Assembly (NCBI GenBank): GCA_905221605.1
Contig: CAJNDS010002731.1
Coordinates: forward strand, 105,001 to 169,000
Direction of reading: 5' to 3'
Origin: Symbiodinium natans
Taxonomy: Eukaryota > Sar > Dinophyceae > Suessiales > Symbiodiniaceae
DNA length: 64,000 bases
Positions within the stretch are counted from its first letter, which is position 1. Every line of letters begins with the position of its first letter. Shown piece after piece: positions 1 to 64,000 of this stretch. A model generated the notes under the pieces. The model saw only the letters and a program-made list of their open reading frames with translations, was not told the DNA's origin and did not search any database. The position numbers and the translations under genes are program-made.

Positions 1-1660
1 CTTTTTCAGATTTCTTATCGGTAGCCAGCCGAATGCCCGCCCCTCAAATCCATGTCTTCTCACAGTGGAGCGACATGCAAAGGTGCGGCTTGGGTATGAC
101 TTGAGGTGTTCGTGCTGTGCTTGTTCTTGCGGTTGGGTTCCATGATGTCCCTAAGATGGGGCTCCTGTCGCCAAAATTTTATCAACAGGACCAAGCTCTC
201 CTTGTTGCATTCCTAAAAGGAAGCTGCCCTGAGCTTGCAATTTTAGCCTAGCGGAGATTATGCTTGCATTGGCGTGACAAAGAGTGCTGCTCATGTGAAG
301 CTCTGAGCGTCTTGATGTGATCCTCCTGGCATGGCCGAGACACTCTGCGTGCCCGAGGCGTCGAGTGGCATGGAGGTGACTCAGACTTGTACAGGCGTTG
401 ATATGCTTTGATAGATCTCCAGTGGCTCTCTCTCCACCGAACGGTGACCTGCGAAAGTCCGGACAATTCTAGGCCAGCGGCAGGGTTGAAACCCGTGCCT
501 GCTGGAATGTTACTCAGCATAGCGGCGTAGGGTGGTTGACCTCACTGCCGAATCCTTATGAGTTGCCGTTTCCACGTGCTCTGTTGCGCAAAAAGGCGAG
601 AGGCTGGGCTTGTGGTTGTGGTGGCTTGGTCTCCCCTCGAAACTCTTGAAGGCCTGTCTCCACGAAACCTTGAAGCCGACAGGAGCAGGAGCCGTGAAAA
701 TGTTCCTTACCAAGCTTAAACAGTAACTTGAAGAGGCCTCGTCCTCGCGACTGTCTGCACTTTTGAGATGCGAAGAACAAACGAGACTTAAAAAGCGACG
801 GCAGTTACGCGGAGCACCCCAGGTGCCTCAGTCACCCCCCAGGTGCTTCATCTGACTGCATCGTTGAGCCGTGAACAGCAAAAGGCCAGAACAAAAGTTC
901 ACGACAGTCACGAGGACGGCGCCACCCGCGTGCCTCATCCTCGTGACTGTCTGCGCTCCTTGAGCTGCCCGAAACTCCCCAACGCTTGGAACCCCACCTC
1001 TTAAAGCAAGAAACCCTTCTGCTATGCATTCGGGCAAAAAACATAGCAACAAGCATCAAAGCACATCCCAAACACCATTGCAGGGCTCATAGGGTCAGGC
1101 TGAAGTAATCCATGCGGCCCATGCGGCTCTCGAGGGTGGCTTCCGCGAGGGACCCAGGCCAGCAACACCCGAGACACCGCGCGTCGCCGCGTCACCGGTG
1201 AGCTCAACATGCGCCGCCTTGATTCTGACTTCCCGCTCTCGACTTCCCGCAGGAGAAGCGCAGGGCAACCGAAGTGTTTTTGGGGAGACCTACTTGCGCT
1301 TTCGAGCTGTGTAGATTTGTGTGTAGGTGCATATGTCAAGCCCAAGTTTGATTGGCATTTCAAGCCTGAATACCGAGGAAAATCTTCCCTTTGTGAAACC
1401 CAAGGTGCACCCGCCCTCCCCCTCCTCCCCCCCTCCCCCCTCACCCTCTGCAAGCAGGGCTGCATGCGAGTCCCTCTTGTCTGCTGCGCAACTCATTGAA
1501 TTCCGTATTCGGCTCAGCTTCGCCACCGACGGTTGGCGGGCGTTGAGCTGTGGCTTTGGCAGAGGCACTTGCCGGGGAGCTCCAGCTTCTGTTGAAGCCG
1601 TTACTTCCCATGTTTGCTTTCCATTGCTTTCTCGCAATGACGGTCTCTCGCAATCTCCTG
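1..1660. other. Intergenic or unrecognised 5' stretch
   Basis: I see no protein family, no consistent exon-like frame and no RNA gene here. Open frames on both strands are short and of low complexity. A C-rich tract lies near 1409-1445. The region probably belongs to an intergenic spacer or to introns of an upstream gene outside the window. Confidence 0.5.
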
Positions 1661-1676
1661 CTTACCCTTCAGGGCC

Positions 1677-2370
1677 ATGGCCTACCGTGAACGAGACGTC
1701 GAGGCAAATGCAACATTCCTGAGATTTTTGATGCAGTTGTTGCATGGCCCGCATGGGTCCACGTGGTCCGCATAGTAGACGGGTTGAGGGGGACAGGAGG
1801 CATAGGAGGAGGCTGAAGAGGCTGAAGAAAACTGGGCTCAAGAGGCTCTCTGGAGCCACTCTCGGCTTTCTCTCCCTCTCTCTCCCTCTCTCTCTCTTCT
1901 GTCTCTCTCTCTCTCTTTCTTCTGTCTCCCTCTCTCTGTGTCTCTCTCTCGTTCCCTCTTTGGTAACGCTGTGCGTGATGAGGACGAGGACAGCGTCGGT
2001 CCTCCACACCCGGAGGATGGTGGCTACGACGTGGCCTGGCCCGCTGTGCGGGGTCCCAGAGCCTTTGCAAAGCCCTGCAAAGCCCTGCAGCAATGGACTC
2101 GTTTTTTCACGTCTCTTACATCACATTGTTGCATCCGGTGAGCAGAGCTCCCGCTGCCCTCTCCCTCTTCGCAAGCTGCCCTCACTGAGAGGAGAAGCCA
2201 GCCTTTCCCCATCACTTGTCAGTCATGCCTCTCACACGGTCTTCAAACTCAACGAAACTCCAACTGAGGGCGCTGATGAGCATGAGGAATTCTCTGCAGC
2301 AGTGGCCGAAACTGTCAATGACAAAGGGCCCCTCGGCCTCGTAGCCAAAGTTGCCTGCAGCGGCTGCGAG
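1677..2370 (+). CDS. Unidentified gene, 5' exons with candidate start codon
   Basis: An ATG at 1677 follows a pyrimidine-rich stretch ending in AG (about 1661-1672), the arrangement expected at a dinoflagellate trans-splice acceptor. The frame begins MAYRERDVEANATFLRFLMQ and stays open for about 32 codons. Two further exon-like stretches follow in the same orientation: an acidic one near 1969-2040 (contains AVRDEDEDSVGPPHPEDGG) and one near 2264-2340 (contains EGADEHEEFSAAVAETV). They are separated by a CT-rich stretch (about 1862-1965) that looks intronic. I recognise no family. These exons could be the 5' end of the ketosynthase gene that is clear from 3651, or a separate short gene; the sequence alone does not decide. 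Exon ends are approximate. Confidence 0.35.
1862..1965. repeat. CT-rich low-complexity tract
   Basis: About 100 bases of degenerate (CT)n on the + strand, lying between two exon-like stretches, so probably an intronic pyrimidine tract. Confidence 0.8.
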
Positions 2371-2809
2371 TGGCTTGCGTCTGGCTTGCGGAGCAGCGGC
2401 GAGCAAAGGTACTGCGTCATCAGCATGCCGCTCGCCGACGAGCCTCACTGGCCTGGAAGCCTGAGCAAATTCTGAAAAACCCTCGTGCCTGTGACTCGCT
2501 CTGTTACAGTAACTCCTCATCCTTAGAAAAATATCATGCCAGGGCAGTGCCGGAGATCGACGAAAGTGTGAAGTCGATGGAGTGGGGCGTTTTCCCGGCG
2601 GTGCCGGCCTCAGGAATTTTGGGGATAACTTGTCGTGGCGGTTATGGCGTTTCTGGGACCCCCCTTGGTTGGCCCCATGTGAGTATCGGACAAAACCTAT
2701 GGAAGAGGTAACCTTAATTAGAGGGGGCATATGGATTTGACAAGGTCGCTCTTGTACGAGAACCGATAGGGCCGACCCTAAACCGATACCCTCGGCAAGT
2801 ACTAAGGTT

Positions 2810-3386
2810 GTACTAAGAATCAACGAAAACCCAGCCGGCTCACGGGAACGTCGGTTCCAGCACGAAGCCTGTACTACAAATCGACGAAAACCCAGCCGGC
2901 TCACGGGAACGTCGGTTCCAGTATGAAGCTTGTACTACAAATCAACGAAAACCCAGGCAGCTCACGGGAAAGTCGGTTCCAGTACTGAGCTTGTACTAAG
3001 AATCAACGAAAACCCAGCCGGCTCACGGGAACGTCGGTTCCAGTACTAAGCTTGTACTACAAATCAATGAAAACCCAGCCAGCTCACGGGAACGTCGGTT
3101 CCAGTGCGAAGCCTGTCGTACAAATCGACGAAAACCCAGCCGGCTCACGGGAACGTCCGTTCCAGTACTGAGCTTGTACTACAAATCAACGAAACCCCAG
3201 CCATTCCAAGCTTGTACTACAAATCAACGAAAACCCAGCCGGCTCACGGGAACGTCGGTTCCAGTATGAAGCTTGTTCTACAAATCAACGAAAGCCCAGC
3301 CAGCTCACGGGAAAGTCGGTTCCAGTACTGAGCTTGAACTAAAAATCAACGAAAACCCAGCCGGCTCACGGGAACGTCGGTTCTAA
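2810..3386. repeat. 61-bp tandem repeat array (about 9.5 copies)
   Basis: A 61-bp unit with core ATCAACGAAAACCCAGCC is repeated with only a few substitutions per copy. The ATC of the core falls at 2819, 2880, 2941, 3002, 3063, 3124, 3185, 3223, 3284 and 3345, so the period is exactly 61 except for one copy cut to 38 bp. Related GATAGGGCCGACCCTA-type sequence flanks the array on both sides (about 2766 and 3581). There is no spacer diversity, so it is not a CRISPR array. It sits just 5' of the first clear ketosynthase exon. Confidence 0.93.
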
Positions 3387-3650
3387 ATTGTTGGTTCTTC
3401 CCCCAAACCCTGTAAAACGATAATCAAGAAAATAGAACGATAACCCTGGGAGGGATGAATAGATTTAACTCGGGGTTGTTATACAACCCCACCTGAAACT
3501 CCAAGTAGCTGGTACGCATTGCTGCATAACCGATAGGCGCCAGTCCTGAACAACTCCCGTAGATAATTCCTGCATGACCGATAGGGGCCGACCCTATTCC
3601 ACGCGGCATTCGGGACGTACTAGAGGTTTGGACCGCTACTCATGTGTTGA

Positions 3651-5524
3651 ATCCGGCTCTTCACTGAGGAGACGGAGGAGGAGTACTTGGGTGTGGAGGT
3701 CAGCGACTGCAAGGTTGCCTGGCTCCAGTACGTCGGCTACCAGGCGCCAACACCATAAAGTCCCCCACATTCTGGCGGCCCTAGCGGCCCTAGCGGCCCT
3801 AGCGGCCCTAGCAATCCTTCTCGTAGAAGTCGTAGCTTGTGCGTGGATGGGGAAAACTCGGTTGCAGGCGAGCAGAGGTTCAGGGCTCCGGATGTACGAC
3901 ATCGAGGAGATGGGACCCAACATGCAGATGGATCGCCTGGCGGGGGTCCCCTAGCAAAGGGGGAACCTTGCACACCATCTTGCTTTCCGCATCTTTGGCG
4001 CGTGGTGTTTTTTTTTTTTCCTTTGTTTTGCTGAGGCACCGCTGGAGCTCTGCGACAGAGCGCTGACCAACGTGGCAGCGCTGATGTGGACCGCCTCCTG
4101 GGCATGCGGCATGCGGCATGCGCTCCCTGCCCCTCCCCCGCCCACCCCCCCCCATGGCTCACTCCATGGCTCACTCCGTACCTCCGTTCCCCTTGCCGCC
4201 AAAGTGCTTTCTCTTGCCACTCCGCTTCCATGCCGCTATCAGTCAGCAGTTGGCCTGAGGCCATACACGCCCGAATACGAAGATGACAAGGCTTTTGCCG
4301 TGTTTCAGCGTACCAGCGGCCTGGCCTGGGCCCCTGACTCACGCCATCGTCTCTTGGTTTTGCATGTGCAGAGCGACCAGGTGAGATCCTCCATCAATCC
4401 TGGTGACGAAGGCACCGCCCTACCTTGCTTATCCTTGCTTCCTTTCTTTGCACACATCTTGTGGTTGTCGGTGCAGGCGTCAGGAGTCGGACCTTCGGGC
4501 AGGCACCCGTATGACTCCGTCTGACCTGTAGGGCGCTCGTATGCAATGGGCACGATGCGGAAGGACGAGCAGAGCGAGCTCGACACGCACATCGCCTTCG
4601 TAGATGGCAAGCCTGCCTGACCAGCTTAAATCCAGCGCCAGGTGCTGCAAATGGCTGAGCCCGGTGCTGATTTCACACGACGGCTGGGCATTCTGATCAC
4701 CCGAAAAACACAGAAAGAAACCGCGGGTGCAGCTTGATTTCAGAAACTCGGTACCTCTGCAGTGAAGCGCACCACATCGCCTGCCAGACGCCTTGCGATG
4801 ATTTTCCTGGTAGACAATGCGGAGGTCTTAGATAGCGGTGTTGCGTTGCGGCGTTGCGTTGCGGCGTTGCGTTGCGGCGTTGCCAAGTTGCGGCCTCAGC
4901 TTGGGCATTCGCTGCGACAGCTGAGGATGGTGGAGAACTGGAGCTTTTTCCAAATCCCACCGGCTACGACTACAACGAGGAGGGTTCTTTGGGACTGCTG
5001 CACAAGCTGCCAGAAAAGTGAGCAGTTTTCTCTCTCTCTCTCTTTTTTTTTTTTTTTTGGGGGGGGGGGGGGGTAGGGGATGCGCCGATTTTTTTCCGGG
5101 AGGTGACACTTCCCCTCTCGAAGAACAAGCTCATCGTCTTTCGATGCGATGCCCTGGGCCTGAACTACAGCTACCGCCCCAAAGGCCTTCAGTTTCAAGT
5201 CAGTTCCCCTGGTGGGCCCCCTTTTTTTGCGGTGCAACAAAGGCGGCAGAAGTGTAGCAGCGTGTGTCAGAAGTTGAGATGGAAGGTAAGCACATGGCCC
5301 TGCAGAGCTGGGTCCTGGACGTCCCATCCGCCTGGAAGGACAAGGAGGAGGCGCTGTGGAGTCTGCTTTGGAGACGTTGTTACACCGTCTGCGGACCTTT
5401 ATGTTGGGTTTCTTTGCGCCATTTTTCCTTGTTCATTTTGTTGGTGCTTTGCCCGTTTTGAGAGGCGCTGCGCATCCTGGACGGCCCGGAAGAGCCGGAG
5501 GGCCGGCGGAACAACGTCATGGGG
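3651..5524 (+). CDS. Type I-like polyketide synthase gene, N-terminal region exons
   Basis: Exon-like stretches lie at about 3651-3743 (ends ...VSDCKVAWLQYVGYQ, contains ETEEEYLGVEV), 3877-3945 (LRMYDIEEMGPNMQMDRLA), 4036-4092, 4237-4308, 4531-4610, 4921-5017, 5103-5198, 5291-5350 and 5465-5524. The last four join in frame: the 5103 exon (KNKLIVFRCDALGLNYSYRP), then 5291 (HMALQSWVLD), then 5465 (ALRILDGPEEPEGRRNNVMG). The EEEYLG element resembles the ExExGYLG motif described upstream of the KS domain in dinoflagellate single-domain polyketide synthases. The intron at 5351-5464 starts GC and repeats the exon-start bases GCGCTG. The first exon and true start are not identified; exons before 4900 are less certain than those after it. 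Confidence 0.7.
5028..5077. repeat. CT / poly-T / poly-G low-complexity tract in an intron
   Basis: (CT)n followed by a run of about 17 T and then about 15 G, inside the intron between the 4921 and 5103 exons. Confidence 0.8.
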
Positions 5525-5715
5525 GCCACTTGGGCTTCTGGTGCAAAAGGGCTGCTGACACTCCTCTTCTCTGTTTTTGGCGGGGTGCCGGTGTCAGACT
5601 GCAAAGAGAGCTCCTTTCTTCTTTTTGAGAGGAAAGCGCAGGGGGGAAGACGGTGCTCCAACGAAGTCTTCTTAGGCCTTCCCCTTTCCCTCCCCCCCCC
5701 CTTCAAGCAAAACAG

Positions 5716-8700
5716 GGTGCCGCTGAGGTGTGCACCCGGTACCCTGGACTCGGATTTGAAGTCCAGGCGGGCCACGGCGATTTTTGCTGGTCGCAGCACA
5801 AGCACGCAGCAGAGCCAATTCACGCTCATTGGTCTCTCCAGGCTTACTGGAACATGCTGGTGGCTGGCACAGACACAGAGGCCGGAAAGACCAGGGACGC
5901 CGCCCTTCGTTGCTGCAGCATCTTGGTCCCTGGGTACGGTAGCACCAGCTTTGCTTGAAGAGGTCAAAATTCCCATCCAGCGCTGGGACACAGACATCTA
6001 CTACAGGCTGGACAGGGGGGGTTGATTGATGCAGGCTCCAGTTCATCTCATTTACGTGGCCTTTCGAGTATTTCATGTTTCTGCAGCATGCAACAGTGGC
6101 CAGGGCCGAGCATACCATCGGCTTTTCGATGACCTGCCATGGAGCGAACCTGCAACAGGACAGCTGTTGTGCTCTTTCACCGTGAGCACATGCAGTCCGA
6201 CGGTTTTGGGCTGGTTTGGCTGTCACTGTAGCGCCTGGCTCTGCGCACCAGTCCGAAATCGAGATGTTCGACAACCAGTTCTTTGGCATCGAGCAGAGAG
6301 AGGCCCCGTTCGGGAGCCCGGGCAGGAGCACTGATGCAAAGACCTGCCTGCCAGGCTATCGAAATGGCTCCCTACATGCGAGTGATGTTAGAGGCTCCCC
6401 GGCCCCGTCTTTCTTCCAGTGGTTTTCGGGGTGTGCACTCTGCCGTGCTGCCGTGCATTCCGGTGTGCACTCTCCAGGTGGGCTATGAGGCCCTGCACAA
6501 CTCGGGCCACCGGCGGAGTGAGTTGAAGGGCTGGAAGTGCGGCGTCTTCTGTGGAGATTCCGGCCCGGTGCCCGGAGAGTGCCAGCACTGCCAGCACTGC
6601 CTCGTCGCTTTGAAAATCTGAAAGGTTCCGATTGGGACGGCATTCACTACACCGCCCCGAAGGACATGCCCCTCAAGTTCGGGGGCAGGCTGAGTGGGCT
6701 GAGTGCACTGAGGGGGGGTTGAGGGCTATGGCCGGTCCTGCGGTCCTCTGCGCTCCCATGCAGGGAGCGATCTGCAGCTGCAAATCGCCTGTCGCATATC
6801 TTCGGCTTGACTGGTCCAACAAGCACTGCAGAAACAGCTTGTCCCGACCTCACTTTGCGTCCGCCATTTCGGTGCTGGTGCATGCTGCCATGAGGAAGAA
6901 CTCGAGTGTGGGACTCTTTGCTGAGGCTCGTCAAGTCTGGTTGCCACAGGCATCGCACAGATGACGATGAGGTCGCATGACCGCAGTTTGCCAGAGGGGC
7001 CATCTGCTTGCACAACTGCCCGACGTGCGCGCGTGTGTCTTCGCATGCTGAAGGGAACTCTTTGAGCAACCCTTCAACCTACTGCAAGAACTCTTCGTCG
7101 TCAGTCCTTTTTGACTTGCACCCCTGAGGGCAAAGCTGGAGGACCAGCAGACGCCCAACATCACAACCGAGCTGAAGCACGGCCTTGTGGTGCGCAACGC
7201 GGGTGTTTGAGAGACCGCTCGAGAGAGTTCCACAATTGAGAAGTTCGTTTGCGCTATCTGAAGCTGATCCGAGATCGGGAGCAATCTGCTTTTGGGGCCC
7301 GGTGGCTACATCTCCTTGAGCGGCCCTGGCATGCTCACGCACCAGGGCCGGCGGCGGCCCCAGAGGGCGGCCTGTTTTTGCCAAATCCCCCTCCCCCCTC
7401 CCCCCCCCCCCTCAGCAGCCCCTCTCAGCCCACTCCGCGTACAAGGGGCGGGGTCCTCACTCTCTCTCGCATCTTCTTTTTTGCGCTCTCTCTAGCCCTC
7501 TCTCTCTCCCTCTCTCTGCTCTCTGGCTCTCTTCACTTCGCGCTGTGAGGTGCTTCACTTTTGACAATTCGGCGGATGGCTTCGCGCGAGGCGAGGGCGT
7601 GGGCTCCATCAAGCTCAAGGCTCCCGGATGCTCTCCCCTCGGGGCTTCGGCGGAGGGTGGGGGGTTGCTTTACAAAGAGGCTGTTTCGGGGGATTTTGAA
7701 GTCCGTTGCAATATGACGCTCTTTTGATAACTTGGCCTGAGGAGTGCAGTAGAGGAGGCGCCCCCCATACATGCTCGTGGAATGTCGGGAGGTCTGTGAG
7801 GACACAGTCGACGCAGCTGGCCGAGTTGCAATGCTCATCGGCTGCAGCGTCAACCAGGCCCAGCGCCTCAACGAAGAGTTCAAGCTCGCTTTGGGGTACA
7901 CGCTCTTCGCTTCTCTTCTCTTTGACTTCTTTCTCTCTCTCTGTCTCTGCCTCTCCCTCTCCCTCTCTCCACCTTGTCTTGCTTTTCAAGTCGCTCTCTC
8001 GTTCGCAGAGGTTGTTTTCTCCCTGACCACAGGACGGCCGCAGTGCATCCATGACGGCGCCGCACGGTCCGGGGCCCTCTCTCTCTTCGCCTTTGTGCTC
8101 TCTCAACATTCTCAACATGTGGGGAGTCGGCCACAGCATGTGGTGAGTGCCTTCCGGAGTTTTAGTTGGTTCTTGTAGCATGGTGCTCTTTGCTTACTGC
8201 TTTTTAAGCCTGTTGTCTTAGAGATCCTCGGAGCTTTCTTTCGTTTGTGTTTTTGCTCTGCTTCTCTCTACTTGTAGTGCCCTCTGACTGACTTGTGTCT
8301 GCGTGAGGACCATCGCAGCAGGAAGTCATTCGGCAGTCTATGCGCGAGGCATGCGCCGGGTGGCTTCTTGTTGACTGAATTTGCTTTGCTGGGTGCGTTC
8401 TAGCGGAGAGGCCGGCTTGTCGCCGAACAGTATCACCATTGCCGAGTGCCATGGAACAGGCTCCACCTGTGCGGCGCCTGTGTCTTTCCTGGTCGAATAA
8501 GCACTCGCAGAATTAGAAGCATCGCCGTGCCAGGGACGGCGCTTGGAGATCCGATCGAAATCGGTGCCCTGCGAGGGGCCTCTCGGCTGAGGAGCTAAGT
8601 CAGCCGAGCAACTGAGTAGTCGGAGATATGGCCGGTAACTTCCATAAACCTCCGTAAAACCTCTTAGCATCAGCACAAAGCCCCAAGGTCATGCGAGCAG

Positions 8701-9493
8701 ATCGCGCCCGCCCGATATTGAAGACGAGCTCTAAGACGAACCTGGGCCACTTGGAAGCGGGGGCCGGCATGGCAGGCGAGCCGGAGCCATTTTACCGCCA
8801 TGTACTGTCATGCACGTGGCAAAATGTGCAAGCGATGATGCTCGATCTGTGGACAGGCTTGATCAAATGCATCTGTATGTTGAACTACTCTTCTGGCGCC
8901 CCCAACATCCACCTTTTGGTGCTCAACCCGCACTTGGACGTGGCCGGCCAGGGCCCCGGAGGGGCACCCCGTGCTCTTTGAGAAGTCTCTCTCTCTGGGG
9001 CACTTCGTTGTGTTTTCAGATCGCTTTATTATTTGTCGGTTTGGTGCAGAGGTTATCCCGTGTACTTCGAGTCGGAACTGCTCGACTACGGTCGCGCGCC
9101 CAGAACATCTCCTTGAAGCTTCCCAGTTTTCCTGGAAGCCCCCCCCCCCCCCCCCTGCTTGGGAAGTCCCTGGCAAAGTGGCGCCCTCTGGAAGGCTACA
9201 ACAGCGGGCTCACTGGCGTGTCATCCTTCGGCTTCGGAGGTGCCAGCACTCAGCATTCACTCAGCATTCACCCAGCATTGACAGCATTGACTCGGCATCC
9301 TCACGGCATCACGGCATCCTCACGGCAACGCATGGTAACGGTACCTTTGTATGGTTAGGGGTTTTCTGACGCAGATCTGCAGATCGCACCGCCAGGCACC
9401 AACGCTCGTGCAGACGTGTGGGGCCACGCGACCAAGGGGCATCGCTACTGCATCACTGGCCCGCTGGAGTCTCTGACGCAGTTCCAAAGATAG
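5716..9493 (+). CDS. Beta-ketoacyl synthase (KS) domain of a dinoflagellate polyketide synthase, frameshifted
   Basis: KS domains join acyl units by decarboxylative condensation. Exons: 5716-5766, 5842-5880, 5963-6015, 6252-6302 (FDNQFFGIE), 6355-6393, 6478-6562 (GYEALHNSGH), 6625-6688, 6777-6908, 7274-7350, 7550-7619 (DNSADGFARGEG), 7801-7857, 8033-8073, 8404-8459 (ECHGTG, catalytic His), 8534-8577 (GDPIEIGALRG), 8688-8775 (KTNLGHLEAGAGMAG, second His), 8857-8946, 9052-9239 (GVSSFGFGG) and 9396-9493 (NARADVWGHATKGHRY, then TAG). Most junctions keep frame, with GC donors and AG|G acceptors. One exon after 6015 and one near 8100-8400 were not found. The active-site Cys codon at 6840-6842 is present, but the frame shifts directly after it, and a second shift lies near 9088. 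These may be assembly errors or pseudogene lesions. No acyltransferase or ACP follows directly, consistent with a single-domain enzyme. The product is unknown. Confidence 0.9.
6838..6848 (+). other. Frameshift at the KS active-site cysteine
   Basis: Upstream sequence reads the expected KS run ending T-A-C. Immediately after the Cys codon (6840-6842) the original frame loses KS-like sequence, while the next frame carries a typical continuation (SAISVLVHAAMRK, about 6855-6902). The length change is consistent with one missing base. I do not see an intron that would explain it. Confidence 0.75.
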
Positions 9494-10349
9494 TTCTTCC
9501 AATGTCGCAACAGAGTGCAAGACAGAAGCAGAGACACATCTGCCTCGGAGTCAGTGAGCACGCAGTTCGCAGATCAACTAATGTCGGACACATCAGGTTT
9601 CAAGTTAAGCTGAAGTAGGCCGAGTGCGATTTGCTGCCATGAGCTAAAAGACCTGACCCGCGCAGAGAGCCCCTCGCCCTCAAGACTCTGCAACTTGCCA
9701 TTGAGAAGCTTTGCTCACGTTTCTTGTTTTGCTTTGCCCATGTTCTGCTGCTTTGGGCTCAAGACGTGTCACCCTGAACCACATCGGGAAATCCTGTTTT
9801 AAAGGTTCGGGCAGGACCTCCCACGCACCTGAGATCCAGTGACATGCAGGGTTACTGTATGTCTGTTGTTGCATTCGTTTTGAAAAATTAGCGGCTCTTC
9901 GTCCCGGAGTCCAAGCCCTTTGAAGGACTTATGCGCCTTCTGGCGCCCGTCTGTGCCCCAGAACGTTGAGTGATCGTTGCTTCAGAGGGTGCAAGGAGCC
10001 GCATCGGGGAGGCAAAGCAGCGGAACTGGGAAACTGTTGGGGTGAGTGGTGCTGAAGCTCATGGGATCTCATGGCTTGCTGCTGCAGCGTGCAGACATGC
10101 TGAGAGACGGCTGAGAGGCAGCTGAGAGGCAGCTTTGCTCTTGTCTGAGCTACGCATCGTGCCGACATTTGTTGAAACGCGCAGCATTTTTTGGCTGAAG
10201 CCATCCTCGAGAGTCCAGAGCGTCCCACCGAGATCCTCAGGCACCTGAGCGAAGAGTTATCTTCAAAAAAAGAAGGAAGAGCTACACTGAAAACTCCACT
10301 CTGCTCTTCGGGTCTCCTCAGTCTCCTCCTCTCGGTCTCCTCACTCCAA
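9494..10349. other. Spacer between the KS gene and the zinc-knuckle gene
   Basis: No recognisable coding exon. The KS reading ends at TAG 9491-9493. The last 60 bases before 10350 are strongly pyrimidine-rich, suiting the 3' splice site described for the next gene. Confidence 0.5.
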
Positions 10350-10359
10350 GGTTTTCGTC
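10290..10359 (+). promoter_or_regulatory. Candidate spliced-leader trans-splice acceptor
   Basis: A C/T-rich stretch (10299-10349) ends in CCAAG at 10350, ten bases before an ATG that opens directly into a zinc-knuckle frame. In dinoflagellates the spliced leader is added at such AG sites. RNA evidence is needed to confirm it. Confidence 0.5.
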
Positions 10360-12632
<2,273 letters not shown>

Positions 12633-12639
12633 GTGTGAG

Positions 12640-14770
12640 AGGCCAGGGGCGGCCCCTTCTTGCGAGCTTTCTGCGCCCTATCGTCAGCCTGAGTCAGCCT
12701 CGTCGTATAATTGGGAACCTGGCAGGATGGGCGCCTTGGTGAGCCTGAGCAGTCCCTGCAAAAGCAAACTGCATGTGACACTTAAGCTACATGGAGAGAT
12801 AATTCGCATTGATTTCTCATTTCAAATGCCGCCTCATGCCGCGGCCTTCCTTTGTGTAAGTTGAAAGTGCAGAGCATCATGGAGACCGCTCGCAATTTTT
12901 GGTTGTAGCTGGCACTGCTGTCATCCAAGTCCCAATCTTATTCAGCAGGCTACCCAAACTATGAAGTGTCTGAGACGCACTGACGCGTATCGAATATTTC
13001 AGTATGTCTATCGAATCGACTCCCCCGAATCTATTGATCAATCCGATCCATGTGTACCGAATGTAATGAATGTAACAGGGAAGTGGAGACCAGCTTGGAA
13101 CAAGCAGTCCAGACCCTGCAGCCTGCCATATCGCGAGTTTTGCGCGTGCTCTTGGGTTTCTGTGGCTTCGAGCCGCAGAATCCATGCTTCTGGTGCCTTT
13201 CAACGAGGAGAGACGTCTTAGCAGAGTTCTACAAGCCAAAAGCCAGCCCTTGGGTTGTGGGCACCACAGATGAATCTATCTCACAGCAAATAGTCCAAAA
13301 CAAAGATGACTTGGAAAGTCGCGTTCTGTGACATGTTGCATGCTTGTTGCATGCTGGCACGTGCCGCTACCTGTCAGTTCCGCTTGGAGAGTTCCTGGAA
13401 TGTCTTGGGAAGACTTCCTCTGAGGCGCTTTTGGCTTCAATGGCCCGACCAGGCCAGGCCAGCTCGTGCCTCAATGGTCCACTGAGAGAGGAGGACAGAG
13501 CTTTGTCTAGTGCGTCAAACAGAGCCCCAGGTGTTCCCACCTGTGCCATTGTTGGTCAGGGGCGCTCCTCTCGGTGGAGAGCAGCATGCCAGTGAAACGT
13601 AGAAGCCGTATGAAGCCGTTGTGTTTAGGTATGATGACCCCGTGGTCACTTCAGTCAATGGTGGTACTGGCGTGCGAGATGCAAGTGCTTGCCAGCAGAA
13701 GTGCGCCGGGCTCCCAGCCACACGAAGGCTGCTCCCCGAGCTAAGCGAGCACCCCTGACTTCCCCCAGATATCTCCAAGCGGATGGAAACTTGACAACAA
13801 AAGCCAACCTGAGGCACAGAAGTTGGACTGCTCTGCTTGGGTCTTGGCAGGGATCGATACTGTGGGGATGAGTACAAAACCATTGAAGCCTTTCTCAGTG
13901 GATATCTGAGGTGTTCACATACTACGTCGAGGGTGGAGGCAGAGCTGTGCGAAGCTGTGCGAAGCTGCGCAGTCACTGTGCAGAGCTTGAGAAGCCCCCG
14001 GTTTGCGCAGGCTGCTGGCTGCAGGGCTCGGGCCTGCTGCCCAAAGCCATCCCCAACGCCGTGGCCGGCCCCAGGCACATGCAAAGCATGGCGCAATGCA
14101 TGACTCGTGTGCGCAGCACTTCGACCCAGCTTGAGCCCACTGTTATCTCTTCTCGCAGGTCCTGCACCGCAAGGCCCAGTGAGAGCCCAGTAGCGGCGCC
14201 GGCGCCGGCAGCGAGCCGGACAGCGACCCCGCCAGCTGCGCCAGCCGTGGCCCGCACAGCGGTGCCTCTGGCGGAGAGCTCGGAACGCAGAGCTCGGAAC
14301 GCAGAGCTCGGAACGCAGAGCTTGATGTAGCTTGATGTAGCATGATGTAGCCGATGCAGCCTTTGGCGGGTGCATGGGCCTCTGTGGCTCGAGGTTGGGA
14401 CGACGACCCTGATGCCAGCTCGGTTTATCATGGACAGGGCCTCGAGACGACTCGTCAGACGACCCACGAGCAACCGCCTCACTGCGGTTGCCCTGAGCTT
14501 TTTCCCTTCAGTGTGCACTGCAGGCCGGAAAGGACCTTTACTTTGCGGAGGGCTCGAACCCTCGTAGGTGCGAACCTTAAGAAGTTGAGTCGGGGCGTCC
14601 TCAAACTAGGGCAGATCGCGACTGAAGGAAGCACCTCGTGCGATTTGCATGCTATGGCTGCGAAGATGCCTGCGGCAACTACGTTGCGGCAAAGCCGGTC
14701 TGGTTAAGTGTTCAGTGTTGAGGTGTGCAGAGTGACGAGCAGTTGCGAACAGTGCCAGGTGTCTCCGGAC
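12640..14770. other. No recognised gene; isolated exon-like stretches
   Basis: Nothing here can be assigned to a family. Exon-like pieces include about 14142-14275 (Ala/Pro/Thr-rich in one frame) and 14354-14470. A 14-bp repeat (GAGCTCGGAACGCA, three copies) at 14277-14320 runs into three copies of a CTTGATGTAG-type 10-mer up to about 14352. The region may hold the 3' exons of the zinc-finger gene or 5' exons of the next one. Confidence 0.4.
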
Positions 14771-14774
14771 TATG

Positions 14775-15518
14775 CTGCCGGGGTCTCAGAGATGCGAGGC
14801 AAGGGCTTCGGACTTGTTTTCTTCTTGGTACCTCTTGAAAGAGGACTCGCTGGTTCAAGACATCGACTTCACTTGCTCGATGCTGGCCGGATCTGAGAGC
14901 GCCGCAACCACGGGGAGCACCAGGGGAGCATAGAAGCCAGACAGGACACGACAACCACGACTGCGCGGCTCTCAACTCTCAACTTGCAGAAGGTTGCGGA
15001 GCAGCCCCGGAAAGTCTTCGCAAGCTTGGCAGGTTGGTTTCGTGGCCGGTGGCGCCCATTCGAAAAACACACAGGAGCTCCAAGAGTATCCACAAGTTGC
15101 TTCCACACATTTCCACAGAGCTCCCGTGGCCCTTTTTTGTGAAGGACTCCGGAGTCAATCCGTGGGCATGGCCACTTGCCATAGGCGGCAGATTTTCGAG
15201 ACTGACACTTCCAGGTTTTTGTCCTTGCCTCCTTGCCCACAATTTCATGGTGGCACACACGTGCAGTCCTTTTGCTGCTGCTTTTCTGCGCGATTCTCGG
15301 TTTGCCCAGGGAAAGCGCTGCGCTGGCGCCTTTCTGTGCTTCCCATGTTCTGAGGCTGCCTAGGGGTGTACTACTTCTACGATCCGGACTCGCGCAGGAC
15401 TGGGCTGAGTTGGCTGATGCGGTCGTAGGTCATGCTAGTGCATGCTGATTGCTCATCTTTGCCGTGTCGGAACAGACTTGCAGGAAGGTGACGCCGAAGC
15501 AGCTCAAGTCTGGCAAAG
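14775..15518 (+). CDS. Unidentified gene fragment, three exon-like stretches
   Basis: About 14805-14885 reads SSWYLLKEDSLVQDIDFTCS. Exon 15364-15397 reads VYYFYDPDSR, and exon 15484-15518 joins it in frame through a GA donor and an AG|G acceptor, continuing KVTPKQLKSGKG. The pair loosely resembles a helix-loop-helix segment such as the EF-hand-like part of PP2A B''-type subunits, but key ligands are not clear enough to claim it. Context gives no function. Treat as a probable gene of unknown role. Confidence 0.35.
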
Positions 15519-17328
15519 GCTCTCGATCTCCGGATCTCGCACGTCATGCGAACGTAATGCGAACGTCATGCGGCTCTGGGATGCTTTTTGTGGCAGTTGG
15601 GGGGCTTTCGAGGCCAACGCACCGAGAAGCTTCCATTGGTGACCGGGAGCTCCCAGCATCCTTAGACGTGGAATGTGGTTGCAATGCGTGAGTTTCTCTC
15701 CTCGAACGTCTCACACTTGTTCTTTGGCTTGGCAGGAGCTCCGAGCCGCGCCCGCACCCCGAGAGGGGTTGAACAATCGGGGGGCTGCTGCGGGCCACTG
15801 ATGTGCTTTTGGGCGGCTGGGAGTGGCCCTGAATTATCCAGGATCCCCACGATGTGTTCTGATAGAATGTGATACCGGGGATATATATACATATATATAC
15901 ATATATATACATACATATGTGTGTATGCATTTAACACATTCTCGCATGGGAGTCTCCGAGGCGGGCTGCCGCCGCTGCCGGCGCACCTCATGGGCCCCGG
16001 CGCGGCGAGCGGGCGAAGAGCCGAGTGGAAGGGGACCAGAGAACGGGGGCCGTGGTTCTGCGGGGTTCAGAGGCCAGAACGCAAAGAGAGAGCCAACTGA
16101 ACCTGTCAAAGGCAGAGTAAGAGAGTAGTGAGTAGTGTGGGAGAACTGCTAGCTGCCTCTCACCAAACTCCAATACCCCCAAGCCGCGTGTCTTCCCACT
16201 GCTCTCCAAGGCCGGTGGCTCCGGCTCCGGCCGAGGCGGAGAAGGCAAAGGACTAAGAGGGACCGAACGGAAGGAGACCGCAATCTACGAATCTACGAAT
16301 CTACCCTGCGCGTTTCATGATGACCTGCACCATACGCAGTTGTGATGAACCAAAGCTTAGCACGCTACCACAACGCCCCATCATTAAATGCATGCACACA
16401 GATGCGTACGGAGGTGAGCCTGGTGAGCCATGTGAGTGTAGCTCTTTCTATGGGGGTTTGGCTCTGCATGTTTTGCTGAGGCTCCTCCCAAGCTCTTCTC
16501 CGCATGAGGCTGCCTGCATCCGATGTCATGTTAAGTTCCATGCTGACCCACCAGAAGCACAGGGCCTTGCCTAGCACAGTACACCGAGAGCATCCAATTT
16601 CGTCTAGAGTCGTAAGAAGATGTTTCACCCCGAAAGCGTGACAACGCGAGAGTTGCCAACAGTCCAACAGTGCTCTGCATTCAGGGATGAGCGGTGCCAA
16701 GAAGAAGCCCAAAGGGGCCAGGAAGGGGGCGGGGTTCCTTTTTGGGCCCACACGGGGTGGGGCGGGAGGGGGGGGTTCACTTACAGACTTTGGGCCATCG
16801 CCGGGCACATCGGAGACTCAGACCTTGTAGAGCCCCTTAGAGTTTTGCAGCGAGCGGTTTGCCATGACGGACTGGCCCGGACCTCAGAGGCACGAGAAGC
16901 ACCACAAACAGCACAGAGCAACAGCGGGCGTGAGAAAATGGGATTAGCAGTTCCCTAGCTCAACCTGGCTGAGGGCCAGCCTGCGAAACAAGTTCCGGAC
17001 GGACAAGCGTTGTGAGGAGAGCTCCTGCAGAGATAGGCCGGAGTGCGGTGCTGCAAGGACCAAGGAGATGCAAGGAGGGACGTGTTAGCCTCGAAGGTCG
17101 GACACGCCGCAGGACGACGACGAGGCGCCCTTTGCACAGAGCGGACTTCTGGATCGCCATTCTCCTGTCCCCTCGCTGTTTAACTCGCGGCAACGAGCGC
17201 ACAGGGCACAGTGATGACAGTGATGCAAAGTGTCAGAGCCGCGAATCAGGACATCATCGGTAGACTTAGAGACATCAGTGACATCAGTATAGAGAGTATT
17301 GTTCGATTTCGATCTAAGAAGTCAAGAG
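15519..17328. other. Spacer with scattered exon-like stretches
   Basis: Contains an (ATATATAC)n tract at about 15885-15925 and a GC-rich stretch to about 16250. One acidic exon-like piece near 17100-17158 (SDTPQDDDEAPFAQSGLL) may be an upstream exon of the sulfhydryl oxidase gene. Otherwise nothing recognisable. Confidence 0.4.
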
Positions 17329-18806
17329 GTGGAGCCGCCGGATCGTGCTGAGATCGGCCGGGCCGCTTGGAGGTACCTCCACGCCATGGCCCGGGGCCTC
17401 AGAAAGACGCTCCCGGTCGTTCTGGGACGCTCGAAGGGGAGAGCGAGAGAACACGTTGTTGTTCTCTTCTGTCATTGGCACAATGCAGTAGTGTCAGCGT
17501 ACTGTTGTAGTGTCCCGTAGTGTGTGTACATGCGTGCGTGCGTGAGAGAACTTGTGAGGCGGCGGCGCACCCCGAGGAGGCTTCGAAGACGACTGAGGAG
17601 GCGGCCCAGGCAAGTCGCCGGTATTCGACACACAGTGACGCATACACACGTGGTCATCGGTGGTTTATGCCAGACTAGGTGGACATGCCCCTCCCTCGGA
17701 TCAAGACGACAAGACCACCAAACAAGCCAAGCAACATCTTCAAAACTCAGAGATTCGACTGAATGTGTAGAGATCCACTGCCCATCAGTTAACCCTATGC
17801 GGGCTACATTACCGTGGTATCAGTAGTGGTATCAGCAGTGGCCGTGGCATCCTTGACCACTGAACCGAAACGTCATGCGCGGAGAATTCAGCAGACAGAG
17901 TTCCCCGTCCTTGTGTTTTTCTGTTTCTGTGTTTCTTTTGCCGCTGCAGGCCTGGCTCACAGCTTTTGTGCAGAACTATCCGTCCCAACCTTAGCAGGAC
18001 TCCAGGGTTGGCTTGCAGAGTGGCTGCCCTGTCGCAGTGCTCCTGCAGAATGTCCTCCCGGTCGGCATTTCCACCCTCGAGTTTCCTTTCAGACGGAAAC
18101 CCTGCTGGGCGTGTACCCTTCAGATCCAGTGGAGCCTGAAGGTTTGTTTCTCTAAGGCGCGCTCCCCCTCAAAATTGAGGGGACTAAGTAGGGGGAGTTG
18201 AGGGAAATGGGCAAGGGACGGGTGCCTCAGTGTGATGACGTTAGGCCCGTCAGGCGACTTTCAAAATGTGACAATGACCAGTTGAAAGTCCAAGGTGCTC
18301 ACACTGTGCATCCCACTTTGTGGACATCTGTGAGGCCCTGCTCGGTACCGTCAACTCATCATTTCCAGGGCTGCGGATTTCTGGCATCGGACTTGAGCCA
18401 TACATCGTCTTTGATAGGCCATGCCGCCGCAGACACAGTCCCGCAAAGACTACGCCGTTTCCCCGACGTGTTTTCGCTTTCTAAGCCGGACTTGGGAATG
18501 AATGTATCGGCTGCAGCAGCTGCTTCGGTACTTTGCGCCGGCTTGTGCTTCTCGCAGCTTCTCACTCTGTGGCTGCTGATGATTGCAGAGAGGTGTGCCT
18601 TAAGAGGCCGTGGCAGTCCACGGAGCTTTAGCCGAGAAGGTGCGCGAAGTGGTGCGGCTCTCTTTGCCAGGTTTGGTGGTGCCAGGCGCCGGGCGCTTGA
18701 ATCGCCTGAGGTTTACGCCACGCTCCGACGGTCAGTGCTTATTTTGGGGCAGCTCTTAAGTCTTCTAAGGCACAACAAGGTGAATGAGCATCTCATGAAT
18801 GAGCCT
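17329..18806 (+). CDS. ERV1/ALR-type FAD-linked sulfhydryl oxidase
   Basis: Proteins of this family pass electrons from thiols to oxygen or cytochrome c through a CxxC next to FAD; they act in the mitochondrial intermembrane space or secretory pathway. Exons joining in frame: 17329-17388 (VEPPDRAEIGRAAWRYLHAM, the W-x-x-L-H FAD-domain start), 17559-17609 (AAAHPEEASKTTEEAAQ), 17950-17981 (AWLTAFVQNY) and 18295-18334. The last supplies the redox motif Y-P-C-S-H-C-A-S-H-F across the junction. A further stretch at about 18770-18806 (HNKVNEHLMNE) matches the H-N-x-V-N FAD-binding helix, but the exon with the preceding W and Cys was not found. Donors are GC, GC, GT, GC. The N-terminus, and so the targeting signal, is unknown; a possible upstream exon lies near 17100. 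Confidence 0.85.
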
Positions 18807-18809
18807 GCA

Positions 18810-20720
18810 TCCCGGTACGAGCAGAGCCAGCGCAGCCAGAGTACGCTGAAGAGACTTGCGCAGCAAGCTCAGGACAGTCCCTTGCGATCCAGCGAAGCTT
18901 ATCGCTGCAGGGCATCTTACTTAGGTTGGTTAGATTACCGTTGTTACCGAAGGCTCTTGCTGTGTGAAACAATTGGTCTTCTCATGCCTTAGGCGTAACG
19001 GCTGGACCCTCGACGAGATGGAGTGACTGCGAAGGACGGCGGAGACAGGCTGAACGACTTGAAGGCCAGTGTCTTCTGGCTAGCCAGACCGTGTCAGCCG
19101 ATACTCGTATGTCAGTTACCGCCTTTTCACGGGCAGGGTTCCGTTCAATGTTGAACAGCATGAAAGTTGTTGCCGCGAAGGCCATGGCTCGTCATGTGCA
19201 CTGCACGTCTGGCGGGGCTTTTGCGGCGCAGGTCCCTCAGAGTTCGGAGAGTGCGGGGTGGCTTCTGAAGGGGTCACCAACATGCAGCTCACAGTCCAGC
19301 AAGACCCTCTAAGGGAAACAAGTTGATACTTACACCGGGGGGTGCCAAACGCGCCCTAGCCAGTCCAGCTCCTGCTTGTTGAGGGCGAGCGAAAACCCGA
19401 TGTGAAACTTCCAAAGTTCCCTGGCCCATTGCAGCTGTCAAGGAAGATAACAATGGTAGCATCAAGGTAGACTGTTAGATGAAGGACGTGTTGTGCACAT
19501 TCTTATGGGTAAACAAGTGGTTTGGCAGTTGGGCTTAACTGCCTGAGCATGCTCACACGGCACGGCTAGTTGGGCAAACTTTTGCAAACACTACGGAGTT
19601 GTGATTGGCCCGGAGGCGTGTGAGAAGCATCGCGGGTGAGCAAGTGTAGTCGAGCCCCACACCACATCACCACATGCTCGCGAAAGAAGCTGGAATGGTT
19701 GCTCACGATTTCCTCCTTGCTCGGTGCCGTGACGTTGTGATTGCAATTTCCGATGCTCCTGCTTTTGCTGCCTCCTGCCAAATCGGCCGGCTGCCTTTGG
19801 TTTGGTTGCGTCGTGGCTCAGAACTTCGAATCAAGGGGTGAAGTGTCAAGGTCGTGTGAAGCAGGAGCGAAACTCTGAGTTAATCGTGTCCCGAAAGCCA
19901 GATCATCAAGAAACCCACTCCCTCGTCCCGGTTTCCGAGCCGTCTCTTGGTTGCTTCTCGTTTCCGATGTTTCCGTCGGCCACTCGCCCAGGGCTCCTGG
20001 AGGTCTTGGTCCGCAGCGTCGGCGTCGATGGATGCGGCTGCAGAAGAGCTGCGACTCGACGTCTTGATGTCTTTGATGGGCTGCGGCTCTGCAAAGCGAA
20101 AGCAAAAGGAGAGTCGGAGGCAGCGAAGGTGTGCCAATGTGTGCCAGTTTTCTATTTCAGCATGCTCTTGGGCTCTTAGCAGCGCCACGTTGGCTCTGGA
20201 ATTTCAACTCACTTGCAACCCGAGCACACGAGAGATGGTCCCTCAGTGGCTTCAGTGATGTCAGCGACTGCACCTTACACTTCAGTAGCCTGAATGCTTC
20301 GGCTAGTTCAGCTGCAATTTCAAGTGGATCATCTGCCGATACCGCTAGCTTGAGAGCCTTGGTAGAGGACCTCTCAGCCCCCTTTTCCCCATGCTCCCCC
20401 AGTCGCCATTCGCCATGGTGATGCCCTCACACAGCGGGAAGCTTCCAGGCCAAGTGTCGACAAAAGGAGCAAATGAGCCGTGTGGATGATCGTGGATGCT
20501 GCCGCGAAGGCCACTGCTGGTGATGTCCAGTGCGCGGCTAGGCGAGCTCTTGCGACGATTTAAGCCGGGCCCCCAAGACGTCCCCAAGATTTCTGCGACT
20601 CCTGGAAGACTTGGCTTCCCATATCCCGTCTCAGGCTGAATTCAGGGGCGACCCAGGCGCTGATCGCGTCTCTTCTGCTGCACGTGCGTTGAGTTGAGAT
20701 TGGTTCCGGGCAGCACCCTG
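18810..20720. other. Spacer or unrecognised exons
   Basis: No family recognised. One exon-like stretch at about 20025-20112 (MDAAAEELRLDVLMSLMGCG) and a Ser/Ala-rich one at about 20252-20390 may be coding. They could be upstream exons of the J-domain gene or a separate gene. Confidence 0.4.
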
Positions 20721-20724
20721 CAAG

Positions 20725-21750
20725 GCAGAACTGCGGAGTGCCTACTACAAGCGCGCCAAGCTCCTCCACCCGGACATTGCGGGCGAGGACCGAGCCTCTG
20801 AGCCTCTGAGCCTCTGAGCCTCTGAGCCTCTGAGCCTCTGAGCTGTGAGAAAGTTCTTCGAAGCGGCACAATAGAGGGAATGTAGAGGGGGGCCAAGGGA
20901 GCCGAGGGAGTCGCTCAGTCTGAGAGAGCGGCGCTTCCTGCCTCTTTTGTGCCTCGAGCGCTCGGTCGAGGCCTCCCATGCCGACTTCCGTCGTCTTCGG
21001 GAGGCAAAGTCTCCGAACAGAGTTGGGTGCCGCAGAGTGCTCGGGGAAGAAAGCTCCTTGTTCGACTTCCGAAGCAAGCAAAATGCTCAGAGCTCTTCTC
21101 TAAGCCTGCTGCCAGGACTATGATGAAGCCACAAAGCTCATGCAGAACCAGGCAAGCACCGATCCAGGCCCCTTCCCGCTCTGCTTTTTGGGAGCTCCCT
21201 CCCCCCCCTCCCCCTCCCACATGAGCAGGCGAATGCAAGAGGAAATATCGCCTCCTTGCAGGTGCTTTCCGAGAGGAGCAGACCTGGGACCTCGGAGGCA
21301 TGAGAGGGAAACAGAGGGCGTTCAGACATCCGGGAGAAGAGAGAGAGGAGAGAGAGAGGAGAAGGAGAGGAGAGAGATGAGGAGGAGGAGAGCGCGGGGT
21401 TCGCCCCAAGCCCCAACGAAAGCAAGAAAGAGAAAGCGTTGAAATCGTAAATGGGGTTTGGTCCTTGCTCTCCAGGCCAACGCTGGAAGCCTGGCGCGCG
21501 GGATGCTGAGATGTCCGCGTGGGCGCCTTGGGTCAGAATCGCAGTTCCCGCAGCGCGCCTCCTCGAGGTTCGGCGGGAACTTCCACGGCAACTCTGCCGG
21601 GCCAGCTCCCGATCGAGGAATGGCAAGCGGCTTGTTTTTTCTTGCGACTTCGCGCTCTCCAGGTTTCAAGAGGGCGAGGTGAACTTCGACCCCCACGCGT
21701 TCCGGGAGAGGCGGCAACAAGCGGTTGAATGCGCGCCAGTCTGTGCGTGC
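20725..21750 (+). CDS. J-domain (DnaJ-like) protein, partial
   Basis: Exon 20725-20790 reads AELRSAYYKRAKLLHPDIAG and ends in ED. It has the helix II / HPD loop of a J domain, the part that stimulates Hsp70 ATPase. A short stretch at about 20850-20872 (KFFEAAQ) would suit helix III. Further in-orientation exon-like pieces are 21116-21151 (DYDEATKLMQNQ, ending at a GC donor), about 21477-21540 (ANAGSLARGML) and about 21662-21740 (GEVNFDPHAFRERRQQAVEC). Helix I, the start codon and the C-terminal region are not recognised, so the J-protein class is open. The HPD tripeptide makes the domain call fairly safe; assignment of later pieces to the same gene is inference. Confidence 0.65.
20793..20842. 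repeat. GCCTCTGA 8-mer tandem repeat
   Basis: Six perfect copies plus an edge, immediately 3' of the HPD exon, so inside an intron. Confidence 0.95.
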
Positions 21751-21754
21751 GATG

Positions 21755-23055
21755 CAGACTTGCAGAATCTTGGAGGCTACTGCGCTGCGCATTAAAAACC
21801 CCCTGAGAGGCAGCGATCTCACGCGAGGCAGGAGGCAAAGGGCTACAGCTACCAGGCCGGTGCCTCGCAGCTGTGAGCAGCCCTAGGCAAGAGCCTCTTG
21901 AGGCCGCGAGATGACTTCTGTGTCATTTTGCAAGCGGCAGTGAAACAAAACTGGCTGCTTTTCCTTTCGCAGAGGCCGCGGGTCGCGGCTCCTCCGCCGC
22001 GGCCTCACGCCTGCTCTGTCACAGTATCATCAAAGGGTATATGATATAGGTCCAATGAGCCTCAATCTCACTTTGAAGTCCACGGGCCTTTGCCGTACTC
22101 GAAGTTGCGGACCCCTCCACAACATCCAGAAGCCCTCCCAAGAATTCCCCCAAGAAGCCAAGGCCTCCGATGGCAAGCGGGCGTTCAATCCCGCAAGGAG
22201 CTCATCAACGCGACACACGGACGGAGACGCGCTCTCTTTATTTGACAACGTAGACTTCGCACAGAGAGCAGTCAGATGCAAGGCCTTCTGAAGGCCAGAC
22301 CGACTATTCGAGAGGTCTTTGTTTTTGTTTTTGTCTTCAATTTTTTTGGTCGCTCCTTGTGAGGGGCCCTGTCACACGCGTCTTAGGCCCATGTCTTCAA
22401 GGGCACCCTGCTGATGTCCGGGGCCTTCTTCGCAGGCCGACGTTTCGAGTTTTGAGAGAGCACTGTCTAGCACACTCCATATGGAATGACGTGGAGGCAA
22501 TTCCTTGCTCCGCCACTGGCGGCAAGAAGCTGCGGATTTCCGTCGGGTGGAGGGCTCTGCTTGTGCCAGGCATTAGCTATTTCTCTTTTCATTTCTCTCA
22601 GCGGAAATGCTTTGGGGCAAATGTGCCAGGTCTACACCTGATCCGCGAGACCAGATGCCAGAAAACTGCCGCAGCGCTGTTCTGCCTTGACAGCCCTATC
22701 GCACGCACTCACATCATCTCACATCCCTGCACGTCCCTTCCTTGGCCTGATTCTTTGTCATCTCAGACTCGTCATTATTAGCTGGGCCAGTCATGGCAGG
22801 GCAAGAGATGAACCGGCTCGATCTGACAGTGGATCAAAACCTTTGAAGCTTCCCCTCAAGCCTTCAAGCATTGTCCGGGCAAGCATCTAGGACAGTTGCG
22901 CACAGAAGTGCCAACGCCGAGTCAACACTGCAGACGCTTGCATTCACTTATGGTCTGCCAGTGTCCAGCAGCCGCTCCCTATGCGGCGATTGCGAAGGAT
23001 GGAAGCACTGATGTGGCATACCGACGTACTATTTTTTTGCCACACTTTATTTAGG
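21755..23055. other. Spacer without recognised gene
   Basis: No family recognised on either strand. A T-rich stretch (about 22318-22347) and a pyrimidine-rich stretch ending ...TTTATTTAG (about 23030-23054) precede the next start codon; the latter is a good candidate trans-splice acceptor. Confidence 0.5.
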
Positions 23056-23062
23056 TCGGAAA

Positions 23063-26000
23063 ATGAGCAAAACGCGCACGTTGGAGGATCTAAGCCAGCC
23101 GGAGCTTCTCCGAAATGCGGCGAACCTCCAGGCTCAGGCCGAGCAACTGCGCTACGAGGACCAAAGCCTTAAAAAAACGATCAGCTTTGAAAGCTTGTGA
23201 CACTTTGGCTTTTGCGCTTTTTTCTTCTTTTGGTTCCATATGGGTTTGCCAAAATGGAATCCTCTGCGTTCTGCGATTTCTGCGTTTTGCTGTTTTTGGC
23301 CCGTTTGGCCTCTCCGCCTCTTCGGAGCGACGAGGAGAGCGCCGACGCCTTGGCAAAAGCCACGGAAGCCCTCCCGCTCTTCCGGGAGGCGCACCCTCGG
23401 TGCTTGCGAGCAAGTAGAGCTGCACGTGTTTGTAGCGATCTGTGTACACATGTAGATTTATTGTAGGAGTTGTAAATTTGGAAGTGCACTTGGCTTGGCG
23501 GTTCAATGAATGCGCCCTCGAGCGCCCGCGCCAGGCTGGATCTGGGGAGGGCGTCCCGTGGCCCAGATGTGCATCCTTTGAAGCCAAGTCTTGGGGTTCC
23601 AACTGGTCAGCTCCGTCTGTTTCTTCTTGTGCCCAATCTGAGGTTGCAGACGCCCTGCTGGCCATCGTCGCCTCGCAGGTGGCGCTCGGAAGGCGCCGTG
23701 AATTTGCATGCTGCCGCAAGCACGCGAGTCGGCGCGTTCAAAGACGAGCCCAGACTCGCTGCAAACTCGCTGCAAACCCCACGGATCAAAAAAAACGCAG
23801 GCGGGCGGAGGCTCGAGGCTGCAGCCCCGGAACAGCAGGAGGAAGAGCGTCTAGGAGGTTCGACGGAGAAATCATTAGCATTCAGGAGAGTTCTGGCTCA
23901 ATCTTAAATGGCCCGGGTCCGGAGCTTTAGCTGCAAGCAACAAGAGAAGAGCATCAGGAACCCTAGCTCAAGGCCCGATCCCCCGACTCTGCCTCATCTT
24001 GGCGCTAAACACAAGAAATAAGAAGCGCTGAAGAAGCCAGGGAGCCCGACACCGCCGAGGCCTGGCTCAGCCCGAGTTGAAGCTCTTCGAGGAGGCACAG
24101 GGAGCTGTTGTGCGGGCTACTCGGGCTCCTGAGCATGTGCACGTGCCCGAGAGACATAGCGCATAACGCGTTGGAAGCATAATACGCGCACATCCTAAAA
24201 TGTGTCAATCGCGTAATTACATAATGTACATACAATGTATTCATAAGTATGTGCAATTGATGTATATGCCAATTGACATCTGTTGTGAGATGTTGTTGTG
24301 CTTGATTTCGTTTTGTTTCTCGAGCGCTAGCAACCCTGAGCGAGCGCTGTGTGTGCAGAGCAGAGCAGGCCGGAGATCGGGCCGGCCGGGAGCCTGGAGC
24401 GTGGCGAGGGGGCGACGGCTCTGATGCGTTTCGCCATCTCCGGCTTCACTCTTGGACCATGTGGCTGCCTTGAGGTGCCGCGAAGATGCGGCTGGCCCTT
24501 AGCGAGTGCGGAGTGACAGGCAAGCGCGCTGCGTGTCAAGATGCGTTAAGACCTTCAGGTTTTTCCTTGAACTGTTTCTGAAGCATGCCGTCTCCACGTA
24601 CTCAAGATCTTTACAGACTATACAGACGAGACGGACTCTTGCAACAGTGCTCTTTCATGCCTCTGCCTTTTTTTCTCTACAATTTCGAGGTGACGAGGCG
24701 CTCCGCGACGCCGAGGCAGCTACTTTCTGTGGCAATTTTTTCCTTGCATTACAGAATCCTTCCCTCTCCCCCTAAACCCTCTCTTCCTGATGTCTCGCTC
24801 CTGTTCTGTTACTTTTTTCCATGTATTTGTTGCTTCTTTCCTTCTGTCTGCTTCCTCCTTCGGCAATCTGCAGGAGGCGAGGGACGACTTCCGCGAGCTG
24901 GGCCTCGCTGCACACGAGGCTCCCCCCCTCTTTCAGGGGAGGAGCTTAAATGAGTCCTTTTTATCTCACGTAAGAAGAGCCTCCCTCTCTTTTTTTTTGT
25001 GCAAGGCCCGGGCTTGCCTACGGCTGGCAGCCTTGGCCCATCAAGCGGAGGAGGGCCTGGAGTCCGGCGCCCGTTTTCACGTGTACGTCTTTCCCGGCAA
25101 GTCTTTCCCGGAGTGCTTTCTGAGATCCTTCTCCGGGATCCTCTTCTTTTGAAAGGGCTCTCCTACCTTTTTTCCATCATCCGCACATGGATAAATTTGT
25201 AAATCCTTGACAAAATGAGCGCCTCGCTCTCTCGGCTCCGAGGGCCGCCGAAGCCGCGGAGCAGCTCTTCCAGTCCGCGGGCGATGCGAAGGGCGAGGCG
25301 CGCCTGAACACTGAACATGCGCCCTCATCGTTAGGGGTTTTGGGATGGGTTCCGAAACTCCAATGGCTGGAAACACTCTTCTCACCTTCAGACCCGGTAA
25401 CCGAACGCCTTCGGGCACCAGACGTGCTCTCAGAGGCCTCTGCTTTGCACAGCGCCGCGCTCCTGAAGCTCCGGCTGGAGGAGACTCATTCAGAGGGGTG
25501 TCCAAAAGGCGAGAAGCGCATTCCCTTCCGCCCTGCCGTTGCAGCGTTGCAGGACCATGCGGAGGCGATGGCTGTGGGGCAGCGGGCTTGCAGCAGCCGC
25601 CTGGGAGCCTCTGAGCTAGGGCAGACTGGAAGAGCCAGAGTAGCCTCGGCTTGTAGCTCCAGTAGCTTCTGCTTTTGAAGCCTTCGGCGCTTCGGCGGCT
25701 TTCCAGTAGCCCTGAACTCGTCTCTCTCTCTAAGGCCTCTTCCAGGAGCTCGGGTTGAGCAGGCTCGAGGCCGGGGGTGACAAGAGCGAAAGAAGAGATG
25801 ACTCTCCCCCCCTCTCCCCCTCTCGCCCCCTGTCTCCTTTGTCTCTCTCTTCCCCCGTCCTCAAAGCTAACTTTGTCGCGAGAACCTTCCGTCTCTCGCA
25901 AGTTCCTCTTTGTGTGTCCTTGTGCCTCTTCCTTTCCTCCTTTCCTCCTTTCCTCTTTGAGAGGCCCGGGCCCGGGCCGGCCTGGCCGACGCGGCGCTGA

Positions 26001-26530
26001 GGCCTCCGCTCCGCCGCACGTCTCTCGTCTCTCGCACGTCTCGCGCTCGCTTATGTCTCTCTTCTTGCTTCTTTGTTCCGTATCTCTCTCTGAAGTGTTG
26101 CGCAGGTACCGGCCGGGAGAGGCAGGGACCTCTCTCTTGTGTATATCGAACTCAGAAGTGGACAACCCTCCTGGAGCTGATCGCACAAAGAGCTCAGGCG
26201 GAGGCCCGGCGGCGTAGCGCCGACGAGGCCCCCTTTGTGACTTTCGCATAGCTTCGCAGAGTTACACGGAGCTCGGGCCCTCCCACGTCTCCGCGCGCTC
26301 TTTGGGGAGGGGGGGGGGGCGGATGGACTCCAAGAAAAACTAAACAGTTTCTCCAGGAAACTCTGTCCACACAATAAGCATTACGAGGGCCGCGGGTGTG
26401 CCTCCACATCCTAAGTTTACCTCTAAGACTTTCCCCCGAGATCCCACGCTCCCATGTTGCAACGTGCATGGAGGCAATGGAGCTGGCCGAGACTGCTTTC
26501 GAGGCCTTCGACAGGTCGCAGCCTCAAGTA
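23063..26530 (+). CDS. Tetratricopeptide-repeat (TPR) protein 1
   Basis: The ATG at 23063 lies nine bases after a TTTATTTAG acceptor and opens MSKTRTLEDLSQPELLRNAA, a helical start. Exons or exon-like pieces follow at 23063-23158, about 23335-23388 (ESADALAKATEALPLFRE), 23643-23678 (VADALLAIVASQ), about 24690-24717, 24874-24918 (EARDDFRELGLAAHE), 25005-25074 (ARACLRLAALAHQAEEGLES), about 25242-25305 (AAEAAEQLFQSAGDAKGEA), about 25436-25485 (SALHSAALLKLRLEE), about 26175-26248 and about 26466-26520 (MEAMELAETAFEAFDR). The Ala/Leu/Glu pattern with G-D-x-x-x-E-A turns is that of TPR helix pairs, which serve as protein-binding scaffolds. Several junctions join in frame through GC or GA donors. 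Some exons are surely missed and the 3' end is unknown. No catalytic domain is seen. Confidence 0.7.
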
Positions 26531-27040
26531 CCCCACGCGACATTTCCCAAAAAATGCGGAGATCATCCTGGCACTTGACAAAAGGGCGCTCCCCCCTCTG
26601 AGTGAGGCTTGGAGATTCCTCAGGCCAGACGAAAAGCCCCGCTTTTGGGCATGAGCCGTTTACCCGGTGTTCGGGCATGAGCACCTTGGCAGGCAAGGCC
26701 TGGGCGCTGGACGTCTCCTCAGACCGCTTTCCCGTCTTAACGGTTTTGATTCTCTTGAGATTTAGATGTCGGATTCTATGCCTTGGGCAAATCTCTGCGG
26801 TCAGGCTCCAGTCCAACATAACAGGTCGCCTTACAAGAGAGACATAGAATCTGAGAATGATCAAAGATCAACAAAGAGTCCTGTATGTGATACTCTTAAC
26901 TGACGCCCATATTGTCTCACGAATAGGAGAGGACACGCGGACACGCTTCGGGTTCCTGCGCCATCTGCCATCTGGTGGAGAATCCTTGTTGACCATGGGC
27001 AATCGGGACCGCTGGAGTTGCTTTAGGGGAGCCTGCTTTT

Positions 27041-27094
27041 GCTGGTGCACCCTTGGTGCACCCTGGGTGCACCAAGGGTGCACGAAGGGTGCAC
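27041..27094. repeat. Compound direct and inverted GGTGCACC repeat
   Basis: Five or more GTGCACC/GGTGCAC units alternate in orientation within about 55 bases, so the segment can pair with itself. It lies between the TPR 1 gene and the hydrolase gene; no coding role is seen. Confidence 0.7.
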
Positions 27095-27599
27095 CTGTCG
27101 CGAAGGACTCCTGCTTAGCCGGCTGCCTTCGCAAGCTCTGGCCATGGCGCCGCTTGGAAGGGCAGGTGCTGTCGAGCGATCCGCCAGACTTCTCCCTTCC
27201 AATGCGCCTGGGACACATTTTCGAGCTGGTCATCAACCCACATCAACTGGTTCGCACTTTACCTCTCATGAGCAGGTACTGGCTGGCACACCCGGGCCAC
27301 TGGCCGAGGACCGAAGTGGATGGGGCTGTGGGGCTGGTGGCTGGTGGCCGGCGCACATGAAGGTCGCGTTTTGCTTTGGCCAAGTGTGACCCCCCCCCCC
27401 CCCTCCCCCTTGTACTGCTGAGGAGGGTTGCGGAGAACTTGCCCAAGACCATCTGCAGTTGGCAGGCTGATGGGACGACGCAGTGCGAGGCCACGGACCA
27501 ATTTGGCAGCTCGGCTTGAGATTCGCATCCGAGTCAAATGCTATCACGAAGACTCATCACACCGGATCACAGGTGTGATCCTTGCTGTCACCGGTGCCT

Positions 27600-29174
27600 C
27601 AGAGGCGATCGCGAGTTGGAGGCGCCTGCAGACCTCTTCTACCTGCAAGGCACCCAGGATGTGAAAGTTAGCACAGAAAACCAGCCGGAATGCTGCTACG
27701 TGCTATTCCCCCTCCCCTCTCCCAGTGCACGTGCTTTTCCAAGGCACGGCACCATGGAGGGCATGGGCAATCGAGCATCCATCGATAGGTACGACAAGGC
27801 GCAGCCTGGAGCCTTGTGGAAGAGCCTTCTCGGGGCCTTGTCTCCCTCTCTCGCCCTCTCTCCTTTCTTAAAGGAGAAGTAACTCCCATTCTAGCAGAGT
27901 CACAGATTCGGGAGAAAGCTGTTAGTTGCGCTTTTTTCAAGTCATTGATCTTCGCCAGGAAGCGTTTCAGGCAAAGAGCTTCAACACACGGCACCAGATG
28001 ACCATTGTCACTGCCTTCACGTCAGTGCGCTGCATGCACTCAGTTTCCGAGAGTTGGTCCAAGAGATCGACGGGCGCTTGGGGGGAATGAAACGTGGCTT
28101 GAAATCCGGGGGTAGGTTGCGGGGTCCATACTTGTCCCCACACTTCCCCCCCCCCCCGATTATGGCGGAAGACAAGACGAATCACTCTGACTCCCCCCAC
28201 TCTTCTCCGTACACTCTCCACTCTTCCTCTCATTCCTCTCCTCCTTTGTACTGTTCCTCTCCTTCTTCCTCTCCCTTTTTTGCTTTGCACATATTCGCCA
28301 AGTCCGAGTCCGAGCTTCTCTAAGTCGCTAAGGCGTGCAGAGCCTACGCTCCTCTTTACCGCCAGGCTCAGACCTTTGAGAGTCTGTTGAAAAGAGAGCT
28401 TGTGCCTCTCGTTTTTGGCACAAAATTGTTTGGGCGCACTCAGAATTGCAATAGATGAGGGAGTGCGAGTACGCAGCGCGGCAGGCCGCAATGGGTGGTT
28501 CATGGGACTTGGCATACCAGGACCGGGGAGCCACTGCTTTTCTGAGCGAATCATGGCGGATCATGGGGCCGAAAGTTGCTACAAAAGGGGGGGATTTTGC
28601 GCCGAAAAATCCAAAAGTCTGGAGCCAGGATGTTCTTGCGGCCTTCGAGCAGTTTCTTTCCGAAGTCGGCAGCGAGCGGCCCATCGTTCTAGCAGGGCAT
28701 TCTCAAGGACGGAAGTAGTGTAGAGCGGTAGATTTTCTGCCCAGATTTCGCATGTCACTTCGCCGAAGGTTCTCTTCTGTTAAAATGAACCTTCTGTTGG
28801 AGGATCCATGCACATCGTCCGGCTCGTGAAGGAGCGCATCCAGAGTGACCCGGCGCTGCTCAGCCGAATCTGCGCAATCCACGCGCCGGGCATGGGCCGC
28901 TCGCCACAAAGGGGCTCCAGAAGCTGAGCGCATCTGCGCACTCCGTGGATGGTGTCTCGCACATGTACCGACCGAGATAATGAAAAACGGGTTGTCGACA
29001 TCCGGCACGGCACGAGAAAACTCCCTGCATGTGTGATTTCATAGTACTACAAAGTGCTCATCTTCAGAATCTTCAGGCCAGTGGATGGAGCCTTCGCCTC
29101 TGCCTGTGGACAAGGACCCTGTGCCTCCGCCGACAGCGCCCTGCGTGGCCATCTGGGCTGCGGCCTCTCCGCAG
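27600..29174 (+). CDS. DUF3089-family alpha/beta hydrolase
   Basis: DUF3089 proteins are lipase-like alpha/beta hydrolases of mostly unknown substrate. Exons: about 27614-27650 (PADLFYLQGTQD, like the family's A-D-V-F-Y-x-H start), 28333-28365 (ACRAYAPLYRQ, the family's Y-A-P-x-Y-R-Q signature), 28485-28520 (AAMGGSWDLAYQ), 28629-28707 (AAFEQFLSEVGSERPIVLAG then HSQ), 28803 to about 28880 (MHIVRLVKERIQSDPALLSR) and about 29081-29174 (PLPVDKDPVPPPTAPCVAIW). The 28629 and 28803 exons join to the nucleophile elbow G-H-S-Q-G. Junctions use GC, GA, GA and GT donors and AG|G acceptors. The exons between 27650 and 28333, the catalytic Asp/His and both termini are not resolved. The family is mainly bacterial, so acquisition by transfer followed by intron gain is possible. 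Confidence 0.8.
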
Positions 29175-29179
29175 GTCGC

Positions 29180-29634
29180 CCGGCTGCGGAGTTCTCTCAA
29201 AATTAAGAGAAGACCTTCAAGTAAAAAGGAGGCGCAGAGTCGGAATGATGTACAAGATCCTCCCACCGTTGTCGTGTGTTGTTGGCTAGCCATTGCACCC
29301 TGAAGCATAGCTCCCAAACCCGAAGCTCTAAAACCCTAAAACCTTGACGTTGCTCTTGATTCGTCAAAAGGTGCATGGGTAGCTGACATGCCGAAGAGGC
29401 TTGTTGAATGAAGCGAAACAAATGAGTTTGCTAAGTTAGGGGGTGGTAGACGAAACGGGTCAGGAGCCACTATGTCAGGCAGCTTCAAGCCCGCGCACTT
29501 CCACATCCGATCGCTCCAAGCCACAACTTTCCACATGCCCACTTTTCTACCCCGGAACGTGGAAGTGTGAAAAGGTCTATGGTTGAGAAGTGGGAAAAGT
29601 GGAAGTGTGAATATTGGGGTGGGGGTGGGGGCGA
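29180..29634. other. 3' flank of the hydrolase gene
   Basis: No further exon recognised. CCCTAAA-like sequence starts to appear (about 29306-29345), and a GT/GGGGT-rich stretch leads directly into the left inverted repeat. Confidence 0.5.
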
Positions 29635-29686
29635 GCATATATATATATATGGTACCCCCCCCCCCAAAGATCTAGGTATTTTCATG
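29635..29686 (+). repeat. Left terminal inverted repeat
   Basis: GC(AT)n, GGTA, a C run, then AAAGATCTAGGTATTTTCATG. It matches the reverse complement of 32873-32926 apart from a one-base change in GGTA/GCTA and a different homopolymer length. Confidence 0.9.
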
Positions 29687-29822
29687 GTTTTGGGATCTGT
29701 TTTAGGGTTTAAGGGTTGGGGGTGGGGGGCTAGCTAAACATGTAAAACTCAATATGGACATGTGAATCTTGATATGTGCGAGTCTTCATATGTGCGTGGT
29801 CGTCTTTTCAAATTGTGAGCCC

Positions 29823-30190
29823 GATTGAAAACGATTGAAACGATTGAAATTCAATCGGAGACCGGATTGAAGATTGAAGATTGAAGATTCCCGGAAACCT
29901 TTTTTCTGGGAATCTTCAATCTTCAATCTTCAATCCTGCCCCCGATTGAATTTCAATCGTTTCAATCGTTTTTCAATCGGGCCCCCGATTGAAAAACGAT
30001 TGAAACGATTGAAATTCAATCGGAGACCGGATTAAAGATTGAAGATTGAAGATTCCCGGAAACCTTTTTTCTGGGAATCTTCAATCTTCAATCTTCAATC
30101 CGGCCCCCGATTGAATTTCAATCGTTTCAATCGTTTTTCAATCGGGCCCCCGATTGACTTTCAATCGTTTCAATCGTTTTTCAATCGGGT
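29823..30190. repeat. Two tandem long hairpin units of a GATTGAA motif
   Basis: Each unit reads from CCCGATTGAAAACGATTG through AATCGG, ACCGGATTGAAGATTGAA and GATTCCCGG, to a short AAACCTTTTTT loop, and back through the reverse complement. The first spans about 29820-29980 and the second about 29982-30145; part of a further arm ends at about 30190. Stems are nearly perfect over more than 60 bases. Confidence 0.92.
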
Positions 30191-30335
30191 TCACGTCTTG
30201 TAAAGTGTCAGAATTAGCTTTCGTGACGTCGCTCAAGATCACGTGTCTTCGCAGACATTCCACTCGAAATATACTTGACCATTTGTGTTTGTAATACTCG
30301 CAATGGCTCGCATCCCAGTGGCTGGCTCAGTCTTA

Positions 30336-30690
30336 TGGTTTTTATTGGTTTTTGCGGTGTTTCGGGAGCGTGGGTCCCACGCTAAAAATCGGTTTTACCG
30401 ATGTTTTTGAAAGCCTACCTTCAAAATAACATCGGTAAAACCAATGTTTTTGAAAGCCTACCTTCAAAAAACATAGGTAAAACCAATGTTATTGAAGGCC
30501 TACCTCTAAAAAACATCAGTAAAACCGATGTTTCGTGAGCCCATGCTCCCAAAACATCGCAAAAAAACAATAAAAAAAAACATGTCAAAAACCATGATTT
30601 TCGAAACTAGTGGCTGGGGTGGCCGGCCGAGTAGTTTCAGAAACCATAGTTTTTATGTTTCTTATTGGTTTTTGCGGTGTTTCGGGATCG
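30336..30690. repeat. Imperfect inverted repeat around GGTGTTTCGGGA and direct AACATCGGTAAAACC units
   Basis: TTTTTGCGGTGTTTCGGGAG at about 30350 is mirrored by CTCCCAAAACATCGCAAAAA at about 30546. Between them lie three related copies of ACATCGGTAAAACCAATGTT-like sequence. A second copy of the left arm occurs at about 30661-30697. Confidence 0.8.
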
Positions 30691-32820
30691 TGGGCTAAAC
30701 CTTTAAGCCCTGTAGGCTATACGGTTAAGGTTTAAAGGTTTAGGGTTGAAAAGTTCAACAGTCAGCCCATAGAGTTTAAACCTTAAGGGTCCTAAACGCT
30801 TAACCTTTAAACCCTATAGGCCATAGGGTTAAGGTTGAAAGGCTTAGGGTTTAAGATTTTGGCATTAAAACACAAGCCCCTAGAGCTTAAGCCTTAAGGG
30901 TTTAAGGTTTCAGCATTGAAACGATAACCCTAAGCCCTTTAGGGTCAGAACCTTGAAGCCCTGTAGGGCTCTAAAACGTTAACAGGGTTTAACCCTATAG
31001 GCGTTGAATGTATAAATGCCCAGACATTACGCTCTCTTTAACCTTTCAGCCCTATAGGGTCTAAAGGCTTAGGGTATTTCTTAAGCCCTGAGGGTTTAAA
31101 ACCTTAAGCCCTCAAGGTGGGCTTGGGTTTAAATGCCTAAATCTTGAATCCTAAACCTTTAAACCTTAACCCTATAGCCTATAGGGTTTAAAGGTTAAGC
31201 GTTTAGGCCCCTTAGGGTCTGAACTCTATAGGCTTACTTTTAAAACCTAAACCCTTAAACCTTGACCCTATAGCCTATAGGGTCTAAAGGTTAAGCGTTT
31301 AGGCCCCTTAAGGTTAAGGGTCCTAAACGCTTAACCTTTAAACCCTATAGGCCATAGGGTTAAGGTTGAAAGGCTTAGGGTTTAAGATTTTGGCATTAAA
31401 ACACAACCCCTAGAGCTTAAGCCTTAAGGGTTTAAGGTTTCAGCATTGAAACGATAACCCTAAGCCCTTTAGGGTCAGAACCTTGAAGCCCTGTAGGGCT
31501 CTAAAACGTTAACAGGGTTTAACCCTATAGGCGTTGAATGTATAAATGCCCAGACATTACGCTCTCTTTAACCTTTCAGCCCTATAGGGTCTAAAGGCTT
31601 AGGGTATTTCTTAAGCCCTGAGGGTTTAAAACCTTAAGCCCTCAAGGTGGGCTTGGGTTTAAATGCCTAAATCTTGAATCCTAAACCTTTAAACCTTAAC
31701 CCTATAGCCTATAGGGTTTAAAGGTTAAGCGTTTAGGCCCCTTAGGGTCTGAACTCTATAGGCTTACTTTTAAAACCTAAACCCTTAAACCTTGACCCTA
31801 TAGCCTATAGGGTCTAAAGGTTAAGCGTTTAGGCCCCTTAAGGTTAAGGGTCCTAAACGCTTAACCTTTAAACCCTATAGGCCATAGGGTTAAGGTTGAA
31901 AGGCTTAGGGTTTAAGATTTTGGCATTAAAACACAAGCCCATAGAGCTTAAACCTTAAGGGGGGTCCAAAGGCTTAGGGTATTTCTTAAGCCCTGAGGGT
32001 TTAAAACCTTAAGCCCTCAAGGTGGGCTTGGGTTTAAATGCCTAAATCTTGAATCCTAAACCTTTAAACCTTAACCCTATAGCCTATAGGGTTTAAAGGT
32101 TAAGCGTTTAGGCCCCTTAGGGTCTGAACTCTATAGGCTTACTTTTAAAACCTAAACCCTTAAACCTTGACCCTATAGCCTATAGGGTCTAAAGGTTAAG
32201 CGTTTAGGCCCCTTAAGGTTAAGGGTCCTAAACGCTTAACCTTTAAACCCTATAGGCCATAGGGTTAAGGTTGAAAGGCTTAGGGTTTAAGATTTTGGCA
32301 TTAAAACACAAGCCCATAGAGCTTAAACCTTAAGGGGGGTCCAAAGGCTTAGGGTATTTCTTAAGCCCTGAGGGTTTAAAACCCTAAACCCTTAAGGTGG
32401 GCTTGGGTTTAAATGCCTAAATCTTGAATCCTAAACCTTTAAACCTTAACCCTATAGCCTATAGGGTTTAAAGGTTAAGCGTTTAGGCCCCTTAGGGTCT
32501 GAACTCTATAGACTTACTTTTAAAGCAAAAACCCTTCAACCTTGACCCTATAGCCTATAGGGTCTAAAGGTTAAAGCGTTTAGGCCCCTTAAGGCTTTAA
32601 CTCTATGGGCCTGCTATTGAACTTAAACCCTAAACCATTAAACCTTAGCCCTATAGCCTATAGGGCTTAAAGGTTAAGTGTTTAGGCCCTGTACGCTAAG
32701 ATTTACACTCGATGGGCTTAGGTTTAAATGCCTAAATCTTAAGGCCTAAACCTTTTTAAGCCTTAACCCAAAAGGGTTTTACGGTTAAGGGTTCAGGTTT
32801 AAATGGCGGTTACATCTTCA
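30690..32820. repeat. Higher-order array of degenerate TTTAGGG/CCCTAAA-like repeats
   Basis: The whole stretch is built of variants of TTTAAGGTTTAGGG and its complement in both orientations. A longer unit repeats: the string AAGGGTCCTAAACGCTTAACC begins at 30785, 31316, 31846 and 32221, giving periods of about 531, 530 and 375 bp (the last a unit with an internal deletion). The copies are nearly identical. Dinoflagellate telomeres are reported to use TTTAGGG, so this is telomere-like interstitial sequence, not a perfect telomere. Confidence 0.9.
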
Positions 32821-32872
32821 ACTTCACATCGCCTCCGGGCCCATGCAAGTATTCAACTTGATATCGCTAAAT

Positions 32873-32926
32873 CATGAAAATACCTAGATCTTTGGGGGGG
32901 GGGGGGTAGCATATATATATATATGC
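32873..32926 (-). repeat. Right terminal inverted repeat
   Basis: Reverse complement of the left repeat: CATGAAAATACCTAGATCTTT, a G run, TAGC, then (AT)n ending in GC at 32926. Confidence 0.9.
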
Positions 32927-34614
32927 ATAATATGATGACACATATAAAAATAGATAGATAGCTAGATAGCTAGATAGATAGATACACATATGTCATGGAG
33001 TTTGGAGGTCTAGAGTCGATGAGGTGGTTCGCGCTGCACGCAGATCTGTTCGACGTGCTGTGCAGAAATGTCTGGAAGCTGTGGTGACACATATGTCTAT
33101 ACATTTATGTATGCATGGAAAGAATACCTTTGCATTTGCTTGGTCGCAAAGAAGAATTATATCTTCTGGTGAGTGGCCACCGTTGGAGAAAAGTTGTTTT
33201 ACGAAAAGCTCGGCCGTGGATTTGCTTGGTCTGTTGTTCGTATTATTACACATTGATTGTGCGCTCTATTTTGGTGACTGGGGCCCTTCATTCATCATTC
33301 ATCTGCTCTCACCATTTTGTTCAAGTGTGTATTTATACCCCTCTACCTTGAAACCCACAAGCCCAAACCCCTAAAGTCCTAAAGCGTAAGCCCCCAAAAA
33401 TCCTAAGCTCCTAAACCCTAAAGGCCCTAAAGAAGCAGGGTGCAGGGTGCAGCCCCAGGCTGATCGGAAATGGACCTTGATCGGCTGCCTTGGCCGCACA
33501 TGGCTTCAGATGCTTGGGTTGCCCAAAATTGTTTGCCGTAATGCTACCACTCCGGATTATGGTATTTTGAGGGTACAAGTGGGGTTAGCCCTATATCTTA
33601 GGAAATACTCATCTCTTCTGAGCCTTTCTCAAGGACCCGCACACGCATCCGAACTACTGGCTCAGAGGGTCGACGTAGTTCGTGTATAGCTTTGGCAGAG
33701 GGGGTGGGGCGTCAGAGCCCCCTTTTTTTCTCATCTGGGACATGTTTCGACCATGCCTGCGACTGCAAATGAGCTCTGTGTGCAGCGGAAGGTGTTCGGG
33801 GTAAGTTGTGGAGGGAAGAACATGTCAACATCTTGGAGCAACTAAATGTAGCTGAACATCAAGAAACCACATGGCAGCCTAAGTCTGACAAGGAGAATGC
33901 TCTCAGGCTCTCACGCGCTCAGGCTCTCATGCTCTCACACTCTCACGCTCTGACGCTCTCACCCTCTGACGCTCTCACGCTCTCATGCTCTCACGCTCTC
34001 CTTTCTCCTGCTTTCGCATTCGCTCACTCACTCACTCACTCTCATACTTTCTCGCTCTCTCGCTCTCTCATTCTCTCACTCTCTCGCACTCTCTCGCTCG
34101 GTTTCCCTCCCACTCTGCCTCCCTCCACTTCTTTACTGATCAAACATGTTCGAGGTTTCATGTCGCGCGGGCGTGGGTTCACCGATTTCGCCAATCCCTG
34201 CGCTTGGACGAAGGGTGAGCACTTGGGTGTTCTGCTGCCAGATGAAGAGACCAAGCTACCAGTGCTGCACAGGTGCAGACGTTGTTGTGGGAAGTTTGGA
34301 TATGCTGTTGCAAGTGTTCTATTGGTCGTGTTGGGAGGAGATTGGCGTTGTTTCCCTGAAAGGGGCTTGGTCCAACGAGCAGAAGTCGTCGAGGGCCTTC
34401 TTCGCGTGCACCCCTGCCCAGCTGCAGAGAGCAAACTGACGCAGATGCACATGGGACATCATGACCAGGGGTTGGAGAAACTCTAGTGCTCCTCAGATCA
34501 CACTATGTGCGGGGCATATTCAGGGCCCAGCCTTTGAAAGCTGCTGTTGCGTGACATATGTCATATCATCAAGTAGTACCAGCCGCATTCTCAACTTCGA
34601 ATAGACCGTCAAAG
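32927..34614. other. Spacer with microsatellites
   Basis: Holds a (GATA/GCTA)n tract at 32951-32984, CCCTAAA-like sequence at about 33350-33430 and a degenerate CTCACGCTCT-type array at about 33902-34115. One possible exon lies near 33806-33905 (REEHVNILEQLNVAEHQETT), but it cannot be tied to a family. Otherwise nothing is recognised. Confidence 0.45.
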
Positions 34615-34697
34615 GGCACGAGTGCTCGCTGGAGGACTACCACGCTTATGACGTACATCTCTTTTGGGCCAACGTGCGCGAGCGCGTGAAGCAACAG
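34615..34697 (+). CDS. Unidentified exon
   Basis: An AG|G acceptor at 34614 is followed by an open stretch reading ECSLEDYHAYDVHLFWANVR, then ERVKQQ up to a GC donor after 34697. The composition is protein-like and the borders fit the local splice pattern. No family recognised. It may be a 5' exon of the TPR gene that follows. Confidence 0.45.
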
Positions 34698-35225
34698 GCC
34701 GTCCGGAACCATAGGACCTCGACCCATGCCCCTCGCATTCATGAGCATGGGAAAAGGGGGTTGGGATGGGTTGGGCAAGGGGTCGGGGGAAGAAGGGTTT
34801 TTCTTATCTGACCCTATGTGACCTTATGACGGTGCTAAGAGGTGGCCGCCTTCGCCCAGCACAGGCAGAGCTGAGGTGCACGAGGGTGCACGCTGCAAGT
34901 CTTTAGCTCGAACAGGCTGTTGAGCGGCTGAAGATCCCCAGTTTCTCGTGCGCTTCGACACTTCACCTTCTGGTCGTGTACAGAATTAATGGCCAGAAGG
35001 AATGATTCGAAATTATGTCAGAGCTCTGCGAAAATGTGCGCTAGCCACTAGCAGTCAGCTGAGAGTGTCGGAGATACTGTTGGCGAGATTGCTGCGATTG
35101 TCTGCAGCAGTCTACCACTCAGGACCAGAAGACTCGTGCGCGGATGGCCCAGGGAGACTCCTCCCGTGCGTCGGCATCCCAGCAAACCCCTTGGCATGCC
35201 CTACAGCGGGTGCCTCGCAGGAGTG

Positions 35226-35242
35226 CCCCCCCCCCCCCCCCC
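35226..35242. repeat. Poly-C run
   Basis: An uninterrupted C run of about 16 bases just upstream of the first TPR-like exon. Confidence 0.8.
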
Positions 35243-35269
35243 TGCGTCTTCAAGAAACGAAAAATGGGT

Positions 35270-36689
35270 GGGGGGGTGGCACACCCGAGGCAGGAAGCAG
35301 CGGAGGAGGCCTTGCAGGAGGCCCGCAATCGCCAGGACCAGGCCAGGAACAGCAAAAGTAAATTTATATTTATATTTATATTTCTATTTATATGTATATT
35401 TATGTTCTTATACTTATAGTTATATGTATACTCTATGCACATATATTTTTCTCATACATGTATATGTCTAGAAACATGTATACGCATGCAGAGATTCAAG
35501 ATCTATCAAAATCTAGCAGCGCGGTTCGGGAAGTTGTCGGGGTATTTTCAGAAAGCACCTGGCCAAAGCACCTGGCCTTGACTGTTCCATGTATAAGACA
35601 AAACTCACTTCGCGCCATCCCTTGTGACAGGTCATGGAAGCCGCCGCGCTCCAGACGTCGGGGGCTCGGAGACAGTTTGGGGCCGGGTCGTGACGGGACA
35701 GAATCATGAGCGGTCCGGCGGCCTTGTGGGTTCCCTGAGGCTTGTGGCCGTCCATCTCGCCCAGAAAGCAGTGCCTGCGGCCGTTCGTTATGCCCAGGAC
35801 ACGATTGACAACCTCTCACGGCCCCATCTTTGTGGATCAAACATCAGTCAACCAACCTGAATCCGAAGCCTTTCATGGGTAGTTGCCCTTTCGCGACCAT
35901 GCCCAAAACACTGGTATTTACGGCGATTTGTTCCCAAAACACTGGTATTTACAGCGTTTTCGCCTCTTTGTACAACATACAGCACAAGGATAGGATGTGG
36001 AACGAGGAAATCTGTCACAAGCATCCATGCCTTGCCGAACATGCCCAATCGCTGGTATTTACGGTGTTTTCTGCCGCTTTGCACAACATACTGCACAAAG
36101 ATGTGGAACAACAAAGGCTGTCACAAGACCATGCCCAGAAATTGCACTGAAAACCCCAGAGCAACACGTCAAAAAAAGTAGTTTGAAGCACCCTGAAAAA
36201 GCTGCTTTTTTGCTCCGTACCACGCCTGCCAGCAGAAACGCGCTGTCAAGCAGACACTGCGCCTAGGGAAAATAGATCGCGCTAACCTAGTTGTTATCGC
36301 TCTATGCAACGAATATAAAACAACAGCGATTGCACACGAAGAGTCCCCCACGCGGTCGCTCCCCATATCCCAAAAGTGGTGGTTTCTCGCAGTGCCGCGC
36401 CAGCCGCAGCCGCGAAACGAATCCGGCAAAAAAAAATAGAAGTTCTGCAAAGCACAAAAGTCTGTTTTTTAGGAAATAGGCCGGTTATTCCCAGCACTGA
36501 AACGTGGCCATGCAAGGAGTAGCCTCTGTCGAAACATCCGCATCCGAACCATCAAATCGAAGCGGTTGAAGTGTTTATCTCCTCTTCACATGTGACGCCA
36601 TGATCCGCCCTCTCTGAAAGAAAAACGGGAGTCGCTGGAGGAGGCAGCTGTGGCTTTGGAAGCGCTGGAGGATCGCGTGGCCGAGGCCT

Positions 36690-36764
<75 letters not shown>

Positions 36765-38460
36765 TTCCTGTCGCACGAAGAGGAAGAAGGTCTGCGCGAA
36801 GGAAATCTTCAAGACGGGGGTTTGTCCTCTTTGGCCTCTCGTCTTTTTCCCGTTCTCTCTGAGGCAGGAGCTTGGCACCTGGCGGCGCAGCTCCACATGA
36901 GCAAGGCGCCGGACTTCAAGTCGCCGCCCACGCTTCCTTTTTTTCCATTCTTCTTGTCGTCTAAACATGTCTAAGCCCTCATACTATGCAATGCTATATG
37001 ATATATTAACATATATATATATATATATATAGAGAGAAGCAACACGTTTGCAATTGTTTTCATTTTTTGTTTCTCTCTCGCTCTCTGTCCCCTTCTCTCG
37101 CTCGCTACAGAGAAGAACTGAAAAGCGCTGACTTTCAGCGGGTGCGTTCTACAACCGTCCCCGTTTCTGCGTTCACACCCTCCCACCCTCTCAGCCGAAA
37201 CTACACGGCTAGCAGTTCTGTCCTTCGCGGGCTCGGCGTGCCGGATGGTCTGCCCAGGCTTGAGAAAGTTGTGAAGCCCAGTGCCATGCCTGCCTTATGC
37301 ACGTTGCCGTGCAGGGTGGCAGTGGAGAGGGCTCTCTCAATTTCTGTTTCAGGGACGTAGAGTACCCTGCCGACAGTTTGGGAAGACATGCCGGGGCCGG
37401 GGGTTCTGCAGGGAAGTCCATGACTGTCGGCGCCCCACCCTGACACATGAACGGGGCACGAAGGCTCGACTCCGTACTGTCAGAATGAAACACGCGGAAA
37501 GGGTAGCCGCGCGTGCATTGCACCGGCTGCCCCAGTTTCTCTGATCATGCCAGGACAGGTGCGTTCGTGGCACCCCCGTGCCCAGGGCTTTCTGCTGTAC
37601 AGCCCCGGCACAGCCCCGGCAGGACGCCTTGAACGCCTCGGAAGCCCTGCGCTGTGCTCAGGCAGCACGGGCGGCGCATAAAGGCGCGCAGTCGAGAGAT
37701 GTCGAGAGTCGAGACTAGAGAGTCGAGAGCCGAGAGATGTTGAGAGAGTGAGACGCACTCCGCGTGTCTGCCGGGGGGATCTTGCAAGGCTGCGAAGTAA
37801 GTGCAAACGAAGAGGACTGAGCCGGGTGTAGGTTTGGAGCTTTTGGCAGACCCGCAATCAGTTGGGAGTGGCCTGTGTCCACTGTGTCGCTTCTGAGCAT
37901 CCGAGCTTCGGAACTTCGGAGGCCACCGTCCTGCAGACGCTTTCCGCCGCCCACTTGGCCAACGGCGAGGCCGCCAAGGCGCTGGAGGCCCGTACACGAT
38001 TCGCCACCACATTCCATTGTTGTTCTTCAAAAATCGCGCACTATTCGAGGTTCCATAAGCTTTAATGTCTGTATATGGAAACAAAAGGTGTCTGTGTCTG
38101 GCGATCTCTGTCACTAGTCTGTCACTAGTCTGTCACCTCAGTGCTCTGCGGCACTCTGTCAAGAGCAGGTGGCCAGCGCAGGTCGCGAGCTCTGCAAGCA
38201 GGCGCTGCTGCGCTGCTTCGCTTTTGCCATTCGTGGCCAACAGAATCTGCACAAGAACTTCGCTTGCTCCCGCCGTGCAGACTTCTTACGAAGAGTTCTT
38301 TCCTCTGAACAAAGAAGCCGCGGATTCGTCTGAGCCAAAAATCCCTAAAGCTGCCTAAGCTGACTAAGCTGCCTTCATGGAAGAGGCTGGGGCCGTGGGC
38401 GGCGAGGCCTTGTGCGCCCTGCGAACGGCCAGCCTGGGGGCCTTGAGCGCGTTCTCCGCT
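35270..38460 (+). CDS. TPR-like protein 2
   Basis: Exon-like stretches in one orientation: about 35281-35357 (RQEAAEEALQEARNRQDQAR), about 36600-36689 (LKEKRESLEEAAVALEALED), about 36863-36935 (EAGAWHLAAQLHMSKAPDFK), about 37618-37683 (DALNASEALRCAQAARAAHK), about 37905-37990 (ATVLQTLSAAHLANGEAAKA) and about 38375-38460 (EEAGAVGGEALCALRTASLG). All show the Ala/Leu-rich TPR spacing seen in the gene at 23 kb. Gaps between them are filled with simple sequence, including a 74-base poly-G run. Start, end and exon borders are not defined, and it cannot be excluded that these exons belong to one gene with those after 41 kb. Presumed scaffold role only. Confidence 0.5.
36690..36763. repeat. Poly-G run of 74 bases
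   Basis: An uninterrupted G homopolymer directly after a TPR-like exon. The true length may differ, because such runs are poorly sequenced and can form G-quadruplexes. Confidence 0.95.
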
Positions 38461-39450
38461 GAAGTGTTTCGATGTGTGTACTTGTTTGGGTTCAGTATGG
38501 GAGGGGGAGGGCCTTTTCTGTGTAGAGTTTGCGCTTAGGCGGGCTGAAGGCGTTTAAGGAAGGTTTGCAGGACGGCAACTGGTAATATGGTAGTTCCTTA
38601 CTGTCGAAGAAAGACAGTATTATGTGTTGTTCTCGTCTTCCGTTCGTCGGTGGGGAATGCTAGGGGTGTTTGTTGAAACGATTTAGGTTCAATCCGCCGC
38701 TGTTTTTGGCCCAATGCGGAACGATCTCCCCCTGAGTTCGCGAGGAGCACGGAGAAGGCCTTAACCCCCTGAGGCCTGGGGCCCTCTTTCAGAGTCCCGT
38801 TGTATCCTTGCACAAGCTTTGCATATCTATCCTTTGGTGCTGACTTTGTACCTTCGGTGCAAGGAACACATTTCGACATGGCTGCCAGCCGCCGATCGCC
38901 TGTGCTGCCGGTTTTGACGATCCTCTGCATGCCGGGGCACCAAGTGCTGCCTCACGAACACCAAGATGCGATGCCTGTCCAAATCTCTCAGATTCAACGC
39001 ATGCCTGTTACCTCACGACAAAAGAATCCTCACTTTGCTTCTTCGGCCCTTCCAACAACTCAGGGTGGGTGCACCGACGTTTATGGGCTTCAGGCATGCC
39101 TCCAGCATGTTTTGTGCAGCATGTGCAAAGTGCCTACTTAAGGATCTGGGTTTCACTTGCATGCAGCTTGTACAGGGTCGTCATCGAACCGTGTGGAAGC
39201 AAGCACAGGCCGACGGCCAACAGACGCATCGTGTCAGTGAATGCGGATCCCAAGCCTGCTTTCAAAGGCGAGTGCACTGCAGCTCTTTCACTGACTTTCA
39301 CCTTTGGAGCTTCGTTTCGAAAGGTGACAAGCCCGCCCACCCCATTCTGGACAGTCCAACGCTCGGATGGCTGAGACTAGATGTCACTTAAATGCTTGAG
39401 TGACTGAAAATCGAGCATCGCTTATGGCACATCTCGCCCGTGTGAGGCGG
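38461..39450. other. Spacer without recognised gene
   Basis: No family or consistent exon pattern is seen on either strand, although some frames remain open for about 100 codons without protein-like motifs. Confidence 0.5.
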
Positions 39451-39457
39451 CTGTACG

Positions 39458-40245
39458 GATCTGATGCAGGCGGCCTACAAAGGAGACACCGGGAAGGTGC
39501 AGACAGTTGCTCGTAGGCACTTGTAGCAGAGCTTCTCGCTTCTGCTTAAGTGATTGTCTCCGTGATTTCTGCCGGAGGTGAAGGATCTAGTCGAGAAGGG
39601 TGCGGACATTAACGGACAAGATGCCTATGGCTGGACAGCTGTGGATTGCTTAGCCGATGCCTGCCTCAGCCAGACAGCCAGAGCTTATGGCTCTTCATGG
39701 CCATCCTGTGACTCATGTGACCAGGTTCGTTACGCTGTCAGGAACAGGCTGGGACGGCTGGGACAGGTTTCGAGTCGGGTTTGCGATGTTGAGCGGCTGC
39801 TCTGCTGGCAGGCAACTGGACAGTGTCCAGGCCCTTCTGGATCTGGGGGCCGATATCAATCTTGCATCCAAGACCGGTAGCAACTCGGCAGCTTTTTTTG
39901 GGTGCCCGGTAGAGCTTGCTCGCTTGGCGCGTGGCCTTCAGGGACGCCCCTCATGTCGGCGGCTGGCAATGGCTTGGAGGACGCCCCATCAATGGAAGCA
40001 CGGGCCAGAATGCATTCGGTGGCAAAATGGCAAAAGCACTCTGTATCTCGACCGCTGAAGGAGATCTGCAAGCTGCTCGTCGAGCAGGGCGACGCCGACA
40101 TTATGGCCACCGGCCCCAGAAAAGAATCACATGATGCAGCGTGGTAGGTGTGGTACTGCACTGGCCACCCACAGGCTTTGGATGACGGTGGCAAGACCGC
40201 GTATGACCTGGCCCGGCACTCAGAGGTCAAATACTGGCATCTTTG
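39458..40245 (+). CDS. Ankyrin-repeat protein
   Basis: Exons: about 39458-39496 (LMQAAYKGDTGK), 39578-39640 (VKDLVEKGADINGQDAYGWT), about 39690-39720 (PELMALHGHPVT), about 39812-39894 (LDSVQALLDLGADINLASKT), about 39942-39973 (TPLMSAAGNG), about 40061-40112 (EICKLLVEQGDADIMAT) and about 40175-40225 (LDDGGKTAYDLARHSEV). These give about four ankyrin repeats with the expected TPLMxAA-x-G and LLxxGADIN elements. The 39496/39578 junction joins in frame with GT donor and AG|G acceptor. Ankyrin repeats are protein-binding modules, so no enzymatic role is implied. A further exon-like stretch at about 40310-40375 (LKALRTGPLGSDLIRDLVAG) may be the C-terminal part. The start codon is not located. Confidence 0.78.
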
Positions 40246-40379
40246 AACTCTCGAAGGAAGGGGCATGATACCAAGCTGAACCCGGTTGAACACGGTGAGC
40301 CGTCGCCCACGCTCAAGGCCTTGAGGACGGGCCCGCTGGGCAGCGACTTGATCCGCGACCTCGTTGCAGGTACTCTGGG

Positions 40380-41185
40380 CGGAATCAGAGATGTGAATTG
40401 TTGCATGTGTTGCATGTGTTGCCTCTTGCCCAAACAGCTTCGGGGCTTTCACAGGTGGGCAGACGGCCGGTGCCGGCGAGGACGGCTACCAGAGGAACAA
40501 AGGCTGACACTCCGGGAGCCACTCCGGAGTCACTGCTGAGGTCTGAGTGCACTGCCAGGCTCCTGAAGGCCGTGACTCCCTCGCCGCCTTTTGAGACGCG
40601 CTGTGAGTGGACTCGGGTGGCAGGGAGGGGCAGGGGCTTTGTGAGCAATGGCCTTCTGAGTTCACGCTTAGCATGCGAAGTGAGTTTTGAACCTGCCCCG
40701 ACCCAGTGCCACATCTCTTGCTATATCTTTCAACTTCTATAGCTTCTAATCTTTGTTACTTGACCACTTTCAAGACGTTCCACAGGGCCGTGGCGGAACC
40801 GTGGCCCTGTCTGCAAGTTGTGCAGAACACGTGAGCACCTTTGCCAACCAAAAGCCCTCACGAGAGTTCCCTGGAGATCCCTGGGACGTGCCGTGCCGTG
40901 CTATCTCAGGCGCAGACCTGTTGGAAGGCATGGCGAAGCGGCGAAGCGTTCGGGATCGGGGGGAGCAACCGGGGGCCTGTGGTGACGGGCGAAGGGAGCG
41001 AGCGTATGTTTTAGCTGAGCTCATACGTAGCCCCACACCCGCCAAAAAGTTGTGAAAAGGCCACTTCAGGCTACGTGGCCATGGGCCGAAACATTGCCGA
41101 CGCTACAAGAGTGCCGGATGTTTTACGCCTGGTTCTACGCGAGGGCTACGGACATGTTTAAGGGTTGAGCAGAAGGCGCGCTGTG
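40380..41185. other. Spacer, ankyrin gene to carrier-protein gene
   Basis: No recognised family. One exon-like stretch at about 41062-41110 (GYVAMGRNIADATRVP) is unassigned. Confidence 0.45.
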
Positions 41186-41189
41186 AAGG

Positions 41190-44040
41190 CACACTTCGAA
41201 GGCACGCTGCGGAATCCTTGGCAAGTGTGGCTTCCTCCGAGGCGCTTCGGTGCAGTTGGCGGACCTCGAGGGTGCTCTCAGCGCTGCCTCGGATGCCCAG
41301 GACTCCGTGTAAGGGGGGTCCGAGGGATCAAAAAGTCCCACACATCCCAGCAGAAGATTCAACAACGTCCGGCCGAACATAAGGAATCTCTGGCTTGGAC
41401 CCGGTTCATTTCGCTGCGTGCACCGTGTCAGGAGCTCTTCAGGGAGGTCGGCGACCAGCGAGCTGAGGCCCGGCCTTGCTTTTCACTACGGAGCACTACT
41501 TGGAGCCCCTCTGAGAGGCCCTCTCTTCCTCAAATCAGGTACAGCAGCGGACCCGCGTTTGGGGGCTCCCATCACTCTCTGGGAGCACACCCTTGTTCAG
41601 GTTTCTTAGGTCCCTAGGTGTGGAGGCCCCCGGTAAACAAAGAGTTAGAAGGATTCTCTCGGCCAACACAGGCCAGCGCGGCGCACCTGGTGGCAAGGAT
41701 ACAGCTCCAGCGGCAGGCTCGTCGGGGTGCAGTTTCCAGGTTTCTGCAGTCCCCGATTCTTCTGTTGGTGTGGCAGGATTTCTCGGCCGCTCGGCTTGCG
41801 GCGGACACAGCCTCTTGGAGCCGAATGGCCTAAAAAACACCCGAAACTTTGAGATCGAGAGCCCACTGTGGTCTCCTCCAAGCTCCCCTCCCAAACGTTT
41901 TCTCCACTGCGAAGACGCTCTGGAAGGCGAGGGCCCTGCTGCGACAAACCAGCGAACTTGGCCGCGAGGTGCCGCTGCGTGGCAAGGGCTGCTGAGAATG
42001 TGAGAGTCGTGAGAGTCGTGAGTCGTGAGAGGATTCCGGCGGGGGGGGGGGGGCGGGGGTGCTTCAGCTCAGTCTTGAGTTTTTGCTGTGCTCTTCGAAA
42101 AAGGCTGGCATGCTGCTCCTCTCTTCACAGGCGCCGGGCATGCTTATTGGCCATGGTTAGTTGGATCAACATTGTGGAAACATCAGAAACCAACTTTCTG
42201 CTTTCTGATGGCATCTCTCTCACACCTGTGCTGCACGATCAGCAGATGACAGGCCGTAGAGGGTTGAAATTTCGAAGGCTATGCAAGGCTTCTAAACTTT
42301 ACAATTGAGTGAGCCGCCGAAAGGATGACGATTACATGTAGGCCACCGGGAATTTTTCATCTTCCAGGCTTTGGTCTTTTCTAAGCGATAGTATACTCAA
42401 GCGAGCTTTAGGCAGAAGAGGGAGCATTGTCGAGTGTGCTAGAAAAGGGTTTACATTTGTGGAGGCGGGCAGCTTGGAACTAGCTGCCGGCGCCGTTCCT
42501 GGAGGTGGCAAGGTCGGCGCCATCTCGAAGTGTTTTGGAAGGTTCGTATCGGCAATTGACGCACGGCTGTTGCGACAGCCGTGTGTTGTTCAACGATCTT
42601 CTGGTCAACGGACGGACCTGCTGCCGTGTCCTGTTCTCCTCGGCTTCCGAATTTAAAGGCTGCACGGAGCTTCTTCGAGGGGCGCGGACGCAACAAGGCG
42701 CCAGAACAGAAAATAAGAGCCATCCTTGCAAAAAGGCGATGCCAGCAGACGCCGATGCCAGGTCCTAGCAACATCCAAGGAAGCCGTCGCTCTTTCAAAG
42801 AGGTGCATATCCTTTGTCAACCGTGGCACCTTTTCGGGTATCGGCGGTATCGGGTTCCTTCCGCTCTTTGGCAAGAGGCTCAGCAGCAATCACATGGTGG
42901 CTGTTGCGTCCGAAGCCCCAGTGTAGCTCAGTCACGTGTCCACTTTTTGGTCTCCCTTTTTGTACTGGGGGGCCAGATCTCTCTCTCTCTCTCTCTCTCG
43001 CCTCTGAGGCGCTTGGCCCACGCTCGGGCCAAGGTCTCCAGCGGGCTTCTGGACGGAGCCACCGAAGACTTGCAGGAGGCAAAAGACATTCATGTTCCTC
43101 GACTCCTCTTCTTTGGCCTGGAAGAAAAGCATGTCGTGTGAACCCCTCTTGACGCAACTTGAGAGCGCTTCGGCACCAGCCGGCACCCACCGGCACCAGG
43201 CCCTGCCGGTACTGCAAGAGCTGGGAGACCACCGCGCCGTCGGAGCTGCCAAGTTGCTGCAGGGGCCTCTCCTGGCGAGGGTTGAGAAGGCTTCACCCAC
43301 TGCCCACTGCCCCACTGAGGCAAGCCAACATCTCTATCCTCCAGGGCGCTCCGGACGTGGCAGCTGCCAAAGAGGCAGCCGAGAGTCTGAGAGCTGAGAG
43401 CTGAGAGGAAGAATTTTCGCGCCATTTTCCAGGCCTTGGAGAGTCTTCGGACAGCCGGCAGTAGCCACGAGGTCGCGCTGGCCCAGGCCCCCGCAGACCC
43501 GAGAGCCCTCAGGCGAGGGGTTTCGGTCAAACCACGACTCCGAAGAGGCGCTGGTGGCCAAGATGAGCAGGGCCACGCCCCAGGCAACGCCAGCGCGCCG
43601 TGGGTGCTTGCGGCAGGTGGTTGGGGTGGAGCTCGTCTCAAAAATAGGAGAGCGAATCGCAGGCGCCGAGGCCGGCAGCGGGGGCTGCCCAGGCGCAGGC
43701 TGGGTTCGCAAGTTGGCAAGTCGGTGACAGAACGCACATGGCGAGAGAGCGCCATGCGTTGCCTCCAACATGTCTGCTTCTGTGCATTTGTATTTGCTGG
43801 GTTGGGCAAGGCGCCAGTCTCTGCAGAGCCGACCGCAGCTGTCGGGCACCCAAGCTCAAGGGCCTCAAGGGCCTTAGAATGGCTCTTTAAAGAAGCCAAC
43901 TCTTTCTGAGAGTTGGGTTGGAGGCAGGGAGGCCACCCCCCCTCCTGCATCCTTTCTCCGCTTCTTGAGTCCTCGAGGTGGCGAAGAAGCCCGCCGTCGT
44001 GGACAAGATGGCGCTGCCGGCCGCTCAGCAACGGCCCGGT
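41190..44040 (+). CDS. TPR-like exons upstream of an ACP domain
   Basis: Exon-like stretches: about 41195-41310 (contains QLADLEGALSAASDAQDSV), about 41434-41475 (LFREVGDQRAEA, a typical TPR turn), about 41897-41985 (AKTLWKARALLRQTSELGRE), 43008-43074 (LAHARAKVSSGLLDGATEDL), about 43202-43260 (PVLQELGDHRAVGAAKLLQ), about 43343-43400 (APDVAAAKEAAESLR), about 43433-43486 (ALESLRTAGSSHEVALAQ) and about 43977-44038 (VAKKPAVVDKMALPAAQQRP). The pattern is that of TPR helix pairs. They lead without a recognised break into the carrier-protein exons from 44416, so a TPR-ACP fusion protein is possible. The link rests on order and strand only. Confidence 0.5.
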
Positions 44041-44415
44041 GAATTCATTGAGCCTCCCGGAATTCGTGTGGAGGACGGTGTTGTTTTTTTGTTTAGGGTG
44101 GGGCGGGGGGTGCGGTGGTAAGCTCACGTTGTTTGTGCGCCAGTAGCATGGTGCCATGGCAGTGTAGTAATAAGTGTACAGTGTCGTGCAGCCGCGCTGC
44201 CCTCGCAGCGTAAAGGACCCGCGAGCATGCTTGTCGATGTGTCTGTCGGTTCATCTGCAGATTTGTTTGCATACCACAGTTATTGGTACCTTTTGTTTGT
44301 GTGTGTATGCATGCATGCATTTGCGAAGATGTGCGTGACCATGCTGTGCTGATCCAGGGGAAAGAGTCTCACCTAGTAACTAGACCATGGGGGCTGAAGT
44401 GACCGTATTTCCCGA

Positions 44416-45055
44416 GGGCTTTGCCCGATCGCGTGAAGTACACGCTCACGGAGCTGGTGGCCGAAGCCATTGGCCCGAGCCCCAGTCAGACGGAGCAACC
44501 TCGCACTAATCGTTCGACGTTTTGATCCATGTGCCTGCACATTCTTGCATTGAACCTCGAGGCCAAGAGGGCATGGAGGAGGTCGCTAGGGCCAGGGCCG
44601 GGTCCAAGCTGCATTTGCAGACTTCACGCAACGTGTTGCAGGACCGCACCCTCATGGAGACGGGCATGACCAGCATCCTGGCTCCACGAAGCAATTTTCG
44701 CAACATGTAATCAATATCAACTGGAACACCGAGGTATTGCGAGCATCATGCTTCGAGACAAGATCCAGGCGCCTGCTTTTCCAGCTGAGGACACAAGAAA
44801 GATCAAGAAGGTTTTCCCGTCGCTCGGGGCGCCACGCGAATTCCGCAGGCAGAGTTTCCTGAAATTCCGGAGATGGCGGGGAGCCCAAGCGGCCCAACGA
44901 GCGATGAGCGACGGTCATCCGAAAGCCCGGAAAATCTCAAGCAGGATCTCACATTCGTCTTCGACTATCCGACGATTCGCGCCGGCCTCATCTCATTGCT
45001 GGCCTCGGCGCGTCGTACCATGTCTATGTCAACGGGCCAACATGTGCAAACTTAA
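44416..45055 (+). CDS. Acyl/peptidyl carrier protein (PP-binding) domain
   Basis: Carrier domains hold growing acyl chains on a phosphopantetheine arm attached to a Ser. Three pieces match successive parts of the fold: about 44416-44472 (VKYTLTELVAEAIG, helix I), 44642-44680 (DRTLMETGMTSIL, the attachment loop with candidate Ser in G-M-T-S) and about 44940-45055 (QDLTFVFDYPTIRAGLISLL, the L-x-F-D-Y-P-T end), then TAA at 45053-45055. The second piece has an AG|G acceptor and GC donor. In place of the usual D-S-L the site reads T-S-I. A Ser/Pro/Glu-rich stretch at about 44860-44935 lies between the second and third pieces and may be retained linker or intron. No KS or acyltransferase lies next to it; TPR-like exons precede it. 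Confidence 0.78.
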
Positions 45056-45059
45056 AGTC

Positions 45060-46120
45060 GCTAAGAACTATTAACAGGAAGGACTTAGGCGAGGAGAGTA
45101 CCTCAAGGAGTGTCGCGAAGTGTGGAGGCGAGATGACCGGCTTCGTCCTTACGCAGCTGCCCAACGATGCCTGAGACGGGCTCCCCTGCTGCGCGGAGAC
45201 TCGCAGCTCAGCTGGCTGAAGCCCCCTCTCTGGGACCCCATCGAGCCCCCATCTCAGAGCTCCATCCCGCTCCCCACCTCCCGCTCGCTTTGCCTCTCTC
45301 TGTGACTCTTTGTGCCTCTCTCTGCCTCTCTCTGTCACTCTCGCTCCAGCTTTCTCTCGCCCGCTCTTCCCGTGGACGCAGCACCCTGAAAGTTTCTGGG
45401 TACTCGCGGCGCAAAGATTTCGAAGAGGAAAGCGGGTGAGAAGCGTCGCCATCGGTGAAGCAGCAGCGTGAAGGTAGAAAGTCAGGTGATCAGCCCGTGC
45501 GGCATTCCCAGCTCCGCCAGCATTGCGGGCTTCAGTTGGAAGCTCCTGTAGCACTTAATACAGTTCGTGCCTCCCCCACGCTGGCCATGCGGCGCCTTGA
45601 TTTAGCCCGGTGCTTACACCTTACCTTGAATCTTGTTGAGCTTAGTGAAGTGCTTAATGAAGTGTATTGAGAAGTGTCCGCGGCGGCCGCGAGTGGACAA
45701 GCAACACACAGCTTCGTGCTTTGAGTGGTGGCAATTCGCTTCGCCTGCAGTCTAGTAGCTTGCTGTATCCTGTGTCAGGGGCAGGTGTCGTTCGCCTGCT
45801 GCTTGCTGATCAACATGGTGTCTGGCGAGCAAGAAGTCATGAGACACGCGAGAATCAATAAGGACAAATTGTTGGGTGCGTTCCGGCTTTGGGTTTAGAC
45901 GGTTTAGAGCCTCGTTAGAGCTGATCTCTGCAGAGCGCTAGTGCCGGAGGGTCGGCTTGCAGATGGAATCTGATTGAAAACATGATGCCAAGGTGGACGT
46001 CATGGGGATGTTCTTCACCGCGCCCGGTTTCTTGACAGCCTTGTCACGTGTGTCTTGCCTTGCGAACTTGCGTGTGGAATCTGCTCGGAAACAGCGCTTG
46101 AGACCTGATGCTCCCTGAGT
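45060..46120. other. Spacer
   Basis: No recognised exon. Contains a CT-rich tract (about 45283-45360). Confidence 0.5.
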
Positions 46121-46124
46121 CATG

Positions 46125-49100
46125 GTGCCCTATGGCCAACAACTCGGCGCCTCGACCGCGGAGATCGCTGGCTTCACCACGGCCCGGAAATCCTGGAGTT
46201 GTACGGTTCAGGGCATGGGGGGGGGGGGAGTGGTCAGAACAGGTTAGCAAGGGCTCCCCTCCTGCCACGTAGCTCTTTTCTGTGAGCCAAGATGTGCGCA
46301 GGTCCGGTTCGGCTTGGCAGTGGTGTCTTTGATGTGGATGCCCAGACTGGCGGACACCAAGGGCGTGCTACTTTGCAGGCAATACGACTGGAGACCTCAG
46401 CCTAGGAAGGCACTTGTGTGGAACTTTGAGGCCATCTCATCTCTGATTTTCTCGGGTGTGGCCATCATCGCTCTTCAGCCCTACAAGGGTTCTGTTGGTC
46501 CAAGGAAGCTGTGCCTCTTGATCTCCGTCTTGGGGACAGCCGTCGCCTATGGGCTCCAGGCCCGTTTAGGATGGCAAAAGGCGATTTGGGTTTCCAGATC
46601 TTGCTTCAGGTTTTCATATGGTTTTCCTATCTTTCAGCTTACATGCAGCGCCCTTGCAGGGCAACGCCTACCTCTTCAGCCAATGTGAACGACAACTTCA
46701 TTCCATAGGGGCCGGAGATCAGATGAACCTTTGGGAGGGGCACATGCGGCTTGGCAGGAGAAGGGCCCACGTGATGTCTCAACAACTCGGGAGTTGCGCA
46801 AGTAGCTTCTGCGGGCGATTTGAGGTGCACAGTGGTGAACGGGACCGTCAGCATTGCAGGAAACAGCACCAACAGCGTTGCGACCGCCGTGGGCTCTGGA
46901 GGCCTCTTAGTCGCCCCGGTGGGCCATTCATAGCTGCATGTTGCAGCGCTGGTTTGAAGGGCCTCAGGGTTTCCATGGAGACTGTTCTAGGTTTTGCGTC
47001 CCTCTCCGCAGTCACTCTCCGATTCCCCCGGATCGAGGCTTGCTCGAGTGCACGGCCGACTGTGGCAACAAGGCACGAGATGGGATTCACGGCTTTTCAC
47101 GGCTAACCGCACGATGCCCACAGTAGAGTTGCGAATAAAGAGCTGCAAGTGCTTACAAGGTGTGTTCCCACAAGTCAACTCGCTCGGAGAGGATGGTGTG
47201 TATGTGATGATGGCGGGCCGGGCGCTGGCCGGCTTCTTCGGGGGCACCATGCCGGTCTTGAGGGCCTTCGTCACCGAGATCTCCCTGCCGAACATGGCGC
47301 CCCCTCGGCAAAATCCGCTCGAGATCCGTCTCGAGACTTGCCACCCAAAGTTTGCAGTCAAACGCCGACAAAGAGACAGACATCTCTCGGAGCCCTTTTT
47401 CAGCGCTCGCCTTTTTGAAAGTGTTCCTCTTCCGAGGCACTTGTCAAGCTCCGGAGCACCGACGCTTTGCTCATATAATTTTTCCCGTGATGTGTCTGCT
47501 CTCCTTTGCGGCGTTCGCAGCGTTCGCGTGACAGAAGGCTTCTGGTTTGAGTGCCGGGGTTCCCGGGGTCTGGGCTTGACCTCCCCAACAGCCATATTTC
47601 AGACTTCGCTTGGAGTCCTCTTTGCTTCCTCTGAGCGCATGCTTGGCATCTCAGATTCTCTTTGCATCGATGCAGGCCGGCTCTCCAAAGGGGTTCCCCC
47701 CAAATCCCTCAGAGGTTTGACGTCCCACGTTTGCAGGCCGGCAACTTTGCGCTTGCTCCCATTGCAGGGGTCATCAGCCGGCATCTCAAAAGAGCAGTGT
47801 GTGTTGTGGCTGTTGTGGCATGTTATGGCAGCCCAGGGTCTTGAGTTTACAAAGTCCCACACGAACCCCTACGAAGCCGAGGCCGCTTTGGCCTACATTG
47901 GTCGCCGCCTAAAGGGGGGATCCCAAGACATGCCAAAACCAAACGTGGTCACGCGGTGGGGAAATCAACGTTCAGAGGCCCTGGCATGTCTCCACTGCCG
48001 TGGCTGTCTTCTGCCGGGGAGCCCGATCTCGAGAGTCTTGTAAGAGAGTTTGGAGAGTTACGGGAATGCAGGAGGTCTGCAACACCTTTGGGAGCGGTGT
48101 GCAAACGCGAGGTTTCGTGTTCACTACAGTCTTCTTCACGAACGCCAAGGAGGGGGAGAGGAGAAGAGAGAGAGAGAGAGGCAGCCGAAGATGAAGAAGC
48201 CGGCTGGTTCATCAGATCCAAAGATGAAGAAGCCGGCTGGTTCATCAGATCCAAAGACCATGTGACCTCCAATCGCACAGTTGATGCCAGTGTAGGTTCA
48301 TGTCGATGTTGCCTGCTCTCAGCAGACAAGAGATTGGGGGCGTCCCGAGGACGTCCGCTCGCAAGGGAAGAAGGCCGATGCCGAGGAAGGGCAGGCGGCG
48401 AGGGGTTTCCTCCATGGAGATCTGATATGTTCACGCGCACCCAAGACTTGGAGAAGAACGAATGCTAGTGAGAAGAAGCGGCAAAGGTAGTAGAGACATG
48501 ACAATGAGAACATGCCAGCCATGTCTTCTCTTGTATGCACACGACCCACTGGAGCTGTCATGAGGTCAGTTGTTGAGTTTGTTGTTTTCTGTTTTTGGTT
48601 CAGCGTTCCATGGAATTGCTTGAAACCTCGTTGGAGAGCTGCTGTGGAGGCAGAAGTTGTGCCTGCGGCGACAACGGTGCCCTTCGACGGCCCACCGCCT
48701 GCGAAGGCCTCGAATACAGAGTTGGGGGGAAGCGTAAGACAGAGAGAAGACATGGGGGGCGGCCACCCCCGGGCCCCCGGGGGTCACACGCTCTGCAAGC
48801 AAGCAAACAAGAAGACATGGGGCCCCTTTTGGGGGCGTGCGGAGAGGTTTGGCTAGGACGAGGGTTTATCTGGTTTCGGGTGTCAAGTTGTGAAAAGCCC
48901 AGTGGACCGCACGCGACCTCCTTGGCAGCCGCAGTGCGGTCGAAGTTCCGTGCTTCCCCTCCCCCTCCCCCCCCAAGCCCCACGCGCAGGACAAGATCCT
49001 TCTGCTCATGTTGTGCCTGGTCAGCACAGCCGTGCGGTTGCCAACTTGTTGGAGCCCTCGTGCCCCAAGGCTGGCTTACTGGTGTATATTCCAATGCGTT

Positions 49101-51883
49101 GCAGCACCCTGGCTGCACAAGTTGCACATGGCAAGCATTTGTACACTCGCACCTCTGGTTTCCCTCCCTAAAAAAACTTGGCTGAATGCTCTCAGTGTGC
49201 AAAGACGGTGGGTGGCCGCTCTTAACCGCAAGCCCTGCACCCAAGCATGCTCCGTCTCCGCAACTTGTCCAACGACACCAACGACAAATCACCCTTGCCT
49301 AGTGAATTGGAGAGACCTTTCTTTTAACTTTGCACTGCCGTGGCGATAGAAAATGTGGCAGGCACTGATCTTGCTGCTGCCGCTGCTGCTGGAGTACGAG
49401 ACCTTTGGGCTCATGGACCCAAACTCTCTCGCTGCTTCTGCCGCACTGATCCCTCTGAGAGATGCCCAACTGAAGCCGAGCATGGCCCCTCTTTCCCCCC
49501 CTTTGCACCCCTCCGAACTGAGTGAAGCTCAGGAGAAGTCTCGTGAAAGCTTGGCGGCCGCAACCTCCATGGCTCCTTGGCTCTGCTCTGCGAATGAAAT
49601 TTCCTGAAATTTTGCACATGTCAACGGCAGAGACATCAGGGTTTTAGGGGCTGATGCTGCTGCCACCGACAAAAAAAGAGGCCCCGGACCGCGGGACCGC
49701 GGCCGGACCAACCTTCAAAGACTCCAATGGCCAAGCCTTCTTTATAATCAGGACCTCAGGTTTGCACAGGTTCGTGCTCCTGCGCTTGCGATGCGCATGC
49801 TGTGCGGCGGCTCTCCCGCCCCGCCCCGCCGCGTCTCGCGCCCGCCACGCCGCCGCGCCGCTTCTCCAGCTCATCCGCCAGCTGCGGCAGTAGCCACAGT
49901 AACCGAGCAGGCCTAGCCGCATTTCGCAGCTCGACCCTTTTAGAGAGCTCGGCTCAGTGACGACAAGCGGGATCGGCGGAAACAGCATTGCAACAGCACA
50001 TCTTCCTGAAGGCAAAAATCACATGGCTTGCATAAGAAAGTGGGGGGGGGGTTTTGTTGAAGGGCAGGGGGTGGGTGGGGGGGGGGGGGGCGGATCACGG
50101 TCTCTGCCAAGGTCATGGTGCCGCACGGAATCGCGAACCTCGCGTCGTCCACCGTGGGCTTCCTCATTGTCTCCTCGAAGATCGGCGATCGGGCGGTTTG
50201 GCAAAGTCTTAGATCGCTGGACCTCAACCACTTAAGCTTTTCAGGCCTTTTAGAACATCTATGAAATAACCCCACCTCGTGAACATCAAGTTGAAGTTAC
50301 ATCAGCCCTGAGCCCCCAAGCCGCAGAGCTCGCAGAAGCTTCGCGGAAACTTCGCAGACGCTTCCGAACGGCCGTCCGAATGCCTTGCGCGCAGAACCCA
50401 GGCGACCATGAGGGTTGGCGCAACGCTGGCGCGACGCCCGGAAGACTGGACATAGATCAGTGATAGGCATTTGAGACGTTGGCATGTTTTTGGCCGTTAT
50501 GTGCTCCTCAGAGGGTCTCTGGCTGAAGCTCTCTCTGCGTCTTGAGGGCGGCTCGCTGATCTGCTGCTTTGGCTACGCGACCAGTCTCTTGGATCGCAGC
50601 CCTTTGATAAAGGGCCCTACTGAGCGCCTCTTCTTCCCACCCTTCCTATGCACTTCATATGCACTTCATATGCACTTCATATGCACCTTCGGGCCTGGGT
50701 CCACTCAGGGCGCCCTTGTTTTGTTCTTTGAGGCGAGCTGTGGCACCTGCTGGTGTTGCACGGCTTCGTGGGCGTGGGCCTAGGGCCGCGCGCTTTGAGT
50801 CCTCAAGTGTGAGTTTATGTATGTATCTGTACATGTTGTTTTTTTGATCTTTTGGCCTCATGCATATTTTTACGTGGGATAAGGCTGATGGTCCCTGCCA
50901 TCGCCCCCACACTCCAGCGCTACAACACCCTCGCGCACCCGGACAAGACCTCCCAGGCCGCAGCGCTGCCCCTCTTTGGTATGCAGATCGGCCAGGCCCG
51001 GGGGGGAAAAATGGGGGAAAAATGCAAAAGCTGGGCTCATCGCCTCTGTTGGGAGAGCTTCCTTTTGGAATCTGCTTCTTTTCTGCGAGATTGTCGGCCC
51101 GCTGCTCTTTGGCCTCCGCCTCAGAGTGCTCTTCGCTCTTCCTCCGCTCTTCCTCCGCTCTTCCTCCGCCCTTCCTCTGCCCTTCCTCTGCCCTCCCAAG
51201 AAGTCGGGGGATAAAACGGAGCGGACTGGCACCTCTCTTTCCCTCTCTCTCTCCCTCTCTCTCCCTCTCTCTCACTCCTCTCTTCACTCCTCTCTTCCGT
51301 GAGCTTTTTCTGCCCCACCTTTCTGTTTGGTGCGCCTCTCCCTGCTCCTCTGCTCCCTCCTCTGCTCTCTGAGGCCTGATCACGGGAGAGGGCCGGGACC
51401 GGAGCCGGATGAACCTCGCCTGGCTCGTGGCAGGCTCTCTGAGAACTGAGAGAGCAAGAGAGAGGAAAGGAGAGGAAGAGGAGAGAGGGGAGGAGGGTGC
51501 TTCTCTTCTCCCCTCTTCCCCCCCTTCTCTCTCCTCTCTCTTGTCTCTTTTTCCTTCGAGCGAGAGGCCTCAGCTTCCTGACGGGCATGCTCCTGATGGA
51601 CTTCGTCTTCACGCTCATCCATCGGCACCCTGCGGCCTGCCTAACTCGAGCGCTTTCCCATGTTTCCATTTGCTTTTTTCTTCGGCTCTGTCCCGGGCTC
51701 CCGAAGCAGCTTCTCTCTCAGTCTTCATTGCCAGCTGCCCCAAGTTGCCCAAGCTGCTCTCTCTGAACGCCCTTCGAGGCCATGAAGAGGCTGCAGTACA
51801 CGCCGGAGCAGATCAAGACCATGCTCGAGACCAATGCGCAGGACACGTTCGCAGAAGACGAAGCAGAAGCAGGGCAGTGCTGA
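46125..51883 (+). CDS. Major facilitator superfamily-type transporter
   Basis: MFS proteins are 12-helix secondary transporters. Exon-like stretches: 46125-46187 (VPYGQQLGASTAEIAGFTTA), 46302-46364 (FGLAVVSLMWMPRLADTKG, like the helix 2 / motif A L-A-D-x-x-G), about 46498-46559 (LCLLISVLGTAVAYGLQ), about 46660-46690, about 47191-47300 (YVMMAGRALAGFFGGTMPVL then FVTEIS, the helix 4 and 5 pattern), about 47745-47790 (GNFALAPIAGVIS), about 47865-47912, about 48990-49045 (KILLLMLCLVSTAVRL), about 50112-50205 (MVPHGIANLASSTVGFLIVS), about 50883-50994 (LMVPAIAPTLQRYNTLAHPD), about 51575-51640 (FLTGMLLMDFVFTLI) and 51782-51883 (KRLQYTPEQIKTMLETNAQD, ending TGA). The early exons are convincing MFS. 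Those after 48.9 kb are assigned to the same gene by order, strand and membrane character only. The substrate cannot be told, and several helices are missing from my reading. Confidence 0.68.
48188..48256. repeat. 33-bp direct duplication
   Basis: Two perfect, adjacent copies of a 33-bp unit starting AAGATGAAGAAGCCGGCTGG. It keeps the reading frame, but the surrounding stretch is not clearly coding. Confidence 0.9.
50647..50687. repeat. ATGCACTTCAT 12-bp-period repeat
   Basis: About 3.5 copies of a TATGCACTTCA-type unit in a presumed intron of the transporter gene. Confidence 0.85.
51120..51300. repeat. CTCTTCCTCCG / CT-rich tract
   Basis: Several CTCTTCCTCCG-type repeats are followed by degenerate (CT)n. 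Presumed intronic. Confidence 0.8.
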
Positions 51884-52084
51884 GCAGCGTCTCCAGTGGC
51901 AGACTTTGGAGGCATCTTCGTGTGGCTCTGAGAGCCGCATTTTGCCCTCTGAAGGATGAGGAAAGCTTTGTGGACGACATGCCCGGAGCTTTTCTTCGGG
52001 CATATGGGGGGGGGGGGGTAATGTTGCGGCTGGGTGGACACTTGGGGCGAGCTTCCTTCGAGGTGCAAGCTGCTGCGCGGCATG

Positions 52085-52195
52085 CCCCCTGGATGCAATC
52101 TCACACAATCTCGCACATTCTCACACACAATCGCACACACAATCTCACAGAATCTCACATAATCTCACAGAATCTCACACTCACAAAGGATGCTC
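52085..52195. repeat. AATCTCACAC-type minisatellite
   Basis: About ten degenerate copies of a 10-11-bp AATCTCACAC(A/G) unit, in the spacer after the transporter stop codon. Confidence 0.85.
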
Positions 52196-52589
52196 ACACG
52201 GTCGCTCCGTGGTTCTTCTGAGAGCGTGTTTTGGTTTTCTAAGAACATGCGGGGTGAATGGTCCAAGAAATGGTCCAAGAACAGACTTTCGGAGTCGCAG
52301 GTTGACGCCGGGCAGCCCAGAATACAGAGGCGCGGACTCTCCAAGCCTCCAAGCGAAGCCCAGGGGCCCACAGTTGAGTTTGCTTGAGCTGGCCTCCGCC
52401 CCACGGATGGGATGAGACTCTGGATTGTCCTTTTCCTCTCACACTTTTTGAGATGAGTTTCCCAACTCCCCCCCCCCCCCTTTTGCGCTAGGGTTGAAGA
52501 TGTGGTCGGGAACCGCCCAGAGGCCCACACCAGCAGCGCAGTAGCAGCGGAGATGTGTGCTGTGGGAGTTTGCGTGGCGTTTGGGCCGG

Positions 52590-53372
52590 AAGAGGTTCGT
52601 GGAACGTGTCCTCCGGGAGACCATCCCAAAGATGAGGGAAGATCCGGAAGAGCACCTCGAGGCGAAAAGAAACTCCAGAGCTTCTGAAGTCTTGGGGAAG
52701 CGTTTGTAAATATGACAGTCAAATCCGAGGGTTTCCCATAGGCTGCTTATAGGTCCTGTTTCGCAGGACGTGGCAGCCTGGATTGCCAAAGTCGGAACCG
52801 ATGCAGACCTGAACTTCTTCCATGCCAAGTTCCCCCACATCCCCCGACAACGAAGGTCGGACGGAAGGGACAGAAGGGACAGGAGGGACAGAAGGGACAG
52901 AAGGGACAGAAGGGACAGAAGGGACAGAAGGGACAGAAGGGACAGCTATGGTTGGGTAGGGCTCTTGGGGAAGTGCGCAGGTGGCAGAGCGATGCCTATG
53001 TGGGAGAGCACCAACTGGAGGATGTCGCCCGCGCCTCAGAGCTCACCGCTTTGAGCTTTGCGCAGCCTCTGAGCCCCAGGCGCGGGCGACATCAAATCCA
53101 TCTGTTGCTGCGGCAAAGTGAGCCACAGGGCCTGAGCCGCAGTTTGCGTAAGTTTCCGCGTGTTTACGTCTTTTACGTCGTGCTGCGTCGAGCTGCAAGG
53201 CCCAACGAGGTCTATAATCAAGTCCCATCAGGCTCCCTGATCTTGGCCGATGTTGCGTTGCCTTGCTCTCAGGCGCAGTATTGCCCGTCAATGTTCAGTG
53301 TCCCAACGTGGGCCGGATCACCCTCTTGACCCTAAACTTTCTCGAAGAGAAAGTTCTTTCCTCAGGGGTGAG
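52590..53372 (+). CDS. Unidentified gene, four exon-like stretches
   Basis: About 52597-52708 (FVERVLRETIPKMREDPEEH, then a basic stretch), about 52769-52848 (DVAAWIAKVGTDADLNFFHA, after a TTTCGCAG acceptor), about 52985-53042 (DAYVGEHQLEDVARASE) and about 53284-53372 (VQCPNVGRITLLTLNFLEEK). Their composition and AG borders are protein-like. The second and third stretches are separated by a 9-bp GGGACAGAA minisatellite that reads as R-D-R repeats and is probably intronic. No family recognised. Confidence 0.4.
52861..52942. repeat. GGGACAGAA 9-bp tandem repeat
   Basis: About nine near-perfect copies. Confidence 0.95.
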
Positions 53373-53374
53373 TT

Positions 53375-54770
53375 TTGCAGGGTGCCTTGCACCCCTTTCT
53401 GCGGTGGACGCGGTTGCTTGGAAGTGCTTCTATGCTCTTCTTCTGCTGCCTGATCGCGGATGCATGTGTATCTGAAGACATGCCCGTGTTGTTCCAGAGA
53501 ATCATGTTGAAACAGTGCTTGAGAGCTTTTGTTTGAAGCTCTCGTAAATGTGGTGGGATGATGCGATTTCCCCCCCCCCCCCCCCCCCCCCCTCCTCGGC
53601 AATTCGGGCTGCGGAGATTTGGGCTTGGGCTTGAGGATGGGGTTTTAACAATGCCACCCACCTTGCGGAAACGTTGGATGGCCCGAAAAGAAACACTAAA
53701 AGGATGGGGACCGTAGTGCCAGGGCACTGACTTAGTGGCTCACCCTAAGCAGTACTTTAGTATACTTCAGCCCTTCAAGGCATTCAACACATTGGACTCG
53801 GCTTACCCCCACCATGGAGCTTATGCCTACGCACCACGGAGCACCAATTCTTCGTTGCCTCACAATGCCAGGATGCTTTCCGCTGCCATTTCTGCGAACA
53901 GCTTAGTGCTGCTTGCAGCTTCAAAGCGCCTGTCACCCTGACTTTCAGATCAGATCGTGCCTTGAAGCAAAAAGCACCGCCCTCGCAGCGAGAATACGAT
54001 CTCTAACCCAAGGAACTGCCTCTGACATCACGGAGATCCTAATGTGAACTCTCCAGGATCCAGCGACTACTCACACCGCTTTAGATTGACTCGGTCGGGA
54101 AGGGATCGGAGACTCAAGTTTCTCGTGGGAGGCATTGTGATGCTTGTAAATGAGTCGAAGTCGAGTTTGTCAGAACCTTCAAAAACCCAAAGCCACGAAA
54201 AACTCCGAACGAAGAACGACAGCAAACGCGCGACCTCTAAGGCTCTAAGGCTCCGTAAATCTGCCGTCGCGGCTTCCGAAAAGTTTCGTTGGCGATGACT
54301 GTGGCCGGGTTCATACATTATGCGGTATTCTCGTTTGCGCTTCATTCAATCTGGCAGGCGTTTGCACAAGGTTTGTCACATCCAACAGCCCTGGTGTCCT
54401 GGCGTCGTTCGCCAAACAAAACAAACAGAGACGTGCGAGAGAAGTCGCACATTTCGTGTGGAGCCGATCTGCTCACCGAAGCTGAACTGTCAGGGTGTCC
54501 AGAACACGTTGGGGTATGGCAATGTATGGCAATGTATAGCGGTAGTATAGCGCACTTAGATACCAGTGGGTTACCAGAAGGGCCTTGGTGCAGGCAAAAG
54601 CGCGCATCTGAGAATCTGAGGTGGTTGGACATGGCGCCCACGAAAGCAAACGCCAAGACCTGCGCCACACAGGCGCCCGCTTTCTGCTTTTAGTAAGGTG
54701 TCTCAATTAAAGGGGGCGCGCCACTCTGCGCCGCTGCTCTGCGGCCCAAGCTCTTCAGCTCTTGGCCAGG
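53375..54770. other. Spacer
   Basis: No recognised gene. Contains a run of about 23 C at 53570-53592. The final 40 bases (to about 54770) are pyrimidine-rich and end in CAG five bases before the next start codon. Confidence 0.5.
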
Positions 54771-54775
54771 AGAAG

Positions 54776-55400
54776 ATGGCAAAGACGGAAATCTGCAAGT
54801 TCAACAGCGACTCGGAATGCACTCTGAAGGAGAGGCGCAGTGGCAGATCAGTGGCAGATCTTGGCGACTTGGCGAGTGAGGCGAGTGGGGCAGTTCTCCT
54901 TCAGTCTTCTTGAACTGATCGCTGTGCAGGCATCGGCAAGTGCAAGCGTGGCGCACAATGCAGCCCAAGTCTCGGGGGGTCGCACTCCTCATAACTCACC
55001 ACTCCTCACTTCTTAGAGACCGTTCTCTTGTAGGCATTCTTCAGAACTTCTTTCTTGATGATGAGAAAGTTGCGCAGTGCAGACGACTGGTTCATGAGCT
55101 TTTAAAGTGTTGTTTCCACCACTCAAGGCTTTGCCCATGGCACAGACGAGCTTGTTCCCAAACCCGACTTGTTCAAGACCATGCGCGGCCCTCAGAATCA
55201 TCAGGCTCGAGTTTTGCAAGAGGGGTGTGCTTTTGCCACGAGCTCGCAGCTTGCCATAAGGCTTTGCAGGAAGTGGGCTAAGGCCTGGCAAGAAAAGAAA
55301 AGGGGTGAGCTTAGTTGCCCTCATTGCTCGCAGCTTTCCAGGGCTCCTGCAACTTCACCAACTGCACATTTGCACACGGTGAAGATGAGCTGTGCAACCG
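54776..55400 (+). CDS. Tandem CCCH zinc-finger protein
   Basis: The ATG at 54776 follows a GGCCAG acceptor and opens MAKTEICKFNSDSECTLK. About 54930-54962 continues GIGKCKRGAQCS, giving C-x5-C spacing of a first CCCH finger. About 55146-55188 reads DELVPKPDLFKTM, the linker usual between paired fingers. The 22-nt stretch 55261-55282 supplies LCRKWAK, and 55342 to about 55395 supplies GSCNFTNCTFAHGEDEL, so the second finger is C-x7-C-x4-C-x3-H. CCCH pairs bind AU-rich or other single-stranded RNA. The 55282/55342 junction joins in frame with GC donor and AG|G acceptor; the first two junctions do not resolve to a GT/GC/GA donor in the right phase. The 3' end is not located; a later stretch near 55585-55625 may continue it. 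Confidence 0.75.
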
Positions 55401-56640
55401 ACCTGTTTAAGAAGACTTAGTCCGGGCAGTCCGGGCAGTCCGGGGGTTGGAATCTTGGGCCATCTTTGCACCCAGGCGCGATGCCAAGCGGATGGCAGGA
55501 CCTGCGCTGTGGCAAATTGTTTTTCGGTAATCTGCGGGCTCAGGGTTGAGATGGACCATCAGACAATCAACAGGGCTGGAAACCGTGCATCCGGCAAAGG
55601 TGCTCTGTGTGAGTATGGAGAGTCAATGGAGAGCCCAAACTTACAGAGATGGCGCTACGACTCTGCACCGCAATCAACACGCTCGTGTGCGCCCATACAG
55701 AACTGTAGCACGCCGCTACTCGCCACAACACTTCGAGAATAGAGAGAGAGAGAGAACATGGCAAAGACTATGAGTCTTCAAGTCCCTGGCGCAGGACTTC
55801 GCGGGGCTGAAGTGAACGAGAAGCTTCTTTCTCGTCAGGAGCTGAAAGTCGCCCTGGAGGAGTCCTGTGACACCTGTGTGCCTTGGGCAGCACGAGTAGT
55901 ATGGCATCTGAGTCATCTGATCATCTGCATATATGGGGCCCTCTCATTAGCATGCGTTGCATGCGAGCAGCCTTCAATTGGGAGGTCTCTGAAGCAAGCA
56001 CAGATGATGCCGGCACAGGCAGGGAGATGCTGTGTAGTATCGTTGCCAGCATCGTCATCGTCCGATGTCGGCGCGCGGCGTTGTCAGCCACTTGTTGCCG
56101 GAGCCCGGGAGCCCACTGAGGCAGCATGTCTGAGGAGCGCATGGAGGACCGAATGTCGCGGAGTTTCGGGATGTTTTGGGAGGCTTCAGGAGATTCTTAG
56201 TCATTGCTGATCCGGAAAGATTGGGGCCAGCGCCGACAGGACCACGCCTGGGGTTTGGAGCTCCTTCTCAGTGCACAAACGGCCGCCCTCAGCACAGCAA
56301 CGCAGGAGACGCCGACGTGTTGCCTCTTGACATCCCTTGGGCTGCTCATGATAGTTGGAGTTTGCACAAAGTCAATGCTGCGCGTCGACTCGGCCTGCCG
56401 AGAACATCTAGAATCTAGAAAAGCAAAAGCCGTTGAGGGTTTGTCCGAGGGGAGATGGCTGAGACTTAACGTTCCTAGGGTTAGAGTCGGTTATATAGGC
56501 TCAATCCGTGGCTCGCGTTCGCTGAATCATGCTGAATCCGGTGGCTCGCTGGCTCAGTGGCCCACGTTAGGAGGCTCCCCGCTTCAGGGGGAGGGGTCAG
56601 GGGTCTTGCACGGGGCCTTTGTGGACTTGTATGGAGGAGA
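55400..56640. other. Spacer with possible 3' exons
   Basis: One open stretch at about 55758-55880 (MAKTMSLQVPGAGLRGAEVN) is protein-like but unassigned. Nothing else is recognised. Confidence 0.4.
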
Positions 56641-56663
56641 GGGAGTTTCTAAGGGGTTCCAGC

Positions 56664-56706
56664 CCCCGCGCGCGCGCGCGTGCGTACGTGCGTCGGTCTG
56701 TTTGTT

Positions 56707-56737
<31 letters not shown>

Positions 56738-56767
56738 CGGTCGGTCGGTCGGTCGGTCGGTCGGTCG

Positions 56768-56835
<68 letters not shown>

Positions 56836-56981
56836 GAGCGCGCACGCGTGCTGCGATTGGCGTTTGCGTTGGCGTTGGCGTTGGCGTTGGCGTTTGCGTT
56901 GGCGTTTGCGTTGGCGTTTGCGTTGGCGTTTGCGTTGGCGTTTGCGTTGGCGTTTGCGTTGGCGTTTGCGTTTGCATTTTG

Positions 56982-57027
<46 letters not shown>

Positions 57028-57240
57028 GTGGGGGTTGTGTGGGGGTTGTGTGGGGTTGTGTGGGGGTTGTGTGGGGGTTGTGTGGGGGTTGTGTGGGGGC
57101 TGTGTGGGGGTTGTGTGGGGACTGTGTGGGGGTTGTGTGGGGTTGTGTGAGGGTTGTGTGGGGGTTGTGTGGGGGTTGTGTGGGGGGTTGTGTGGGGGTT
57201 GTGTGGGGGTTGTGTGTGCGTGTGTGTTGTGTGTGTGGGT
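56664..57240. repeat. Composite microsatellite cluster
   Basis: Successive blocks: GC-rich (CG)n near 56668, (GT)n at about 56708-56737, (GGTC)n at about 56738-56768, (TCTG)n at about 56769-56836, (GTTGGC/GTTTGC)n at about 56859-56980, (GT)n at about 56985-57027 and (GGGGTTGTGTG)n at about 57028-57215. Long open frames through it on both strands are artefacts. Confidence 0.97.
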
Positions 57241-59925
57241 GCGCGCTTGCATGCGACTGTGCAAAAACATAGATCGGTTTGCAGGGTGATTAGCTTAGTT
57301 CTGTGCCCAAAGTGGAACACGTACTCAATGTGCCACGTCTTCAGGATGCCGAGGCGCGACCTGTCCTTGCCCTTTCAGGGGATGCTGCCAGAATTCCAAT
57401 GAAGGCGGCCGGGGGGGGGGGGGGGGCTTCTCAAGGGCAGTGACGGTGACCTCACCGAACTTCTCTCAGCTTCTCGCATCTCCTCTCGTCTTCCCCCCCC
57501 GGTTCCTTTCTGGCTGCCTTCAGTTCGACTTGTCCGAGCCCCTGCGAGCCCCTGCGAGGTCCTGCCATTTGGGCATGCCAAGTCTGGGCTCCTCAGCACA
57601 AAATATTAAATACTTGCAACCAAATGACCAAATGTACGACATATCACCTTGAGCAGCTTGCGGTAGCTGAGGAAGCCAGAGATCGTTGCTGGCGGATGCT
57701 GGATTTCCATCTGAGCGCCCGAACCAATGCACTTGGCCTTTCCAGAAGTCCAGAAGTTGTTGTCTGAATTGTCTATGGCATTTATGGGGTGGCGGTAGAG
57801 CCCGGTAGAGCTCACGGCACACAATCGGCACACCTTGCATTGCCCTGCATTGGTGAGGGTGGCAGAGTTGTGGCGGGACTCCGGAATGCATGCTTTAGAA
57901 ACGCGCAGAAAAGAATATCACTCGTTGTGGCTTTACAGGTGCCTTGGAGCGGCACTGTGGCCTCTCCTTGCCAGCCAATCGTCGAGACGTGAAGGTCTGG
58001 CAGTATTGCTGCAGGTCGCAGCAAAGAGTCGCCAGTGAACGGCACCAAGATGAGAGGGAGTCCGACGCGCCTACATATATCTAAGCAGGCTTAGACATAG
58101 CGAATCTTCGCGACGTAGCGGTCATGGCCGGTGTGAAGAAAGCAGAGGCGAATTGGATTGCCTCTGTCAGATTTGGCAAAGCTAGCAGCCGGATTCCGAC
58201 TGCAGACAAGGCCATGGCTTGTTTGCATTTGATCCTTTGCAAGAAGTTGGTCGACATCGATACTCATCAATCACACTGGCTAAGTGCACTGGCCAACCTC
58301 TTGCACATGTTCCATTTAAGCTGGTGGCCGGAGAAGACCCGGTTTGCAGCCAATTTTGTCCCTGCACTCTAGGGTGCTAGGCGTTCCTGCTTCTAAGGGG
58401 GTGACAGACGGGACCATGAGAAGCTCCTTCTCCCCAGGGCCTTAGCCACACGAATCAGGAATCTACGGGAGAGAGGAGGTGCCTGGCCCTTCTGACCTCC
58501 GCGGCTGGGACCATGACGTCTACGGGAGTCAAAACTTATTTGAAGGTTTGTAAAAATGCCCCGCATGTTTCTCGCTCCGGGGAGTCAGTCCCTTTCTGGA
58601 ATGAGCGTATTGTTAAGTTAAGGTCTTCTCAAGTCTTGTGAGACTAAGAGGCGATTGCGGAGCCTGAAACACGTGGGTGTGCGGTGCAAGTTTGGAGCCT
58701 CGGCGACTTCAAAAGGACCGAGGTGTCGTGGCTCATGAGGCTCATGACCTCAAGTATGGGTTACTTTGGGTCGATTCGCTCTTATAAACACGGAGTACCC
58801 TTCTCTGCTTGTGAGAATCGTGATCTCTTCTTGCAGAGCCTTCTGCTGCGAAGCGCCCATTAAGAAGTTGCCAGGAAGGCACTGGAGAGCAGAGTGCTTG
58901 CACATGCTTACACACATGCCTTGCACAGTCGATTCTTGTGAAGATGGGTCATCCTGAAGCTTGTGCAGGCGATTCTTGCCTGATAATCAATTCTACTCGC
59001 GCGGAGCGTGTGGAGGCATTCTGCTTCGTGCCAGGTCCCAGGGCGGACCAAGTAAGCAAAGGCTGGTTCCACGCATTGCCAGTGTGAGGCATCTGACAGT
59101 CTGAGGAGTCAGAGTGACGACTGTGAGCCTCGAGTCCTCATCCGGAGCATCCGAAAAATCCGCAGACTGGCGGCGCGAAATCCATGCGAACATGTCCGGC
59201 TGCACGGAATTTGAGCAATTGCTTCAAAGAGAAGGCAAAAACCTTGCGGAGAATTCGAGCCCTTAATGCCTTGTCACGGAGACGTGAATCGAGCAACTTA
59301 AGATTTACAGTCTAGAGATGTCAATTGAGCCTGCAGATAGACGTGCTGTAGACTCCACGCAGACCCACGCAGACTGAGCCGACTTCGGTGTATGTTTCGT
59401 GTAGCACACAACGATCGTCCGTGACTCGTGCAGAGGACTGCGGCAAGTTTTGTTTCGTGGCACCTCGTGCCCGCACCTCGCGCAAAGCTTTGAGAGACGT
59501 GTTGCCAAGCTTAGCAGCTTTTGGCAAGCTTTGAGGTGGGCAGACCCTTTCAGTTTCAAGGAGTTGGAGGTACAAGAAGAAAACAGCACGACTGCCTGAG
59601 CCGGGCGCAGTGCTGGGCGTAGTGCTGGGCGGGGAAGCGCCGAGTTGCCGATCGTTGTTGATCCTTGGTGATCCTTTGGTGGCTCCAGGGCCGCGTCCAT
59701 AGGAGGGATTTGCCAGAGAGGGAGATTGGGAGCCTTCTTTTCCTCAGTTCCCGCCATGGCTCTGGCCGGGCTGCCCAGTCCTGTGCACCAGTCTTAAATT
59801 CAGAAGGCAAAGGCGCAGCGCCCTGCCGAGGCCGATAGGCACAAGAAAGCCATAGAAAGCCTAGCCTGTTCATGTAGTTTAAGTTCTGCTTGCCGTCATG
59901 AAGCGTGGAACTGGTCGCCACCTGG
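57240..59925. other. Spacer without recognised gene
   Basis: Both strands were read. There is a G run at about 57411-57426 and a few open frames of 60-120 codons, but none has a recognisable family or exon-border pattern. An ATG at 59756 in a GCCGCC-ATGG context (MALAGLPSPVHQ) could be the first exon of the MPC1-like gene. Confidence 0.45.
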
Positions 59926-59932
59926 AGTTGAG

Positions 59933-60796
59933 GCAGCCTTCCTGAACAGCCCCACGGGGCCCATGACCACGCACTTCTGGGGCCCCGTGGCCAATTGGGG
60001 CTTGGCGGCCTCGGGCATGCAAGCCAAGCAGAAACACAGAGAGAGAGAGAGAGAGACTTGCTGTGCAGAAGAGGAAGATGAAGAAGGGGAGGCAGGGAGG
60101 GAGGGAGGGAGAGAGAGAGAGACCTCGTGTGTGTGAGACTCCGCGTCGTAAGCGCAAGTTCATCGAAGAGAGGTACGACGCGGCTCTGAAGGGGCCGGAG
60201 ATTATCAACGAGCGCATGTCCGCCACGCAGGCGCGCTCATGGCGCTTCAGTGCTACTGCAGCTCTTGGGCGAATGCTGGCGTGGCAAGGATGCAAGCAGG
60301 GAACTCGGGGCTCTGCCAAACACAGCGCAGCTCGCGTTCAGCAATCCGCGAAAACCCCCCCCCCACCAAGAAATCAACAAACAACTCAGTTCCACATGTG
60401 CTTTCTCATCTCACGCTGTGATCATTGCAGCCTTGTCAGATTCTGTACAGCGGGCTCTTCGTTCGCTTCGCCTGGGCCGTGCAGCCCCGGAACTACATCC
60501 TGGCATCTTGCCTTGGGCCTCAGTGATATGGACGGTAGTACAAACCGCAAAGCTGTTCTTGCAACAAACCTCTACTCGTGGTGCGCTGGCTGTTGACCGG
60601 CAAAGAAATAAAAGCACGACTTTCTTCTCGAGAACGGGGAGGGGAGGAGAACCCGAAGTGGACCCCCTGACCGTATCCATTTGACAAAGGTGACGCCGGT
60701 TGACTCGCTTCGTGTTACTCAGGTCACACGGCGAATGTCATGGCTCAGGGCAATCAGCTACGACGGTGCAGATCTTGGCCAGAAGATCTTCAGTGA
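59933..60796 (+). CDS. MPC1: Mitochondrial pyruvate carrier subunit, MPC1-like
   Basis: MPC1 pairs with MPC2 to move pyruvate across the inner mitochondrial membrane. Four exons join in frame: 59933-60022 (TGPMTTHFWGPVANWGLAAS, the MPC1 hallmark), 60171-60230 (RYDAALKGPEIINERMSATQ), 60440-60509 (LYSGLFVRFAWAVQPRNYIL) and 60723-60796 (HTANVMAQGNQLRR). The third and fourth join to restore C-H-T-A-N, the counterpart of the family's C-H-x-x-N element. Read without further splicing, the fourth exon ends in TGA at 60794-60796, a fitting length for MPC1. All three donors are GC and all acceptors AG. The first exon is uncertain; an ATG at 59756 is one candidate. Identification is firm because motif order, spacing and membrane segments all agree. 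Confidence 0.93.
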
Positions 60797-61480
60797 AAGG
60801 AGTGCGTGTGACTTGAGGGCAGGTGCAGACGTGCGAACATGCGCAGTAAGATGCGGCCAGGTGGGCTGAGTACAAGATCCAGACAGAGCCCGAGACCGGA
60901 CCAAGCACTGTGCGCGGCCTGCCTGCTACAAGGAGACGGTGTGTGACAGTGAGATGGGGCTCTGATGGGGCGGCCGAGACGATTGTGCCCTGCTGTGCCC
61001 AGGTAATGCAGGCATCATGGCGGCGGGAGTGGCTGCAGGACACGCTGCACAGGGGTTTTGTTATGCCAGCCAGCCAAAAAGGAAGTCATAGGCAAGATGT
61101 ACTGAGTGCGTAGGTCAGTACAGTTGATCTTGGCAGAGGCATCACTGCAATGGTCGTGGCCAGCACGCCCTTACCTCGGAGAAGGGATTGCAATGATGAG
61201 AACACAGTATGTTGCACCATGCGGCGTTCGCTGTTGACTTCTGTTGTGCAAGTCTGTGCGGCGCCGCCAAGGCCTATCCAAAACAGCCTCAAAGGGTGAG
61301 CGCCCACAGCCGGTTGTGACGGTTTAGCCGTTAGCCGCGTTAGCCCTTGAGCCGCCTTGGCCTTAGCCTTGTGTCCTGAGACTGAGGGGCAGTGGTTTCT
61401 TGGCAAGGATGGCCACTCATCCAGCACCTTGGCCCTTAACTTTGTGTACGCCGTGATGCCATGCACTCAGTAGCGGAATG
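60797..61480. other. Short spacer between MPC1- and MPC2-like genes
   Basis: About 690 bases with no recognised exon. It may contain the first exon of the MPC2-like gene, whose start codon was not found, or only introns if the two are one transcript. Confidence 0.5.
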
Positions 61481-61482
61481 AG

Positions 61483-62393
61483 GCGGGCCCCTTCTACATC
61501 CACTTCTGGGCTCGGACCCCAAGAGTTCTGGCTCGTAGCGTTCGTAGCGATTCCTTCAGATTCCGTGACAGAACTGGGGCCTTCGAGGCTCCCAACTTCA
61601 AGTGGGCCCTCTCCATCAATAATCTCATGGACGGGCACTTGGAGTCCTTGACATCATTCCGCAACTTTCGCGTGTGGTCTCGGTGGTCAAAGCGTGGTCA
61701 AAGCGTGGTGGCGTGCAGAGCATGCACAGCACAGTGTACAGCCATGCTTTCTCTGACAGGATTACGACCGCCCCACCGACAAGATCAGCCTCTCCATGCC
61801 CGGGGCTCGGCTCCAAAGGTCCTCTAAAGGTCCTCCACATGATCGGTCACTGAAGATGTCGAGACCGAGGACCAGCGCTCTGACGCTGACGGGGCTGATC
61901 TTCATGCGTTGGTCCTTCGTCCTCTGGCCGCAGGAGTACGGCCCAAATGCATGTTCCGAATGTCCTGAGACGAACGTGCGTCAGCTCCGTGTGCATTAGA
62001 GAGGTGCAGAGACAGGCTCTCAAGAGAGAGACATCGACCGACCTTTCTGAGTTTCTCAGGTGATCACGCCCGTGAACTACAGCCTTTTCGCAGCTTGGGG
62101 GCAGACTGAGAGTTGAGGATTGAAGCATCTGAGAGCACTGAGAGCACTGAGACACAACTCAGACAAAAAAGGCAAGTGTAGAGTGCACAGCGCTGAACGC
62201 AGACAGAGTGGTGGCTCAGCCTGACTCAGTACTCTGTGAGGCTGTGAATTGCGCACTGTCGTCTTCATCCGGATACTTGCTTGCTCGCAAAGTGAAGGCC
62301 AACTCTCAAAGTTCATGTGCACTCAGAGTGGGAAAGATGTTGGCATGGCATCCTGCATGGCCGCATGGCAAGGCGGACTACTTCGACAAGTAA
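61483..62393 (+). CDS. MPC2: Mitochondrial pyruvate carrier subunit, MPC2-like
   Basis: Seven exons: 61483-61509 (AGPFYIHFW), 61588-61629 (APNFKWALSINNLM), 61760-61800 (DYDRPTDKISLSM), 61870-61918 (SALTLTGLIFMRWSF), 62060-62092 (VITPVNYSLFA), 62241-62297 (AVNCALSSSSGYLLARKVK) and 62373-62393 (ADYFDK, then TAA). Together they give the MPC2 pattern: H-F-W-A-P-x-x-K-W, T-G-L-I-x-x-R-W-S, V-I-x-P-x-N-x-S-L-F-A-x-N. Junction phases agree; donors are GC, GA, unclear (after 61800), GT, GC and GC. The stop codon is well placed. The initiator Met was not found upstream of 61483; an in-frame stop just upstream shows that the exon start is spliced. The neighbour is the MPC1-like gene on the same strand, its expected partner. 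Confidence 0.92.
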
Positions 62394-62722
62394 CATATAT
62401 GACTCATATGACAAGACAGTCAAGTCGAGTGAGGGTGAGAAGCGCTCACTCCTTTGTACATGCGTTTCCTATCTGCCTTCAACGGCAGTCCTCATTGAAA
62501 AGGGCCTCAAGCACAGCTTGGCTCTGTTCCTTGGAGGAAGCCCCGAAACCCTTTTCAATGAACCTCGGATCCCGTCCCTCACGAAGAGAGAAGTGCATCC
62601 AGGAGAAGCGCGTGCGCCTCCGCGATACTTGCTTCAAAAAGGCGGTGCCAGGGTCGCCGGGTAGCCTTTGCGCATGCCAGCAGCCCCCCCCCCCTCCCAC
62701 CCCCTTCACCGGTTCTCCCTCA
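62394..62722. other. Spacer after the MPC2-like gene
   Basis: No recognised gene. One exon-like stretch at about 62580-62660 could belong to the following gene. Confidence 0.4.
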
Positions 62723-62723
62723 G

Positions 62724-62800
62724 GCCCCTCCGCCGTTTAAGCACTATCAGGCTGAAATCTACAAGCTGAAGAACCCCGATTTCGAAACCACACAACCACT
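62724..62800 (+). CDS. Unidentified exon
   Basis: After a pyrimidine-rich CCCTCAG acceptor the frame reads APPPFKHYQAEIYKLKNPDF. It is protein-like, and an internal CAG|GC at 62750 could be a donor. No family recognised. Confidence 0.35.
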
Positions 62801-62965
62801 TCTCACTCTGCCAGGGGCGAAGGGAACCGGCCTGATGCCTCGACGCAGATGTGTTTTTCTTACGCTGGAAGTTTCCGTTCAGAGATACACGTAGAAATTA
62901 TGTGCAACGTGGCGCATTAATAAACAAAAATATTTTACTTCGAACATCACCACCCTCTCTGGGTA

Positions 62966-63112
62966 GAGATACTCTGGGGTTGGGCACTTCAGGGACACAC
63001 TGGGGTTGGGTACTCCAGGGACACTCTGGGGCTGGCCACTTCAGCGACACTCTGGGGCTGGGCACTCCAGGGGACACTCTTTGCCAACTCTGGGGTTGGG
63101 CGCTCCAGGGAT
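62966..63112. repeat. About 28-bp minisatellite
   Basis: Five degenerate copies of an ACTCTGGGGTTGGGCACTTC-type unit. Confidence 0.88.
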
Positions 63113-64000
63113 GAGGGCGGAGTAGACCGAAGAGTTCCGGGCGAGGAGAAGAATTGAGTTTAAAATCAAACCCCACCCGAAGGTAGGGAAAAAGCGTCCG
63201 CAAAAACATGTGATAAGAGTGGGTATCCTAAACAAACTCAGTTCGCAGAATGAAATTTGGAAGCTTGTGAGTATAGACCCTCCTTACACTAAAGTCAGTC
63301 CAACGACCCGCGCTTGGAGCTGCGCAGCTGCGCAACGCGTCGGCGACTGTGATCGGGTTTTGGTGGCAGCGGCTGCGGTGGCCGCCCCGAGGGATCGGAG
63401 TGCTCGGCGCATCGCCGGGTGCCAGCGCGGCTGCAGTGAGGACTTATCGGGAAAGCTCCCACTCCGAACCCGGGCGCAGGCCGCAGGCGGCGGCAGGGTG
63501 AGTCTCTGAATCATCCGCAGATATCCGCGGTCGTCGGCCGTCTCGTGCGGAAGGGCACGGCTCCGAGTTGGCCGTGCAGGACGTCCCAACGGCCTTCGCG
63601 GAGAAGTTGCACACGGCCCCATCAGAACACCCCCACTTTCACCACCTGTCTCGGCGCAGCATGCGAGGAGCAAGCGCTGCAAGAGCAAGAAGAGTTTCCA
63701 TGCACTTACCCGCGCAACGTCATCGCGGCCTCCGTGTGCAAGCTGAAACGAGCGCATGGCGGACGACCACGGTGATGCAGGGCGGGAACTTGGCGACGGA
63801 GCTCGGCCATCAGGTCAAGGCGGTCAAGCCACTGCCAAGCAACGCGAGGAAAGCCGGGAAGCGGACAAACCCGGCATGGCATTGCAGATGAGTTGCAGAT
63901 GCAATGGATGTCGCGCGCATGCTGGGAAGGGCTGCGGCAAGGAACATCCATGATGTGTGCGGCATCGTTCCAGCGTATGTGTTCCAAACGATTCGCGCGA
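63113..64000. other. 3' end of window, no recognised gene
   Basis: GC-rich and open in more than one frame on both strands between about 63280 and 63780, including + strand QALQEQEEFPCTYPRNVIAA near 63680-63740, but no family is recognised and no strand can be preferred with confidence. Confidence 0.4.

Follow-up and report, generated by a model that had tools for sequence, protein, structure and literature searches.

The window, a 64,000-nucleotide stretch of Symbiodinium natans DNA, corresponds to C2419:105001-169000 of the source genome (759,417,921 bases in 2543 contigs). Within it, between two (AT)7 tracts, lies a non-coding mobile block of 3260 bp (29651-32910). An earlier note on this DNA had described an AT-rich interior in a GC-rich locus, with no 60-codon open frame inside; the GC content of the element is indeed 41.7%, compared with 51.9-63.0% in 1-kb bins outside 29001-34000, and its longest ATG frame has 56 codons (62 if read from stop to stop). 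A six-frame Pfam scan of 7001-51999, with stops read through, revealed no transposase or organelle gene, and DUF3089 was the sole match over the curated cut-off in that range. Rfam gave no match at gathering score; the 51 matches below gathering scores were mostly miRNA models fitting generic hairpins. Organelle DNA as the origin of the block was rejected, as neither the Pfam scan of 7001-51999 found an organelle gene nor Rfam a match at gathering score. A DUF7425 match in the interior (~32432-32530; E 6e-4, 20.4 bits against a cut-off of 27) was taken as chance.

The DUF3089 match belongs to a hydrolase-like gene. Two exons lie upstream of the element and a match to the C-terminus lies beyond it on the same strand (Table 1), which places the element inside the span of the gene and probably within one of its introns. 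A short intron separates the two upstream exons and can be read as GA...AG, and GA donors are known for dinoflagellates. No match was found for the middle ~125 residues of the protein, which may mean that the gene is broken. The best plasmid-collection match of the gene (28126-34679) was a Sphingomonas protein (52.5% over the two joined exons), and a bacterial origin is perhaps indicated. The presumed intron around the element contains, beyond the element itself, a small patch of degenerate telomere-like words (33201-33600). Elsewhere, the window contains 74 consecutive G (36690-36763), a possible assembly weak point; a 61-bp tandem repeat array with nested 99/160-bp higher order (2798-3383); and a self-complementary 11-bp tandem repeat, GGTGCACCAAG (27044-27095).

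Table 1. Features of the element and of the gene around it (window coordinates)
Feature	Positions	Strand	Remark
Exon of DUF3089 hydrolase-like gene, ending at GHSQG, upstream of element	28626..28709	+	
Next exon of DUF3089 hydrolase-like gene	28802..28891	+	joint E 4.8e-9 for both exons
(AT)7 tract, left edge: target microsatellite / target-site duplication	29637..29650	.	
Left terminal inverted repeat: GGTA + C11 + AAAGATCTAGGTATTTTCATG + weaker extension	29651..29696	+	GG-type end, one per element in 22/22 (21 fetched + window copy)
Transposon proper, 3260 bp, non-coding	29651..32910	+	
GATTGAA/TTCAATC hairpin module, 165-bp palindromic unit x2	29820..30190	.	within first 560 bp, 98-99% to three coding copies
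Second palindromic module, 42-bp repeats, inverted GGTTTTTGCGGTGTTTCGGGA-type arms on flanks	30333..30700	.	
Telomere-like palindromic higher-order array: 530-, then 375-bp units, ~7-8 bp internal period	30721..32810	.	
Right terminal inverted repeat, read inward: GCTA + C13 + AAAGATCTAGGTATTTTCATG	32863..32910	-	
(AT)7 tract, right edge: target microsatellite / target-site duplication	32911..32924	.	
Probable C-terminal exon of DUF3089 hydrolase-like gene, 15 aa, 73% identical	34635..34679	+	E 0.004

Both ends of the block show the same order, (AT)7, G[G/C]TA, C11/C13 and AAAGATCTAGGTATTTTCATG. Alignment of 29635-29696 with 32863-32926 as inverted ends scored 97, whereas 500 dinucleotide shuffles reached 27 at most, and the end core occurs twice in the whole window with 0 occurrences expected; the near-perfect inverted ends with (AT)n and C-run segments reported from the letters are thus real. 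In each of 22 elements (the window copy and 21 fetched from the genome, described below) one end reads GGTAC(C)n and the other GCTAC(C)n, and positions 29651 and 32910, inside the (AT)n tracts, were therefore taken as the limits of the element.

The earlier note had proposed either a non-autonomous mobile element or a captured telomeric/subtelomeric fragment, to be checked by a search of the source genome for the end sequence. An end query against the 759-Mb genome returned 222 candidates, and all 40 that were scored matched at 91-100%. The end core, with up to 2 mismatches allowed, was found at 66 forward and 64 reverse places, while the reversed control gave 0 and 0. Opposed end pairs were present in 20 of 20 fetched regions, which yielded 21 elements of 1.4-6.4 kb. 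Among the 100 listed ends of the 130, 72 could be joined into 36 pairs spaced by no more than 12 kb, which left 28 single; 10 of these 28 fall in fetched regions, where the partner is present, and the other 18 lie outside fetched regions. Many copies with paired ends and variable interiors are what the mobile-element proposal called for. An assembly artefact or an ordinary chance repeat might be suspected from homopolymers in repeat-rich DNA, which are error-prone, and from tandem units that are partly identical; with the same ends in the same order on many contigs with unrelated flanks, and a control pattern at 0, such an origin is exceedingly improbable.

Several copies are notable for their size or arrangement. 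One is a 489-bp miniature with both ends (L061, C2:727900-729100, positions 338-826), in which 411 bp exactly match the right part of L030a, an element of a second subfamily. Another is 9.3 kb long with both ends (L062, C450:29900-39450); none of the 20 longest matches with the window copy, a coding copy or the second subfamily covers its middle ~7.5 kb (about 1754-9228), which may be cargo of another kind or a nested insertion. At a third locus (L011, C2180:312150-322100), a coding element of 6.4 kb and a non-coding element of 3.1 kb are arranged tail to tail and separated by only 62 bp of AT-rich DNA (6598-6659).

Insertion sites are strongly biased in sequence. At least 10 bp of pure alternating (AT)n adjoin 51 of 63 distinct ends, compared with 12 of 63,800 window positions outside element ends. 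For copies within (AT)n the length of the target duplication is ambiguous. A copy outside (AT)n, on C635, carries AAACATTA on each side, exactly 8 bp, and represents the sole unambiguous target duplication; the flanks of a copy inside (ATT)n, on C494, are compatible with an 8-bp duplication. Flanks match over at least 8 bp in 18 of the 21 elements from L011-L030, and over fewer in the remaining three (L015, 4 bp; L016, 0; L020, 6 bp).

The interior of the window copy is occupied by two hairpin modules and a telomere-like array (Table 1). Folding was compared with that of shuffled sequence and gave z = -28 for 29820-30190 and z = -13 for 30333-30700, both as DNA, and z = -19 for 30735-31265 as RNA, values that place the long palindromes noticed earlier far beyond chance. 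The array forms a ladder of 530- and 375-bp units whose overlapping parts are identical or nearly so. Words within one mismatch of TTTAGGG and CCCTAAA are enriched in 30701-32820 (49 and 57 matches, where 60 shuffles gave means of 16.5 and 19.2). The exact words TTTAGGG and CCCTAAA show no enrichment in the same segment (3 and 2, against 2.0 and 2.5 in 60 shuffles), and both orientations are mixed, unlike an interstitial telomere, for which exact TTTAGGG would be enriched in one orientation. The description of a higher-order array of TTTAGGG-like repeats therefore stands for the array and its one-mismatch words but not for exact words, which are at chance level, nor for a single orientation.

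These data bear on the possibility that a telomeric or subtelomeric fragment was captured and later gained inverted ends. A roughly threefold enrichment of one-mismatch TTTAGGG words with a period of ~7-8 bp would fit such an origin; the chance-level exact words and the mixed orientations argue against it, as does the distribution of the array. The telomere-like module was present in 19 of 19 non-coding elements compared, in one of them (L023a) with 244 of 590 bp only. A 201-bp piece of the array gave 236 matches genome-wide, and those listed fell into 39 clusters, merged by hand. Of these clusters of listed matches, 37 have a 0-mismatch end no more than 4 kb away and one (C1269) has 1-mismatch ends, so that 38 of 39 are near a listed end; for the last (C1761), none of the 100 listed ends of the 130 is nearby. 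The array is thus cargo of the elements rather than a captured telomere, since all 19 non-coding elements carry it, and the captured-fragment reading is very improbable and largely refuted.

Copies of this cargo are closely similar. The telomere-like array is ~99% alike within the subfamily of the window copy, and mean divergence of the module is 0.6% among 12 copies of that subfamily (full module), 0.9% among six copies of the second subfamily and 4.5% between the two. The right-hand 95 bp, C run included, diverge by more than the array, with means of 2.8% in one non-coding subfamily and 2.9% in the other. The number of near-identical units (at least 98% in a probe test) varies: four in the window copy and in L019a, three in three copies, two in seven and none in L023a.

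Three sister copies (L011a, L014a and L021a) of 6.2-6.4 kb have both family ends and no array; two ORFs, P0001 (668-684 aa) and P0002 (455 aa), take its place. With the window copy they have two stretches in common: ~680 bp at the left end, of which the first 507-560 bp match at 98-99%, and a right-hand stretch of 90 bp matching at 91-92%. Among themselves they are 98.3-99.7% alike over the longest aligned stretches. Both ORFs are open at four loci (C70, C2180, C605 and C1783, for the last of which the left end alone is known). Fragments of the 455-aa ORF with 77-95% identity lie near a family end at C713:266065-267125, and are perhaps an older, broken coding copy.

Relatives of P0002 are widespread in the genome (146 matches, down to ~30% identity). 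In an alignment of 13 proteins, P0002 and 12 relatives, C109, C112, C132 and C137 (CxxC..C..C), D228 and D334 are invariant and D395 is nearly so. From these motifs, we take the residues to be a zinc ribbon followed by a DDD transposase of the IS1595/Merlin kind. Domain matches were sub-threshold, in one of the 13 aligned proteins each (DDE_Tnp_IS1595, E 0.14; Zn_ribbon_IS1595, E 0.36), and neither P0002 nor P0001 had a match in Pfam (E <= 1) or NCBIfam (E <= 10). PDB searches with the family proteins gave nothing significant, and a single-sequence AlphaFold model of P0002 was unusable (pLDDT 34). About 25 residues of P0002 are missing from the 12 relatives and are perhaps an unspliced intron. 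Searches of viral, phage, plasmid and bacterial contig collections with end and interior patterns, the block, P0001 and P0002 found no relatives, which says little, as those collections contain bacterial and viral DNA. P0002 is a candidate transposase, and the sister ORFs may mobilize the window copy and the other short copies.

P0001 has a Walker A motif (GCAGVGKTP), a DD Walker B and a conserved Asn, all kept in nine of nine aligned proteins (P0001 and eight relatives). A PDB profile search with P0001 returned insignificant matches only, several of which overlap the P-loop with AAA+ chains (best E 0.035). With 93 of 156 P0002 candidates scored, a P0002-type gene was found 0.3-1.3 kb downstream on the same strand at 34 of 62 P0001-type loci, and none beside the other 28. 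The 34 paired loci are not independent, because they include four copies of the window family and several others are near-copies of each other. The pairing persists to ~24% P0001 identity, which suggests an old two-gene unit. ATP-using partners act in target choice of Tn7/IS21-type bacterial elements, and P0001 may likewise be a P-loop partner in transposition. If so, the family would be a eukaryotic DDE transposon with two components. A bolder proposal is that of a separate eukaryotic two-gene transposon lineage, in which a zinc-ribbon DDD transposase would have its own P-loop ATPase (AAA+/SF3-like) to help choose AT-rich microsatellite targets, while short copies parasitize it and breed palindromic satellite; we regard this as tentative and rather less than an even chance.

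The enzyme might instead come from another, unseen autonomous family, Mutator-like for example, with the two-gene copies being carriers of cargo. Targeting of TA microsatellites is known, in the accounts consulted, for MuTAnT, SaTar and Ac-mMITE (PMC4486113, PMC5907723, PMC8449440), and P0002 lacks a significant family match, both of which would suit a foreign enzyme. The duplications of plant Mutator-like elements are 9 or 10 bp, however, and the clear case here is 8 bp; moreover, both ends and ~680 bp are common to coding and short copies, and the three acidic residues and the zinc ribbon are kept in P0002 and its relatives. A foreign enzyme is therefore unlikely.

We conclude that the block very probably belongs to a young family of DNA transposons that are non-autonomous and move by cut-and-paste, presumably mobilized through their shared ends by the transposase of sister copies. 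Paired ends at unrelated sites, a target duplication and coding relatives with the same ends are together the marks of a class II non-autonomous element with terminal inverted repeats. The transposase from the 6.2-6.4 kb copies would act in trans and recognize the ends through G[G/C]TA, the C run and AAAGATCTAGGTATTTTC. DNA between the ends would be mobilized by cut-and-paste and inserted into AT-rich 8-mers, with (AT)n microsatellites preferred, and insertion would duplicate 8 bp of the target. The palindromic telomere-like satellite, whose units may be gained and lost, would have taken the place of the two coding genes in the short copies. The family may still be active. Dinoflagellate genomes are rich in unclassified repeats; linking a telomere-like block full of palindromes to a transposon family whose ends, target and coding partner are defined makes the source of such repeats testable.

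No paper listed by searches of the open-licence literature was recognized as describing the window element, and neither the end sequence nor an ISXO2-type dinoflagellate transposase was found in PMC text. Several described systems are nevertheless similar in part. Introners of dinoflagellates give rise to introns, with splice sites that they either bring along or co-opt (PMC9860276, PMC11453091). The window copy resembles them as an element with terminal inverted repeats in a dinoflagellate intron, the latter judged from the exons around it, and differs in length, being 3.3 kb compared with ~115 bp for the S. microadriaticum example cited there. Tetris, a foldback transposon of Drosophila virilis, is described in the part of its report used here as an apparently non-autonomous element with terminal inverted repeats and with tandem repeats able to expand into satellite (PMC4079207). 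The window family is likewise non-autonomous, with terminal inverted repeats, and carries tandem repeats; by that description the repeats of Tetris lie in its terminal inverted repeats, and both host and repeat are different.

Merlin and IS1595-type elements are also among the closest known systems (PMC8101967). Sy.m_F1 of Symbiodinium microadriaticum, of 2.57 kb, is by its description similar to the window family in its 8-bp duplication, a left end beginning with GG, inverted ends of ~50 bp, recent copies and complex inverted tandem repeats inside, and a zinc ribbon followed by acidic residues is an arrangement shared with IS1595 transposases (PMC8101967). Differences from Merlin are a right end of GC rather than GG, the zinc ribbon, the P-loop gene and the (AT)n preference (PMC8101967). 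Merlin duplications are 8-9 bp, and the one unambiguous copy, on C635, has 8 bp. Merlin termini are GG (CC at the 3' end), whereas all 22 elements have GG at the left and GC at the right. Merlins so far described in that account have no IS1595-type zinc ribbon (PMC8101967), whereas the four cysteines are invariant in 13 of 13 proteins here, a ribbon read by motif with a library match of E 0.36 in one of the 13. Because one of its termini departs from the Merlin rule and its proteins carry a cysteine motif absent from described Merlins, the family was not filed as Merlin, and its membership is unproven.

In target choice the nearest parallels are MuTAnT, SaTar/Micron and Ac-mMITE, plant Mutator-like families that, in the sections of the reports drawn on here, insert mainly into (TA)n with 9/10-bp duplications, MuTAnT being linked to a mudrA-like transposase (PMC4486113, PMC5907723, PMC8449440). 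The window family shares with them (TA)n targets, the preference of the Mutator-like families being matched at 51 of 63 distinct ends, as well as inverted ends and a duplication revealed by rarer copies outside microsatellites; the tail-to-tail pair at L011 recalls the neighbouring elements linked by a microsatellite in SaTar and Ac-mMITE (PMC4486113, PMC5907723, PMC8449440). It differs from them in its 8-bp duplication (one copy, on C635) compared with 9/10 bp and in its dinoflagellate rather than plant host, and the same sections make no mention of a telomere-like satellite like that of the window family (PMC4486113, PMC5907723, PMC8449440). On the best reading, the family would work like these microsatellite-targeting MITEs, while being Merlin-like in the size of its duplication and in its internal repeats.
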